Positions 1-46,190 of a stretch of 46,190 bases of DNA are shown piece by piece. Positions within the stretch are counted from its first letter, which is position 1, and every line of letters begins with the position of its first letter. The stretch is from NCBI GenBank assembly GCA_029860345.1, contig JAOUBJ010000023.1:1-46190 (forward strand), written 5' to 3'. The position numbers were made by a program, and so were the translations under genes. The notes under the pieces are model-generated. The model saw only the letters and a list, made by a program, of their open reading frames with translations. It did no database searches and was not told the origin of the DNA. Source of the DNA: Candidatus Zixiibacteriota bacterium (GTDB lineage Bacteria > Zixibacteria > MSB-5A5 > GN15 > FEB-12).

Positions 1-1108
1 CGAATGTCGTCTTCTGATTGAAGTTCAATCGCGGATACCATTCCGCTCCCGCCTGCACAAAGAATTCCCCTTCGTGCCGTTCGGCAATCTTCCCGTGGTA
101 GAAAAATGTAAGAGTTGTCGTTGTCCCAGTCTCGGGTACCTCTTCAAGGAACAGATACAAACCATCGGATCGGTTTTTTTTCTTCTCCCATCGCTTGAAA
201 CGGAGAGACCGCCCCGATGAATCGAGAATGCTGTCGACCTCCAATTTCGGGTGCAGATTCAAGGCCACGATCTTTAGCGGAGCCAATACTTCGCATGATA
301 ACTCCGCCTGACAAACGCATTCTCCACGACTATCAATCGAGGTTGCGATCTCGTAATGAACCGGGTCCCACCGTATTCTGTTGACCTTGTGGTCACCAGC
401 GGCTTCCGCTACTGAAGGCGGAGAGTAGCTGCAGATTAACTCCAACCATTTCCGAAGGGGGAACAGCCCAAAGGTCTTGAAAAAACGGACTTCCTCCCTG
501 GCGAATGGATAGTATCGATAACAGACTCGTTCGGTACCGTCCGGTTCGACATTAACCAGCAAGTATGGTTCGACGGCAGGTTCTGTGAGACACTTCAGAG
601 CGCGGTAGATATTGCCCCGCCGCTCGTGATGAACCAATTGACTATGGGCCTTCCGAAAACCCTTTCTGGTGCCGGAGGCAACCGATGATTGAGACCGGGT
701 GCACGAATCCAGTATGAGCTGGTGGATTTGATGGCCGAACAGAAGCTCGGCTGATTCGATGGCACGATTGAGTGAGTCGGTCTCGAAAAATCTCAGCAGT
801 TGATCGCGCTCCAATGGCACCGACGGATAGAACTGGAAATTGCCCTTACCCTCAAAGTAGCCCCCAAAACAGAGCGGAGTGCCGTCGATTTCGACCGGCT
901 CGCAAAGATAGATCCGTCCGGAGTCCAGATACAGAGTCATATCCCGATGTTCGATGGTTAACCCGGACACCTCGTAGACAGCCGTGTCGTCAAGGGTCGG
1001 ATCATACATGATGTCAAAGGCCCGCTCAAGCTCCAAACCAGTCGAGGCCGATCCCGGTTGGACCAGGCCGGTCAGGCACAGTAATAGCGTGACTATGTGA
1101 ATCCTCAT
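1..1108 (-). CDS. Secreted protein, N-terminal part (possible peptidase MA/M1-like beta-domain)
   Basis: An open frame runs from an ATG at 1108 to the left edge without a stop, giving 369 residues of a longer protein. Residues 1-22 (MRIHIVTLLLCLTGLVQPGS) form a clear signal peptide, so the product is exported. The visible part is rich in beta-type sequence and reaches an FFVQAGAEWYPR stretch near the edge. That stretch resembles the region just before the catalytic domain in M1-like or peptidase-MA-like proteins, but the HExxH domain would lie outside the window. The start overlaps the stop of the upstream M48 protease gene as ATGA, so the two are probably cotranscribed and translationally coupled. 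A linked role in envelope proteolysis is possible. The family assignment is tentative; export and the reading frame are firm. Confidence 0.6.
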   Translation of the reverse strand, partial: MRIHIVTLLLCLTGLVQPGSASTGLELERAFDIMYDPTLDDTAVYEVSGLTIEHRDMTLYLDSGRIYLCEPVEIDGTPLCFGGYFEGKGNFQFYPSVPLERDQLLRFFETDSLNRAIESAELLFGHQIHQLILDSCTRSQSSVASGTRKGFRKAHSQLVHHERRGNIYRALKCLTEPAVEPYLLVNVEPDGTERVCYRYYPFAREEVRFFKTFGLFPLRKWLELICSYSPPSVAEAAGDHKVNRIRWDPVHYEIATSIDSRGECVCQAELSCEVLAPLKIVALNLHPKLEVDSILDSSGRSLRFKRWEKKKNRSDGLYLFLEEVPETGTTTTLTFFYHGKIAERHEGEFFVQAGAEWYPRLNFNQKTTF

Positions 1109-2484
1109 CGGCGGTAACCCCTGACAAACTCCGTGCGCTTCTTTAGAGCGGGATGAGTGTAGAACCAGAATTCAATCAGCACATGTGGATCGGGGTCGGA
1201 CAAGTTGTACACCGACAGTTTGTCAAAGGTGACGGCCGCGGTTTCACCGGAGACACCGGTTACATCCATACCGAACTTGTCGGATTGTCGCTCCATGTAC
1301 CGCGAGGCGGAATTGGTGATCGGTTGAAAGACAAAGTTGATTACGAGAACAAAGATCAACACCAGGGGCAAGGAGGCCATGTCCGACAATTTGTCGAAGC
1401 CCAGGCGGGTGCGAAACCTGTGTATGACGCCGTGAATGGTCTTATCCATCAACCATAAAGCGAACATGATAAAGATGATGGCCACTGCCAACCCCCACCA
1501 TAAATGGTTCATGAGATAGTGGCCCATCTCGTGACCCATGACATAGCGGATTTCATCGAGAGTGAAGTTTTCGATCATGGTGTCATAGAGCACGATCCGT
1601 TTGGTGCCGAACAAGCCGGTCACGTAGGCGTTGACTTTGGATGACTGTCTGGAGCCGTCCACCTGAAAAATATCGGAACCCTCAATCCCGGCCGATTCGG
1701 CCAGGGCGAGAATCTCTGCTTCAAGCTGCTTGTCTTTGAGAGGTTCAAACTTGTTGAACAAGGGTGCAACAAACACCGGAACAATGACGATCAATATCAC
1801 TACAAACGGTATCGCCCCCAGCGAAAAGGCCAGCCACCACCGCTTCATTTTGGACACCAGCCAATAGAAAAACCAAACAGGGATAATACCGACGATCAGC
1901 CCAAGCAAGAGGCCGAGCAGATTCTCACCCCACCATTGCATGAAAGTCTGGTTCAGAAACCCGTAGTTGTTCTCGACTATGAAACTGCGGTAGATAGTGA
2001 ACGGCAGATTGAGCATGTAGTCGACAAGCGAGATGAAGATATAGAAAACCCAAACGGCAAAGAACCTGAGCCTGATGCGACAGGCAAGATCGCGGAGCTT
2101 CGCAGACAGTCCGGTTAACAAAATGAGGGCCAGGGTACCGATGCCGATGAGGAAGCTTGCGAAACGCCAGATGTTCCTGAAACGCGAGTAACTAATCAGC
2201 TCTTCCTTGCGTTCCGGCGACATCGGGTATAGCGATTCCGGTGTCTCAGTCTTGTAGGGCAGGTCTGTCTTCAGACCTGCCGACAAAGGCGGGTCCACGC
2301 CGCGGCGCGCGGGCAAAGACGGGCCTGCGCTACTCTGTTGCAAAGAGTCAGCCTGTCGCTCGCCTGAAGAATCGTGGTCCGGACTGTCAGCGGCTGCTAT
2401 GTGGCAGAAGAGCAAGCAGGATGCGAGGGTCAGCAATGTCGCAATCACAAATCGTCTCTTGAGCACTCGGCGGGTGGTATTCAT
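1105..2484 (-). CDS. M48 family (Ste24/CAAX protease 1-like) membrane zinc metalloprotease
   Basis: The 459-residue protein has the full architecture of Ste24-type proteases: several hydrophobic segments, the zinc motif HEMGH (His318, Glu319, His322) and a downstream third ligand in MERQSDKFGMD (Glu398). It should cleave peptide bonds at the membrane; bacterial substrates of this subgroup are mostly unknown. Residues 1-32 form a signal peptide or first membrane segment ending at AAADS. A low-complexity linker (about residues 33-80) precedes the first conserved membrane region. Roughly residues 51-77 of this linker are encoded by a copy of a repeat that also lies in an intergenic region of this window (see 2254-2333). 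The gene overlaps the next gene by ATGA. The family call is firm; the physiological substrate is unknown. Confidence 0.9.
   Translation of the reverse strand: MNTTRRVLKRRFVIATLLTLASCLLFCHIAAADSPDHDSSGERQADSLQQSSAGPSLPARRGVDPPLSAGLKTDLPYKTETPESLYPMSPERKEELISYSRFRNIWRFASFLIGIGTLALILLTGLSAKLRDLACRIRLRFFAVWVFYIFISLVDYMLNLPFTIYRSFIVENNYGFLNQTFMQWWGENLLGLLLGLIVGIIPVWFFYWLVSKMKRWWLAFSLGAIPFVVILIVIVPVFVAPLFNKFEPLKDKQLEAEILALAESAGIEGSDIFQVDGSRQSSKVNAYVTGLFGTKRIVLYDTMIENFTLDEIRYVMGHEMGHYLMNHLWWGLAVAIIFIMFALWLMDKTIHGVIHRFRTRLGFDKLSDMASLPLVLIFVLVINFVFQPITNSASRYMERQSDKFGMDVTGVSGETAAVTFDKLSVYNLSDPDPHVLIEFWFYTHPALKKRTEFVRGYRR
2254..2333. repeat. Palindromic repeat inside the M48 protease reading frame
   Basis: The first part is a perfect hairpin with nine-base arms, GCAGGTCTG (2259-2267) and CAGACCTGC (2272-2280). 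The second part (2277-2332) matches, in inverted orientation and with only a few differences, the intergenic repeat at 11203-11259. Both share the core GGCGGGTCCACGCCGCGGCG. The element is bounded by GTAG and CTAC. It encodes part of the weakly conserved linker between the signal peptide and the first membrane region and keeps the frame open. Confidence 0.75.
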
Positions 2485-2598
2485 GGCGCGACTCTCCTAT
2501 CGATGTCTTCACCTCACCGGTAAGATACTCGTCGACATTCGTTGGACAAGGAAGAAATCTGCGCTGTGGCGACAACCTGTCCTGTGTACGCCGCGCTT

Positions 2599-2624
2599 GT
2601 CATTCCCGCGAAGGCGGGAATCCA
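2599..2624. repeat. Palindromic repeat, left flank of GIY-YIG gene
   Basis: The core ATTCCCGCGAAGGCGGGAAT is an inverted repeat with ATTCCC/GGGAAT ends and an eight-base centre, extended by GTC and CCA. It has the same form as the dRS3-type repeat described in Neisseria. It lies three bases beyond the stop codon of the GIY-YIG gene. A mirror-oriented relative is at 2924-2949. Confidence 0.85.
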
Positions 2625-2627
2625 TTC

Positions 2628-2914
2628 TTACATCAACTGAGGGTATAGATCGTCCCAATCGGTGTTCTTCGCTTCAATCACAAGAATCTTCCATGCCCGT
2701 CGCCATTTCATGATTTGCTTTTCGCGCGTTATAGCGCTGTGTATGTCGTCATGCACCTCATAGTAAACTAAGAGATGAACCTTGTACTTCTTGGTGAAAC
2801 CCTCGACGCTTCCGGTTTTGTGTTGGTAGATTCGACCGACAAGGTCGCTTGTCACCCCAGTGTACAGTGTACCGTGCTTTTACTGGTAAGGATGTAGACA
2901 GAGTACTGTGACAT
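2628..2914 (-). pseudogene. Single-domain GIY-YIG endonuclease gene with a one-base frameshift
   Basis: The open part (2855 to 2628) encodes LVGRIYQHKTGSVEGFTKKY and a tail with EKQIMKWRRAWK and NTDWDDLYPQL. These are typical of the small, about 95-residue stand-alone GIY-YIG (UPF0213/YhbQ-like) nucleases. The beginning is found upstream in another frame: ATG at 2914 gives MSQYSVYILTSK. After an A-run (T-run at 2878-2881 on the plus strand) the frame must shift by one base to continue as HGTLYTGVTSDL. One extra A would restore VYILTSKKHGTLYTG, the GIY...YIG core. The gene is therefore broken, or the A-run has a one-base assembly error. Its ends lie 3 and 9 bases from the two flanking palindromes, leaving no room for anything else. 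This suggests that gene and repeats form one unit. Confidence 0.85.
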
Positions 2915-2923
2915 AGTAGAAGA

Positions 2924-2949
2924 TGGACCCCCGCCTTCGCGGGGGTGAC
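2924..2949. repeat. Palindromic repeat, right flank of GIY-YIG gene
   Basis: The sequence TGGACCCCCGCCTTCGCGGG continues to GGGTGAC and is the inverted counterpart of 2599-2624 (GTCAttCCC...GGGaatCCA read from the other strand). It starts nine bases upstream of the reconstructed GIY-YIG start codon. It ends six bases from the stop codon of the cyclase gene. A nearly identical copy is at 4001-4026. Confidence 0.85.
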
Positions 2950-2955
2950 AGAAGC

Positions 2956-3915
2956 CTATGCGGTGGGATACTTGATATCTATTGTCACCTGCATGTTGTC
3001 CTTCACTTCATGACTCGCGAGCATCTTTGCCAAGGCATCATAGTCTATCTCGACAAAAGGTTGCCCAGCTTCTGTGTCAAACCTGTACGAATCGAAGTCA
3101 ACAAATGACACAAGGCCCTTCTTTTTGCGACCCGAGTGAACATGCGGGAAAGTAACCTTTACCTTGAGTTGAGCAGGATCCAACGGCTCTTTCTTTAGGT
3201 CGTAAGAGAACCGCTTTTGTCGTGCCTTGATCTCTTTGAGCGCAAGTTGGTCTGTCTCAGTTTCCCACTGTACCGCCGCCAGAGGCTTCTTGTACGAAGT
3301 GCCAACTCTCGTATTCTGCACCGTGTAGTGAATTGACATTGGTTTGTGTTCCGCGACTCCTTTAATGAAGACGGACTCTTTGGCGAACAGCTTTCTGGTG
3401 GAAGGATGTAGTAATTCAAGGCCGAATCCCTCATCAAATACTATACCGGAAGGCCTGGCGATGTCCATCAATCTGGACGCCACATTAAGAACAGTGCCGG
3501 AGTAGTCCAGGATCGTTCTTCCCGCGATCAACTTTGTAACGGGACCGCGGCACAGGCCTATGCCTATCTTATCCGGTACAGCAAAGTTGATCATCGGATC
3601 GTTCCTGCAGATTGTGTTAAACTTCTTGACAAGGGAAAGGCACCACTTAACGGTGTCCCGTGCACGGTCCTTTAGCGTCCATTGATCGTAGGGTACAACT
3701 ACCAACAGACCGTCTCCAGCCGGCTTGTAGTACGACAAATCAGGGATATACTCATCGATAATAGTCATGTAAACGCGTTTGATGAACATCGCTGTATCGG
3801 GCGATTCGACTCTCTTGCCAAACTCCGTAAAACTGCGGACGTCTATATTTGCAGCTATCACATGCTCCGACGCCCCTGTGGCCTTTTCGAGGAGTCTGCG
3901 GAATGTCTTGTGCAT
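2956..3915 (-). CDS. Class III adenylate/guanylate cyclase-domain protein
   Basis: The start chosen is ATG at 3915, because GGAGGG lies eight bases upstream; an ATG eight codons earlier (3939) has no such site. The protein has about 319 residues. Residues about 15-195 form one class III nucleotidyl cyclase catalytic domain. NIDVRSFTEF carries the first metal-binding Asp, KPAGDGLLVV the second, and IGLCRGPV then DYSGTVLNVASRLMDIARP match the conserved strand and the Asn/Arg transition-state region. The rest, about 110 residues, is not recognised and ends in a basic then acidic stretch. There is no membrane segment, so it is probably cytosolic. Whether it makes cAMP or cGMP, or is only a regulatory homologue, cannot be read from the sequence. 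It is a single gene with palindromes on both sides and no obvious operon partner. Confidence 0.8.
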   Translation of the reverse strand: MHKTFRRLLEKATGASEHVIAANIDVRSFTEFGKRVESPDTAMFIKRVYMTIIDEYIPDLSYYKPAGDGLLVVVPYDQWTLKDRARDTVKWCLSLVKKFNTICRNDPMINFAVPDKIGIGLCRGPVTKLIAGRTILDYSGTVLNVASRLMDIARPSGIVFDEGFGLELLHPSTRKLFAKESVFIKGVAEHKPMSIHYTVQNTRVGTSYKKPLAAVQWETETDQLALKEIKARQKRFSYDLKKEPLDPAQLKVKVTFPHVHSGRKKKGLVSFVDFDSYRFDTEAGQPFVEIDYDALAKMLASHEVKDNMQVTIDIKYPTA

Positions 3916-4153
3916 ACATGCACCCTCCATCTTAGTCACATTTGATCACCGATGCCGATTCAAAGGTAGGATGTGCCCTGCTGTTGCACAAGTGAAAAGA
4001 TGGACCCCCGCCTTCGCGGGGGTGACAGAGGGCTGCGGGGGTGATACCCATAAATGGGTATCTTACGCTTTGCACCCGGCGTTGGTCGCACCCTTCGACT
4101 GCGCTCAGGGTGACTGGAGTAACGCGCGAAGCGCGAAAGAACCCATTTATGGG
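3916..4153. repeat. Intergenic repeat cluster between cyclase and aldolase genes
   Basis: This gap holds several palindromes. 4001-4026 is a copy of the repeat at 2924-2949. 4043-4062 is the hairpin GATACCCATAAATGGGTATC. 4089-4114 is CACCCTTCGACTGCGCTCAG followed by GGTGAC, a family also present at 35930-35943 and, in part, at 13248, 15952 and 20990. 4141-4154 is a second ACCCATttATGGGT palindrome that overlaps the stop codon of the aldolase gene. The last could serve as part of a terminator for the aldolase transcript, but it has no clear T-run. Confidence 0.7.
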
Positions 4154-5212
4154 TTACGCCACCGTCACTTCATCGCACAGGTAGACATCCTGGATGGCAT
4201 TAAGCAACGCAACGCCGTCTTTCATCGGCTTCTGAAAGGCTTTGCGTCCGGAGATCAGACCCATGCCGCCGGCCCGTTTGTTGATGACAGCCGTGAGCAC
4301 TGCCTGGGCCAGATCCGACGAATCGGACCCGGTGGAAGCACCGCCTGAGTTGATCAATCCGGCCCGCCCCATGTAGCAGTTGGCCACCTGGTAGCGGGTG
4401 AGGTCGATGGGGTTGTCGCTGGACAGTTCGTCATAGACCTTTTTGTGCGTCTTGGCGAAACTGATAGCGTTGAAGCCGCCGTTACATTCGGGCAGTTTCT
4501 GTTTTATAATGTCGGCTTCGATGGTGACACCGAGATGGTTGGCCTGTCCGGTCATATCGGCTGCGGTGTGGTAGTCGGTGCCGTCCTTTTTGAAACCTGA
4601 GTTGCGAAGATAGCACCACAAGACCGTGAACATACCCAACTCGTGTGCTTGCGAAAAGGCCTCGGTGACTTCTGTAAGCTGCCGCATCGAGTTGTCCGAA
4701 CCGAAGTAAATCGTGGCGCCGACACCGACCGCGCCCATGTTGAAAGCGTTCTCGACCGAGGAGAACATCACCTGGTCATGCTTATTGGGATAGGTCATCA
4801 ATTCGTTGTGGTTCAGTTTCAGAATAAACGGAATCTTGTGGGCATACTTGCGGGCCACGGCACCGAGTACGCCGTAGGTCGAAGCTACGGCATTGCAGCC
4901 GCCCTCAATAGCCAACTCGACGATTTTCGCCGGGTCGAAATAATCCGGGTTGGGAGCAAACGATGCGCCGCCGGTGTGCTCGATGCCTTGATCCACCGGC
5001 AGAATCGAAAGGTATCCACTGCCGTTCATGCGACCGGTGGTGAACATCCAATTCAGTGAGCGCATCACGGCCGGGGTGCGATCCGACTGGGCCACGACAC
5101 GGTCTACAAAATCCGTACCCGGCAAGTGCAGTCGTTCCTTTGGTATCCCTTTGCACTTGTAGCTGAGTAGGCCCTTATCATCTCCTAAGTACTGCTCAAT
5201 CTTCGCAATCAT
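4154..5212 (-). CDS. fbaB: Class I fructose-bisphosphate aldolase, DhnA/FbaB type
   Basis: The 352-residue length equals that of the E. coli DhnA/FbaB family. It catalyses reversible cleavage of fructose 1,6-bisphosphate to dihydroxyacetone phosphate and glyceraldehyde 3-phosphate in glycolysis and gluconeogenesis. Family landmarks include [20 protein letters not shown] near residue 70, [10 protein letters not shown], the EADIIKQK segment with the probable Schiff-base lysine Lys237, and the C-terminal phosphate-binding region [15 protein letters not shown] and [12 protein letters not shown]. It is a Schiff-base enzyme, so no metal ligands are expected. The gene stands alone and is divergent from the ABC exporter genes. 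The start ATG at 5212 is preceded by AGGAGATAAGGAC. A firm call. Confidence 0.95.
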
Positions 5213-5403
5213 GTCCTTATCTCCTGAAAACTTGACATTCTATCCTGGCGCCAATAAAGAACGGTTCAAGACCAAACGCAACGTCAAAGGGGCAGCAAGC
5301 TGCCTTTTTTTCTCTGACCCCGTTTGACTGGTGCCCATGGCACAGTTATATTCGCCACAACGCAACCAAGTTAAGAAGTGAGCGTATCAAACGAACATAA
5401 GCC
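5213..5403. other. Divergent intergenic region with a nested hairpin
   Basis: The region separates the aldolase gene (leftward) from the ABC exporter (rightward). At 5283-5328 a nested structure is visible: an outer pair GTCAAAGGGG / CCCCGTTTGAC encloses GGCAGCAAGCTGCC followed by seven T. Read rightward, the inner hairpin plus T-run looks like a terminator, yet it lies upstream of both genes. It may be an attenuator or another dispersed repeat. No promoter close to consensus was recognised. Confidence 0.5.
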
Positions 5404-6297
5404 ATGATCAAAGCTGAAAACCTCACCAAGCGCTTCGGCGAAATCACCGCCGTCGATGACATCTCCTTTGAGATACACAAGGGAGAAGCGTTCGGGTTTC
5501 TCGGGCCGAACGGCGCGGGCAAATCCACGACGATAAACATGCTGGCCGGGGTGCTGGAACCCGATCGGGGCGGTATCTCGATCGATGGTGCTACCGATCC
5601 GACCCGGACACAGGTGCGGCGGTCACTCGGTATCGCGCCGCAAGCGTTGGCTTTATACGATGAGTTAACAGCCGATGAAAACCTGGCTTTCTTTGGACGG
5701 CTGTACGGTTTGTCGGGTAAAGCCTTGAGCGCACGAGCAGACTGGGCGCTTGAGTTGGTCGGGCTGACGGGGCGAAGGCGGGACCGTGTCAAAACATATT
5801 CGGGCGGGATGCAAAGACGTCTTAACCTGGCCTGCGGATTGGTACATGATCCACAAGTGCTGCTGCTCGATGAACCGACGGTGGGTGTGGACCCGCAGTC
5901 ACGTAATCTGATTTTTGAAAAAGTCAGCCAACTCAAAGCCGAGGGACGCACCGTTCTTTATACTACTCATTACATGGAAGAAGCCGAGCGGCTGTGCGAC
6001 CGAGTTGCCATAATCGACAACGGTCGTATTATGGCCGTCGACAGTGTTGAAAACCTGATCACCAACCACGGCGGACCCTCTTTCGTGAATGCTCAATTGT
6101 CGGCGCCTCCGGAGGAGACTGCAGGACTTCCGGGGACGCTCGACGGGCTGAACCTGAGAGTAGAAACAGACAGCCCCATGGATACAATTGCCGATTTGAG
6201 TGCCAAAGGTCAGTCCTTTGTCACTATGCGCATCGACCAACCGAATCTTGAGACGGTGTTTTTGAACCTAACCGGCAGAAAGCTGCGCGACCAATGA
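5404..6297 (+). CDS. ABC transporter ATP-binding protein (ABC-2/DrrA-like exporter)
   Basis: This 297-residue cytosolic ATPase energises an exporter together with the permease that follows. Walker A is GPNGAGKST (residues 34-42), the signature is YSGGMQRR (about 132-139), Walker B with catalytic Glu is LLLDEPTVGVD (about 153-163), and the H-loop is in TTHYMEEAERLCD. The last 80 residues form the accessory C-terminal domain usual in DrrA/NatA-like subunits. The stop codon overlaps the permease start (ATGA at 6294), so the two form one translational unit. The exported substrate (drug, lipid, polysaccharide or sodium) is not indicated. Confidence 0.93.
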   Translation: MIKAENLTKRFGEITAVDDISFEIHKGEAFGFLGPNGAGKSTTINMLAGVLEPDRGGISIDGATDPTRTQVRRSLGIAPQALALYDELTADENLAFFGRLYGLSGKALSARADWALELVGLTGRRRDRVKTYSGGMQRRLNLACGLVHDPQVLLLDEPTVGVDPQSRNLIFEKVSQLKAEGRTVLYTTHYMEEAERLCDRVAIIDNGRIMAVDSVENLITNHGGPSFVNAQLSAPPEETAGLPGTLDGLNLRVETDSPMDTIADLSAKGQSFVTMRIDQPNLETVFLNLTGRKLRDQ

Positions 6298-7586
6298 GAA
6301 CGCTGTTGATAATTGCCGCCAAAGACCTGCGCCTGCTCGCGCGGGATCGGTTCGGCCTGTTTTGGGTGCTGGCTTTCCCGCTTATGATGGCTTTGTTCTT
6401 CGGCGCCATATTCAGCGGCGGTTCGGGCAATCGTGCCGAGATGAAGATTGTAGTTGTAGATGAGGCGCAGTCGGAACAATCGGCGGCGTTTGCGGCTCGC
6501 CTGGACAGTTCTTCAGCTCTACGTGTTACTGTATCCCATGCCGATTCTGCCCGCTTATTGGTACGCACCGGCAAGGCGGTAGCTTACCTGATTGTTCACC
6601 CCGGTTTTGGTTCGCTTGAGAACATGTTTGCAGGAAACGGGACGACTCTCACCGTCGGAATTGATCCAGCCCGTAAGGCCGAAGGTGGATATCTGCAGGG
6701 TCTCTTGATGGAAGCCTGGTTTTCGATGATGCAGGATCGATTTTTCAACCCATCCAAGTCCCAGAGATTCCTCTCGAACGTTGTTGAGCAAATTGAGTCC
6801 GATACAAACATGAATGCGGGACAGCGCGAAGTGCTCACCGGGTTCTTTGGAGACCTCGAGCAGTTTATGGGCCAAGTCGACACCGGTGTCCTGGCCGGCG
6901 GCTCGGCGGCGGACAGTGGCGGCGGGGCGAGTACAGGCTTGGGACCAAAGATCGAGGTTGAAGAAGTAGTTCGTCAACAGAGCGGCCCGCGGTCATCCTG
7001 GGAAATCACTTTTCCACAGGCACTCATGTGGGCATTAATCGGGTGCACGGCCGCTTTCGCCATATCAATCGTGTCCGAGCACACCCGCGGCACACTTTTG
7101 CGATTGCGTCTGGCGCCGCTGTCGCGCGCCCACCTACTGGCCGGGAAAGGGCTGGCCTGCTTTTTGTTCTCGATAGCGGTTTGTTCTCTGTTATTACTGT
7201 TTGCCAAGTTGGTCTTCGGCATCAGTACGCCCGACCCGGTGCGACTGGCCTTAGCCGTAGTCGCCTGCGCCGGGTGTTTCACGGGCCTGATGATGCTGAT
7301 GAGCGTCCTCGGCAAGACCGAGCAAGCGGTGGCCGGAGCCGGCTGGGCAATCATGCTGGTAATGTCAATGACCGGTGGCGGTATGGTACCTCTTATGGCG
7401 ATGCCGAACTGGATGGTAACCATCAGCCATATCAGTCCGGTCAAATGGGGGATACTTGCCCTCGAAGGTGCGATCTGGCGCGGCTTTAGTTACAGTGAGA
7501 TGGCTCTGCCGCTGGGGGTTCTAATCGGTGTCGGGGTGGCCGCTTTTACTGTCGGCGCGGTGATCTTTCGGCGCGTGCATGGGTGA
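6294..7586 (+). CDS. ABC-2 type transporter permease
   Basis: The 430-residue permease has the ABC2_membrane_3 layout. One membrane segment lies near residues 20-42 (FGLFWVLAFPLMMALFFGAI). A long extracytoplasmic domain follows (about 45-235) with a Gly/Ser-rich stretch near 200-215. About five closely spaced membrane segments lie in the C-terminal half, from ALMWALIGCTAAFAISIVS onward, and it ends FRRVHG. It forms the membrane part of the exporter with the ATPase encoded just upstream, with overlapping genes. The substrate is unknown. There is no sign of truncation. Confidence 0.9.
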   Translation: MRTLLIIAAKDLRLLARDRFGLFWVLAFPLMMALFFGAIFSGGSGNRAEMKIVVVDEAQSEQSAAFAARLDSSSALRVTVSHADSARLLVRTGKAVAYLIVHPGFGSLENMFAGNGTTLTVGIDPARKAEGGYLQGLLMEAWFSMMQDRFFNPSKSQRFLSNVVEQIESDTNMNAGQREVLTGFFGDLEQFMGQVDTGVLAGGSAADSGGGASTGLGPKIEVEEVVRQQSGPRSSWEITFPQALMWALIGCTAAFAISIVSEHTRGTLLRLRLAPLSRAHLLAGKGLACFLFSIAVCSLLLLFAKLVFGISTPDPVRLALAVVACAGCFTGLMMLMSVLGKTEQAVAGAGWAIMLVMSMTGGGMVPLMAMPNWMVTISHISPVKWGILALEGAIWRGFSYSEMALPLGVLIGVGVAAFTVGAVIFRRVHG

Positions 7587-7633
7587 GATTGAACCTGCCG
7601 TGGCAGGAGCAGAGTCCGCCGCGGCGGACTGCC
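7587..7633. terminator. Convergent intergenic palindromes, possible two-way terminator
   Basis: Two palindromes lie between the converging permease and acetyltransferase genes: CCTGCCGTGGCAGG at 7594-7607 and the perfect 18-base AGTCCGCCGCGGCGGACT at 7613-7630. Neither has a T-run. The second ends in GCCCTAC, as do members of the GTAGGG repeat family elsewhere, so this may be a repeat that also ends transcription. Confidence 0.5.
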
Positions 7634-8215
7634 CTACGATTGTCGCTTTTCCCAATCCGTTCGAAATACCATGTAGATATAAGAGTGCACATCGCAGGTG
7701 TAATCCCGCATGTGCTCCGGGAAGCGATAAACATCCTCACCGATTCGTTTACCACCCACCGCTTCCTGCATCTTCTGCGACGCAACGTTGCTCTTGTTGG
7801 GATCACCCTGGACCGCCACACAGTCGGTGTGTGTGAATAAGTACTCCAACAGGCCTCGTTTGACTTCCACACCGTAGGCATTCCCCCAGTGCTCGGGAAG
7901 CAGTTTAACATCTGTGCGCGAAATACCCTTGTCGTCGGGCCGATACAGCCTGCATTCCCCGACTGGGGTGGCTGAGTCCTTCAATACTACAACCAGCAAT
8001 GACTCGTATTCGGATGGACTCTGGTCGGCGATTTGTTCGGCGATTTTTTCTCGCGATGTTTTCAGCCCGTTGGGAAAACCGACATTGGTCATCACCTGAG
8101 GATTCGTCCACAGGCTGTGATACATTTCGATGTCGGCCTGGGATGACAAAGCCTTGCGGATAAACAGCCGGTCGGTTTCGATGATTGCGTTGTGTTGGCC
8201 ATTATCGTCGGGCAT
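7634..8215 (-). CDS. GNAT family N-acetyltransferase (RimJ/RimL-like)
   Basis: The 193-residue protein opens with TDRLFIRKAL, the usual first strand of RimJ/RimL-type acetyltransferases. It continues with VVVLKDSATPVGECRLYRP and the acetyl-CoA-binding region LLPEHWGNAYGVEVKRGLL. A PNKSNVASQKMQEAVG segment corresponds to the conserved N..S....EK.GF motif. It should transfer an acetyl group from acetyl-CoA to an amine of a small molecule or protein N-terminus; the acceptor cannot be told. The gene stands alone, converges with the ABC permease and is followed by palindromes. The start ATG at 8215 is the only good candidate. Confidence 0.85.
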   Translation of the reverse strand: MPDDNGQHNAIIETDRLFIRKALSSQADIEMYHSLWTNPQVMTNVGFPNGLKTSREKIAEQIADQSPSEYESLLVVVLKDSATPVGECRLYRPDDKGISRTDVKLLPEHWGNAYGVEVKRGLLEYLFTHTDCVAVQGDPNKSNVASQKMQEAVGGKRIGEDVYRFPEHMRDYTCDVHSYIYMVFRTDWEKRQS

Positions 8216-8455
8216 GTCCTACGATAGGTCTTTGCCAAGGGAGTGTCAACCCCGACCTGCGAATAAGATGCTTGTCCACCGTCCCAAACAAGGTTTGAGA
8301 CGGCCACCCGCCGATGGCTGTCAGGCGAGTCACCTGACAGCACCTTCATCGCGAAGCACATCACCGTGTGATATTGAGGGTTTAGCAACAAGCCCCAAGG
8401 TCCGGGCCACCCGCCTTGGTCAGCGCGCGAAGTGCGAAAAAGTAGGCTAGCCTAC
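8216..8455. repeat. Intergenic repeats upstream of GNAT gene
   Basis: 8279-8332 contains CCCAAACAAGGTTTGAGACG, then GCCACCC and GGCTGTCAGGCGAGTC. An inverted copy with the same order of parts is at 11275-11335, and shorter copies are at 12261-12290 and 20652-20684. 8323-8340 is the small hairpin CAGGcgagtcaCCTG. A degenerate GGGCCACCCGCC stretch follows near 8402. No small gene was recognised here. Confidence 0.65.
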
Positions 8456-8482
8456 AAAAAAGGGGCCGCACAAGGCGACCCC
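8456..8482 (-). terminator. Rho-independent terminator of the DUF5916 gene
   Basis: Read on the minus strand, the sequence is GGGGTCGC, a short loop, GCGGCCCC and six T. The eight-base stem has one G-T wobble. It lies about 37 bases after the stop codon of the 816-residue protein gene. Confidence 0.8.
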
Positions 8483-8518
8483 ATCTGAGAGTCAGTTACT
8501 CCCATCGAAGTGGGGCTT

Positions 8519-10969
8519 CTATATGTTCAACCAGTAGCTCGCTTTCACCAAGAATATGTTCGAGGCGCCTTCAGAGAAGAAACGATCGAAATCGCGAGAC
8601 AGGTTAAGGTCATTGACCGTATCGTCGACTTCCGGACGCGAACGTGTCCAGACAAAATACAGCGTACTGCCCGGCAGGTACTCCCATCGCATCAGCAGCG
8701 TCGAGTTGAGCGACGAGTAATTGTAGTCACTATTGGGAGCATCAATACCACCATAATCACCGACAGCACTATACTGGTTGCCGCCTTCGTAGAGACGATA
8801 GTCCTCATAATCCAACCCGGCCAGCAAGCCGTTGGCCGACAACTGACACGAGAGATTCTTGTGCAGCATAAAACTGGCACTGACATTCAGTGTGACCCGT
8901 GTTTGATCGAGGTCGGCAAACAACGTTACCTCTTCGTTTGTAATGGAATCCACCGGGTTACCCACCCATCGTCTCTGGTCGTTGTCCTTCAGGATGTTGA
9001 CACCCAGGCCGTATTCCATATTGGCTGTAGGTCGGAATTCAACGCCGGTATAGTGCGCCCACCAGGATCCAAAGCGAGACTGACCACTGCCCGGATTGAG
9101 ACTGAAAGAGACTTTCTTACGACCGTCGGTATGCAGCGACGCCCACCAGCTCCATGACTTTGGGCGCTCCCAGAGTCCCATGCCGCGCGTTTCCCAATCG
9201 CTGTAATCGTCAATACTTTGGCTGAGCCCGCCGCCGAGACTCCAGTTGTTAATAAAATCCAGGTAGAAATTGTAATTCCAGCCTTTATCGATATTGTCGC
9301 GGGCATAATTCCAACCGGCGTAGATATTCATGTTGTGGTAGGTGTTACGGAAGACAAACCAGTCGTCCTGAGTGCGATACTGAAGCCAACCATAGAAGGA
9401 GCGTATATCGTTGCGGCTGGTGTACCCCATCCGGTTTATATACAGGTTCTGGTCCTTGACCGTCCCCCCGATGGAACCGCGCCAGTGTTTGCCGGCCGCT
9501 TTCTGAAGCTCGACCGCCATTCCAAAGCCTACCGGCTCACCGGAATTACGGCTGAACACGGTCTGGCCGCCGAATCCCCAGGTGCCGTTGTTGGTATAAA
9601 GTTGCCAGTCCAGGCCGCCGGTGGTGGCCGGGGTGCGTGTCTTCTGGCTGGTCGTGGTCACAAGGACACCGACGTATGAGTTCGACAGCAGATCCTGTTT
9701 GACCCGCAAGACGCTATAGTTGGCCGACGGCTCGACCACGCCGGTTCGTTCTTCACCGTCGACCGTCAGGTAATCGGCGCTCTCTTCCTTTGTTACGGCA
9801 TTGAGAAATCCCAGCGAGGTCCCGCCGGAGAGTTTACCGGTGATTTTTGCCGCACCGAGGATAGTCGCTGTTTCGGGATAGTCGGTGTACACATCAAGAT
9901 CGTCATCGTCAACGCCGCCGGTGATAGCTCGCCCGATACGGCGCGAATTCAACAACATGAATCGCGTACTGAACAGATCGGAGCCCTCGATAAAGAACGG
10001 ACGTTTCTCGCTGAAGAAAGTCTCGAACGGTGACAGGTCCAACACCGGACGGTCCAGTTCCACCTGTCCAAAGTCTGGATTAATCGTGGCGTCAAGAGTC
10101 AGGTTCGACGAAATACCATACTTCACATCGAAGCCGACATCACCCAGCATGTCCCGCCCGTTCGGGTTGCCAAGATGACTCGGCTCGGTCTGAAATTTGG
10201 ATACCGCGTATGGTAAAACCTGTAACTGACGAACCGGCTCAATACCGGTGATCCCTTCCAGATGCCCAAACTGCGATACCGACCCACCCTCGGTCGAGGG
10301 TGAGAACTCCCACCAGTCAACTTCGGCCTTGCGACTTATATATCGAGTGACATTTACACCCCAAACATGTTCGTTTTTCTTTGTGAATCTGAGATTATGA
10401 TACGGAATCTTGAATTCGGCCGCCCATCCCCATGGATGGATAGCCACTTCACCCTCCCAGATTCCATCCCAGGATTGATCCATGTTGACGTCATCGAACA
10501 TTCTGAAATCACGCTGGACGCCCGAAGCGTTCAGCCGAAACTCATACCCGGTTTGATGATCATGGTAGGGGTCCAGCCGGACTCTAACATAGTCGGCCTC
10601 CGACCATCGATCGCGCCTGACCATCTGCTGTTTAATTTTCTCCGGCTCTGAGTCGAAACACCAGAACGCAAAGTAAATAGCTTCGTCGTCATAAACCGTT
10701 GCCACCAGCGTTGACTCAGTTGCAGTTTCACCTTCGTCGGGTTCCATCTGCAGAAATCCCGTCACCTTTTCAATCTTGGCACTCTTCCAGATTTCATCAT
10801 CCAGTTTGCCGTCAATCGATGGAGCATGGGGATTGATTCGAACCGCCCGCATGATACGGACATCGTCATTTTTGTCTTTATCGGTCGGTTCTGTGTCGGA
10901 AAATACGGTGGTCGTGAAGAGTGCGCATAACAGCGCAGCGGTTGTACAGAGGAGAATCCAAGTTCTCAC
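8519..10969 (-). CDS. DUF5916 outer-membrane protein with N-terminal CBM9-like domain
   Basis: The 816-residue protein has a signal peptide (about residues 1-24, ending TTVFSDTE). A CBM9-like beta-sandwich follows (about 45-230), starting APSIDGKLDDEIWKSA and including LVATVYDDEAIYFAFWCFDS. The remainder (about 245-816) matches the DUF5916 pattern: SNLTLDATINPDFGQVELD, FSEKRPFFIEGSDLFSTRF, and many alternating amphipathic strands ending in a strand-like SYWLNI. The C-terminal part is probably a beta-barrel in the outer membrane. The N-terminal domain is usually thought to bind glycans; the real ligand of this family is not established. An AGGAGG site precedes the ATG, and a terminator follows the gene. 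It is a single-gene transcript. Confidence 0.88.
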   Translation of the reverse strand: MRTWILLCTTAALLCALFTTTVFSDTEPTDKDKNDDVRIMRAVRINPHAPSIDGKLDDEIWKSAKIEKVTGFLQMEPDEGETATESTLVATVYDDEAIYFAFWCFDSEPEKIKQQMVRRDRWSEADYVRVRLDPYHDHQTGYEFRLNASGVQRDFRMFDDVNMDQSWDGIWEGEVAIHPWGWAAEFKIPYHNLRFTKKNEHVWGVNVTRYISRKAEVDWWEFSPSTEGGSVSQFGHLEGITGIEPVRQLQVLPYAVSKFQTEPSHLGNPNGRDMLGDVGFDVKYGISSNLTLDATINPDFGQVELDRPVLDLSPFETFFSEKRPFFIEGSDLFSTRFMLLNSRRIGRAITGGVDDDDLDVYTDYPETATILGAAKITGKLSGGTSLGFLNAVTKEESADYLTVDGEERTGVVEPSANYSVLRVKQDLLSNSYVGVLVTTTSQKTRTPATTGGLDWQLYTNNGTWGFGGQTVFSRNSGEPVGFGMAVELQKAAGKHWRGSIGGTVKDQNLYINRMGYTSRNDIRSFYGWLQYRTQDDWFVFRNTYHNMNIYAGWNYARDNIDKGWNYNFYLDFINNWSLGGGLSQSIDDYSDWETRGMGLWERPKSWSWWASLHTDGRKKVSFSLNPGSGQSRFGSWWAHYTGVEFRPTANMEYGLGVNILKDNDQRRWVGNPVDSITNEEVTLFADLDQTRVTLNVSASFMLHKNLSCQLSANGLLAGLDYEDYRLYEGGNQYSAVGDYGGIDAPNSDYNYSSLNSTLLMRWEYLPGSTLYFVWTRSRPEVDDTVNDLNLSRDFDRFFSEGASNIFLVKASYWLNI

Positions 10970-11412
10970 GTCTTTTACCTCCTGTCAAGAAGTCTATCTC
11001 ACTATTGGACAGCACAACCCTGCGAAACAAATTGAAACCCTCTGACGCGTCCCTGGTCCTCGCTGTTGCGCATCGCAGCGGAGAACCTAGTAACAAATTA
11101 ACTAATCTACCCAAGTCATTACGCACCCATGATCGCATAGTTTCATTTCGGTTGGCGAAAAACTAAGAAATTAGTAATTAATTGAAATTTCGGACGTTTC
11201 TCGTAGGGTGGGTCCGTCTTCGCCTGCGCGCCGCGGCGTGGACCCGCCTTTGTCGGCAGCTAATGCTGTAAGACGACTCGCCTGACAGCCGGTGGGTGGC
11301 CGCCTCAAACCTTGTTTGGGGCGGGAATTCGCATGAACCACCCCCAAACCGAGTTTGAGGGTGCCACCCGAGGCCCAACACCACCTGGATTTACGGGCAG
11401 GTATGCCAAAAC
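10970..11412. repeat. Intergenic region with three repeat copies
   Basis: 10970-11190 is upstream of the DUF5916 gene and turns A/T-rich near 11165-11190; it probably holds that gene's promoter, but no clear boxes were found. 11203-11259 is a GTAGGGTGGGTCCGTC... repeat, the inverted relative of the copy inside the protease gene. 11275-11335 is the inverted relative of 8279-8332. 11338-11370 contains ACCCCCAAACCGAGTTTGAG then GGTGCCACCC, a family also at 12086-12115 and 20702-20731. No coding frame here looks real. Confidence 0.7.
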
Positions 11413-11435
11413 AAAAGCCCCCGACGGGGGGCTTT
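11413..11435 (-). terminator. Rho-independent terminator of the STAS gene
   Basis: On the minus strand AAAGCCCCCC, a short loop and GGGGGCTTTT form a strong hairpin ending in a T-run. It lies 28 bases beyond the STAS stop codon. Confidence 0.9.
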
Positions 11436-11462
11436 CGATAATCGCTTTGCTCGGGAACGCTG

Positions 11463-11798
11463 CTATGCGAACGACTGGAGCGCTTCGGTGCGGCTGTCGT
11501 AGTGCTCGAAAACACTGATCAGGCGGGTAATAGTCAGGATCGACTCGATTTTGGTGATATTGGCCAGTACCAGCCGGCCGCCCGAGTTTTTGACGGTTGT
11601 GAGGGCGGAAATCAGCATCCCCAGTCCGACAGAGTTTACCCAGTCGACTTTGGAGAGATCGACCACGATGTTCTTTTTGTTCTGGTTGATATACTCATGG
11701 AGCTTGCCGTGGAACATGGTAGTTTCTTCGCCGCCCATGATTTTGCCCGAGACATCCAGGATGACAATGTCGTTTTCCAAAGAATCATCAAACTTCAT
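11463..11798 (-). CDS. STAS-domain protein (anti-sigma factor antagonist-like)
   Basis: This 111-residue single STAS domain resembles SpoIIAA/RsbV. The sequence VDLSKVDWVNSVGLGMLISA covers the conserved loop, where the Ser in NSVGLG is in the position of the regulated phospho-serine. SGGRLVLANITKIESIL and the following helix complete the fold. Such proteins bind or release an anti-sigma factor kinase, or act in partner-switching modules. No kinase or phosphatase partner is nearby, so the partner must be encoded elsewhere. AGGAGAAGGGGAATC precedes the ATG, and a strong terminator follows, so it is a one-gene transcript. Confidence 0.9.
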   Translation of the reverse strand: MKFDDSLENDIVILDVSGKIMGGEETTMFHGKLHEYINQNKKNIVVDLSKVDWVNSVGLGMLISALTTVKNSGGRLVLANITKIESILTITRLISVFEHYDSRTEALQSFA

Positions 11799-12377
11799 CG
11801 AGATTCCCCTTCTCCTGTGGCTTTGCCACTATCCGTTAACTTTTCAGGCACCAGCCCGGGTCGAAGTGTCAAACAGGGACTGTGTGCATCCATTTACCTA
11901 ATTACTGACTTGAGAATGTAGGCTCTGCCGTTTCAAAACACAAGCTGTTTCTGAGGGGTGATAAATCACTTTTTGCGCTTCGCGCCTTTGAAACCACGCC
12001 TTGCGTTAAGTCGTGAGGTTGGGCTTTTCTCTTGTAGGGAGTCCGCGGTGGAAGATTAGCGGTTCTGCCGCTGTTGGTGTGGTGAGTGGCACCCTCAAAC
12101 CCGGTTTGGGGGTGATCTTCTCCCGTCTCCAAACCGTAGGTCGAAACCCCTGTGGTTTCGACATCACGCGCTTTGCGTGGTAGTTTAGTTCTGCCGGTCA
12201 GTTCGAGGACGGGCCCGCCCTACTAAAGAATGAAACCCGGGGCAAGTCCGGGCCACCCGCCGCCCCAAACAAGGTTTTAGACGGCCACCCATAGCAGTAG
12301 TCTTTCTCTTACTCTCGGCCCACCACGCCCAAATGAAATCGGGTTTCAATTAGGATAATTTCAACCACATTTTTCTC
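11799..12377. repeat. Long intergenic region with repeat copies
   Basis: Repeats recognised are 12086-12115 (GGCACCCTCAAACCCGGTTT then GGGGGTGAT), 12136-12162 (TAGGTCGAAACCCCTGTGGT then TTCGAC, a family also at 21037-21084), 12206-12222 (GACGGGCCCGCCCTAC) and 12261-12290 (GCCCCAAACAAGGTTTTAGA then CGGCCACCC). Between them are short near-palindromes such as GCGCTTCGCGC. I see no gene. The STAS promoter should lie at the left end. Confidence 0.65.
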
Positions 12378-12430
12378 TTGACCCCTCTGTCGATAACATA
12401 GTATAATTAGAACGAACGTTCGATTTAATT
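12378..12430 (+). promoter_or_regulatory. Sigma70-type promoter with overlapping palindromic operator of the TetR gene
   Basis: A -35 box TTGACC (12378-12383) and a perfect -10 box TATAAT (12402-12407) are spaced by 18 bases. Just downstream, covering the expected transcription start, is the perfect palindrome CGAACGTTCG (12413-12422). It sits at the centre of a 26-base imperfect palindrome (12405-12430), with AATTA at the left end and TAATT at the right end. The placement fits repression of the TetR-family gene by its own product. No second copy was noticed before bzdN. Confidence 0.75.
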
Positions 12431-12450
12431 TGACGATTGGACACAGAACC

Positions 12451-13062
12451 ATGCTACCGGCAATCAAAACCGCTAACGCACCGGCTCGACGAAACCGCCA
12501 GTACGAAAAACGACTGGCATCTATTCTCAAAGCAGCATCGCATGTGATCGCCCGCGATGGTTTCGAAGGCGCTTCGGTGCGCGATGTTGCCGCCCGTGCA
12601 AAGATCAATCTGTCAGGTATCTATTACTACTTCACCAACAAAGATGAAATGTTGTACGCATTACAGCATCACACGTTCTCGACGTTACACGATACGTTGG
12701 AGCAGCGGCTGCAATCGTGCGAGACAAATGAGGCTCGCCTGCGCGCCGTGGTCGACAACCATTTTGAGTTCTTTGTCGAAAACATGGATGACCTGAAAGT
12801 GTGTGTGCACGAAATGGAATCGCTGTCGGGCAAGTACTACCGTGAGGTGCTAAACGTCCGCCGCAAGTACTACCGTTTGGTACGCCAAGTGGTCGCTGAG
12901 AATCTCGACGGGCGCAGGCATGATGCCGATATGGCGGCGTTGTTCTTGTACGGTTCGCTCAACTGGGTCTACACCTGGTATGATGCCGACAAGAATTCAG
13001 ATATCAGTAAACTGTCCGATCAACTCTTGAAGATTTACTTGAATGGAATAAAGGTGTCGTGA
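12451..13062 (+). CDS. TetR/AcrR family transcriptional regulator
   Basis: The start chosen is ATG at 12451 (203 residues), with GGA ten bases upstream; a TTG seven codons earlier would lie at the edge of the operator. Residues about 15-62 form the TetR helix-turn-helix: ILKAASHVIARDGFEGASVR, then VAARAKINLSGIYYYFTNKD. The rest is an all-helical ligand and dimer domain with a pattern seen in regulators of fatty-acid or aromatic-acid catabolism, but the ligand cannot be read. It is the first plus-strand gene before the benzoyl-CoA reductase cluster, so an acyl-CoA or aromatic CoA-ester ligand is a reasonable inference. It is likely autoregulated through the palindrome at 12405-12430. Confidence 0.9.
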   Translation: MLPAIKTANAPARRNRQYEKRLASILKAASHVIARDGFEGASVRDVAARAKINLSGIYYYFTNKDEMLYALQHHTFSTLHDTLEQRLQSCETNEARLRAVVDNHFEFFVENMDDLKVCVHEMESLSGKYYREVLNVRRKYYRLVRQVVAENLDGRRHDADMAALFLYGSLNWVYTWYDADKNSDISKLSDQLLKIYLNGIKVS

Positions 13063-13461
13063 TGAGGCGAAACGGTTCATTGCGTTGTGGTGATCGAGTC
13101 TTCAGACTCGGTCACAAGTCAATGACAGCATACCCACCCCGGCGCGATCTGAAGATCACACGGGCACAACACAGCGGCTTTCCCGTCATTGTGAGCGACC
13201 CCGCGTTTCGCCGGGGGCGGCAATCTTACGAGCAATTGAAGGCCCACTGTTCGACTGCGCTCAGGATGACATTGGATGAGATTGCCGCGGCACGCAAGGC
13301 GCGCCTTGCAATGACGGTACCGTGGCTGGTCCTCGTTTTTTATGCGAGATTTGGACCGCCGGGTCACAATCTCGCTCATCGCGAAATCAGGACCCAGCGG
13401 AACGGAAGCATGATGGCGCATCACAACGGAATACAGACCGCATAAGGATATCAGGAGGTTT
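13063..13461. repeat. Intergenic region before bzdN, with repeat remnants
   Basis: This 399-base gap contains TCGACTGCGCTCAGGATGAC (13252-13271, the family at 4089), GATTGCCGCGGCACGCAAGGCGCGCCTTGC (13279-13308, with the palindrome GCAAGGCGCGCCTTGC) and CCCGCGTTTCGCCGGGGGCG (13200-13219). A plus-strand frame of 128 codons through it is composed of these repeats and is not believed to be a gene. AGGAGG at 13453-13458 is the ribosome site of bzdN. No clear promoter was found, although one is expected here if bzdN is not read through from the TetR gene. Confidence 0.55.
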
Positions 13462-14589
13462 ATGTTTTCACAATTCTTTGAATGGTACGACAAGCGTCAC
13501 GACTACGCGCGCGATTGGTTGAGCAAGAACGACGGTGAGGTGGTTGGTTGTTTTTGCAGTTATGCACCGGAGGAGTTGATTTACGCCAACGGTCATCTGC
13601 CGGTTCGGATGCTCGGTTCGCACGAGCCGCAGGATGTCACCGAGCCGCATATTTTCGGCATGTACTGTCCGTTTTGTCGCGATGTTCTGGCCCAGGGTCT
13701 CAAGGGTCGTTTCAATTACATGAAGGGGATCATGCTGGCCCAGTCCTGTTTGCATCTCAGGCAGTCGTTCACATCATGGCGCAACCATGTGCCGGTCGAT
13801 TACGCCTACTATCTGTACATGCCCAACAAAGTGCAGACTGAGCACTCGCGCGAATATCTGAGGGGGGAACTGGGCAAGTTTCGCGCTTCGCTGGAGGAAT
13901 GGTCGGGTCGCAAGATCACCGATGAGGCACTTAAAGAAGCATCCGAACTGTACAACGAGAGCCGTGTCCTTGCCCACGAAGTTTACAATCTGCGCAAGGG
14001 TCCCAATCCAGCCGTGACAGGGTTGGAGGCGATGGTGATGGTGGCTTCGTCGTTCTTTGTCGACAAGAAAGAGCACAACGCCGAATTGAAACGGATTCTG
14101 CCGATGTTGAAGGAGCGTACTCTCGACCGTGAAACCGGTGCGCGTCTGATGCTGGTCGGATCTGAGGACGACGATACCGAATTTGTCAAGATGGTCGAGT
14201 CGGTCGGCGCGACTATTGTTACCGATGATCACTGCACCGGATCGCGCTATTTCTGGAACTCGATTGAATATACTACGGGCGACATAGTCCACGACATCGC
14301 CAATCGCTATGTCGACCGCCCCGCCTGTCCCACCAAGGATTGGGAGGAGCGCACGCGCTTTCCGCACATTTTGCAGATGGCCAGGGATTTCAATGTCGAC
14401 GGTGTGTTACTGATTCAACAGAAGTTCTGCGATCCGCACGAATGCGATATGCCGCCGCTTAAGGAGTTTCTGAACGAAAACGGTTTTCCCACTCTGTTTT
14501 TGGAATTCGATGTAACCGTGCCGCTCGGTCCCATGCGCATCCGGGTCGAAGCATTCCTTGAGATGGTTGGCGAAGAAGAACTGTTTTGA
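13462..14589 (+). CDS. bzdN: Benzoyl-CoA reductase subunit, BzdN/BcrC-like
   Basis: The 375-residue protein belongs to the 2-hydroxyacyl-CoA dehydratase/benzoyl-CoA reductase family. With the next gene it forms the substrate- and FeS-binding half of the ATP-dependent class I enzyme, which reduces benzoyl-CoA to cyclohexa-1,5-diene-1-carbonyl-CoA. Conserved cysteines are in [13 protein letters not shown] (Cys32), YCPFCRD (Cys69) and [13 protein letters not shown] (about residue 320). The length fits BzdN/BcrC. Four-subunit order and sizes (375, 434, 259, 296 residues) match the Azoarcus bzdNOPQ set. Two different ATPase subunits follow, which separates this from two-component 2-hydroxyacyl-CoA dehydratases with one activator. 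AGGAGG precedes the ATG. The reductase class is well supported; the exact aromatic substrate is inferred. Confidence 0.85.
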
Positions 14590-14608
14590 TAGAGAGGATG
14601 ATGACTAT

Positions 14609-15913
14609 ATGGCCCAATACAAAACCGCACCGCTTGAGAGTTGGACCAAGGCCAAAGAACTCAGGCTGAAGTACTACCAGGATTACCAGGAGGCACACAA
14701 AAACGGCGGGCTGCGCTGGACCGGGGGAGCCTGGGCGTTCGATGCTATCCCGGCCGGGCTGGGTCGCGACGTTTACAATATCACCGGCGAACCTTATGGC
14801 GCCTCGATTGCCTTCGACAAAAAGCTCTCGATGGAATGTATGGAAGCAGCCGAAGCCAAAGGCTGGGCGCGTGACCTTTGCAGTTACATGCGCAACTACT
14901 GGGGCTCGATGTACTTGAACAAGTATGCCTTCGGCGGCGAGTATCCCAAGCCCGATTTCTGTTTCCAGGATCATATTTGTTGCAGTCACGGCAAGTGGTA
15001 TCAGCACGTGGCCGAGTACAAAAAGATTCCGTATTTCTGCATCGATGTATCGGTGGGTCCCTACGAAGATGTCGATGAGAACCGTTTGATGTTCGTCGTC
15101 AACCAGATGCATGAATCCATCGAATGGCTGGAGAAAACAACCGGCCGCAAGTACCAGGACGAACTGCTGATCGAGGCGGTCAAGAATGAGTTCCGCTCAA
15201 CCGCGGCCTGGGCTGAAGTCTGCTATCTCAACATGGCCAGGCCGGCGCCGCTGGACGAGAAAACGATGTACTCGCTTTACGTGCACGGTACTTTATCCAA
15301 GCACTCCGGGGAGATTGCCGATTTCTACGAAGAACTGCGCGACGAGGTGCAATACCGAATCGACAACCAAATCGCGGCCGTGCCCAACGAACGCTGCCGC
15401 CTTATGTCCGACACGCAACCGCCTTGGGGATTTTTGAAAGTCTTTCGCTATCTTGAGAAGTTCGGCGCGGTGTCGATCGGTTCGCTATACACCTTCGGGC
15501 TGATCGGAATCTGGGAAGATAAACCGGACGGCACCTGGGGTCCACGCACGACGCCGATGCAGAAAGGTGAGGAGATCACCACTCGCGATCAGGCCCTTCG
15601 CCTGCTGGCCGACTGGAATCTGGCCAAGCCGGAGTGGCAGCATTTCTATGATCCCAACCTGAAGACCAAGATGATGCTGCAAATTTGCAAACAGTGGGAG
15701 GTAGACGGTGTCATGCTGCATCTGAACCGTGGTTGCGAGGGTCTTTCGTGCGGTATCATGGAAAACCGCCTGGGTATCGCCGAGGCCGGTGTGCCGGTGA
15801 TGACTTTCGAGGGCAACATGGGTGACGAACGTGAATTCGACGAGAAGCGCGTTATGGCACGGATTGATTCGTTTATGGAAACCCTCGATATCGAGATGTT
15901 GCAAGAGGCGTAG
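14609..15913 (+). CDS. bzdO: Benzoyl-CoA reductase subunit, BzdO/BcrB-like
   Basis: The start is ATG at 14609 (434 residues); GAGAGG lies 11 bases upstream, and an earlier in-frame start would overlap bzdN by 32 bases. It is the second catalytic subunit of the class I benzoyl-CoA reductase. Landmarks are the N-terminal [34 protein letters not shown] and [20 protein letters not shown] (cysteines likely to hold the [4Fe-4S] cluster), and the C-terminal [18 protein letters not shown] 434-residue length equals the BzdO/BcrB class and is longer than most dehydratase subunits. It sits 19 bases after bzdN in one transcription unit. A block of repeats (15914-16201) separates it from the ATPase subunit genes, which is unusual for such a tightly coupled complex. 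Confidence 0.87.
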
Positions 15914-16201
15914 TAGTGTGCGTGGTGTACGTCCTCGTGCGTCGTTCCATGTCATGCTGAGCGCAGTCGAAGCAAAGAGGCAGATGAGGACATCCGCCGC
16001 CCACACAATGTTGCAGGAGGAGTAGAGGATTGTTGAATCACACCGCGTCAGAAACAGAAGTGCAGGCCTGGGGCGATGCTTGTCATTCCCGCGCAGGCGG
16101 GAATCCATCCGTTAAGACCGGCCAGTGGATGCCCGCCTTCGCGGGCATGACAGACCTGGCGAGGTTGGCAACACTTACAATTGAAGACGACAGGAGGTAT
16201 G
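15914..16201. repeat. Repeat block between bzdO and bzdP
   Basis: Two elements lie here. 15920-16004 has GCGTGGTGTACGTCCTCGTG at its left and GGCAGATGAGGACATCCGCC then GCCCAC at its right; the same two parts occur at 38464-38528. In the copy here they are separated by TGTCATGCTGAGCGCAGTCG then AAGCA, a member of the 4089 family, as if inserted. 16082-16151 is a pair of facing palindromes, GTCATTCCCGCGCAGGCGGG... and ...GCCCGCCTTCGCGGGCATGAC, with about 18 bases between them. CAGGAGG at 16191-16197 is the ribosome site of bzdP. Confidence 0.75.
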
Positions 16202-16981
16202 ATGATTACTGCTGGAATTGACGTAGGCTCGAAGACGATTAAGGTAGTCGTTCTCAAAGATGGAGCCGTTATCGGCAAAGCAGTCACCGCGACCGGTTTT
16301 GACCAAGCCCAATCAGCCGCCATGGCTCTTGGGGCAGCCGTCGAGAAGGCTGGGATCGATGCGTCGACCATCGCGCAGATTGTTTCCACCGGGGCCGGTC
16401 GCAAGGCAGTGGAGCAGGCCAACAGCCAGGTTACCGAAGTGGGCGCCGACGCGGTTGGTACTGTGCACGCCGTACCCGAGGCGCGCACGGTGATTGATGT
16501 CGGCGCCGAGGAAGGACGCGGCATCAAAGTGAGTGGTGAAGGAAAAGTGGTCGATTTTGCGGTGAATGAAAAGTGTGCCGCCGGCGCCGGGTCGTTTGCC
16601 GAGTCGATGTCGCGCGCCCTGGAGGTCACTCTTGACGAGTTCGGCAAGTTGTCACTTGAGTCGACCAGGACAATCCCTATGAACGCCCAGTGCACCGTTT
16701 TCGCCGAGTCGGAAGTGGTGTCTTTGTTGCATGCCGAGACGCCCAAAGAGGACATCTCACGCGCCGTGCACGATGCTATAGCCAGCCGAGTGGCTTCGAT
16801 GGTACGAAGAGTGGGCTTGGAGCAGAAAGTCGCGTTGATCGGTGGCGTGGCATATAACCCTGGGTTTGTCGATTCGCTCACACGGACTCTCGAATGCGAG
16901 ATTGTCATACCCCAAGACAGAGAGTATGTTGGCGCTCTGGGCGCTGCCCTGGTGGCCGTCGAAAGGAGCAAGAACGATTGA
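16202..16981 (+). CDS. bzdP: Benzoyl-CoA reductase ATPase subunit, BzdP/BcrD-like
   Basis: The second of two adjacent ATGs (16202) has the better four-base spacing from GGAGG and gives 259 residues. It is an ASKHA-fold ATPase of the 2-hydroxyacyl-CoA dehydratase activator family. The phosphate-1 loop is GIDVGSKTIK (Asp7). The cysteines that hold the [4Fe-4S] cluster shared with the partner subunit are Cys125 in EKCAAGAGSF and Cys164 in AQCTVFAESE. The C-terminal GGVAYNPGF and GALGAALVA complete the fold. With BzdQ it hydrolyses ATP to drive low-potential electrons into the catalytic half. Its stop overlaps the next start as TGATG. It is a little shorter than Azoarcus-type relatives but lacks nothing visible. 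Confidence 0.87.
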   Translation: MITAGIDVGSKTIKVVVLKDGAVIGKAVTATGFDQAQSAAMALGAAVEKAGIDASTIAQIVSTGAGRKAVEQANSQVTEVGADAVGTVHAVPEARTVIDVGAEEGRGIKVSGEGKVVDFAVNEKCAAGAGSFAESMSRALEVTLDEFGKLSLESTRTIPMNAQCTVFAESEVVSLLHAETPKEDISRAVHDAIASRVASMVRRVGLEQKVALIGGVAYNPGFVDSLTRTLECEIVIPQDREYVGALGAALVAVERSKND

Positions 16982-17871
16982 TGACTGAAAACAAACAGGA
17001 ATTCTGGCGCTGGTCCGAGTATAACTGGCGCGATGAAAACAAAGACTGGCGCGAGGGTGACATCGTAACGGCCGGGATCGATGTCGGATCGGTTTCCTCG
17101 CAGGCGGTTATATGTGTCGATGGTGAACTCTATGCTTTCAACAACGCTCGCACCGGCTCCAACTCACCGGACTCGGCCCGTCGCGCCCTTGACGGCGCCA
17201 TTAAAAGTACCGGCCTGACTATCGAGGATCTCAAGTTTGTCGTTGGGACCGGGTATGGACGGGTTAATGTACCCTTTGCGCACAAGGCAGTCACTGAGAT
17301 AGCCTGCCATTCACGCGGGGCCAATTTTATGGCCGGCAATGATGTGCGAACCATTCTCGATATGGGCGGACAGGACTGCAAGGCTATCCACTGCGATGAA
17401 AAAGGCAAAGTAACCAACTTCAAGATGAACGACAAGTGCGCCGCCGGTACCGGGCGCGGTATGGAAGTCATGGCCGACCTCCTGGAAGTGCCAATCACCG
17501 AGATAGGTGACCTGTCGTTTGAGGTCGAAGAAGAACCGCCGCCGGTGTCATCGACCTGCGTCGTGTTTGCCAAATCCGAAGCGATGGCCTTGTTAAAAGA
17601 CGGCTGGCCGAAATCAAGAGTGCTGGCCGCATACTGTTCGGCTATGGCTCAGCGGGTGGCATCTCTGTTGGAGTCGGTCGGGATGCAGGAGAAGTTCTTC
17701 ATTACCGGCGGCATCGCCAAGAACCGAGGAGTTGTTCAAAGGCTGGAGAAGATTCTCGGGGTAAACGCAATTCAGACCAAGTTCGATTCTCAGATCGCCG
17801 GCGCCCTGGGAGCGGCACTGTTCGCCAAAACCTTGTACGAGAAGCGTCAGGCCAAAACTGTTGCCAAGTAA
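16981..17871 (+). CDS. bzdQ: Benzoyl-CoA reductase ATPase subunit, BzdQ/BcrA-like
   Basis: The start is ATG at 16981, overlapping the bzdP stop by one base, with AAAGGAGC upstream; 296 residues. It carries a roughly 30-residue N-terminal extension rich in Trp, Asp and Glu (FWRWSEYNWRDENKDWREGD) before the ATPase core, a trait I associate with the BzdQ branch. The core has AGIDVGSVSSQAVI, cluster ligands Cys153 (DKCAAGTGRG) and Cys193 (STCVVFAKSE), and C-terminal GGIAKNRGVV and GALGAALFAKTL. It forms the heteromeric ATP-driven electron activator with BzdP. Having two distinct activator paralogues side by side is the best local evidence that the system is a benzoyl-CoA reductase. Confidence 0.88.
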   Translation: MTENKQEFWRWSEYNWRDENKDWREGDIVTAGIDVGSVSSQAVICVDGELYAFNNARTGSNSPDSARRALDGAIKSTGLTIEDLKFVVGTGYGRVNVPFAHKAVTEIACHSRGANFMAGNDVRTILDMGGQDCKAIHCDEKGKVTNFKMNDKCAAGTGRGMEVMADLLEVPITEIGDLSFEVEEEPPPVSSTCVVFAKSEAMALLKDGWPKSRVLAAYCSAMAQRVASLLESVGMQEKFFITGGIAKNRGVVQRLEKILGVNAIQTKFDSQIAGALGAALFAKTLYEKRQAKTVAK

Positions 17872-17916
17872 GGCCGCTCAGTGTAGTATGGAAGTACCAA
17901 AGCGGAGAAAGATAGT

Positions 17917-18198
17917 ATGAAGGCGAACTACGGATACACCGACGGGTCCGGGGATTATTACATCGCCATCGAAACCGAAGGTTGTCTGAAATGCACCGAC
18001 CATAACTGTGTCGATACCTGTCCGCAGGATGTCTTTGACATCATAGAGGACGACTACGACGACCTGGTGGCGGCGGTCGTGGAGGAACATAGGCGTTCGT
18101 TGGCCTATGTCTGCTCAGAGTGCAAACCGGCTTCCGATCCGCCGCCGTTGCCGTGCGTAGAGGTTTGTCCGCAGAACGCTATCAGCCACTCGTGGTAG
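17917..18198 (+). CDS. bzdM: 2[4Fe-4S] ferredoxin, BzdM-like
   Basis: The 93-residue protein has two four-cysteine motifs, Cys23/26/31/35 (CX2CX4CX3CP) and Cys66/69/80/84 (CX2CX10CX3CP), with an acidic stretch between them (EDDYDDL). It is the likely electron donor to the reductase, taking electrons from the large oxidoreductase encoded one base downstream. The spacings are longer than in clostridial ferredoxins and recall the Chromatium-type ferredoxins used with benzoyl-CoA reductases. The position directly after bzdQ is the same as in the Azoarcus cluster. Cytosolic. It ends one base before the next start codon. Confidence 0.85.
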   Translation: MKANYGYTDGSGDYYIAIETEGCLKCTDHNCVDTCPQDVFDIIEDDYDDLVAAVVEEHRRSLAYVCSECKPASDPPPLPCVEVCPQNAISHSW

Positions 18199-18199
18199 C

Positions 18200-20593
18200 A
18201 TGATCGTCGACGGCAAACAACTAGAGGCACCTGGTAGTCAGAGTCTTCTTTCGACCCTGTTGGATAATGACATTTATGTCCCGCACATTTGTCATCATCC
18301 GGCTTTACCGGCGTGCGACGACGACGGTTGCGGTCTCTGTGTGGTACAGGTCAACGGCGATGCATCACCGGTGCGCGCCTGCCGGATTGCCTCGGATACG
18401 GTCAGCGAAGTGACGACCGACAGCGTTCAGATCAGGGAAGCGCGACAAAGAAGTCTCGCCAAAATACTCACCACCCACCCCCACGCATGCCTGACATGCT
18501 CCGACGCCGAGGGGTGCACCCGAACCAGTTGTACCCAGAATGTTGAAGTGCCGGAACGATGTTGTTCGCTGTTTGGAAACTGCCAACTGCAGGACGTCGC
18601 CGCCTATATCGGTATCCCCGATTTCACTCCGCGTTACAAGTCGGACGGGCTGCCAAAAGTACTCGACGAACCGTTCTATAACTTCGATTACAATCTCTGT
18701 ATTGCCTGCACCCGTTGTATCCGCGCCTGTCGCGATGTCAAGAAGGTCGATGCGCTCAAGCTCACCGAAGAATTCGGACGACCGGTTGCGATACCGAAAT
18801 CCGGCAGGCTGAAAGAATCCGGCTGTATCTTCTGCGGTCTCTGTATTGAAGTATGCCCCACCGGCGCCATGATGGACAAACCGTTTGAGAGTGATCGCAA
18901 GGAGGATGCGGTGGTACCCTGTCGCGCCACTTGTCCGGCCGAGATCGACGTACCCTTGTACGTCCGGCTGGTGGCCCAGAAGCGCTACGGCGAAGCGGTC
19001 GCGGTCATTCGTGAGAAAGCGCCTATCCCCGGTATTCTGGGCCGGGTATGTTACAACCCATGCGAGCAGGGCTGCCGTCGCAAGACCTGGGATGAGCCGG
19101 TGGCTATTCGTTCTCTCAAGAGATTCGCCGCCGACCATGATGATGGACATTGGAAGAGTCAGCTGGTGCTGAAAGACCAATCAGGCAAGAGGGTCGCGGT
19201 TGTTGGGGCCGGACCGGCCGGGTTGACGGCGAGCTACTACCTAAGATTGTCGGGACACCAGGTAGACCTGTACGACCGTATGAAAAAACCCGGCGGGATG
19301 TTAAGATATGGTATCCCCAGATTCCGTTTACCGGAAGAAGCACTGCAGATCGAGACCCAGGCAATCCTCGACCTGGGCGTTACCTTTCATCCGCAGTCAC
19401 CGATTGACTCGCCGGATGAGCTGTCCGGTTTCGACGCTGTATTCTGGGCGACAGGAGCAGCCCGCTCGGTGGCCCTGGCCAAAGGTTCACAGCAGGAGGA
19501 CATCGCACAAGATGGACTCGAACTCTTGCAACGAATCAACGACGGTGAGAAGATCGATCTTTCGGGACGGGTAGCTGTGATCGGCGGCGGCAATGTGGCC
19601 ACCGATGTCGCTCGCTCGGCCCGTCGTTTGGGGGCGGACAAAGTGACGATTGTCTATCGTCGCACTCGCGATGAGATGCCGGCCTATGAAAACGAAATCG
19701 ACGAGGCGCTGGCCGAAGGCATTGAAATGCGTTTTCTGCACGGCCCAGTTGGTGTCAAAAAAGAGAATGGGCACCTGAGTGTGACATTGCAAAAGATGCA
19801 ACTGGGTGAAGCAGACAGTTCTGGCCGACGTTCGCCGGTGCCGATTGAAGGATCGACCACAGAGATGCAGGTCGATCATGTAGTGGCTGCTATCGGCCAG
19901 CGCGTAGAGACTCTGGCGAAGTTTGGTGTCACGACTAAAGGAACCATTGAGGTGTCGCCATTGGACAGCATGACTTCACGCGAAGGCGTATTTGCAGGAG
20001 GAGACAACGTGTCGGGACCGTCATCGGTGGTCGCGGCGGTCGAGGCAGGTCGTCTGGTCGCCCAGGCGGTCGACCGCTATCTCGGAGGCGACGGTGAATT
20101 GCCTGCCTATGGCATTGCCGCCGACAAAGACCCGGCGGCATCACAACATGCAACCACATCTCTTCAGTCACCACACTGTCTGCTGGTGGAGAAGCGGGAC
20201 GGATTCGATGAGATCGAACAAGGTTACGACGATACCACCGCCGTTGCGCAGGCGTCACGATGCAGCCGCTGTGATCTCAGGCTGAAGGTCCCGGCCGTTC
20301 AATCGCCGCCGGAGGGGCTCGACAAGTTCAACCAGGACGGCGTGGCAACCGTGCCGACTGAGGCGGGTGTGTTGCTGCTTTACGACCATGATAAAAACGT
20401 TGTGCTGGTTGCCGGTGCGGAGAACATGCAGGCTCTCGCCGACGAGAAGCTACAAGATGGATTTGATGCTGATTTCCTGAGTTTTGAACCACATCAGATG
20501 TATACTCAGCGCGAGTCAGAAATGTTGTCGCAGCATTTGCAGAAACACGGCAGCTTGCCGACCGGTAACGACCTTGATGATGAGTTGTTCTAA
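18200..20593 (+). CDS. bzdV: NAD(P)H:ferredoxin oxidoreductase, BzdV-like (NuoG-type FeS domains fused to GltD-like flavoprotein)
   Basis: This is a large, 797-residue modular enzyme. Residues 1-75 form a [2Fe-2S] plant-type domain (CHHPALPACDDDGCGLC). About 80-125 form a NuoG-like H/Cys cluster motif (HPHACLTCSDAEGCTRTSC). About 160-225 hold two [4Fe-4S] motifs (CIACTRCIRAC and CIFCGLCIEVCPTGA). About 230-640 form a GltD-like part with its own Cys-rich lead-in (CRATCPAE, CYNPCEQGC), the FAD site VAVVGAGPAGLTASYYLRLS and the NAD(P) site VAVIGGGNVATDVARSA. The last 150 residues are less conserved and include CSRCDL. It should move electrons between a pyridine nucleotide and the ferredoxin encoded just upstream. 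The same pairing occurs in the Azoarcus bzd cluster. Electron flow from NAD(P)H to such a low potential would need an energy input or bifurcation, which is not evident here. Confidence 0.82.
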   Translation: MIVDGKQLEAPGSQSLLSTLLDNDIYVPHICHHPALPACDDDGCGLCVVQVNGDASPVRACRIASDTVSEVTTDSVQIREARQRSLAKILTTHPHACLTCSDAEGCTRTSCTQNVEVPERCCSLFGNCQLQDVAAYIGIPDFTPRYKSDGLPKVLDEPFYNFDYNLCIACTRCIRACRDVKKVDALKLTEEFGRPVAIPKSGRLKESGCIFCGLCIEVCPTGAMMDKPFESDRKEDAVVPCRATCPAEIDVPLYVRLVAQKRYGEAVAVIREKAPIPGILGRVCYNPCEQGCRRKTWDEPVAIRSLKRFAADHDDGHWKSQLVLKDQSGKRVAVVGAGPAGLTASYYLRLSGHQVDLYDRMKKPGGMLRYGIPRFRLPEEALQIETQAILDLGVTFHPQSPIDSPDELSGFDAVFWATGAARSVALAKGSQQEDIAQDGLELLQRINDGEKIDLSGRVAVIGGGNVATDVARSARRLGADKVTIVYRRTRDEMPAYENEIDEALAEGIEMRFLHGPVGVKKENGHLSVTLQKMQLGEADSSGRRSPVPIEGSTTEMQVDHVVAAIGQRVETLAKFGVTTKGTIEVSPLDSMTSREGVFAGGDNVSGPSSVVAAVEAGRLVAQAVDRYLGGDGELPAYGIAADKDPAASQHATTSLQSPHCLLVEKRDGFDEIEQGYDDTTAVAQASRCSRCDLRLKVPAVQSPPEGLDKFNQDGVATVPTEAGVLLLYDHDKNVVLVAGAENMQALADEKLQDGFDADFLSFEPHQMYTQRESEMLSQHLQKHGSLPTGNDLDDELF

Positions 20594-21094
20594 TAGTGAC
20601 ATGCCTCAACCTTGTCATGCCGGACTTGATCCGGCATCCAGTCTTCTCTTCGGGTGGCCGTCTCAAACCTTGTTTGGGACGGGAATCCTTCAGAAGAAGA
20701 ATCACCCCCAAAGAACTTTGAGGGTGCCACCCCTGATGGGGTCCGTTTGTATGACAGTATGAGGTAGGTCAGGACCCTTGTGGTCCTGACAATTGAGTCA
20801 GGTCCGTAAAGGACCTGACCTACAAGAGACCGGCCTTCGCCAGTATGACAAACGTTTTGCAGGTGCGTCTTGCTCCCCTCTTGAGAGGGGATTCAGGAGT
20901 GTGTTACTGGGATCATTAGAAGAAGAAACACACCCCGCCCTTCGGGCAGCCCTCTCAAGAGGGAAAAAGAACGGCAGCCCTACTGTCAGCCTGAGCGAAG
21001 TCGATGGGTTAAGTCGCGGAACTTGAATGGAGGACATAGGTCGAGACCCCTGCCCCGAAGGGGTCGCAATGCGAGGTTTCGACACCGGTAGATT
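20594..21094. repeat. Dense repeat cluster after bzdV
   Basis: Members recognised in order: 20618-20640 GTCATGCCGGACTTGATCCG then GCA; 20652-20684 (GGCCGTCTCAAACCTTGTTT then GGGACGGG); 20702-20731 (CACCCCCAAAGAACTTTGAG then GGTGCCACC); 20764-20823, a 60-base double palindrome (separate entry); 20871-20887 and 20946-20961, facing CCCCTCTTGAGAGGGG-like units; 20990-21004 of the 4089 family; 21037-21084 TAGGTCGAGACCCCT... GAGGTTTCGACA. No gene is seen. The block splits the aromatic-acid cluster, so the next genes probably have their own promoter. Confidence 0.75.
20764..20823. repeat. 60-base double-palindrome element, copy 1
   Basis: It starts GTAGGTCAGG and ends CCTGACCTAC. Each half is itself a hairpin (GTCAGGACCcttgtGGTCCTGAC and GTCAGGTCCgtaaaGGACCTGAC), separated by a six-base spacer. 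The element at 27607-27666 is the inverted copy, identical except in the spacer and of exactly the same length. Confidence 0.9.
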
Positions 21095-21352
21095 ATGAGC
21101 ACTGAATTGATCGAAAAACTCAAGGCCGAAGGCTGGACCCAGCAGTTCACAGCCTCAGGCGTGCGGCTGGAAGAAGCGATTGACAACTACCGGACGCTGG
21201 GATTTGAAACCAAGACAGTCCCGGTCCAACAACTCGGATGCGATGGCTGCACGATATGTTTCGAAGACGCCAACGACTCTTCCGTTATGATATTCACCCG
21301 ACCCACCGGCAAGCCGCTTGACGACGATCTTTACGAATCAGTTGACGAGTAG
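21095..21352 (+). CDS. Small conserved-looking protein with CDGCTIC motif
   Basis: The 85-residue protein is not recognised. It begins MSTELIEKLKAEGWTQQFTA and has one Cys-rich motif, GCDGCTICFED (residues about 49-59). It then has MIFTRPTGKPLDDDLYESVD, ending acidic. There is no signal peptide or membrane segment. The three closely spaced cysteines could bind a metal or act in redox or cluster handling, but this is only a guess. It sits between the bzdV-like and Had-like genes on the same strand, 60 bases upstream of the latter, where AAAGGAG follows. Codon use looks like its neighbours, and an open frame with an ATG and good context supports a real gene. Confidence 0.65.
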   Translation: MSTELIEKLKAEGWTQQFTASGVRLEEAIDNYRTLGFETKTVPVQQLGCDGCTICFEDANDSSVMIFTRPTGKPLDDDLYESVDE

Positions 21353-21412
21353 ACCGGATTGTATTATCCATTAAGGCGCTCACGCTAACTGTGGTGACAA
21401 AAGGAGATTGTA

Positions 21413-22438
21413 ATGAAGGCCGCCGTTTTTCATGGACCGAAACAGCCTCTGAAAATTGAAGAAGTTCCCACGCCCACTCCCGGACCCGGACAGTTGCTGA
21501 TAAAGACAGCGGCTTGCGGTGTCTGCCACACCGACATCGGTTACATCGACCACGGCGTTCCGACATTCAAGAAACCACCACTGATCCTCGGCCACGAACC
21601 CTCGGGCACCGTAGCCGGTATGGGCGAAGGGGTCGACGGTTTCAAAGAAGGTGACAATATTCTTTTGCCGGCGGTATACACATGCGGTAACTGTCGTGCC
21701 TGTCGCACCGGGCGTGAGAATATTTGCGACAGCATGATCATGTTCGGCAACAATGTCGACGGCGCCTACGCTGAGTACTTACTGGCACCGGCCAAAGACA
21801 CTTTCCATCTGCCAAAAGAGATACCGCTTGTCGAAGGATGCATCATTGCCGATGCTATCTCGACGCCTTACCATGCCATTGTCAACCGGGCGCAGGTCAA
21901 GCCGGGTGACTCGGTGGTGGTGATCGGTTGCGGCGGTGTCGGCATCAATTTGGTGCAGATGGCTGCAGCCGTCGGCGGTGCCGTGATCGCGGTAGATATC
22001 TCAGAGGAAAAACTTGAGTGGGCCAAAAAACTCGGCGCGAAGGCTGTCATCAATCCCAAAGAAGATGAAAAATGGCCCAAGACGGTCAAGAAGATGACCG
22101 GCGGTGGGGCCGACATTGCCATCGAAGCTATCGGCAACGCCAAAGTTATCGAAACCGCCTTTGCCTCGTTGCGCGTTGGCGGACGATTGGTGGTGTTGGG
22201 TTACAGCGCTGAGAACATTTCGCTTTTTGCCGGGAAGATCATGTTTCACGAGATGGAGATTGTCGGCTCACTGGGTTGTCGACCGGTCGACTATCCCAAA
22301 CTGATCGAGATGTGCCGACTGGGGATGATCAAGGTCAAGGAATTGGTCACGGCTCGTTTTTCATTGGATGATATCAATGATGCCTTCGACCATCTCAGAA
22401 AGGGGGCGGGCCTCCGCTCGATTATAACCTTTGAGTAG
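21413..22438 (+). CDS. bzdX: Zn-dependent alcohol dehydrogenase, likely 6-hydroxycyclohex-1-ene-1-carbonyl-CoA dehydrogenase-like
   Basis: This is a 341-residue medium-chain dehydrogenase. Catalytic zinc ligands are Cys38 (CGVCHTD) and His61-Glu62 (GHE). Structural zinc ligands are Cys91, 94, 97 and 105. The NAD-binding motif is [14 protein letters not shown] (about 165-178). Features shared with Had/BzdX are [10 protein letters not shown] with a following GV, the LLPAV..CG.C..C segment, [10 protein letters not shown], and [19 protein letters not shown] near the end. That enzyme oxidises the hydroxy product of dienoyl-CoA hydration to the 6-oxo compound in benzoyl-CoA degradation. Other zinc alcohol dehydrogenases cannot be excluded; the genomic context favours the call. 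The ribosome site AAAGGAG is well placed. Confidence 0.72.
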
Positions 22439-22504
22439 GTTCGCACGTAGGCAAGAGCAGTTGGCTCATGCCACCCATTCACGAGAACAAAACAGGAAAT
22501 CACC

Positions 22505-22522
22505 GGCCGCTTTCCAGCGGCC
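22505..22522 (+). other. Intercistronic hairpin
   Basis: GGCCGC, loop TTTCCA, GCGGCC forms a perfect six-base stem between the alcohol dehydrogenase and 3-hydroxyacyl-CoA dehydrogenase genes. There is no T-run, so it is more likely a processing or stability element than a terminator. Confidence 0.5.
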
Positions 22523-22567
22523 ATCACATTGGATAGTTTATCGTTTTACTGCACGAAGGGAGATAAC

Positions 22568-23422
22568 ATGGCAATCACGAAACTAGGCATCTGCGGTCTG
22601 GGGCTGATGGGAACGGGAATCGCCGAGATCGCCTCCAAAGCGGGTATCGATGTCGTCGCTATGGAAGTGGCAGACAAATTCCTGGAAAAGGGAATGGGAC
22701 GGATCAACAAATCACTTTCGCGAGCGGTCGACAAAGGCAAACTGGATGAAGCCGGTAAAAAAGCGGTGCTTGACAAAATCAAAGCGACCACCGATGTCAA
22801 CGACATGGCCGACTGTGATCTGGTGATCGAGGCGATTGTAGAAAACCTCGATGAAAAGATCAAGCTGTACAAGACGCTCGATGGCATCGTCAAGAAGGAT
22901 GCTATCTTTGCTTCGAATACATCGTCACTATCGATAACCGAGATGGGCGCTGCTACCGATCGACCCGGTCAGTTCTGCGGACTGCACTTTTTCAACCCGG
23001 TGCCGGTAATGAAGCTGGTCGAAGTTGTCAAGACTGTGGCCACCAGCGACGCCACTTTTGAATCGGCCAAGGCGTTCGGAGAAAAAGTCGGCAAGGTAGT
23101 CGTGTCGTGCAAGGATACCCCGGGTTTTGTGGTCAACCGTCTGTTGGTGCCCTACCTGCTCGATGCCATCCGCGCCCTCCAGGATGGTGTGGCCACCAAA
23201 GAGGATATCGATGCCGGTATGAAACTGGGTTGCGGCCATCCGATGGGACCGCTTGAATTGACCGACTTTGTCGGCCTTGACACCACCTATTTCATTGCCG
23301 AAATTTTGTTCGCCGAGTTTAAGCTGCATCACTACGCAGCACCGCCTCTGTTGAAGGCGATGGTAAAAGCTGGTTATCACGGTCGCAAGTCCGGGCGCGG
23401 CTTCTACGATTACAGCAAGTAG
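22568..23422 (+). CDS. 3-hydroxyacyl-CoA dehydrogenase (3-hydroxybutyryl-CoA dehydrogenase type)
   Basis: The start is ATG at 22568, preceded by GAAGGGAG; a TTG 13 codons earlier is less likely. The 284-residue length equals that of the single-domain Hbd/PaaH group. The NAD-binding motif GICGLGLMGTGIAEIA is at residues 7-22. CDLVIEAIVENLDEKIKLYK, SNTSSLSITEMG and the catalytic-His segment GLHFFNPVPVMKLVEVV follow. The C-terminal domain has CKDTPGFVVNRLLVPYLLDA and ends SGRGFYDYSK. It oxidises L-3-hydroxyacyl-CoA to 3-oxoacyl-CoA in the beta-oxidation part of the route. Only 12 bases separate it from the enoyl-CoA hydratase gene. A firm family call; chain length or ring specificity is unknown. 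Confidence 0.93.
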   Translation: MAITKLGICGLGLMGTGIAEIASKAGIDVVAMEVADKFLEKGMGRINKSLSRAVDKGKLDEAGKKAVLDKIKATTDVNDMADCDLVIEAIVENLDEKIKLYKTLDGIVKKDAIFASNTSSLSITEMGAATDRPGQFCGLHFFNPVPVMKLVEVVKTVATSDATFESAKAFGEKVGKVVVSCKDTPGFVVNRLLVPYLLDAIRALQDGVATKEDIDAGMKLGCGHPMGPLELTDFVGLDTTYFIAEILFAEFKLHHYAAPPLLKAMVKAGYHGRKSGRGFYDYSK

Positions 23423-23434
23423 CAGGAAGGTGTC

Positions 23435-24214
23435 ATGGATTATAAGAATATCAAACTGGACAAAGAAAACGGTGTCGGCATCGTCACGATCAGTCGACCA
23501 GAAGTGCTCAATTCACTCAACGATGAAACGATCGCCGACCTGCACGCCTGTTTCGATTACATCGCCACCGACAATGACATCCGCTGCGTCATTCTCACCG
23601 GCGAGGGGAAGGCATTCGTGGCCGGTGCCGATATCGGTGAGTTGGCCACCTGCGATGTGATCAGTGGACGGGCTAAGTGTGATCGCGGTCAGTCGCTGCT
23701 TTTCAAGATGGAAAAGCTACCCAAGGCGATCATTGCGGTCGTCAACGGTTTTGCTCTCGGCGGCGGCTGTGAGATTGCTATGGCTTGTGACATTCGTCTG
23801 GCTTCGGCCAAAGCCAAACTGGGTCAACCGGAAGTATCGCTGGGAATCATTCCGGGCTATGGCGGCACCCAGCGGCTGACCCGGCTGGTCGGGTTCGGCA
23901 AGGCCAAGCAGTGGATTTTCACCGGTGATATCTATCCAGCCGACGAGGCTTACCGGATAGGGCTGGTCGATGAAGTCCATCCTCCGGACGAGCTGATGGA
24001 CAAGGCCATGGAGATGGCGCAGAAGATTGCCTCGCGCGGGCCGCTGGCTGTCGCGGCGGCCAAGGAAGCGATCAATCGCGGCTGCAATGTCACACTCGAC
24101 GCCGGGTGTGAACACGAGGCTGCTCTGTTCGCCGGAATCTGCGTTACCAAAGACAAAAAGGAAGGCACTAACGCCTTTCTGGAGAAACGCAAAGCGGAGT
24201 TTGTCGGCCAGTAA
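23435..24214 (+). CDS. Enoyl-CoA hydratase (crotonase)
   Basis: The 259-residue crotonase-fold protein has both catalytic glutamates in place, in GGGCEIAMACDIRL and QPEVSLGIIPGYGGTQRL. The oxyanion-hole segment is FVAGADIGEL. This is the standard hydratase arrangement, adding water across a 2,3-double bond of an acyl-CoA. In this cluster it could act on linear intermediates, or it could be the hydratase for the cyclic dienoyl-CoA; the sequence does not decide. A ring-opening 6-oxocyclohexenecarbonyl-CoA hydrolase of the longer (about 375-residue) kind is absent. AGGAAGG precedes the start. A strong hairpin follows the gene. Confidence 0.9.
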   Translation: MDYKNIKLDKENGVGIVTISRPEVLNSLNDETIADLHACFDYIATDNDIRCVILTGEGKAFVAGADIGELATCDVISGRAKCDRGQSLLFKMEKLPKAIIAVVNGFALGGGCEIAMACDIRLASAKAKLGQPEVSLGIIPGYGGTQRLTRLVGFGKAKQWIFTGDIYPADEAYRIGLVDEVHPPDELMDKAMEMAQKIASRGPLAVAAAKEAINRGCNVTLDAGCEHEAALFAGICVTKDKKEGTNAFLEKRKAEFVGQ

Positions 24215-24253
24215 CATCCCGATAATTTACCTGTCCGTTTTAGTTTGACCTGC

Positions 24254-24280
24254 AAGCGGGAGTCGCTTAGACTCCCGCTT
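24254..24280 (+). terminator. Hairpin between hydratase and acyl-CoA dehydrogenase genes
   Basis: AAGCGGGAGTC, loop GCTTA, GACTCCCGCTT makes a perfect 11-base stem followed by AAGTTTA. It probably ends or attenuates the transcript after the enoyl-CoA hydratase; the T-run is short, so termination may be partial. Confidence 0.7.
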
Positions 24281-24315
24281 AAGTTTATGCAATAGCGAAG
24301 CAGACAGGATGTGAT

Positions 24316-25461
24316 ATGGACTTTGCACTGAATGAAGATCACCTGGCCGTCCAGGAAGTGGCGCGCACCTTTACCGAGAAGAAACTGAAACCAAAGGCCG
24401 AAGAGTTCGATGCCGAGCAGCGAATAGATCGTGATCTGCTCAAGGAGATGGGCGAACTCGGCCTGATGGGCATCACACTGCCGGAACAGTACGGTGGCGG
24501 TGAGATGGATGCCGTCTCTTACATGGTGACCAGCGAAGAATTGTCGCGCGGTTGTCCGTCGCATTGCGGGGTGGTCATGCTGCACAATTCGCTCTATGGT
24601 TTTCCGTTGGTGAAGCACGGCACCGAAGAACAGAAGCAGAAGTATCTCCCGCCCGTCTGCACGGGTGAGTACATAGGAGCCTTCGCCCTATCTGAGCCGG
24701 GCGCCGGTTCCGATGCCGCCTCGCTTACCACTACCTACCAGGAGACCGACGACGGCTACGTTATCAACGGCACCAAGATATTCATCACGATGGGTTCGAT
24801 GTGCGACAACTGTCTGGTCTTTGCGATCAAGGAAAAGGGCGGCGGACCCAAGGCGATCAGCGCTTTCCTGGTTGATCGCAATACTGAGGGGTTCGAGATC
24901 GGCACCAATGAAAAAAAGATGGGTTTCAAAGCCTCGCCGACTTCCGAGTTGATCTTCGCAGACTGCAAAGTGCCCAAAGACGCCCTGCTTGGAAGAGAAG
25001 GGGAGGGGTTCAAGATTGCTATGTCGACGCTCGATGGTGGACGGATCAGTGTCGGCGCCATGGCCGTCGGGATCGCTCAGGAGGCACTGGAGTTGGCCGT
25101 CAAGTACTCGCAGGAGCGTGAACAGTTCGGCAAACCGTTGGCGGCTTTTCAGGCGATTCAATTTCACTTGGCCGATATGTCGGTACAGGTTGAGGCGGCG
25201 CGCAATCTTGTCTACAAGGCGGCTTGGTTGAAAGACCAGGGTGAGCCGTACACCATGGCCGGGGCACAGGCCAAACTATTCGCCTCTGAGATGTCGACCA
25301 AAGTGACGCACTCAGCCGTGCAGGTGATGGGTGGTTATGGTTATTGCAGCGAGTACCACGTCGAACGATTGTACCGCGATGCCCGTGTCACTGAATTGTT
25401 CGAAGGTACTTCCGAGATGCAACGAATCGTCATCGCCCGCCAGTTGATGCCCCGGAGGTGA
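24316..25461 (+). CDS. Acyl-CoA dehydrogenase
   Basis: The 381-residue length is typical of the FAD-dependent acyl-CoA dehydrogenase family. Landmarks are ALSEPGAGSDAASLTTTY (flavin and substrate loop), NGTKIFITMGS, REQFGKPLAAFQAIQFHLAD, and QVMGGYGYCSEYHVERLYRDARV. The catalytic base Glu is in LFEGTSEMQRIVIARQL, so the enzyme should be active. It forms a 2,3-double bond in an acyl-CoA and passes electrons to ETF. ETF genes are not in the window. The substrate may be a cyclic or linear intermediate of the aromatic route, or glutaryl- or butyryl-CoA; the sequence alone does not tell. It is the last plus-strand gene before an opposite-strand island. Confidence 0.93.
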   Translation: MDFALNEDHLAVQEVARTFTEKKLKPKAEEFDAEQRIDRDLLKEMGELGLMGITLPEQYGGGEMDAVSYMVTSEELSRGCPSHCGVVMLHNSLYGFPLVKHGTEEQKQKYLPPVCTGEYIGAFALSEPGAGSDAASLTTTYQETDDGYVINGTKIFITMGSMCDNCLVFAIKEKGGGPKAISAFLVDRNTEGFEIGTNEKKMGFKASPTSELIFADCKVPKDALLGREGEGFKIAMSTLDGGRISVGAMAVGIAQEALELAVKYSQEREQFGKPLAAFQAIQFHLADMSVQVEAARNLVYKAAWLKDQGEPYTMAGAQAKLFASEMSTKVTHSAVQVMGGYGYCSEYHVERLYRDARVTELFEGTSEMQRIVIARQLMPRR

Positions 25462-25555
25462 TGGGGGGGCGGACTATCCTTCGGCAGCCGGCACCGAGAG
25501 GGGAATCCTGAGACTTGCCGAGAAGCCCTGATTGTATATCATTTGCATGGGAACT

Positions 25556-26488
25556 TCAGTTAAGGTCTATTCCTTCGTCTTTCGCGATTTGCAAAACTTC
25601 CTTTTTCTTGAGGCTATCAAAATGCATCTCGTCCTCGGGATAGTTATCGTGATCTGCCTTCAAAACCACCTTGAGTTCTTCGGCAGTCATGAAAACAAAA
25701 CACTCTTTCATTTTTGCGAGAGTCTCAACGGGCTTAACATTCTTCTTGTCTGTTAGGATTGCGATCTTCTTCTTCTGAAAACGCACTAGGGTCTCCGGAT
25801 CATAATACGATTTGTGCGCCCAACGTTCTGGCTCGTTTGGGCGATGCCACCTTTCCCAGTATACTGCCATCGGGGCCAGTCTGAAGTGCTCCGGCTGGCG
25901 CGTAAGTGAGCAAAAGACATCCACATCTGGGTTATTGATCAATTCCGGTAGAACCGTGCGTTTGATTCTGTCACGATCTCCGTTTTTCCTAATCATCACA
26001 ACTGGCCCGCAAACGATCTGTGTGCGGTAGGGAAGGACCCCGTCGTGTGTCCAACCGGTGGCAAGCCTTAGTTCATCTTCAAGCGTTGCCAGGAATCTCT
26101 CGTCGTAAATGGTACTGTTGAGTTCACCAGCAACAATGCACTGTTCCGGGCCGAATTTCCTTAGACAGGCTACGACAGGCACTAAATGCTTCTGATTCAC
26201 CCGTCCAAGCTTCACTTCACCGCCCTCATCGTCCTTCACCGGTGGGATTCCATGAGGTATGGGAGGGATTGTCACCAGCCCACTCTCTTGAAATGTCGAA
26301 TCCCTCCCAGGAAGACCTATCACATTCTCGTCGGCAGGCACTAATTCCAGAGAGTATCTTTCTCGGTACTTCTTGTAGGGGCCCTTTATCCAGCTATCTA
26401 TTGTCTCGGAAGATACAATTTTCATAACTCTACCGTTGCGTCGCTGTCTTACAACTCCCTTAAGATCGTATCTGCTGGTCTTACTCAG
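25556..26488 (-). CDS. Unrecognised protein paired with RelA/SpoT-domain protein
   Basis: The upstream gene ends TAG, and its stop merges with a strong ribosome site (TAGGGAGG). In the frame of this protein, the codon five bases downstream is CTG (26488), giving 310 residues. The first ATG is at 26425 (289 residues, weak site), and a frame opened earlier (26590) would overlap the upstream gene by 92 bases. The sequence is mostly charged and soluble, without membrane segments. A patch with HFRLAPMAVYWERWHRP (about residues 220-236) has an HF...E..H spacing recalling some PLD-like or sensor domains, but this is weak. The C-terminus has KKKIAILTDKKNVKPVETL and a Lys/Glu-rich tail. The tight coupling suggests a functional pair, such as toxin and antitoxin. 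Function unknown. Confidence 0.7.
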   Translation of the reverse strand: MSKTSRYDLKGVVRQRRNGRVMKIVSSETIDSWIKGPYKKYRERYSLELVPADENVIGLPGRDSTFQESGLVTIPPIPHGIPPVKDDEGGEVKLGRVNQKHLVPVVACLRKFGPEQCIVAGELNSTIYDERFLATLEDELRLATGWTHDGVLPYRTQIVCGPVVMIRKNGDRDRIKRTVLPELINNPDVDVFCSLTRQPEHFRLAPMAVYWERWHRPNEPERWAHKSYYDPETLVRFQKKKIAILTDKKNVKPVETLAKMKECFVFMTAEELKVVLKADHDNYPEDEMHFDSLKKKEVLQIAKDEGIDLN

Positions 26489-26498
26489 AACAACCTCC

Positions 26499-27299
26499 CT
26501 ATGACTCGTTAATAAATGTTCTAGTGATACCAAACATGTAGTCAGTGGCCTGAAGTCCGCGAGAGAGACCTGCCATCTGCCGATACGCAATGGGTAAAAG
26601 AAGCTGACGACCCGGCACCTCCAGGGTCTTCATCAACATGTCATGCCCAAAAAGTGACCAGGCATTGCCGAGTAGCGTCTGAATCTGTAATTCTGCCTTT
26701 CGGAACCGTGGAGCACCTCGACTTGGCACCCTCACGTACAAATGACAACCATAGTAGCCATCCCTTTTCGGCTTCACCCTGAAGTCCTTATACTCCTTGA
26801 AAACTTTGTACTCATTTGTCTCGAGATATTCCCTCACAAAATCGAGACACCTGTCAAAGTCTTCGATACATGCTAAAACAAGACGACCTCCCAAGAGATC
26901 CTTCACGGAGGAGTATGCTGATTTCAGTCGATCTGCGCTGGTCAGCAGACTTAGGTATTCATCGCCGTTGGATTCGGGCCAGGATTCATCAAATCCACAA
27001 TCGGCCCATACTTTATTGAAGAGCTTAATCCTGAGACTTGTATCCTGCTTAACACGCACATTGGAACTGTAGAAGACCTTCGCACCATGAGGAAGATTCT
27101 TACCAATATCTGACGAAACTGACTTAGCGCGCAAGTCCATAAGGCCCTGCTCAAGAACTTGCTCAGCAGCTTGACAGACCATTCTATCCGTTTGCCATGA
27201 CGACATAATTTTTGCGCAACTGTCGGAGAATTGGAAGGCGCTGTAAAGATCGAAGCGGATGTTTGCTCTTTTCTTGTCATTCATAACTACTTCTTCCAT
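26499..27299 (-). CDS. RelA/SpoT-domain nucleotidyltransferase (small alarmone synthetase / toxSAS-like)
   Basis: The start chosen is ATG at 27299, with GGAG eight bases upstream (266 residues); ATGs at 27326 and 27284 are alternatives. The synthetase fold is visible in order: NVRVKQDTSLRIKLFNK (the R.K...S...K ATP loop), VKDLLGGRLVLACIEDFDR (the D..G.R motif), KDFRVKPKRDGYYGCHLYVR (the GY..H motif), and AELQIQTLLGNAWSLFGHD (the E.QI.T....W....H motif). No hydrolase, TGS or ACT domain is present, so it is a stand-alone synthetase-type protein with extra N- and C-terminal helices. Such proteins make ppGpp or pppGpp, or as toxins make other nucleotides or modify tRNA ends. Its own promoter, opposite strand, A/T-richer composition and unknown partner suggest a mobile regulatory or defence module inside the catabolic cluster. 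Confidence 0.82.
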   Translation of the reverse strand: MEEVVMNDKKRANIRFDLYSAFQFSDSCAKIMSSWQTDRMVCQAAEQVLEQGLMDLRAKSVSSDIGKNLPHGAKVFYSSNVRVKQDTSLRIKLFNKVWADCGFDESWPESNGDEYLSLLTSADRLKSAYSSVKDLLGGRLVLACIEDFDRCLDFVREYLETNEYKVFKEYKDFRVKPKRDGYYGCHLYVRVPSRGAPRFRKAELQIQTLLGNAWSLFGHDMLMKTLEVPGRQLLLPIAYRQMAGLSRGLQATDYMFGITRTFINES

Positions 27300-27381
27300 A
27301 CGATCCGCTCCACAATAGACTGCCATTTAAGCCCCCGAAAGGGGACCGCCGAGTGTCTTTACCTTGTAACAACAAAGTCGG

Positions 27382-27410
27382 AATGTAAAGTCCATTCTCT
27401 TAGTTGTCAA
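27382..27410 (-). promoter_or_regulatory. Sigma70-type promoter of the RelA/SpoT island
   Basis: On the minus strand TTGACA (27410-27405) and TACATT (27387-27382) are separated by exactly 17 bases. A start near 27375 would give a leader of about 75 bases. This leader contains a small GTCCCC/GGGGGC hairpin at 27331-27346. Confidence 0.7.
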
Positions 27411-27723
27411 TAAAGAAACTGACGGTGGCAATTGCTAGTATTTCGGCTACAAGCCGGTATGTACACCCGAAGTATACGAAAAGTGTTGGCCTTTGTCAAA
27501 GCCTACAACTCAATTCATTCCCCACCAATTCACGCACCACAGGACTTGCGCCGGGGGCGCCGTTTGCCTTAATTATGCTGTCCGTGTGTGAATGCTTCGG
27601 CAAAGAGTAGGTCAGGTCCTTTACGGACCTGACACAGATGTCAGGACCACAAGGGTCCTGACCTACAACTGTCTGACCTACAACTGTCGAAGCGATGGAA
27701 CGTCTCGGCACTGAGTAGATAGT
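27411..27723. repeat. Intergenic region with 60-base element, copy 2 (27607-27666)
   Basis: 27607-27666 is the inverted copy of the element at 20764-20823: GTAGGTCAGG at one end, CCTGACCTAC at the other, and two internal hairpins. A partial echo, TGACCTACAACTGTC, follows directly at 27674-27688. The rest (27411-27606) shows no gene or clear signal. No strong ribosome site is visible before the oxidoreductase gamma gene. Confidence 0.8.
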
Positions 27724-28269
27724 ATGAAAGAAATTACCTTTTTTGGTCGCGGCGGCCAAGGCGCCGTGGTAGCATCGGAAATCCTGACCGATGCATACTT
27801 CCGTCAGGGATACCATGTGCAGTCGTTCCCCTCATTCGGCGTGGAACGTCGCGGTGCACCGGTGACGGCCTTTCTGCGTACCGACAAGCAGTTTATTCAC
27901 CTGCGTAGCCAGATATACCAAGCCGACGCCGGGCTGGTTTTCGCGTCCAACATTGTCGGGTCGCCGACTTTCAGACCATCGGTGAAACCGCAGGCACTGC
28001 TCGTTATAAACGCACCGACCCTTCCAGAGAACCTGAACGGTTTCGACGTGTCGATCATCGATGCGAGTTCCATCGCCCTCAAGTGCGGCCTGGGTTCCGC
28101 CGCTCAACCGTTGGTCAACACCGCTATGTTGGGCGCCTTTGCAAAAGCTGCCGGTAATCTGAAGTTGAAGCACCTGCTGGCCTCGGTCGAAAGTAAGGTG
28201 CCGCAGAAGACTGAGGCGAATCTCCAGGCGGTCAAACTCGCCTACGGATCGGTAGTACATTGTGAGTAA
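27724..28269 (+). CDS. porG: 2-oxoacid:ferredoxin oxidoreductase gamma subunit
   Basis: The 181-residue protein begins KEITFFGRGGQGAVVASEIL, the hallmark of the gamma domain. It continues FPSFGVERRGAPVTAFLRTD and later NTAMLGAFAKAAG. It binds near the CoA site of pyruvate- or 2-ketoisovalerate-type ferredoxin oxidoreductases, which convert a 2-oxoacid and CoA to acyl-CoA, CO2 and two low-potential electrons. It is the first of four tightly linked genes in the order gamma, delta fusion, alpha, beta; it overlaps the next by eight bases. The substrate cannot be taken from this subunit. Pyruvate, a branched 2-oxoacid or phenylglyoxylate are all possible; phenylglyoxylate would feed benzoyl-CoA directly. 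Confidence 0.9.
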   Translation: MKEITFFGRGGQGAVVASEILTDAYFRQGYHVQSFPSFGVERRGAPVTAFLRTDKQFIHLRSQIYQADAGLVFASNIVGSPTFRPSVKPQALLVINAPTLPENLNGFDVSIIDASSIALKCGLGSAAQPLVNTAMLGAFAKAAGNLKLKHLLASVESKVPQKTEANLQAVKLAYGSVVHCE

Positions 28270-29911
28270 ATTCGTTGCCTTCAAGACGATGTCGGAGATG
28301 CCGGAACTGCCGGTCAGTCAGGCTCGCATGTCGTGGAACAAGACCGGTTCCTGGCGCTCCAGCACACCGGGACACCAGGGCAAGCTACCGCCCTGCAATT
28401 TCAACTGTCCAGCCGGTGAAGACATTCGCGGCTATCTTGACCTGATGAAAAAGGGAAAGGTATCCGACGCTTTCAAACTGCTTACCAAAGCGAACCCGCT
28501 GCCTGCTGTCTGTGGGAATGTCTGCTATCATCCCTGCCAGACCAACTGCAACCGCCACAATTTCGATACCGAGCTGCAAATCCGGTCAGTAGAACGTTTG
28601 ATTGGCGACTGGGGTATCGAGACCGGCTTTCGACCGACGCTGCCTGCCACCGGCTCGAAGAGAGTTGCTGTCATCGGCGCCGGCCCGGCCGGTTTGGCGG
28701 CCGCCCACTACCTCAGACAGAGCGGCGTGAACGTGGTTCTCTACGACGAGAACAAAAAACCGGGTGGTATCCTACAGTATGGTATCCCATCATACCGTCT
28801 GGACAAAGATGTACTGAAAGCGGAACTCGATCGCGTTCTTGACGGCGTCGAGTTCAAAGGTAACTTGCGGCTGGGGTCCGACTTTGACCTGGCTTCGCTG
28901 GCCGAATTCGATGCCATCTTTCTGGCCACCGGCGCACATACATCCAAACGGATGTATGCCGAGGGGGAAGACCTGCCCGGGGTCGAGTCCGGACTTGGCT
29001 TTCTCAAACGTGTTAATTCGGGCGAATCTGTTCAGTTTGAAGGCAAACAGGTGTTGGTTGTCGGGGGCGGCAACACCGCCTGCGATGTGGCCCGGACCGC
29101 CTACCGCCTGGGGGGCAGCGTGACTGTGGCCTATCGACGGACCGAGCATGAAATGCCGGCCTTTGCCGAAGAGGTCGAACAAATGAAAACAGAACCTATC
29201 GACCTTGAGTTTCTGGTGGCGCCTTTCAGGCTGACGCCAACCACTGATGGTCGGTTATGCGTGGCTTGTCACCGGATGGAGTTGGGGGAGCCGGACGACG
29301 ATGGTCGCCGCAGGCCGGTTGTCATCGATGGCGCCGACTTTGATATTACCGTTGATGTTGTTTTCACCGCTATCGGTGAGGACCCAGATCTCAGTGCGGC
29401 CGCCGGATTGGATTATGACTCAAGCGGCTCACTTGATTTGTCGCAGGTTGATCCGCAACTGCGTGACAAACTGTTTATCGGGGGTGACATCCTGCCTCAG
29501 CCGCGAACAGTGCCGCACGCCGTGGCCTCGGGCCGTTTGGCCTCAGAGCAGATAAACGCCTTCCTGCAAGGTGTACAGGTGGCAAAGCCGTCAGCAGTTG
29601 CCGAGGTGGCCACCGAGGAGGATGTCAATTTCGCGTACTTCACCCGGCTCAACGCCGCGCAACGAGCCAGTTTGTCCTCAGGACAAGGTATCTCATCGGA
29701 TAAGGCAGCGGCCACCGACGAAGCCAACCGCTGCTTATCGTGCGGCGTATGCTTTGAGTGTGACAACTGCTACAATTTCTGCCCCGATCTGGCTGTCGTG
29801 CGTACGCCCGACGGATACCAGGCCAATCTTGACTACTGCAAAGGTTGCGGCATCTGTGCCAAAGAGTGTCCCTCCGGCACGCTCGGTATGCAGGGAGGTC
29901 GGGTGGCATGA
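28262..29911 (+). CDS. GltD-like NAD(P)H oxidoreductase fused into a PorD-type ferredoxin subunit
   Basis: The start is GTG at 28262, inside the end of the gamma gene; 549 residues. The N-terminus (residues about 1-45, SQARMSWNKTGSWRSSTPGH, then PPCNFNCPAGEDI) looks like the N-terminal arm of a PorD delta subunit. About 50-450 is a GltD-like flavoprotein with CYHPCQTNCNR, the FAD site VAVIGAGPAGLAAAHYLRQS and the NAD(P) site VLVVGGGNTACDVARTA. The last 60 residues carry two [4Fe-4S] motifs (CLSCGVCFECDNCYNFCP and CKGCGICAKECPSG), as in PorD. The fusion would let the 2-oxoacid oxidoreductase exchange electrons directly with NAD(P). PadH of phenylglyoxylate dehydrogenase has a comparable role. 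It overlaps the alpha gene by ATGA. Confidence 0.85.
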   Translation: MSKFVAFKTMSEMPELPVSQARMSWNKTGSWRSSTPGHQGKLPPCNFNCPAGEDIRGYLDLMKKGKVSDAFKLLTKANPLPAVCGNVCYHPCQTNCNRHNFDTELQIRSVERLIGDWGIETGFRPTLPATGSKRVAVIGAGPAGLAAAHYLRQSGVNVVLYDENKKPGGILQYGIPSYRLDKDVLKAELDRVLDGVEFKGNLRLGSDFDLASLAEFDAIFLATGAHTSKRMYAEGEDLPGVESGLGFLKRVNSGESVQFEGKQVLVVGGGNTACDVARTAYRLGGSVTVAYRRTEHEMPAFAEEVEQMKTEPIDLEFLVAPFRLTPTTDGRLCVACHRMELGEPDDDGRRRPVVIDGADFDITVDVVFTAIGEDPDLSAAAGLDYDSSGSLDLSQVDPQLRDKLFIGGDILPQPRTVPHAVASGRLASEQINAFLQGVQVAKPSAVAEVATEEDVNFAYFTRLNAAQRASLSSGQGISSDKAAATDEANRCLSCGVCFECDNCYNFCPDLAVVRTPDGYQANLDYCKGCGICAKECPSGTLGMQGGRVA

Positions 29912-31062
29912 AACAAGTCATGTCCGGCAACGAAGCGGTCTCAAAGGCGGTCAAGCTCTCTCGCGTACAGGTCATCTCGGCCTATCCAATTACACCCCAG
30001 ACTACGATCTCTGAGAAACTGTCGGAGATATGCGGCTCCGGTGAGTTGGATGCTCGATTTGTCAAAGTTGAATCGGAACACTCGGCTATGGCCACGCTGA
30101 TCGGCGCGGCCTCGACCGGTGTGCGATCATTCACGGCAACCTCGGCTCAGGGTCTGGCTCTTATGCACGAGCTTTTGTTCTGGGCATCGGGTGCGCGGTT
30201 GCCGATCGTGATGGTCGATGTCAACCGGGCTATGGCAGCGCCGTGGACTATCTGGTGCGACCAGACCGATTCGGTGGCCCAGCGCGATACCGGCTGGATG
30301 CAGTTTTACTGTTGGTCCAACCAGGAGATTCTGGACACTGTTATATGTTCGTTCAAGATTGCCGAACAGCTTCTGGTGCCAACGATGATTTGCTTCGATG
30401 GTTTTTTCATCTCGCACACGCACGAAGCCGTCGACTTGCCCAGTCAGAAACTTGTAGATAGCTTTCTGCCGCCGCGTCGCGCCGAATACAGGCTCGACAC
30501 CGACGAACCGCGCACCTTCTCAGGTGGCACCATGCCCAACATGTTTATGGAGTTTCGTCACAAACTGCACTCGGCTTTCGAACGGGCACAAACTGTCATT
30601 GATGAAACCTACGCCCAGTTTGAAGGTTCCTTCGGTCGATCCTATCAGGCGGTGGAACCGTATTTCACCGAGGAAGCCGAGAGCACTCTTATCGTTACCG
30701 GCTCGGCCGCCTCGACGGCCTTTCACACCGTTCGGAAGCTGCGCGAACGGGGCCGCAAGGTCGGCCTTCTCAGGCTGCGGCAACTCAGACCATTCCCGGC
30801 TGAGGCGTTGTGCGCACAGATGAAAAACGACTCGGCTATCGCCGTGTTGGATCGCAATCTGTCCCCGGGGACCGGTGGCGTCTTTGCTCAGGAAGTGCGA
30901 GCTGCCCTTAGTCGCAACGATGTCGGTAAACAGGTGCATGAATTCGTGGCCGGCCTGGGCGGGCGGGACATTACCGTTAGCGATATTGAACGCATATTTG
31001 ACGATCTTGAAAACAACAGCGCGAACTCGACGGATATTAATTGGGTGGGGCTGAACCAATGA
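29908..31062 (+). CDS. porA: 2-oxoacid:ferredoxin oxidoreductase alpha subunit
   Basis: The start is ATG at 29908, overlapping the previous stop; 384 residues. The opening MSGNEAVSKAVKLSRVQVIS, then AYPITPQTTISEKL, is the pyrimidine-binding domain of PorA/VorA. VESEHSAMATLIGAASTG and TSAQGLALMHELLFWASGAR follow. The second domain carries STLIVTGSAASTAFHTV and LRLRQLRPFPAEAL. It binds thiamine diphosphate at the interface with beta. It is nearer to the pyruvate and 2-ketoisovalerate branch than to KorA, which carries a gamma domain at its N-terminus. The gene overlaps the beta gene by ATGA, so all four subunits should be made together. Confidence 0.9.
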   Translation: MKQVMSGNEAVSKAVKLSRVQVISAYPITPQTTISEKLSEICGSGELDARFVKVESEHSAMATLIGAASTGVRSFTATSAQGLALMHELLFWASGARLPIVMVDVNRAMAAPWTIWCDQTDSVAQRDTGWMQFYCWSNQEILDTVICSFKIAEQLLVPTMICFDGFFISHTHEAVDLPSQKLVDSFLPPRRAEYRLDTDEPRTFSGGTMPNMFMEFRHKLHSAFERAQTVIDETYAQFEGSFGRSYQAVEPYFTEEAESTLIVTGSAASTAFHTVRKLRERGRKVGLLRLRQLRPFPAEALCAQMKNDSAIAVLDRNLSPGTGGVFAQEVRAALSRNDVGKQVHEFVAGLGGRDITVSDIERIFDDLENNSANSTDINWVGLNQ

Positions 31063-31961
31063 ACGACAGGCCCGACTACGAGTTCTGCGCCGGTCACGAT
31101 TTCTACGGACACACCGCCTGTCCCGGTTGTGGTGAAAAGATACTTTTTCGCCATGTTCTGGACGTCCTCGGTCCGGACACCATGGTGGTGGCCCCGGCCG
31201 GTTGTGGCGCGGTGACCGACGGCGTCTTTCCGCATTCGCTGTCGCCGGTGCCCTACCTGCACGTGCCCTTCGGTGCTACTCCCTCGGCGGCCGCCGGAGT
31301 TCGGGCCGGATTGGAAATGTCGGGGCGCAGTCATGTCACCGTGCTGGCCTGGGCTGGAGACGGTGCAACGTTTGACATCGGCATGGGCGCCCTGTCGGCA
31401 ATTGCCGAACGAAACGAGAATGTTCTCTATGTTTGCTACGATAACGAAGCTTACATGAACACTGGTATGCAACGAAGCTCGGCCACGCCGCAGGGAAGCT
31501 GGACCACGACCACCCCGGCCGCAAGGCTGAAAGACGAACCGAAGAAAGATATCGACGCCATCATGGCCGCCCATCGCATCCCATACCTGGCCACCGGATC
31601 ACCTGCCTACCTGGATGATCTCAAAGCGAAGGTACAACGTGCGAAGGATATCCAGGGCCTGCGTTTTCTCCACTTATACTCCCCATGTCCCCCCGGCTGG
31701 AAGTCCGACCCGGCCGACAGTATTGCGATAGCGCGCATGGCTGTGGAGTCTAATGTTTTCCCGCTCTATGAACTCTACGACGGTGAACGATTCCGTCTCA
31801 CCCACGAATCCGAGTCGGTTCCGCTGGAGGAATACCTAAAGCTCCAGGGACGATTTCGATTCATGTCGGATGAGGATGCAAAGGCGATGCAGGATTCTGT
31901 CGAACGCTCCTTTGCGGGCATGGTGGCGCGACACGATAAGTCAAAAGTGAAGCAAGTGTAA
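31059..31961 (+). CDS. porB: 2-oxoacid:ferredoxin oxidoreductase beta subunit (pyruvate/VOR-type)
   Basis: The start is ATG at 31059 (300 residues), overlapping the alpha stop; a TTG six codons earlier is less likely. It has the cluster-binding HTACPGCGEKI, the thiamine diphosphate and Mg site GDGATFDIGMGALSAIAERN, and YDNEAYMNTGMQRSSATPQG followed by TTT. The YMNTG..RS..TP signature is that of pyruvate- or 2-ketoisovalerate-type beta subunits. 2-Oxoglutarate-type beta subunits have a different NN..YGMTGGQ pattern. Pyruvate or a related 2-oxoacid is therefore favoured. It is followed ten bases later by the LeuA-like synthase gene, so the oxidoreductase and the next module are probably one operon. 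Confidence 0.9.
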   Translation: MNDRPDYEFCAGHDFYGHTACPGCGEKILFRHVLDVLGPDTMVVAPAGCGAVTDGVFPHSLSPVPYLHVPFGATPSAAAGVRAGLEMSGRSHVTVLAWAGDGATFDIGMGALSAIAERNENVLYVCYDNEAYMNTGMQRSSATPQGSWTTTTPAARLKDEPKKDIDAIMAAHRIPYLATGSPAYLDDLKAKVQRAKDIQGLRFLHLYSPCPPGWKSDPADSIAIARMAVESNVFPLYELYDGERFRLTHESESVPLEEYLKLQGRFRFMSDEDAKAMQDSVERSFAGMVARHDKSKVKQV

Positions 31962-31971
31962 GGAAGTACTC

Positions 31972-33288
31972 ATGGCTGACAAACCGTCCAAAGAAGAACT
32001 GATCTACGACTGGAATCGATACGACAAGTTCAGATTCCGATATAAGGAAGGCCTCGAATTCGACGACGAGACACTTCGTGATGGGCTCCAGTCGCCCTCG
32101 ATCACCGATCCCAGTATCGAAGAGAAGCTTGAGCTTCTGGAGCTGATGGAAGGACTGGGCATTCAATGCGCCGACATCGGGCTGCCCGGCTCCGGACCGC
32201 GGGCACAGGCGGATATTGCCGCCATGGTAAACCACATCGTCAAGAACAAGATGAAGCTGCGACCCAACTGCGCGGTGCGAACGGTCAAGGCTGATATCAC
32301 GCCGCTGATCGAGGTTTCGCAGAAAACCGGTTACCCTATTGAAGCCTGCTCGTTCATTGGGTCCTCGCCCATTCGCCAATACGCCGAGGGCTGGACGATT
32401 GAGAAAATGGTGCAACTCACCGAGGATGCGGTCAGCTATGCCGTCGAGAACAAGCTGCCGGTTATGTATGTCACCGAAGACACCACACGCGCCGACCCGG
32501 AGACATTGAGGCGGCTCTTCACAGCGGCCATCAACGCAGGGGCCGAACGAATCTGCGTCTGTGACACGGTGGGACATGTGACGCCCATTGGAGTTCACTA
32601 CTTGATGAAATTCGTCAAGAAACTGGTCAAGGCCATCAAGCCGGAAATCAAGATAGACTGGCACGGTCATTCCGACCGCGGGCTGGCCCTCCCCAACACT
32701 ATGGCCGCGATCGGACAGGGGGCCGATCGGGTACACGCCACCGCTCTCGGTATCGGCGAGAGGGTCGGTAACACGGCCATGGATCTCTTGTTGATCAACC
32801 TAAAGCTCGAAGGAATTATCGACAGTGACCTCACCGGGTTGGCCCAGTATTGCAGGCTCGCCTCGAAGGCGTGCGATGCACCTATTGCATGGAACTATCC
32901 GGCCATGGGTCGTGACGCTTTTCGAACCTCCACCGGCGTGCATGCAGCAGCCATAATCAAAGCCCAGAACAAGGGGCATGACTACCTGGCCGACCGCGTT
33001 TACTCGGGCGTTCCGGCTGAGATGGTGGGGCTTAAACAAGTGATCGAGATCGGTTTTATGTCAGGAGTCTCCAATATCGTGTGGTGGCTCAAGATGAGAG
33101 GGATCGAACCGGACAAGAAACTTGTCGATGAGATCTTCAAAGCGGCCAAGCAACACAACCGCGTCCTCACAGAAGACGAACTTGAGGAACTGGTGAAGTT
33201 CCGTTCGTATGAAAAGGACGATGTACCGCTTGATACTCTTTCCAAATGGGATGAACAGATTGCATCCAAGACAGATGAGCCGGAGTAA
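31972..33288 (+). CDS. LeuA/homocitrate synthase/Re-citrate synthase family enzyme
   Basis: The 438-residue DRE-TIM metallolyase joins acetyl-CoA to a 2-oxoacid. The metal and catalytic motif is DDETLRDGLQSPS; the usual form is TLRDGEQ. The His pair is in WHGHSDRGLALPNTMAAIGQ, and GIGERVGN is the family signature. The second subdomain is present (TSTGVHAAAIIKA, then VGLKQVIEIGFMSGVSN). There is no C-terminal leucine-sensing domain. A roughly 30-residue N-terminal extension (YDWNRYDKFRFRYKEGLEFD) is unusual. The family includes isopropylmalate, homocitrate, citramalate and Re-citrate synthases. The placement next to a homoaconitase-like pair and an isocitrate/isopropylmalate dehydrogenase-like gene, in a catabolic operon, makes Re-citrate synthase an attractive but unproven reading. 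Ribosome site AAGGAAG. Confidence 0.78.
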   Translation: MADKPSKEELIYDWNRYDKFRFRYKEGLEFDDETLRDGLQSPSITDPSIEEKLELLELMEGLGIQCADIGLPGSGPRAQADIAAMVNHIVKNKMKLRPNCAVRTVKADITPLIEVSQKTGYPIEACSFIGSSPIRQYAEGWTIEKMVQLTEDAVSYAVENKLPVMYVTEDTTRADPETLRRLFTAAINAGAERICVCDTVGHVTPIGVHYLMKFVKKLVKAIKPEIKIDWHGHSDRGLALPNTMAAIGQGADRVHATALGIGERVGNTAMDLLLINLKLEGIIDSDLTGLAQYCRLASKACDAPIAWNYPAMGRDAFRTSTGVHAAAIIKAQNKGHDYLADRVYSGVPAEMVGLKQVIEIGFMSGVSNIVWWLKMRGIEPDKKLVDEIFKAAKQHNRVLTEDELEELVKFRSYEKDDVPLDTLSKWDEQIASKTDEPE

Positions 33289-33355
33289 GGCGCCGATGGC
33301 GATCATGTCTCCAAGTATTAATGTTATGACACCTAATTGACACAATGGATACCCA

Positions 33356-34627
33356 ATGGGATATACGATAGCAGAAAAAATCCTGGCCGAACATGCCGGG
33401 TGCGAAGTGACCCCGGGCCAAATCGTCAACGTCCCGGTCGACATGGCCATGGCCAATGAATTGTCGGCCGCATTGGCCATCAAAGAACTGAACAACTGGG
33501 GCATCGACAAGTTGGCCGACTCGGACAAAGTCTGCCTGATTCCGGATCATTTTTCGCCGGCCAAAGATATCAACGCGGCCGGAATCGCACGGGTGGTGCG
33601 CGACTTTGCACGCAAGCACGATGTGAGGTGGTATCTCGAAGTGGGACGAGCCGGGATCGAACATGCTGTGCTGCCGATGGAAGGGATCATCATGCCGGGA
33701 CAGATAATGGTCGGCGGCGACTCGCACACCTGCACGGCCGGCGCCGTTAACAGCTTTTCCACCGGTGTCGGTTCGACCGACATCGCTGCCGCCTGGGCAA
33801 CCGGCGAGGTCTGGCTGAAAGTGCCTCAGTCGGCGCGCTTGACCTACACCGGCAAACTGCGTCCACACGTCTACGGCAAAGACATGATCCTGCACACCCT
33901 GAAGGACCTCGGCACCGCCGGCGCTACCTACATGGCCATCGAGTTTCAGGGCGAAGTGTTCGAACAATTGCCGATATGGGATAGGTTCACCATGGCCAAC
34001 ATGGCTATCGAAGCGGGCGCCAAGACCGGGTTGTTTCAGTTCGACGACAAGACCAAAGAACTGGTCGAGTCCACTCCACGATACAAGTCAGAACGTCCCG
34101 AATATACAATAGCGTCCCCCGACGCCGACGCTGTCTATGCGTTGGAACGCACCTACGACGTGACCGATCTCGAACCGCAGGTGGCCTGTCCTTTCTCACC
34201 GGACAATGTCAAGAACGTCTCCGATGTAAAGGACGTGAAGATCGACCAGGTGGTGATAGGTTCCTGCACCAACGGTTGGCTGGAGGACTTGCAGCATGCC
34301 GCCGAGATGTTCAAGGGTCGCAGTGTACATCCCGACGTGCGGGTGATCATCCTGCCCGGCTCGCAGAAGATTGCGCGACAGGCGTTCGACATGGGCCTGC
34401 CGCAGATATTTATCGACGCCGGATGCGTCTTTTCGACTTCAACCTGCGGGCCGTGTATCGGCGGCCACATGGGAGTGTTGGGCGAAAAGGAAGTTTGCGT
34501 CTCGACAACCAATCGGAATTTTGCCGGACGTATGGGACATCTGAGTTCCGAAGTTTACCTGACCAACCCGAGCATCGCGGCCGCTTCAGCGGTTCTGGGT
34601 CGTGTCGGGTCACCGGAGGAGTTGTAG
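33356..34627 (+). CDS. Aconitase-family large subunit (isopropylmalate isomerase/homoaconitase type)
   Basis: The 423-residue protein has the two-subunit hydrolyase architecture of LeuC and homoaconitase. The [4Fe-4S] ligands are the Cys of VIGSCTNGWLEDL and the two in STCGPCIGGHMG. VGGDSHTCTAGAVNSFSTGV, NRNFAGRMGHLSSEVYLTNP and an N-terminal GYTIAEKILAEHAG are standard. It moves a hydroxyl group on a tricarboxylic or alkylmalic acid by dehydration and rehydration. It is of the short archaeal-like type rather than the 470-residue bacterial LeuC. The substrate is fixed mainly by the small subunit, encoded one base downstream. A 67-base gap separates it from the synthase gene. Confidence 0.87.
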   Translation: MGYTIAEKILAEHAGCEVTPGQIVNVPVDMAMANELSAALAIKELNNWGIDKLADSDKVCLIPDHFSPAKDINAAGIARVVRDFARKHDVRWYLEVGRAGIEHAVLPMEGIIMPGQIMVGGDSHTCTAGAVNSFSTGVGSTDIAAAWATGEVWLKVPQSARLTYTGKLRPHVYGKDMILHTLKDLGTAGATYMAIEFQGEVFEQLPIWDRFTMANMAIEAGAKTGLFQFDDKTKELVESTPRYKSERPEYTIASPDADAVYALERTYDVTDLEPQVACPFSPDNVKNVSDVKDVKIDQVVIGSCTNGWLEDLQHAAEMFKGRSVHPDVRVIILPGSQKIARQAFDMGLPQIFIDAGCVFSTSTCGPCIGGHMGVLGEKEVCVSTTNRNFAGRMGHLSSEVYLTNPSIAAASAVLGRVGSPEEL

Positions 34628-34628
34628 T

Positions 34629-35123
34629 ATGGATATCAAGGGAAAAGTATACCGGGTCGGCGACAATATCAACACCGACGTTATCATGCCGGGTCGCTGG
34701 TGCCATCTGACCGAAGAGGTCGATCTGGCCAAGCACTGCATGGAAGACTACGACACCGAGTTTGTAAATACGATCAACGTTGGCGATGTAATAGTGGCCG
34801 ACGACAATTTCGGCTGCGGCTCATCGCGCGAGGTCGCGCCGTTGTCTTTCAAAGCAGTCGGGCTTGGCGGCGTCGTTGCCAAATCGTTCGCGCGCATTTT
34901 CTATCGCAACGCGATCAACATCGGCCTGCCGATTTTCGAGTCGCCGGAGTGTGTCGAAGTCACCGAGGCCGGTGATGAACTAGAAATCGACATGTTCGGC
35001 GGCAAGATCGTGAACAAGACCAAAGGCAAAGAGTTCACCTTTGCACCTTTCCCACCGTTCATGAAGACGATCATCGAAAAAGGCGGCCTCAAAGGCTGGG
35101 TGCTGGAGAGGCTGCGGGGGTAG
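34629..35123 (+). CDS. Aconitase-family small subunit with atypical substrate loop
   Basis: The start is ATG at 34629, one base after the large-subunit stop; 164 residues. It has YRVGDNINTDVIMPGRWCHL at residues 8-27 and DDNFGCGSSREVAPLSFKAV, the swivel-domain signature, then ARIFYRNAINIGLPIFE. In archaeal-type isopropylmalate isomerases and homoaconitases, the segment after PGR is Tyr-Leu plus a residue that sets specificity (for example YLV/YLI or YLR). Here it is Trp24-Cys25-His26. The pocket should therefore differ from both leucine and lysine pathway enzymes. The intact SSRE motif indicates an active enzyme. This is one reason to doubt a leucine-biosynthesis label. Confidence 0.85.
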   Translation: MDIKGKVYRVGDNINTDVIMPGRWCHLTEEVDLAKHCMEDYDTEFVNTINVGDVIVADDNFGCGSSREVAPLSFKAVGLGGVVAKSFARIFYRNAINIGLPIFESPECVEVTEAGDELEIDMFGGKIVNKTKGKEFTFAPFPPFMKTIIEKGGLKGWVLERLRG

Positions 35124-35172
35124 TTCGCTTCCTACGTTTTGGGATGTTACCCTTATATGAGGATACAATAAC

Positions 35173-35589
35173 ATGAATACCAATATCGAATCGGTTACCA
35201 CCGAAGAATTCAAACGGAGTCTTCCCAGACTGTGTCTCAGTCCGCGCGTTCTACCCAGGAAAAGACGTGACCTGCAGATTCTGTTCAAGAGCGTCGCCAT
35301 AACACTGGATACGAAGAAGCAATACACGGCTGCCGAATTCGACCAGCACCTACAGTCCTGGTTGGAGAGTGTGGGCTCCGGTCTTCGAGTGGATCATGTC
35401 ACCCTGCGGCGGCATCTTGTGGATGAGGATTATGTACGCAGGGATCGGGCCGGGGGAACCTACGTACCGGTCCGCCGGGCGCGGTCTGAAATCTTCGAGC
35501 CCGACGTTGAGGAGATTGATCCCTTGAGCCTGGTTAACGAAGCAATCCTTCAGCGAGAAGATCGAAAGCGTCGTCACCGGAGCAAGTAG
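35173..35589 (+). CDS. DUF2087 domain protein
   Basis: The 138-residue protein has one DUF2087 domain at residues about 28-100. LPRKRRDLQILFKSVAITLD, QYTAAEFDQHLQSWL, then VTLRRHLVDEDYVRRDRAGG and TYVPV match the pattern of Y(S/T).E.N..L...D....RR.LVD...L.R...G..Y. The domain is winged-helix-like and often linked to regulators, but its role is not established. The C-terminal tail is acidic then basic (REDRKRRHRSK). It lies 49 bases after the aconitase-like small subunit and before a repeat-filled gap, so it is likely the last gene of that transcript. GAGGATAC precedes the ATG. Confidence 0.8.
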   Translation: MNTNIESVTTEEFKRSLPRLCLSPRVLPRKRRDLQILFKSVAITLDTKKQYTAAEFDQHLQSWLESVGSGLRVDHVTLRRHLVDEDYVRRDRAGGTYVPVRRARSEIFEPDVEEIDPLSLVNEAILQREDRKRRHRSK

Positions 35590-36065
35590 GTCGGCAGGTC
35601 TGTTCAGGTTATGGTACTTAGGGTCGTGTCGCATTGTGTTGGGTACCGTTTCACAAGAAGACCAATGCCCTCCCGTTTTGTCATGTCGGACTTGATCCAG
35701 CACAGGTAAACCTGTTATTCGCGCTGAGCGCGTTATTCTACATCCGTAATCCTTATGTGAGCAGGGCTCCTAACTGGAGGTCCCAAGACTGGATTCCGGC
35801 CTTCGCCGGAATGACGGTGGAGGGCCACGCACGGCGATGGTAATCCAACTTTCCTCCTCCGCCTACTTGACCCAGAGGCGCATTCAATTATATTCCGACC
35901 TATTGATCCTGTAGCGGTAACACCCTTCGACTGCGCTCAGGGTGACAGGGTCAAGCCCTGTAATTGGCGCTTTGCGCCCTGCGTATTGGCATTCGACAAC
36001 GGTACCCCACCCAGAGCAAGGCGTTGGGTGGGTTGTGATCAGATAACAACGAGAGGAAAAAGAAC
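35590..36065. repeat. Intergenic repeat region before the dehydrogenase gene
   Basis: 35680-35702 (GTCATGTCGGACTTGATCCA then GCA) and 35789-35815 (CTGGATTCCGGCCTTCGCCG then GAATGAC) are facing palindrome halves about 86 bases apart. 35930-35943 belongs to the 4089 family (TTCGACTGCGCTCAGGGTGAC). 36006-36032 is a hairpin CCCACCCA...TGGGTGGG just upstream of the ribosome site GAGAGGAAAA. No gene is seen. A promoter for the dehydrogenase is expected but not recognised. Confidence 0.65.
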
Positions 36066-37142
36066 TTGCACAAGATAGCAGTTTTAGGCGGAGACGGAAT
36101 CGGACCGGAAGTGACGACAGAAGCACTCAAAGTGCTCCAAGTTGCATCAGAACTTACAGGCTTCAAATACGAAACGACCGAGTATCCATTCGGATCGGAA
36201 CATTACCTCAAGACAGGCGAACTGGTACCGGATTCGGTCTACGACGAATACCGTCAGCACGACGCTATCTACCTTGGCGCCATCGGTGACCCGCGCTGCG
36301 AAGTCGGCCTGGTCGAACGCGCAGTGATTGCAGGCATCAGGTTCAAGCTGGATCTGTATATCAATCTGCGACCGATCAAACTGTATTCCGAAGCACTCTG
36401 CCCGATCAAAAACAAAAAGTGCGAAGATGTCGACATGGTAGTCGTGCGCGAAAACACCGAAGATGTCTACACCGGTCTCGGCGGTATAATGAAGGCAGGC
36501 ACACCGGATGAAGTGGCTATCGCCAACATGGTGTTCACGCGCAAAGGTTGCGAGCGGGCCGTGCGCTACGCTTTCGAACTGGCCAAAGCGCGCAACAAGG
36601 ACAACAAAGTCACGCTGGTTGACAAGGCCAACGCAATCCGTGCCCAGGATATCTGGACCCGCACCATGGAAGAGGTCGGCTCCGAGTATCCCGATATCGA
36701 GAAGGACCATGCATACATTGACGCCGCCTGTATGTGGCTGGTGAAAAACCCTGAGTGGTTCGATGTTGTCGTAACCACTAACATTTTCGGTGACATTTTC
36801 ACCGACCTCGGCGCTATGGTGCAGGGCGGTATGGGTATCGCCGCTTCCGGCAACATTCATCCGGGGCAGGTATCAATGTTCGAGCCAATCCACGGTTCGG
36901 CGCCCAAGTACAAAGACAAGAACGTCGCCTGTCCGATAGCCGCGATTATGGCCGGACAGATGATGCTTGATTTCCTTGGCGAGAAAGAGGGCGCCGCCGT
37001 TATAGAGAATGCGGTAACGTCGCTGCTAAAGTCAGGCAAGCTACCGTCGCTGGATGCCCGCAGCGGTTTCTCGACTTCGCAAGTCGGCGACATGGTTGTG
37101 GACGAACTGAAAAAAAGTAATACCCGCACGACCAGCGTCTGA
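36066..37142 (+). CDS. Isocitrate/isopropylmalate dehydrogenase family enzyme
   Basis: The start is TTG at 36066, after GAGAGGAAAA; 358 residues. It is an NAD(P)-dependent beta-decarboxylating dehydrogenase with LGGDGIGPEV, DLYINLRPIKLY, VVRENTEDVYTGLGG, DKANAIRAQDIW, TTNIFGDIFTDLGAMVQGGM and FEPIHGSAPKYKDKNVACP. In LeuB the residues three and four before the first substrate Arg are a Leu-Leu pair that holds the isopropyl group. Here they are Ile88-Ala89 (Arg92), which argues against 3-isopropylmalate. The VRENTED form resembles isocitrate, homoisocitrate or tartrate-type members. It would complete a synthase, isomerase and dehydrogenase chain with the three genes upstream, producing a 2-oxoacid. 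The true substrate is open. Confidence 0.85.
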   Translation: MHKIAVLGGDGIGPEVTTEALKVLQVASELTGFKYETTEYPFGSEHYLKTGELVPDSVYDEYRQHDAIYLGAIGDPRCEVGLVERAVIAGIRFKLDLYINLRPIKLYSEALCPIKNKKCEDVDMVVVRENTEDVYTGLGGIMKAGTPDEVAIANMVFTRKGCERAVRYAFELAKARNKDNKVTLVDKANAIRAQDIWTRTMEEVGSEYPDIEKDHAYIDAACMWLVKNPEWFDVVVTTNIFGDIFTDLGAMVQGGMGIAASGNIHPGQVSMFEPIHGSAPKYKDKNVACPIAAIMAGQMMLDFLGEKEGAAVIENAVTSLLKSGKLPSLDARSGFSTSQVGDMVVDELKKSNTRTTSV

Positions 37143-37206
37143 AGACAACGCCGGTTATGCATATAGACAAAGACAGAGCAGAACGCATAGCGTAAGGAGA
37201 AAGACT

Positions 37207-38400
37207 ATGGCGTTTACCAAAGCGTATGTTCCCTATGGAGGATACTGGAGCAGCCCCTACGCCAAATGGCAGGGGAGTTTTGCCGACATGCATTCGATGA
37301 AACTGGCCGCCACAACGGCTGCCAAGTTTTTTGAGGCGCGCAAGATCGCGCCGGACCGGTTTGACAATTGCTATCTCGGTTTGACCATTCCGCAGCAGCA
37401 CAGTTTCTACGGCGGTCCCTGGTTGGCCGGATTGTTCGGCGATGGCGGCATTACCGGGCCCTGGATCAACCAGGCATGTATCACCGGCGCTGTCTGCGTC
37501 AAGATGGCTTCGCAGGACATTGACGGCGGGGTGGCTCAGTCCAGTCTTGTGGTTGCCGCCGACCGTTGCTCCAACGGTCCGCATCTGTACTATCCCAGCC
37601 AGTCCGCCCCGGGTGGAACAGGGAAGGCCGAAAACTGGGTGTGGGACAATTTCAGCTTCGATCCCTGGGCAAAGGGATCGATGATTCAAACGGCTGAGAA
37701 CGTCGCCAAAGAGTGCGACATCTCAAAAGATGAACAGGACGAATTGACTCAGCGTCGGTTCGAACAGTACCAGATGGCCTTTGCCGACGACCGGGCTTTT
37801 CAGAAGAAGTACATGATTCCGGTCGAGGTCGGAAGGGGTAAGCGTGCGAAATCCATAGATGCCGACGAAGGTGTCTTCCCAACGACGCTCGACGGACTAA
37901 AGGGGCTCAAGCCGATGATGCCCGAAGGGACGGTTTCGTTCGGCTCACAGACTCACCCGGCCGATGGTAACTCCGGAATGATCGTTACGACCAAAGAGAT
38001 CGCGGCTGAGTTGGCCACAGATTCCAAAATTGAAATCCAGTTTGTCGGATTCGGTACTGCCCGCACCAAGAAGGGTTACATGGCTATGGCGGTCGCTCCG
38101 GCGGCCAAAGCAGCGCTTGAGGACGCCGGTATCAGTGTTGGTGATTTGAAGGCTGTGCATACTCACAACCCGTTTGCGGTGAATGACATTCATCTGTCAC
38201 GCGAACTGGGCTATGACAAAAACGAAATGAATAACTACGGCAGCCCGTTGATCTGGGGACACCCCCAGGGACCGACGGCTCTCCGGGTCATAATGGAACT
38301 AATCGAAGAATTGGCCACCAAGGGTGGCGGCTACGGTCTTTTTGCCGGATGCGCCGCCGGCGATACCGCGGCAGGATGTGTCGTGAAAGTATCCGGTTAG
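37207..38400 (+). CDS. Thiolase family protein (divergent acetyl-CoA acyltransferase)
   Basis: The 397-residue length is that of a thiolase. The nucleophilic Cys lies in INQACITGAVCVKM (usually NRFCASG), the His in WGHPQGPTALR, and the second Cys in FAGCAAGDTAAG. The usual NEAFA motif is replaced by HNPFAVND. The N-terminus (AYVPYGGYWSSPYAKWQGSF) is also unusual. All three catalytic positions are therefore kept while the acyl pocket differs, suggesting an uncommon 3-oxoacyl-CoA substrate. Many relatives of this kind lie in anaerobic acyl-CoA pathways. It follows the dehydrogenase gene by 64 bases, with AAGGAGAAAGACT before the ATG, and a strong terminator ends the transcript. Confidence 0.85.
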   Translation: MAFTKAYVPYGGYWSSPYAKWQGSFADMHSMKLAATTAAKFFEARKIAPDRFDNCYLGLTIPQQHSFYGGPWLAGLFGDGGITGPWINQACITGAVCVKMASQDIDGGVAQSSLVVAADRCSNGPHLYYPSQSAPGGTGKAENWVWDNFSFDPWAKGSMIQTAENVAKECDISKDEQDELTQRRFEQYQMAFADDRAFQKKYMIPVEVGRGKRAKSIDADEGVFPTTLDGLKGLKPMMPEGTVSFGSQTHPADGNSGMIVTTKEIAAELATDSKIEIQFVGFGTARTKKGYMAMAVAPAAKAALEDAGISVGDLKAVHTHNPFAVNDIHLSRELGYDKNEMNNYGSPLIWGHPQGPTALRVIMELIEELATKGGGYGLFAGCAAGDTAAGCVVKVSG

Positions 38401-38425
38401 TATAGGCTATCTCAGTCCACGATTC

Positions 38426-38457
38426 ACGGGCGGGTCTTTTTGGACTCGCCCGTTTCT
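38426..38457 (+). terminator. Rho-independent terminator after the thiolase gene
   Basis: ACGGGCGGGTC (38426-38436), loop TTTTTG, GACTCGCCCGT (38443-38453) forms an 11-base stem with one wobble pair, followed by TTCTATT. A partial second copy of the right arm, CGGACTCGCCCGTTTCTTTT, lies at 38547-38566. Confidence 0.85.
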
Positions 38458-38734
38458 ATTCTTGGGCGTGGTGTACGTCCTCGTGCGCCACGCAACTGCA
38501 GGGGCAGACGGGGACGTCTGCCGCCCACAAGCTTACCTGTCTCGGATCGGACTCGCCCGTTTCTTTTGCGTATCTTGTCCTTTGCAACGTAAACAAGTCA
38601 ATTGTGGTTAATGAAACCGAAGTAGTGTCGTTGACGGGCATTGATGCACTCTTGGCTCCGAATTCTCTTGCGCCCTCCGGCTATCGACACTTTATTCCGG
38701 TCGCTCTGACAACGAATGAACATAGGATATAGCG
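38458..38734. repeat. Intergenic region with dispersed repeat (38464-38528)
   Basis: GGGCGTGGTGTACGTCCTCG then TGCG (38464-38487) and GGCAGACGGGGACGTCTGCC then GCCCAC (38503-38528) match the two parts of the element at 15920-16004, here without the intervening insert. The right part contains the hairpin GGCAGACGgggaCGTCTGCC. The remaining bases to 38734 show no gene; the promoter of the acyl-CoA synthetase should lie there. Confidence 0.7.
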
Positions 38735-40861
38735 ATGAATACAGAACTAGACGGCATTTTCAGGCCACGATCAATTGCAGTGATAGGTGCATCAAGCAAG
38801 AGGGGAACCATCGGCCACTCTATCCTGCACAATCTGATCGAGTACTCATTCAACGGCAAGGTATTTCCGGTCAACCCCAAGGCAAATGTTATTCACTCTA
38901 TCAAATGCTATTCCACGATTCTCGATGTACCCGATGCTGTCGATCTGGCCATAATAATCGTCCCGGCCGACCACGTGGGACCTATCCTCGAACAGTGTGG
39001 TGACAAAGGTGTAAAGGGAGTGGTGGTGATCTCGTCGGGTTTCAAGGAAGTCGGTGAAGATGGAGTTGCCAAGGAGGAGGCACTGCTCAAGATCATTCGC
39101 AAGTATCGTATGCGGATGATCGGACCGAATTGTTTTGGCGTACTTAACACCGACCTCGAATACTCGATGAATGCCACGTTTTCCAAGGCCCAGCCGTTGC
39201 GTGGACGCATTGGATTCATGTCGCAATCGGGTGCGCTCGGCGAGGCTATTCTCGGTCTGGCCAATGATCTTAACCTCGGTTTTTCAATGTTCGCATCGGT
39301 AGGAAACAAGGCGGACATTTCCGGCAATGACATTTTGGCTTATTGGGCCGACGATCCAAATACCGATGTCATTCTCATGTATCTGGAAAGTTTTGGTGAT
39401 CCCCGGGAGTTCACGCGCATCGCCCGGGAACTGTCGCGCAAGAAACCAATCGTTGCGGTCAAAGCGGGACGCACTGCCGCAGGCGCGCGGGCCGTCAGTT
39501 CGCACACCGGCGTGCTGGCCGGGTTGGATGTCGGCACCGATGCTCTGCTGGAGCAGTGCGGCGTCACCCGTGTGACTTCGATAGATGAATTGTTCGATGT
39601 CGCAGGAGCCTTATCAAACCAGCCAATACCGCGGGGAGACCGAATTGCCGTGATTACCAACGCCGGCGGCCCCGGCATTCTCGCCACCGATGCTGTTGTA
39701 AACCTCGGTATGAAGATGGCTACGTTCGACAAGAAGACTACCAAAATACTCAGGGAGAAACTGCCGTTGGTAGCGTCGGTCAACAATCCGGTTGATGTGA
39801 TCGCCGCCGGTGGTCCGGACAGTTATCGTATCGCCATGGACGCAGTTTTGTCCGACCCTAATGTGGATGCTGTCATCGTGATCTTCGTGCCGCCGGTGGT
39901 TGTCGATCACAAAGCTGTAATTGATGAAATCGTCGCGGCTATCGACAATGACAAAAATCAAAAAACAGTGTTAGGCTGTTTCATGGCGATACCGTCCGGA
40001 ATCGCCGGCTCTGAGGCAATGATCAAGCACAAGATACCTATCTACACATTCCCGGAATCAGCCGCCAAGGCCATGTCGGCTTTGGTGCGCCGTCGCCGAT
40101 GGATCGACCGACCGATGAGCGAACCACAGGCATTCAAAGCGCACACGAAAGTCGTGCAGCAGATTATCGACAACGCTCGCGCCGACAATCGCCAAACTAT
40201 CATCGGTGGTGAGGCCCTTGGCATCCTCGATGCTTACGGTGTGAACGTCGCCAGATCGATCAGGACTGAAACGGCCAGAGAGGCCTGTGTGATCGCCGGT
40301 GAACTCGGTTTCCCGGTTATTATGAAAGTGGACGGACCCGAAGTACTGCACAAGACCGAAGTGGGTGGTGTGTCGACCGATCTCAGGTCGGCCGAGGAAG
40401 TGTCGCTCGCTTTTGAATCGATGCGGGAAAACTGTGAGACGGCTCAAACCGGATTCTCCGGTGTGATCATACAGGAGTTGATCACCGGCGCGGTGGAGAC
40501 AATCATAGGCATGAATCACGATCCGGCTTTCGGTCCGCTGATCATGTTCGGCCTGGGTGGTATTTTCGTTGAAGTGATGAAAGATGTTACCTTCAAGGTG
40601 CATCCGGTTACGCCGCATGATGCCAGGGAAATGTTAGAATCCATAAAGGGCTACCCGTTGCTCAACGGCTTCCGGGGCGCTCCCGCGGTTGACTTTGACT
40701 GTCTGGCAGAGACGATCCTCCGCCTGTCGCAGTTGGTGACGGATTTCCCCGAGATCGATTCGTTCGATGTTAACCCGTTCTTTGCAGCGGCCGACCGCAA
40801 GAACTCCAAAGCGGTTGATGCCCGCTTTATGTTACGATTGGAAAGACCCAGAATCGGCTGA
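38735..40861 (+). CDS. ADP-forming acyl-CoA (acetyl-CoA) synthetase, fused alpha-beta
   Basis: The 708-residue protein has the fused alpha-beta order. The CoA-binding domain starts GIFRPRSIAVIGASSKRGTI, the succinyl-CoA ligase-like domains cover about 150-460, and the ATP-grasp beta part covers about 480-708 (GFPVIMKVDGPEVLHKTEVG, then GVIIQELI and MFGLGGIFVEVMKD). The phosphorylated His is in SSHTGVLAG and is His257, the position reported for archaeal acetyl-CoA synthetase (ADP-forming). It converts acyl-CoA, ADP and phosphate to acid, CoA and ATP, giving substrate-level phosphorylation from acetyl-CoA or another acyl-CoA of the pathway; it can also run in reverse to activate acids. Last plus-strand gene of the catabolic region; it converges with the lipoprotein-like gene. 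Confidence 0.92.
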   Translation: MNTELDGIFRPRSIAVIGASSKRGTIGHSILHNLIEYSFNGKVFPVNPKANVIHSIKCYSTILDVPDAVDLAIIIVPADHVGPILEQCGDKGVKGVVVISSGFKEVGEDGVAKEEALLKIIRKYRMRMIGPNCFGVLNTDLEYSMNATFSKAQPLRGRIGFMSQSGALGEAILGLANDLNLGFSMFASVGNKADISGNDILAYWADDPNTDVILMYLESFGDPREFTRIARELSRKKPIVAVKAGRTAAGARAVSSHTGVLAGLDVGTDALLEQCGVTRVTSIDELFDVAGALSNQPIPRGDRIAVITNAGGPGILATDAVVNLGMKMATFDKKTTKILREKLPLVASVNNPVDVIAAGGPDSYRIAMDAVLSDPNVDAVIVIFVPPVVVDHKAVIDEIVAAIDNDKNQKTVLGCFMAIPSGIAGSEAMIKHKIPIYTFPESAAKAMSALVRRRRWIDRPMSEPQAFKAHTKVVQQIIDNARADNRQTIIGGEALGILDAYGVNVARSIRTETAREACVIAGELGFPVIMKVDGPEVLHKTEVGGVSTDLRSAEEVSLAFESMRENCETAQTGFSGVIIQELITGAVETIIGMNHDPAFGPLIMFGLGGIFVEVMKDVTFKVHPVTPHDAREMLESIKGYPLLNGFRGAPAVDFDCLAETILRLSQLVTDFPEIDSFDVNPFFAAADRKNSKAVDARFMLRLERPRIG

Positions 40862-40881
40862 GAACCTGTCGGCTCAGGTGC

Positions 40882-42399
40882 CTACCTTAGGTTGTCGTCC
40901 CGATAAGTGCGGTATAGCGGCGAGATATAGCGCTGTGAATGATCGACTAACTCGGCCTGAAGAGCCTCAGGGATTTCCACACGATACTTGATAAGATCAA
41001 CCATCCGTTCAAACGATGTAATGGTTACCTCCCACCAGGGCGAAGGATCATTGATATGCGTCCTGATGAAGATCTGTTCAATTCCGAAATCGTGCGAGTT
41101 CAACCCGTTCATCCGATCATGTTCTTCACGGCATAGATAGGCAAACGACGGCGCCGGCCCCTCGTTAATCAAAAAGTCCCGACGCTCGGCAATGCCGCTG
41201 GATGACAATACACCCACACCGAAACCGTTAATGGCAAGATCCTCCTGAGGCACCAATAGGTGCAACGGCAAGTTGCCGATTACGATGGAGATGTCATCGA
41301 GCTTTATGCTCAACTCGATGTAACCGGACTGACTCGTTGGGCGGGCGCGCCTCTGCTCAGGCGACAGCCAGTTGTAATCCGTGTGTGGTGTTACGCGGGA
41401 AACCGATGCCTCATGCACCTTGGCGAGAAAACTAAGATCGAACTCCCGGCGGTCAGTGAAGGAGTACTTGCCCGGCTCGACAAAGTCCGACAGATAGCAT
41501 CTCTTTGTCGTCATCTCACTCAACGTGGTCGGCTTTTCCTTTTGTCCGTCATTGTCCACCAGCACATACCCTTTGGCCAGTTTGCGCCGCGAATCCTGAG
41601 AAGAGTATCCGGCCACATCGTCGGAGCAAAGGGACACCGCAAAGCGTCCCAGCGTGTCGGTGACGGTGCGCAGCCGGGGCAAGTCGAGGGCGACCGGCTC
41701 GGTTGACCAGATGGTCGCCGCAGATGCAAACTCTTCGCTCACGCCGTTAGCCTCGGCCAAAAGTTTATTGTAGAGTTCCGGTGGCATATTGAACCACGAA
41801 TGATAAATCTCACCGCTGCGATCGCTGGCATTGAGCTCCCACAGCCCCGGTTTGAGACAGTTGTTGATGACACCAACACGGATAGGGCGAACGAGCTCGT
41901 TAGGGACGAAACTGTAGTCACCGGACAGACGCCAGGGGGCGGCCTCCTCAAGACTGCTTTCGAAGTGTGCGCTTTTGTCGCCCGGGCGGCCGACCGGTAC
42001 ACTGAGCGAGTTGCGCGAATACTCAGCCAACATGAGATTATACGCATCGAACTCATCCGGTTGGTCGGCTGCATGATAGTGCAAACGCGGCACCAGGCGA
42101 TCCAGAGGCAGGTTGACCACCTGCATCTCATGTTCTGAGTTCTTGGCGTGGAAGATGATCCGGGCTATGTTTCCCTCGGTCGTAATCTCCACTTGATCGA
42201 CCTCCTCAAGCCAGTGGCCGCCGCGCAGGAACGACTGCGTAGAGGGGGTGTACAGGTAGCCTTTTTCGGTTACATCTTCAAGGGTGGGCGATACTTCTAC
42301 TCGTCCCCAGTTGCTTTCCCGACAACCGATCCATAGAATCTGTCCGAGGATAGCAAAGGCCAAAACACCCAGAAGAAGGAGTCTACTCTTCAAAGCCAC
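40882..42399 (-). CDS. Lipoprotein-like exported protein of unknown function
   Basis: The start is GTG at 42399, overlapping the end of the FG-GAP gene by ten bases; 505 residues. The N-terminus ALKSRLLLLGVLAFAILGQI, then LWIGC, is a signal peptide with a possible lipobox Cys, so the product may be anchored to a membrane facing outward. The rest shows no family I can name. It is a beta-rich soluble protein with two similar segments on either side of the middle (VVNLPLDRLVPRLHYHAADQ and VIGNLPLHLLVPQEDLAING), suggesting an internal duplication. The gene is translated with the FG-GAP protein and may form a surface complex with it. Confidence 0.8.
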   Translation of the reverse strand: MALKSRLLLLGVLAFAILGQILWIGCRESNWGRVEVSPTLEDVTEKGYLYTPSTQSFLRGGHWLEEVDQVEITTEGNIARIIFHAKNSEHEMQVVNLPLDRLVPRLHYHAADQPDEFDAYNLMLAEYSRNSLSVPVGRPGDKSAHFESSLEEAAPWRLSGDYSFVPNELVRPIRVGVINNCLKPGLWELNASDRSGEIYHSWFNMPPELYNKLLAEANGVSEEFASAATIWSTEPVALDLPRLRTVTDTLGRFAVSLCSDDVAGYSSQDSRRKLAKGYVLVDNDGQKEKPTTLSEMTTKRCYLSDFVEPGKYSFTDRREFDLSFLAKVHEASVSRVTPHTDYNWLSPEQRRARPTSQSGYIELSIKLDDISIVIGNLPLHLLVPQEDLAINGFGVGVLSSSGIAERRDFLINEGPAPSFAYLCREEHDRMNGLNSHDFGIEQIFIRTHINDPSPWWEVTITSFERMVDLIKYRVEIPEALQAELVDHSQRYISPLYRTYRDDNLR

Positions 42400-45062
42400 C
42401 TGACGACCCCTTCACTTTTGAAGATGAGCGCCGTCTTGTTGAAAGAACCATCCATCTCAATCCTGGTCATGGTGCGTTCAATATCGGGCCAATGTACTTC
42501 CAATGTGTGCGCACCGTCGGCGCCCAACCCGAAAAGCAGGTCCTCGAACTTATTCGAGAGGAAACCGCCCTGCCCGGACCTTTTGACCCGGAGGTGTTTT
42601 CCGTTCACTACCACTCTGGCGCCGATCGCATCGCGGTTGAAACTCCCCGGCGAGTCGTCGACCAGTCGTACCTTGAGCCAACGGTTTTCGGAATAAGTAT
42701 TGATGAACAGTCGCGAATCACCCGGTTCGTAATCGGTGGGTGTTGGATAGTTGTAGTTATGGGCCGGCAACACATGGGGGCGTCCATCCATCATCACTTT
42801 CAAATTCATCGACCTGGAACTACGGCTGTCGTACCCGCCCTGGTTCCTGACCAGAATGTCGGCAAAGCCGTCACCATTGACATCGGCAGCTACTGCCGCT
42901 CGACCGTTTTCCGCCGTCTGAATCATGTCCTGGTTGGTCACTTTTTCCTGAATGTCCGGACCCTGCATGGCCCAGTTGGATCGGTCGAAGCTGTAGACCA
43001 TATCTCGCTTGCCCCAATTCTGACGCGGCGCGCGACGATAGATTATGCCGTCCTCATCCAACCGGTCATAGCGCAGTTCTTTGATATTCAAAAGATGATG
43101 CTCAACAGTCTGATCGGCAAACCTCAGTTCACCGTCCGGCTTGGTGCAGTTGGCAAAGAACCTCCCCGGCCCGGTACCGGAAATAGGAAAGAGGCCGCCG
43201 CCACGACCATAGAGACATCCGACATAGTACAGATCAAGGGAGCCGTCGTTCTGAGCGTCGAAGCAGGTAGCACCCCACGCAAACTCATAAGCGTTAAGCT
43301 CGTTGGGATCAAACCGGGGCAGCGTGACTCCTTCCGGAGCATGCCGTCGGTAGTTGTTGGGGATGGTTACGTCGGGCGGCAGGACTTTGGACCGCTGCAC
43401 CCGGTTGGCCAATTCAGTGTTAAAGTCGCGACCATCGATCAACGAATGGCGTGTGTCGTGCTTGTCGTTGTAAAACTGCGCGAAAATGGTTGCATTCAGG
43501 ATCACCGGTTCGAACAGATCATAGGGATCCGGGGTTGCAAAGGCGTGATTCATGACGGCGCCACCGAGGTTGCCGACAAAAAGATCCTCGTGCAGATCGT
43601 TGTTAAGATCGCCGGGCGCAAAAGTCATCCAGTATCCTGATCGATGTGAGCGCGCATGCCGGCTGTGGACAAACTTTTCACCCCGCTGGTTGAGATACAA
43701 CCGGGTGTAACCCATGTCGTTGGCCACCCATACATCGGGATAGCCGTCGTCGTTTACATCCTGGAGCAGTGCCGACCAGGAAATCTGGCCGTGCTCCCCT
43801 TCCTGTCCGTTGATGTTCAGGTACTCCGGTTGGAAGGCCTCATACTCCATGAACCAGATCGAGTATTCTTTTGGTAAGAAAGGAATCTCCCGTAGTTTGT
43901 AATAGTACGGCATCGGGTTTTCATCGTCGTAGACACCGTCCACATCCATCTCGCCAGCGCGTTCGACGAATTTCATTTCGCCCGTCTGGGCCAGTTGGTT
44001 GATGTATAGACAATTCGCCCCGCCGGCCCAGTACTGCGAACCACCGACCCAGTAGTCGATATCGCATGTGTTGCCCACGAAAACATCGAGGTCGCCATCA
44101 AGATCGATATCGGCCACCGACAGTGAGTAGGTCGCCCGGAATCCCTCGAGGCCGGATTCTCGACTTGCATCTTTCCACTCCGGTAAGCCATCGTTGTCGG
44201 CGTCACCCATATTCAGATACAGCGAGTTGGCGCCTTCGGCTTCGATACCGCGCGCCGATTCACGCTTGTCTTCGATGGAATGCCTCGGGGTGTAATCGAC
44301 AAAATACAATCCCTGGGCAGCCAGCGGCTGTTTTGATTTTCTGGCCTCGCGTCCGACCGGATTGACAAACTGCATCAATACCCGCTGTGTTTTCGGATGT
44401 GACCAGAACATCCCTTTTGGTTCGTTGCCGACCAGGAGGTCCAGGCGGCCGTCATTGTTGAAATCGGCCGCGACCGCAACGTTGGAACCACGCCCCCACC
44501 GCTCCTCGGAGTCGTCGACGGATTCCCGGGGGTAGAGGTAATCCTCGACCAGCAACTCTTCTTTCACAAATTCATCATTCGCAGCAGCAGCTTTACCGGC
44601 CTGAATAAAGAGAGGATAACCGTCGCGGTCATTACCCCGATTGATGTACAGCCCATTGTGCTGGTAGCGCGGCTTATCTGTCAGGACACCGGCTTGGTCG
44701 GTGGGACGGGTCCAGTTCTGACCGTCCTGACAAAAGTAGACGTCCAAAAGGTCATCACCGTTGGCATCGAACAGCAGCACCCCGGCCGCGCCATACTGGC
44801 TGAACTGGTTGGACCAGCACTTGGCATCTTCATCGAAACAATCAAGCTCGTAGAATGGTCGCACGCGACCGGTCATATCAAACTGCTCACCGTCGGCCGA
44901 CTCGCTCACCTGCTTAAGGTCCCGCAGGGCCTCCAGTGGCGTATCGTCTACGAAAGTAAGACTGCGCTCATAGACAGTGGTTCGCACCAAGTGGACAATA
45001 ACTTGATTTCCGACCAGCACAACGACAATGAGCACAGCCAGGATTATCAAAAACAGTCGCAT
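42390..45062 (-). CDS. FG-GAP/VCBS repeat protein with C-terminal ASPIC/UnbV domain (CRTAC1-like)
   Basis: The 890-residue protein is exported or membrane-anchored by MRLFLIILAVLIVVVLVGNQ. It carries several Asp-rich FG-GAP/VCBS units, such as VAADFNNDGRLDLLVGNE, VADIDLDGDLDVFVGNT, LQDVNDDGYPDVWVANDMG, PGDLNNDLHEDLFVGNL and DVNGDGFADILVRNQ, which probably fold as a calcium-binding beta-propeller. The end, FNRDAIGARVVVNGKHLRVK and onward to LEVHWPD, is the ASPIC/UnbV domain. Such proteins are extracellular; proposed roles are adhesion or ligand binding. Its stop overlaps the start of the lipoprotein-like gene, so they form an operon. A firm domain call; the role is unknown. Confidence 0.9.
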   Translation of the reverse strand: MRLFLIILAVLIVVVLVGNQVIVHLVRTTVYERSLTFVDDTPLEALRDLKQVSESADGEQFDMTGRVRPFYELDCFDEDAKCWSNQFSQYGAAGVLLFDANGDDLLDVYFCQDGQNWTRPTDQAGVLTDKPRYQHNGLYINRGNDRDGYPLFIQAGKAAAANDEFVKEELLVEDYLYPRESVDDSEERWGRGSNVAVAADFNNDGRLDLLVGNEPKGMFWSHPKTQRVLMQFVNPVGREARKSKQPLAAQGLYFVDYTPRHSIEDKRESARGIEAEGANSLYLNMGDADNDGLPEWKDASRESGLEGFRATYSLSVADIDLDGDLDVFVGNTCDIDYWVGGSQYWAGGANCLYINQLAQTGEMKFVERAGEMDVDGVYDDENPMPYYYKLREIPFLPKEYSIWFMEYEAFQPEYLNINGQEGEHGQISWSALLQDVNDDGYPDVWVANDMGYTRLYLNQRGEKFVHSRHARSHRSGYWMTFAPGDLNNDLHEDLFVGNLGGAVMNHAFATPDPYDLFEPVILNATIFAQFYNDKHDTRHSLIDGRDFNTELANRVQRSKVLPPDVTIPNNYRRHAPEGVTLPRFDPNELNAYEFAWGATCFDAQNDGSLDLYYVGCLYGRGGGLFPISGTGPGRFFANCTKPDGELRFADQTVEHHLLNIKELRYDRLDEDGIIYRRAPRQNWGKRDMVYSFDRSNWAMQGPDIQEKVTNQDMIQTAENGRAAVAADVNGDGFADILVRNQGGYDSRSSRSMNLKVMMDGRPHVLPAHNYNYPTPTDYEPGDSRLFINTYSENRWLKVRLVDDSPGSFNRDAIGARVVVNGKHLRVKRSGQGGFLSNKFEDLLFGLGADGAHTLEVHWPDIERTMTRIEMDGSFNKTALIFKSEGVVRWL

Positions 45063-45145
45063 GTTACGTTCTAAAGATGTATTGCCAATGTTAATCGCTC
45101 ACGCCGGGTTTGTATCATCCCAGCGTTTCGGAATCTCAAATGGGG

Positions 45146-45733
45146 TCATCGTTGCTCACACAGGCGGGCGATCCGGTCACTGGCCCCGTATGCTGTTTGG
45201 AGTTCCTGCACCAATTGTGAGGATTCAGTGTGGATATCCGCGGTAAACCGTTCCCGATGCACTCTGTCAAATTTGGCCGACAACTCACGCTGTTGTTCGG
45301 CTGTCAATAGCCGATCCACCGCGGGAAACAGGTTCAAGTCTTCTTTGCAGATGTGATGAGCCAACAGCAGCACATAGCTGCGAGCAAATTCTACGAAATC
45401 GGTGGTGTCGGGAGCCGCACCATCTATAATGGCCTCAATTTCATCATTAACTGACATCCGGAGAGCTCGTCCCATTGTATGTTCGGTGGAAAGTTCATTC
45501 ACCAGCGGTACGATCTCCGACAGCCCCAGTGACTCAATGAGGTCAAAGAGCAGGTCTTCTTCTTTGGCATGGTGACAGTGATCGGCAAAGGCACTCATGA
45601 ATTCCGTAATACGCACCAAGTCGGTGGCCGCAACCGGTTCCTTTCGCTCGATGCGATCACAGGCGGCATCCAGGACGGCCAGCATTTTTTTGATGGTATC
45701 GTGCTCCGACCTAAGAATCTCTGTAGCCTTCAA
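45146..45733 (-). CDS. Hemerythrin HHE domain protein
   Basis: The start is TTG at 45733, with GAGG six bases upstream; 195 residues. The four-helix hemerythrin fold is indicated by EILRSEHDTIKKMLAVLD (first His), ADHCHHAKEEDLLFDLIE (His and Glu ligands), ELSTEHTMGRALR (His) and LLAHHICKEDLNLFPAVDRL (His and Glu ligands). The protein should bind a di-iron centre and may sense or handle oxygen, nitric oxide or iron, which suits an anaerobe whose reductase is oxygen-labile. It stands alone, 83 bases from the FG-GAP gene, transcribed in the same direction. The ligand set looks complete. Confidence 0.9.
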   Translation of the reverse strand: MKATEILRSEHDTIKKMLAVLDAACDRIERKEPVAATDLVRITEFMSAFADHCHHAKEEDLLFDLIESLGLSEIVPLVNELSTEHTMGRALRMSVNDEIEAIIDGAAPDTTDFVEFARSYVLLLAHHICKEDLNLFPAVDRLLTAEQQRELSAKFDRVHRERFTADIHTESSQLVQELQTAYGASDRIARLCEQR

Positions 45734-46153
45734 CTATAACCTCACACTAACAGGTAACGCGCTCGTGACGCGAAAACTCATCTTTGGCTATTTCCGAACA
45801 AGTCATTGGTTTGACATCAAAACAAGCGACCCCTGTCTGACAGCCGTCGAGACCGATTTCCATTCGACTCACGCCGTCGAGATCGCCTGATATCGATTAT
45901 AATGTCCATCCGGGGTCCACGCAAGCGATTTTCCGCACCAACTATCCGGACTGACCTGGACTCCAGATCCGCCGAGTGTCGCCGGCGCCCTTAGTTCTTA
46001 CAACTATATACGCTGTGTCCCCTCGCCGGTTGGCCTGTCCACATTCTTCGGTTCGATTTGTAGTGTTCCCGCAAAGTGATAATGTCCTATTTGAGCAAAG
46101 TAGAAATGTCCTATTGATCAGCTATAATATGTCCCAAAAAGACAGGGATGTAT
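45734..46153. other. Intergenic region and left part of an insertion sequence
   Basis: 45734-46040 shows no convincing gene. From about 46060 the sequence takes the form of an IS end: AATGTCCTATT occurs at 46081-46091 and again at 46105-46115, with a related ATGTCCC at 46129-46135. A TATAAT box lies at 46123-46128 and an AGGGA ribosome site follows. The exact IS boundary and terminal repeat cannot be fixed because the other end is outside the window. Confidence 0.55.
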
Positions 46154-46190
46154 ATGGCCAGAGAGGACATTGTCAGGATGAGTTTGCGGG
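46154..46190 (+). CDS. Start of an IS transposase (integrase-type), cut by the window edge
   Basis: ATG at 46154 is five to six bases after AGGGA and opens MAREDIVRMSLR before the sequence ends. This resembles the start of DDE integrase-type transposases that begin M.R.DI..MS..EL, and it follows the repeated AATGTCCTATT units typical of such an element's end. Only 12 codons are visible, so the family call is tentative. Confidence 0.5.
   Translation, partial: MAREDIVRMSLR

Follow-up and report, generated by a model that had tools for sequence, protein, structure and literature searches.

A GTAG-tagged REP doublet is read in frame within an M48 protease gene of a Candidatus Zixiibacteriota lineage

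Introduction

Intragenic REPs carrying a GTAG or CGTC tag have been catalogued, and most of them are dimers that encode 20-30 amino acids (Di Nocera et al. 2013, PMC3733652). The same work suggested flexible linkers as tolerated sites, found DNA repair genes among the targets, and noted that RPE-4 and RPE-6 carry the CGTC tag (PMC3733652). In studies of GTAG biochemistry, TnpA-REP from both E. coli and S. maltophilia was found to cleave in vitro at a CT adjoining the REP (PMC8266576).

Here we describe a repeat of this kind in a Candidatus Zixiibacteriota genome. The window, i.e., the whole stretch of DNA that was analysed, is a contig of 46,190 nt (C23) belonging to a 4.76-Mb draft genome of 35 contigs (99.3% complete, 0.4% contamination). 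An earlier note, made from the sequence of this contig, had claimed that about 27 codons in the linker of an M48 protease gene derive from a genomic repeat. Our results make it very probable that a REP doublet belonging to a family expanded in this lineage was inserted in frame in that linker, adding ~27 residues that the protein tolerated.

Results

A repeat copy within the protease gene

The features of the protease gene and of the repeat are as follows:

1105..2484, minus strand: gene encoding a membrane metalloprotease of the M48 (CAAX-prenyl-protease-like) type, 459 aa (ORF list, translation, Pfam)
2242..2397, minus strand: predicted disordered linker with the insert, residues 30-81 (AlphaFold2 pLDDT), varying in length and sequence among relatives
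2254..2333, plus strand: complete copy of an 80-nt REP doublet, GTAG...CTAC, in frame; its minus strand encodes residues 51-77, which the open frame predicts to be SSAGPSLPARRGVDPPLSAGLKTDLPY
2254..2281, plus strand: module A, a simple 28-nt REP, GTAG + GGCAGGTCTG-TCTT-CAGACCTGCC, with 0 mismatches to the family pattern
2282..2287, plus strand: 6-nt spacer GACAAA between both REPs (alignment of doublets)
2288..2333, minus strand: module B, an inverted REP whose loop is enlarged by ~18 nt (CCTGCGCGCCGCGGCGTG); it matches the family consensus at 87% identity
11203..11259, minus strand: partial intergenic copy, comprising module B and 11 nt of the spacer and module A end (alignment, genome search)

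The full protease copy (2254-2333, 80 nt) reads GTAGGGCAGGTCTGTCTTCAGACCTGCC-GACAAA-GGCGGGTCCACGCCGCGGCGCGCGGGCAAAGACGGGCCTGCGCTAC. Module B was delimited by aligning copies and by comparison with the REPs beside a RAYT gene (see below). Read on the opposite strand it is GTAG-GGCGGGTCCGTCTTCG-[CCTGCGCGCCGCGGCGTG]-AACCCGCC, i.e., a simple REP with ~18 extra nt in its loop, and removal of the loop leaves GTAGGGCGGGTCCGTCTTCGAACCCGCC, a simple REP of which there are many exact copies. The inverted relative that the earlier note had placed at 11203-11259 is indeed there, pairing with 2277-2333 over 57 nt at 89% complementarity, and the ~27 codons attributed to a genomic repeat correspond to the 80-nt copy. 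On the plus strand, the protease copy folds as a single long hairpin.

The enzyme itself is readily recognized (Peptidase_M48, E 2e-32; Peptidase_M48_N, E 7e-24), and the closest named orthologues come from Candidatus Zixiibacteriota metagenome bins. The M48_N match starts at residue 82, placing the REP-encoded residues upstream of it, and AlphaFold2 predicted the enzyme part with confidence (mean pLDDT of 86). Values of pLDDT fell below 50 at residues 30-59, 61-64, and 66-81, the insert (51-77) lying within this region, and a helix of the signal-peptide type was predicted upstream of it. The insert falls in a linker that separates the signal peptide from the membrane domain and is predicted to be disordered; the earlier note had likewise placed it ahead of the first conserved membrane segment, at a site tolerant of insertions.

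A position so near the N-terminus raises the question of whether the repeat is translated at all, since many N-terminal intragenic REPs prove to be extragenic owing to misannotated starts (Di Nocera et al. 2013, PMC3733652). If the true start lay downstream, the insert would occupy the 5' untranslated region, and the stretch preceding the insert, whose hexamer coding score is near zero, is in keeping with this. Against it, inspection of the sequence shows an AGGAG motif a few bases 5' of the protease ATG, followed by the frame with its predicted signal-peptide-like helix; relatives whose N-termini are readable have a hydrophobic leader and a linker ahead of YPMSPER; and the first methionine past the insert, M88, falls within that conserved motif. 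We therefore regard an untranslated insert as improbable and retain the in-frame reading.

Repeats are common causes of misassembly in draft genomes, and a repeat that had fused unrelated contigs, or an error of binning, could mimic an insertion. However, both sides of the repeat belong to one open frame having a signal peptide and a full-length match to orthologues, the copy carries private substitutions relative to other doublets, and the completeness and contamination values of the assembly (given above) also speak against an artefact, which we consider highly improbable.

A REP doublet family multiplied in one lineage

The recurrence of the repeat greatly exceeds what chance would give. 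A 110-base query found 46 places in its own genome, most with E <1e-9. When the genome was searched with a 34-nt pattern for the looped core of the larger half (<=3 mismatches), 137 matches were obtained, compared to 0 for the reversed-pattern control. A degenerate 28-nt pattern (GTAG + 24-nt palindrome, both forms, <=2 mismatches) yielded 80 copies, again with 0 in the control. Aligned copies of the family end in GTAG on one side and CTAC on the other, and they include 16 distinct inverted doublets of 79-87 nt whose ends are GTAG and CTAC or close variants. When folded, the doublet consensus forms two hairpins (z = -5.8), and both tags stay unpaired. The repeat is, then, a REP doublet (REPIN/BIME) in which two GTAG-tagged palindromes stand head to head and one loop is enlarged. 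It shares with GTAG-REPs and REPINs a dispersed, high copy number, mostly between genes, the GTAG at the foot of the palindrome, the inverted doublets, and a RAYT flanked by matching REPs. Immediately 5' of GTAG in the looped half, TCTT occurred in 16 of 85 copies, compared to 0.4 expected, which points to an insertion preference. An Rfam scan of positions 1-13000 of the window and a search of plasmids for copies of the doublet family returned no match.

In a comparison across the family, the looped core was found 135 times in this genome and once each in two other genomes of the family (G005 and G006) and was absent from the other 51 of 53 family genomes. This near-absence indicates that the expansion is private to the lineage. 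The 24-nt repeat core had no match in a collection of 84,980 species, which may omit the source genome itself.

Orthologues of the protease tell a similar story. The earlier note had proposed aligning orthologues and named the same residues in distant genomes as the finding that would speak against an insertion. Among members of the genus and family, matches began at query residues 55-83, mostly 74-83, and relatives with a readable N-terminus showed a hydrophobic leader, then an unrelated Ser/Thr/Asp-rich linker, and then YPMSPER. No REP-encoded residues were found in these readable linkers. The nearest relatives compared share about 80% protein identity at most, and the linker of the window protease is the longest among the genus members compared. 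With the flanks of the insert joined and compared to G001-G003, the best in-frame join was obtained with G003 (81 nt, ACAGAAGACYGAG), which is suggestive but not significant, the score being equalled by 272 of 2000 codon-shuffled linkers; a net 84 nt, counted from C|T to C|T either side of the doublet, is in frame as well.

These data also bear on the reverse history, in which the linker is ancestral and its likeness to the repeat is due to chance, or the linker was the source of the repeat. We found no point in its favor: there are 135 copies here, whereas 51 of the 53 family genomes have none, the orthologues do not have the segment, and the protease copy is among the more diverged members of the family, i.e., not source-like. 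The probability of this history is close to negligible, and insertion into a pre-existing linker is the reading that we keep.

Other genes interrupted in frame

The coding fraction of the window is roughly 0.82, so random insertion would mostly strike genes. We surveyed 111 of the 137 distinct looped copies together with 84 simple copies having flanks (the two sets overlap in doublets), looking for frames that continue across the copy and have coding signal to either side of it, as judged by a simple hexamer score. Among the surveyed copies, only three genes were interrupted in frame: the M48 protease and the two listed below. The earlier note had proposed a search for further genes containing the repeat. 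All three copies lie in linkers or loops.

C2:301178-302050 (L264): RecA/ImuA-like gene (Pfam RecA), with a looped REP read as SCKAGPSSPARRGVNPP in the same frame as in M48
C3:257030-257725 (L326): ACT-domain gene (NCBIfam PRK00194), whose simple REP reads KAGSKTDPPY

Orthologues of the RecA/ImuA-like protein in G003-G005 are without the REP segment. In the ACT-domain gene, the REP is located in the linker that joins an N-terminal segment to the ACT domain, and relatives match either side of this linker but mostly do not match across it. Frames at four other loci (the formyltransferase locus L232, L238, L026, and L183) were rejected, as the coding signal or Pfam match either began after the repeat or was absent.

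Some further observations were made on these two genes. The RecA/ImuA-like gene remains open for 410 codons despite its looped REP and in-frame stretches resembling three other repeat families (CHSREGGNP, HPSTALRVTG, and GATQGRTLREEN), and its orthologue in G003 has an insertion of its own at a different place. The linker of the ACT-domain gene includes a second palindrome that is also read in frame.

Repeat-supplied linker peptides thus occur in three unrelated genes, one of them struck by several repeat families. Conceivably, an active REP/RAYT system supplies new in-frame linker peptides repeatedly and the M48 insert is already kept as protein, although we hold this to be rather unlikely. 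Another reading, in which the REP peptide was co-opted, came under purifying selection, and adds to the function of the linker, is unlikely. In its favor, four of the six sites at which the protease copy differs from the doublet consensus are third codon positions, whereas other doublets placed in the same virtual frame show 59/43/43 differences at positions 1/2/3, i.e., no third-position excess. However, six changes are too few (P ~0.1 for at least four of six at third positions), relatives manage with unrelated linkers, and the segment is predicted to be disordered. In the reading that we prefer, the added residues would be a neutral passenger of the protease.

RAYT genes and mobilization

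Five Y1_Tnp genes are present in the genome, four of which score above the NCBIfam cut-off for REP-associated tyrosine transposases and the fifth just below it:

C2:378274, C19:54158, C6:46500, C10:19117, and C3:277318 (L080-L084): the five RAYT-like genes, every one with a repeat family of its own at its flanks

The gene at C6:46500-46793 (REP_Tyr_transpos, NF047646; 156 bits vs. a cut-off of 80, E 6e-46) is bracketed by REPs identical to the simple form (C6:46295-46322 and 47017-47044), further REPs lie a short way outward, and an HFH motif and a tyrosine in YVHINPVKHGL can be recognized by eye in its product. The other four are edged by different repeats, three of which resemble families that the window or the RecA-like gene also contains. 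Within the window, the repeats at 20764/27607 and at 8276/11336/12257/20655 resemble the families beside C2:378274 and C3:277318.

Judging from these brackets, the RAYT at C6:46500-46793 is probably the mobilizing enzyme of the REP family, and by analogy we infer that it moved the M48 copy. Cleavage by TnpA-REP at CT (PMC8266576) agrees with the TC|TT-GTAG context, and movement of the element would have proceeded by single-stranded cleavage at CT dinucleotides. Gene conversion could alternatively have spread copies.

A palindrome-bracketed GIY-YIG gene next to the protease gene

Adjoining the protease gene is a frameshifted GIY-YIG gene (2637-2885, minus strand), flanked at 2598-2625 and 2923-2950 by inverted copies of the palindrome TCAyyCCCGCGAAGGCGGGrrTCCA. 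An intact paralogue with matching brackets lies at C15:137580-137864. Within the order, 17 of 29 related GIY-YIG genes had strong inverted repeats in their two flanks, compared to 1 of 29 M48 control genes. The bracketing palindrome of these small, UPF0213-like nuclease genes has the form TGTCAyyCC-stem-GAA-stem-GGrrTCCA, its stem varying between genomes. The arrangement resembles that of RAYT and REP, with a GIY-YIG nuclease replacing the RAYT; we found no description of palindrome-bracketed GIY-YIG genes in the literature searched.

Discussion

Taken together, the observations fit a simple sequence of events. A REP doublet family multiplied in this one Zixibacteriota lineage, and once the lineage had separated from the relatives sequenced in its genus, a doublet very probably entered the M48 protease gene. 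The site is a poorly conserved linker, predicted to be disordered, that joins the signal peptide to the membrane domain; since the length of the insert kept the reading frame, the protein would have gained ~27 residues and tolerated them. The locus is a clear example of selfish repeat turned into protein sequence, with the family, its likely mobilizer, and the interrupted gene all in one genome. It adds an uncultured candidate phylum to the range of intragenic GTAG REPs, and it points to strong filtering of such insertions, as only three genes were struck among the copies surveyed, all in flexible regions, in a genome whose window is about four-fifths coding.

We found no treatment of Candidatus Zixiibacteriota in the catalogue of intragenic REPs (PMC3733652) and no report of such insertions from this phylum in the literature searched. 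Nevertheless, the likeness to that catalogue is close: the repeat has the GTAG tag, opposed dimers, a cognate RAYT (REPtron), and 20-30 residues in frame, and it shares the tolerance of flexible linkers and the tagging of DNA repair genes, here represented by the RecA-like case. It differs in the 18 extra nt in the loop of one doublet half and in its host protein, an M48 protease. As the M48 and RecA-like cases fit PMC3733652 so closely, the kind of event has already been described and is here seen in another phylum. Like REPINs (Bertels and Rainey 2011, PMC3116915), the repeat is an inverted doublet unit with one or two hairpins, many copies, and a RAYT, but REPINs were described as extragenic (PMC3116915), whereas the protease copy lies within a gene. 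The comparison with Rickettsia palindromic elements, drawn in the earlier note, holds for the outcome, in that palindromic repeats lie in frame inside functional genes (here the M48, RecA-like, and ACT genes) and became part of proteins. It does not extend to family membership: the repeat ends in GTAG/CTAC rather than carrying the CGTC of RPE-4 and RPE-6, and it is a REP doublet with a cognate RAYT. Because the tag differs and a RAYT is present, the element is better named an intragenic GTAG-REP doublet.

Follow-up and report, generated by a model that had tools for sequence, protein, structure and literature searches.

A head-to-head dimer of CGTC REPs without a gene, and GIY-YIG nucleases bracketed by the same palindromes as the leading candidate for its mover

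Introduction

The window analysed here comprises 46,190 nucleotides (contig JAOUBJ010000023.1, positions 1 to 46,190, assembly GCA_029860345.1) from Candidatus Zixiibacteriota bacterium. At positions 16082-16151, two palindromes face each other with no gene between them, at the junction of two genes which we take to be bzdO and bzdP, both names being taken over from the initial annotation. That annotation read the pair as a non-autonomous derivative of a GIY-YIG unit, having its two ends without the gene. The locus raises the question of what these palindromes are and which enzyme moved them.

CGTC REPs are a published superfamily of palindromes which includes dRS3 of Neisseria and RPE-4 and RPE-6 of Rickettsia (Di Nocera, De Gregorio and Rocco 2013, PMC3733652). 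In passages of that paper, CGTC-1 REPs are defined by a CGTC or TGTC tag, an 8-bp stem with A-T at its first positions, a 4-base loop and a CCA tail, heterodimers are described for CGTC REPs, and RAYTs are linked to the REPs with a GTAG tag (PMC3733652). The CGTC REPs are stated to "lack a dedicated transposase", and the term GIY-YIG has 0 occurrences in the text (PMC3733652). CGTC REPs are found in many phyla, and what moves them has been an unanswered question from 2013 at the latest. The searched passages of RepRanger 2025 contain neither 'nuclease' nor 'RAYT', and no link between a GIY-YIG gene and CGTC REPs was found in the literature searched, with bioRxiv and most subscription journals outside its reach.

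Results

The gene-less pair at the bzdO-bzdP junction

The annotated pair at 16082-16151 was confirmed: it consists of two 26-base hairpins, both perfect, which face each other across a gap of 18 bases between bzdO and bzdP, with the GTC ends outside and the CCA tails inside. The left REP (16082-16107, + strand, GTCATTCCCGCGCAGGCGGGAATCCA) has 8 of 8 stem pairs, a loop of 4 bases and a CCA tail; the spacer, delimited from the sequence, occupies 16108-16125; the right REP (16126-16151, - strand, GTCATGCCCGCGAAGGCGGGCATCCA) has 8 of 8 stem pairs and a CCA tail, on a stem unlike that of the left arm. The difference between the arms is thus compensatory, both stems being complete. With a TGTC tag at 16081-16084, the pair has all the elements of a CGTC-1 REP (tag, stem, loop and CCA tail). 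Folding of the 70-mer as DNA gave one long hairpin of -26.4 kcal/mol (z = -6.4), equalled by 0 of 200 shuffles, and the scanner found 7 hairpins in the window versus a mean of 0.23 and a maximum of 2 in 30 dinucleotide shuffles. The locus is a head-to-head dimer of CGTC-1 REPs and an ordinary member of the published superfamily; it may have a regulatory side effect.

We then compared the junction with orthologous loci, as the initial annotation had proposed. The pair was missing from the bzdO-bzdP junction of all seven relatives, and the spacing between the same aligned ends was 29-78 bases in these relatives versus 286-308 in the window; the whole intergenic stretch differs in the relatives, which makes the junction unreadable at the base-pair level. 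No target-site duplication was visible at 16082 or at the listed dimers; the empty sites that were aligned, here and in the comparisons below, are too diverged for base-pair resolution. Directly upstream of the palindromes, at 15913-16005, lies a repeat of about 93 bases with GTCATGCTGAGCGCAGTCGAAGCA, copies of which, 80-90% identical, are present in this genome and in sister genomes.

The gene-bearing unit and its second copy

The window also carries a unit with a gene, at 2599-2949, in which a REP on the + strand (2599-2624, 3' side of the gene), a GIY-YIG gene on the - strand (2628-2914) and a REP on the - strand (2924-2949, 5' side) follow each other, both REPs being detected by the scanner. 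The gene matches Pfam PF01541 with 49 bits and is a pseudogene, its frame being broken near the 5' end. An intact copy encoding 95 aa lies elsewhere in this genome, at G000:C15:137580-137864 (L008), with the layout and spacing of the window unit. The 26-base palindromes of the two units are identical on both sides, and the genes have clearly diverged (75% protein identity over the aligned part). In the scanner's search, the two other small GIY-YIG genes and the five Y1_Tnp genes of this genome were without such palindromes; a single distant match, at L006, is attributable to chance. The 16082 pair belongs to the palindrome family of these units but is not an exact copy of their two ends, since its left arm is one loop base off and its right arm has a different stem.

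REPs elsewhere in the window and in the genome

Two solo REPs were found by the scanner, one at 4001-4026 (- strand), as annotated, and one with a 5-base loop at 20614-20640 (+ strand), slightly displaced from the position of 20618 given before. The second facing pair, annotated at 35680-35815 with about 86 bases inside, has a perfect right arm (35790-35815, - strand, scanner) and a decayed left arm (35680-35706, + strand), which the scanner missed as a hairpin and which was recognised by eye against the REP at 20614; the interior is about 83 bases. Two other motifs recur near these elements: a hairpin, GTCAGGACCACAAGGGTCCTGAC, at about 20750-20795 of the window and at L297, which is recurrent in the genome sample, and a short palindrome, ACCCATTTATGGGT, which recurs whole or as its half beside REPs (window 4050-4160; L300 and L305).

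The genome of 4.76 Mb has 139 places with at most 3 mismatches to the core, versus 0 for a reversed-pattern control. Of the 14 copies with two mismatches among the 100 matches listed out of these 139, 11 have compensatory stem changes. In a sample of 846 kb, made of the window and a systematic set of forty 20-kb stretches, 71 palindromes formed 15 neighbouring pairs at 150 bp or less, when about 1 is expected in any orientation. Ten of these pairs were head-to-head (+-), four tandem (--) and one tail-to-tail (-+). The gap was 13-18 bases in 7 of the 10 head-to-head pairs, so that 16082-16151 is a typical member. The arms were unlike in all 10, and the TTCCCGC/CCCCCGC combination of the genome's two gene-bearing units recurred in 3 of them, once mirrored; the 16082 pair shares only the left arm type with those units. 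The initial annotation had named a prevalence of randomly oriented singletons as the outcome that would speak against it: singletons indeed accounted for 43 of the 71 palindromes, but the orientation of the close pairs was not random. Decayed partners were rejected as a general origin of these singletons, the inner facing arm exceeding the 95th percentile of random windows in just 7 of 43 and the outer-side control in 2 of 43.

Bracketing of GIY-YIG genes by CGTC REPs

The intact nuclease protein has matches in at least 98 of the 132 genomes of the phylum. We defined clade I as the genes with tblastn scores of at least 109 bits, which gave 134 genes from phylum genomes, genome_contigs loci and plasmid-collection records. 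The phylum genomes contributed 30 automatic loci and 80 further regions (60 close or middle and 20 distant) taken from the matches listed; a number of short or partial ones scoring under about 73 bits were left out, regions at contig ends are incomplete, and four duplicates (L011, L156, L183 and L195) and a UvrC locus (L009) were dropped before the tree and the census counts.

With a strict scanner, which detects 8-bp stems only, facing CGTC REPs within 250 bp were found on both sides of 77 of the 134 clade-I genes, on one side of 30 and on neither side of 27. The corresponding numbers for random 285-bp intervals of the same loci were 6, 43 and 621 of 670 (Fisher p about 1e-62, relatedness ignored). 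The nearest REPs within 100 bp pointed inward in 160 cases and outward in 16; their median distance was 16 bp from the gene start on the upstream side and 9 bp from the aligned gene end on the downstream side. Among the 80 genome_contigs loci, REPs were present on both sides of 46, on one side of 18 and on neither side of 16, and many of these 16 had longer-stem or diverged palindromes when inspected by eye; the bracketed ones came from Pseudomonadota, Thermodesulfobacteriota, Nitrospirota, Chloroflexota, Omnitrophota, Myxococcota, Moraniibacteriota, Planctomycetota, Bacteroidota and others. A motif-free test, in which the flanks share an inverted repeat of at least 12 bases, was positive for 73 of 130 clade-I genes and 22 of 46 middle-clade genes versus 1 of 400 control intervals.

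CGTC-1 REPs were present in 38 of the 39 genomes with a fetched clade-I gene versus 47 of the 93 others (kinship ignored), so that 47 genomes have REPs and no clade-I gene that was found. Three organisms listed as CGTC-positive in 2013, A. lipoferum, Sinorhizobium meliloti and Novosphingobium aromaticivorans (PMC3733652), have such genes adjoining palindromes, which are diverged in Novosphingobium. In a Neisseria gonorrhoeae record (L121), a GIY-YIG relative with 55% identity lies within a dRS3 cluster and its nearest palindromes face outward, unlike the usual layout. In L013, L030 and L122 (A. lipoferum), the gene is flanked on either side by a complete head-to-head pair. The 13 matches in phage records were all at 40% identity or less.

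Correspondence between palindrome type and nuclease clade

The genes of the next clades (80-109 bits) were mostly without CGTC REPs and were bracketed by other palindromes of the same grammar, with GTC at the outer ends, namely type B (GTCATTGCGAG...AGCAATCTC) and type C (GTCATTCTGAGC...GAATCTC). Motifs of type B or C pointing inward were found on both sides of 24 of 48 next-clade genes and on one side of 6, versus 0 and 40, respectively, of 480 random intervals. On a tree of 182 proteins, palindrome type required 6 changes versus a shuffled mean of 34.4, and 0 of 200 shuffles were as low; with both-flank labels only, 4 changes were required on the same tree. Labels were placed on 154 of the 182 rows, 28 rows scored as 'none' or 'mix' being unlabelled, and label A also takes longer stems; many inner forks are unresolved, with relatives clustering anyway, and long-branch flags fall on L076 and L200_914. 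Two types occur with two nucleases in one genome or contig in G044 (L021, A; L064, B), G064 (L025, A; L071 and L083, B) and L144 (A and C, 600 bp apart). Such cases speak against genome composition as the sole cause.

Other GIY-YIG relatives showed further associations. A small neighbouring group (L058, L063, L070 and L062) has palindromes with a CCTT-like outer tag, by eye, and not GTCAT. A distant clade (L007 at G000:C16:97887-98093, and L101-L120) lies at tRNA 3' ends: a tRNA or tmRNA 3' end was located 13-388 bp upstream on the same strand in 13 of 22 distant-clade loci (tRNA-Ser in 9) versus a tRNA in 1 of 22 clade-I loci, and in 6 of the 13 the gene was followed by 15-19 bases that repeat the 3' end of the tRNA (shuffle maximum 12). 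These genes look like minimal nuclease islands. Four of the tRNA-linked genes (L103, L112, L113 and L120) have another palindrome family, CCTGAGC...GTCGAAGG, sometimes with tandem GIY-YIG genes.

Occupied and empty sites

At the junction of fnrL and a regulator gene on Sphingobium plasmids, the unit was present in 7 of 11 records, one collapsed palindrome was present in 2 and none in 2; the alignment covered 2 of the 7 occupied records and all 4 others. The single palindrome of TomTYG74 and TomTYG64 is composed of the left REP's outer arm joined to the outer part of the right one, and TomTYG72 and TomTYG65 have no palindrome at this site. Between sufB and sufC of Azospirillum, the unit is present in A. 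lipoferum 4B, where both of its sides have a complete pair, and the three aligned relatives are empty.

Properties of the nuclease

The intact nuclease matches Pfam PF01541 (GIY-YIG) with 58.8 bits versus a cut-off of 22.6. Pfam found no further domain in its 95 residues, and no NCBIfam family scored above its cut-off. Residues Y7, Y18, R28, H32 and E65 were invariant in 19 sequences; in 36 sequences the same residues were invariant except E65, conserved in at least 90%. The conserved Tyr, Arg and Glu are presumably catalytic, the roles being assigned after I-TevI. The dN/dS ratio was 0.06-0.09 in four usable pairs, L008, L012 and L041 being left out with saturated synonymous sites, and the nuclease is therefore under purifying selection. 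The AlphaFold2 model (pLDDT 95.3) had Slx1 as its best structural match, with a middling Z of 7.1 (3.0 A over 93 residues), followed by UPF0213 (Z of 7.0) and then by UvrC and I-TevI among others. Slx1 is described as a structure-selective nuclease, and this likeness of the model suggests a hairpin or cruciform as the predicted substrate.

Discussion

A pair of CGTC REPs is known as such; what is new is that CGTC-type palindromes and GIY-YIG nucleases go together consistently and match clade by clade. The palindromes described here have the TGTC or CGTC tag, the 8-bp stem starting with A-T, the 4-base loop, the CCA tail, the head-to-head dimers and the heterodimers of the published set, for which the 2013 paper reports no transposase and does not mention GIY-YIG, whereas a nuclease gene is consistently bracketed here. 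The REPIN/RAYT systems (REPtrons) also combine many short paired palindromes and a rare gene flanked by them in one genome, but they have an HUH tyrosine transposase and a GTAG tag instead of a GIY-YIG nuclease and GTC. The nuclease shares its fold and catalytic motifs with the GIY-YIG superfamily (UPF0213 1zg2, Slx1, the N-domain of UvrC and I-TevI); Slx1, UvrC and I-TevI carry accessory domains, while the present protein is a bare domain of 95 residues bracketed by palindromes of its own type, and no superfamily member tied to REPs was found in the literature searched. Like prokaryotic MITEs, the gene-less pairs are short, have paired ends in common with a gene-bearing unit and contain no gene; they differ in that both of their ends form hairpins and that target duplications were not observed.

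A functional partnership between the GIY-YIG nuclease and CGTC REPs is very probable. Since the palindromes consistently bracket its gene in many bacteria, the nuclease is the leading candidate for the missing mover of these REPs. The full form of the repeat system would be REP, GIY-YIG nuclease gene, REP, encoding a protein of about 95 residues with a bare catalytic domain and a short helical C-terminus. This nuclease most likely recognises the hairpin or cruciform of its own palindrome family and would cut there or close by. When the cut is repaired or replicated, the segment between the palindromes would be copied to another site, whether it contains the gene or not. The intact nuclease at G000:C15 would in this way act in trans on the gene-less dimers of this genome, and solitary palindromes may be what is left of collapsed or decayed pairs. 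We regard this scheme, of a full form whose nuclease cuts its own palindromes and propagates gene-less dimers in trans, as the best explanation of the whole and a fairly likely one. That gene-less pairs are moved by the GIY-YIG nuclease, through mobilisation in trans, seems rather likely in its own right. The non-autonomous reading of the initial annotation is partly supported, by the association across phyla, the enrichment of gene-less facing pairs, the arm combination that three of them share with the gene-bearing units and the absence of the window pair from seven relatives; this pair may have arisen from a gene-bearing unit by deletion. We put forward a wider proposal with some hesitation, and would not rely on it yet: there would be a superfamily of mobile elements in which a GIY-YIG nuclease of minimal size, unaided by any transposase or recombinase, cuts its own clade-specific hairpin and in this way multiplies both itself and large numbers of palindromes that lack a gene. 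Repeats of the GTCATTGCGAG and GTCATTCTGAGC types would then belong with the CGTC REPs to one system, the GIY-YIG counterpart of REPIN/RAYT.

The palindromes could instead be the target where the gene lands and not its ends. The gene would then be a homing-type parasite, repeatedly inserting into its cleavage site, the spacer of facing pairs that spread by other means. Free-standing GIY-YIG homing enzymes are known, REPs far outnumber the genes, the gene sits between two complete pairs in L013, L030 and L122, and TomTYG74 and TomTYG64 have a lone palindrome at the Sphingobium site. However, the palindrome type switches with the nuclease clade, the usual form has one REP per side at a short distance, and the two strains without any palindrome at the Sphingobium site look as if the whole unit had come or gone; we consider homing unlikely.

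Movement of the REPs by RAYT or IS200-type (HUH) transposases, with the nuclease as a passenger, would follow the precedent of the GTAG REPs, linked with RAYTs in passages of the 2013 paper (PMC3733652), and a Y1_Tnp match is present in 119 of the phylum's 132 genomes. Yet facing CGTC REPs within 400 bp were found at 0 of 35 Y1_Tnp loci, the ground on which RAYTs were rejected as the partner of CGTC REPs, none was found flanked in 2013 either (PMC3733652), and the tag is TGTC and not GTAG; such a mover is highly improbable. Still less credit goes to the view that the palindromes are terminators or mRNA-stabilising hairpins lying by chance around many genes, the bzdO-bzdP pair being a transcript feature. 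The intergenic place and the strong hairpin would suit it, but only 6 of 670 random intervals were bracketed versus 77 of 134 genes, and the same gene junction lacks the pair in seven relatives.

With a candidate enzyme and matched palindromes for each clade, the question of the mover of CGTC REPs becomes testable in vitro. If the cutting of its own palindromes by the GIY-YIG nuclease is true, REP-type elements would have a second, non-HUH chemistry, and a role could be assigned to the numerous small genes whose sole annotation is 'GIY-YIG nuclease family protein'. It would also bear on the question, left open in the passages available from Dunin-Horkawicz 2006, of whether further GIY-YIG members are molecular parasites.
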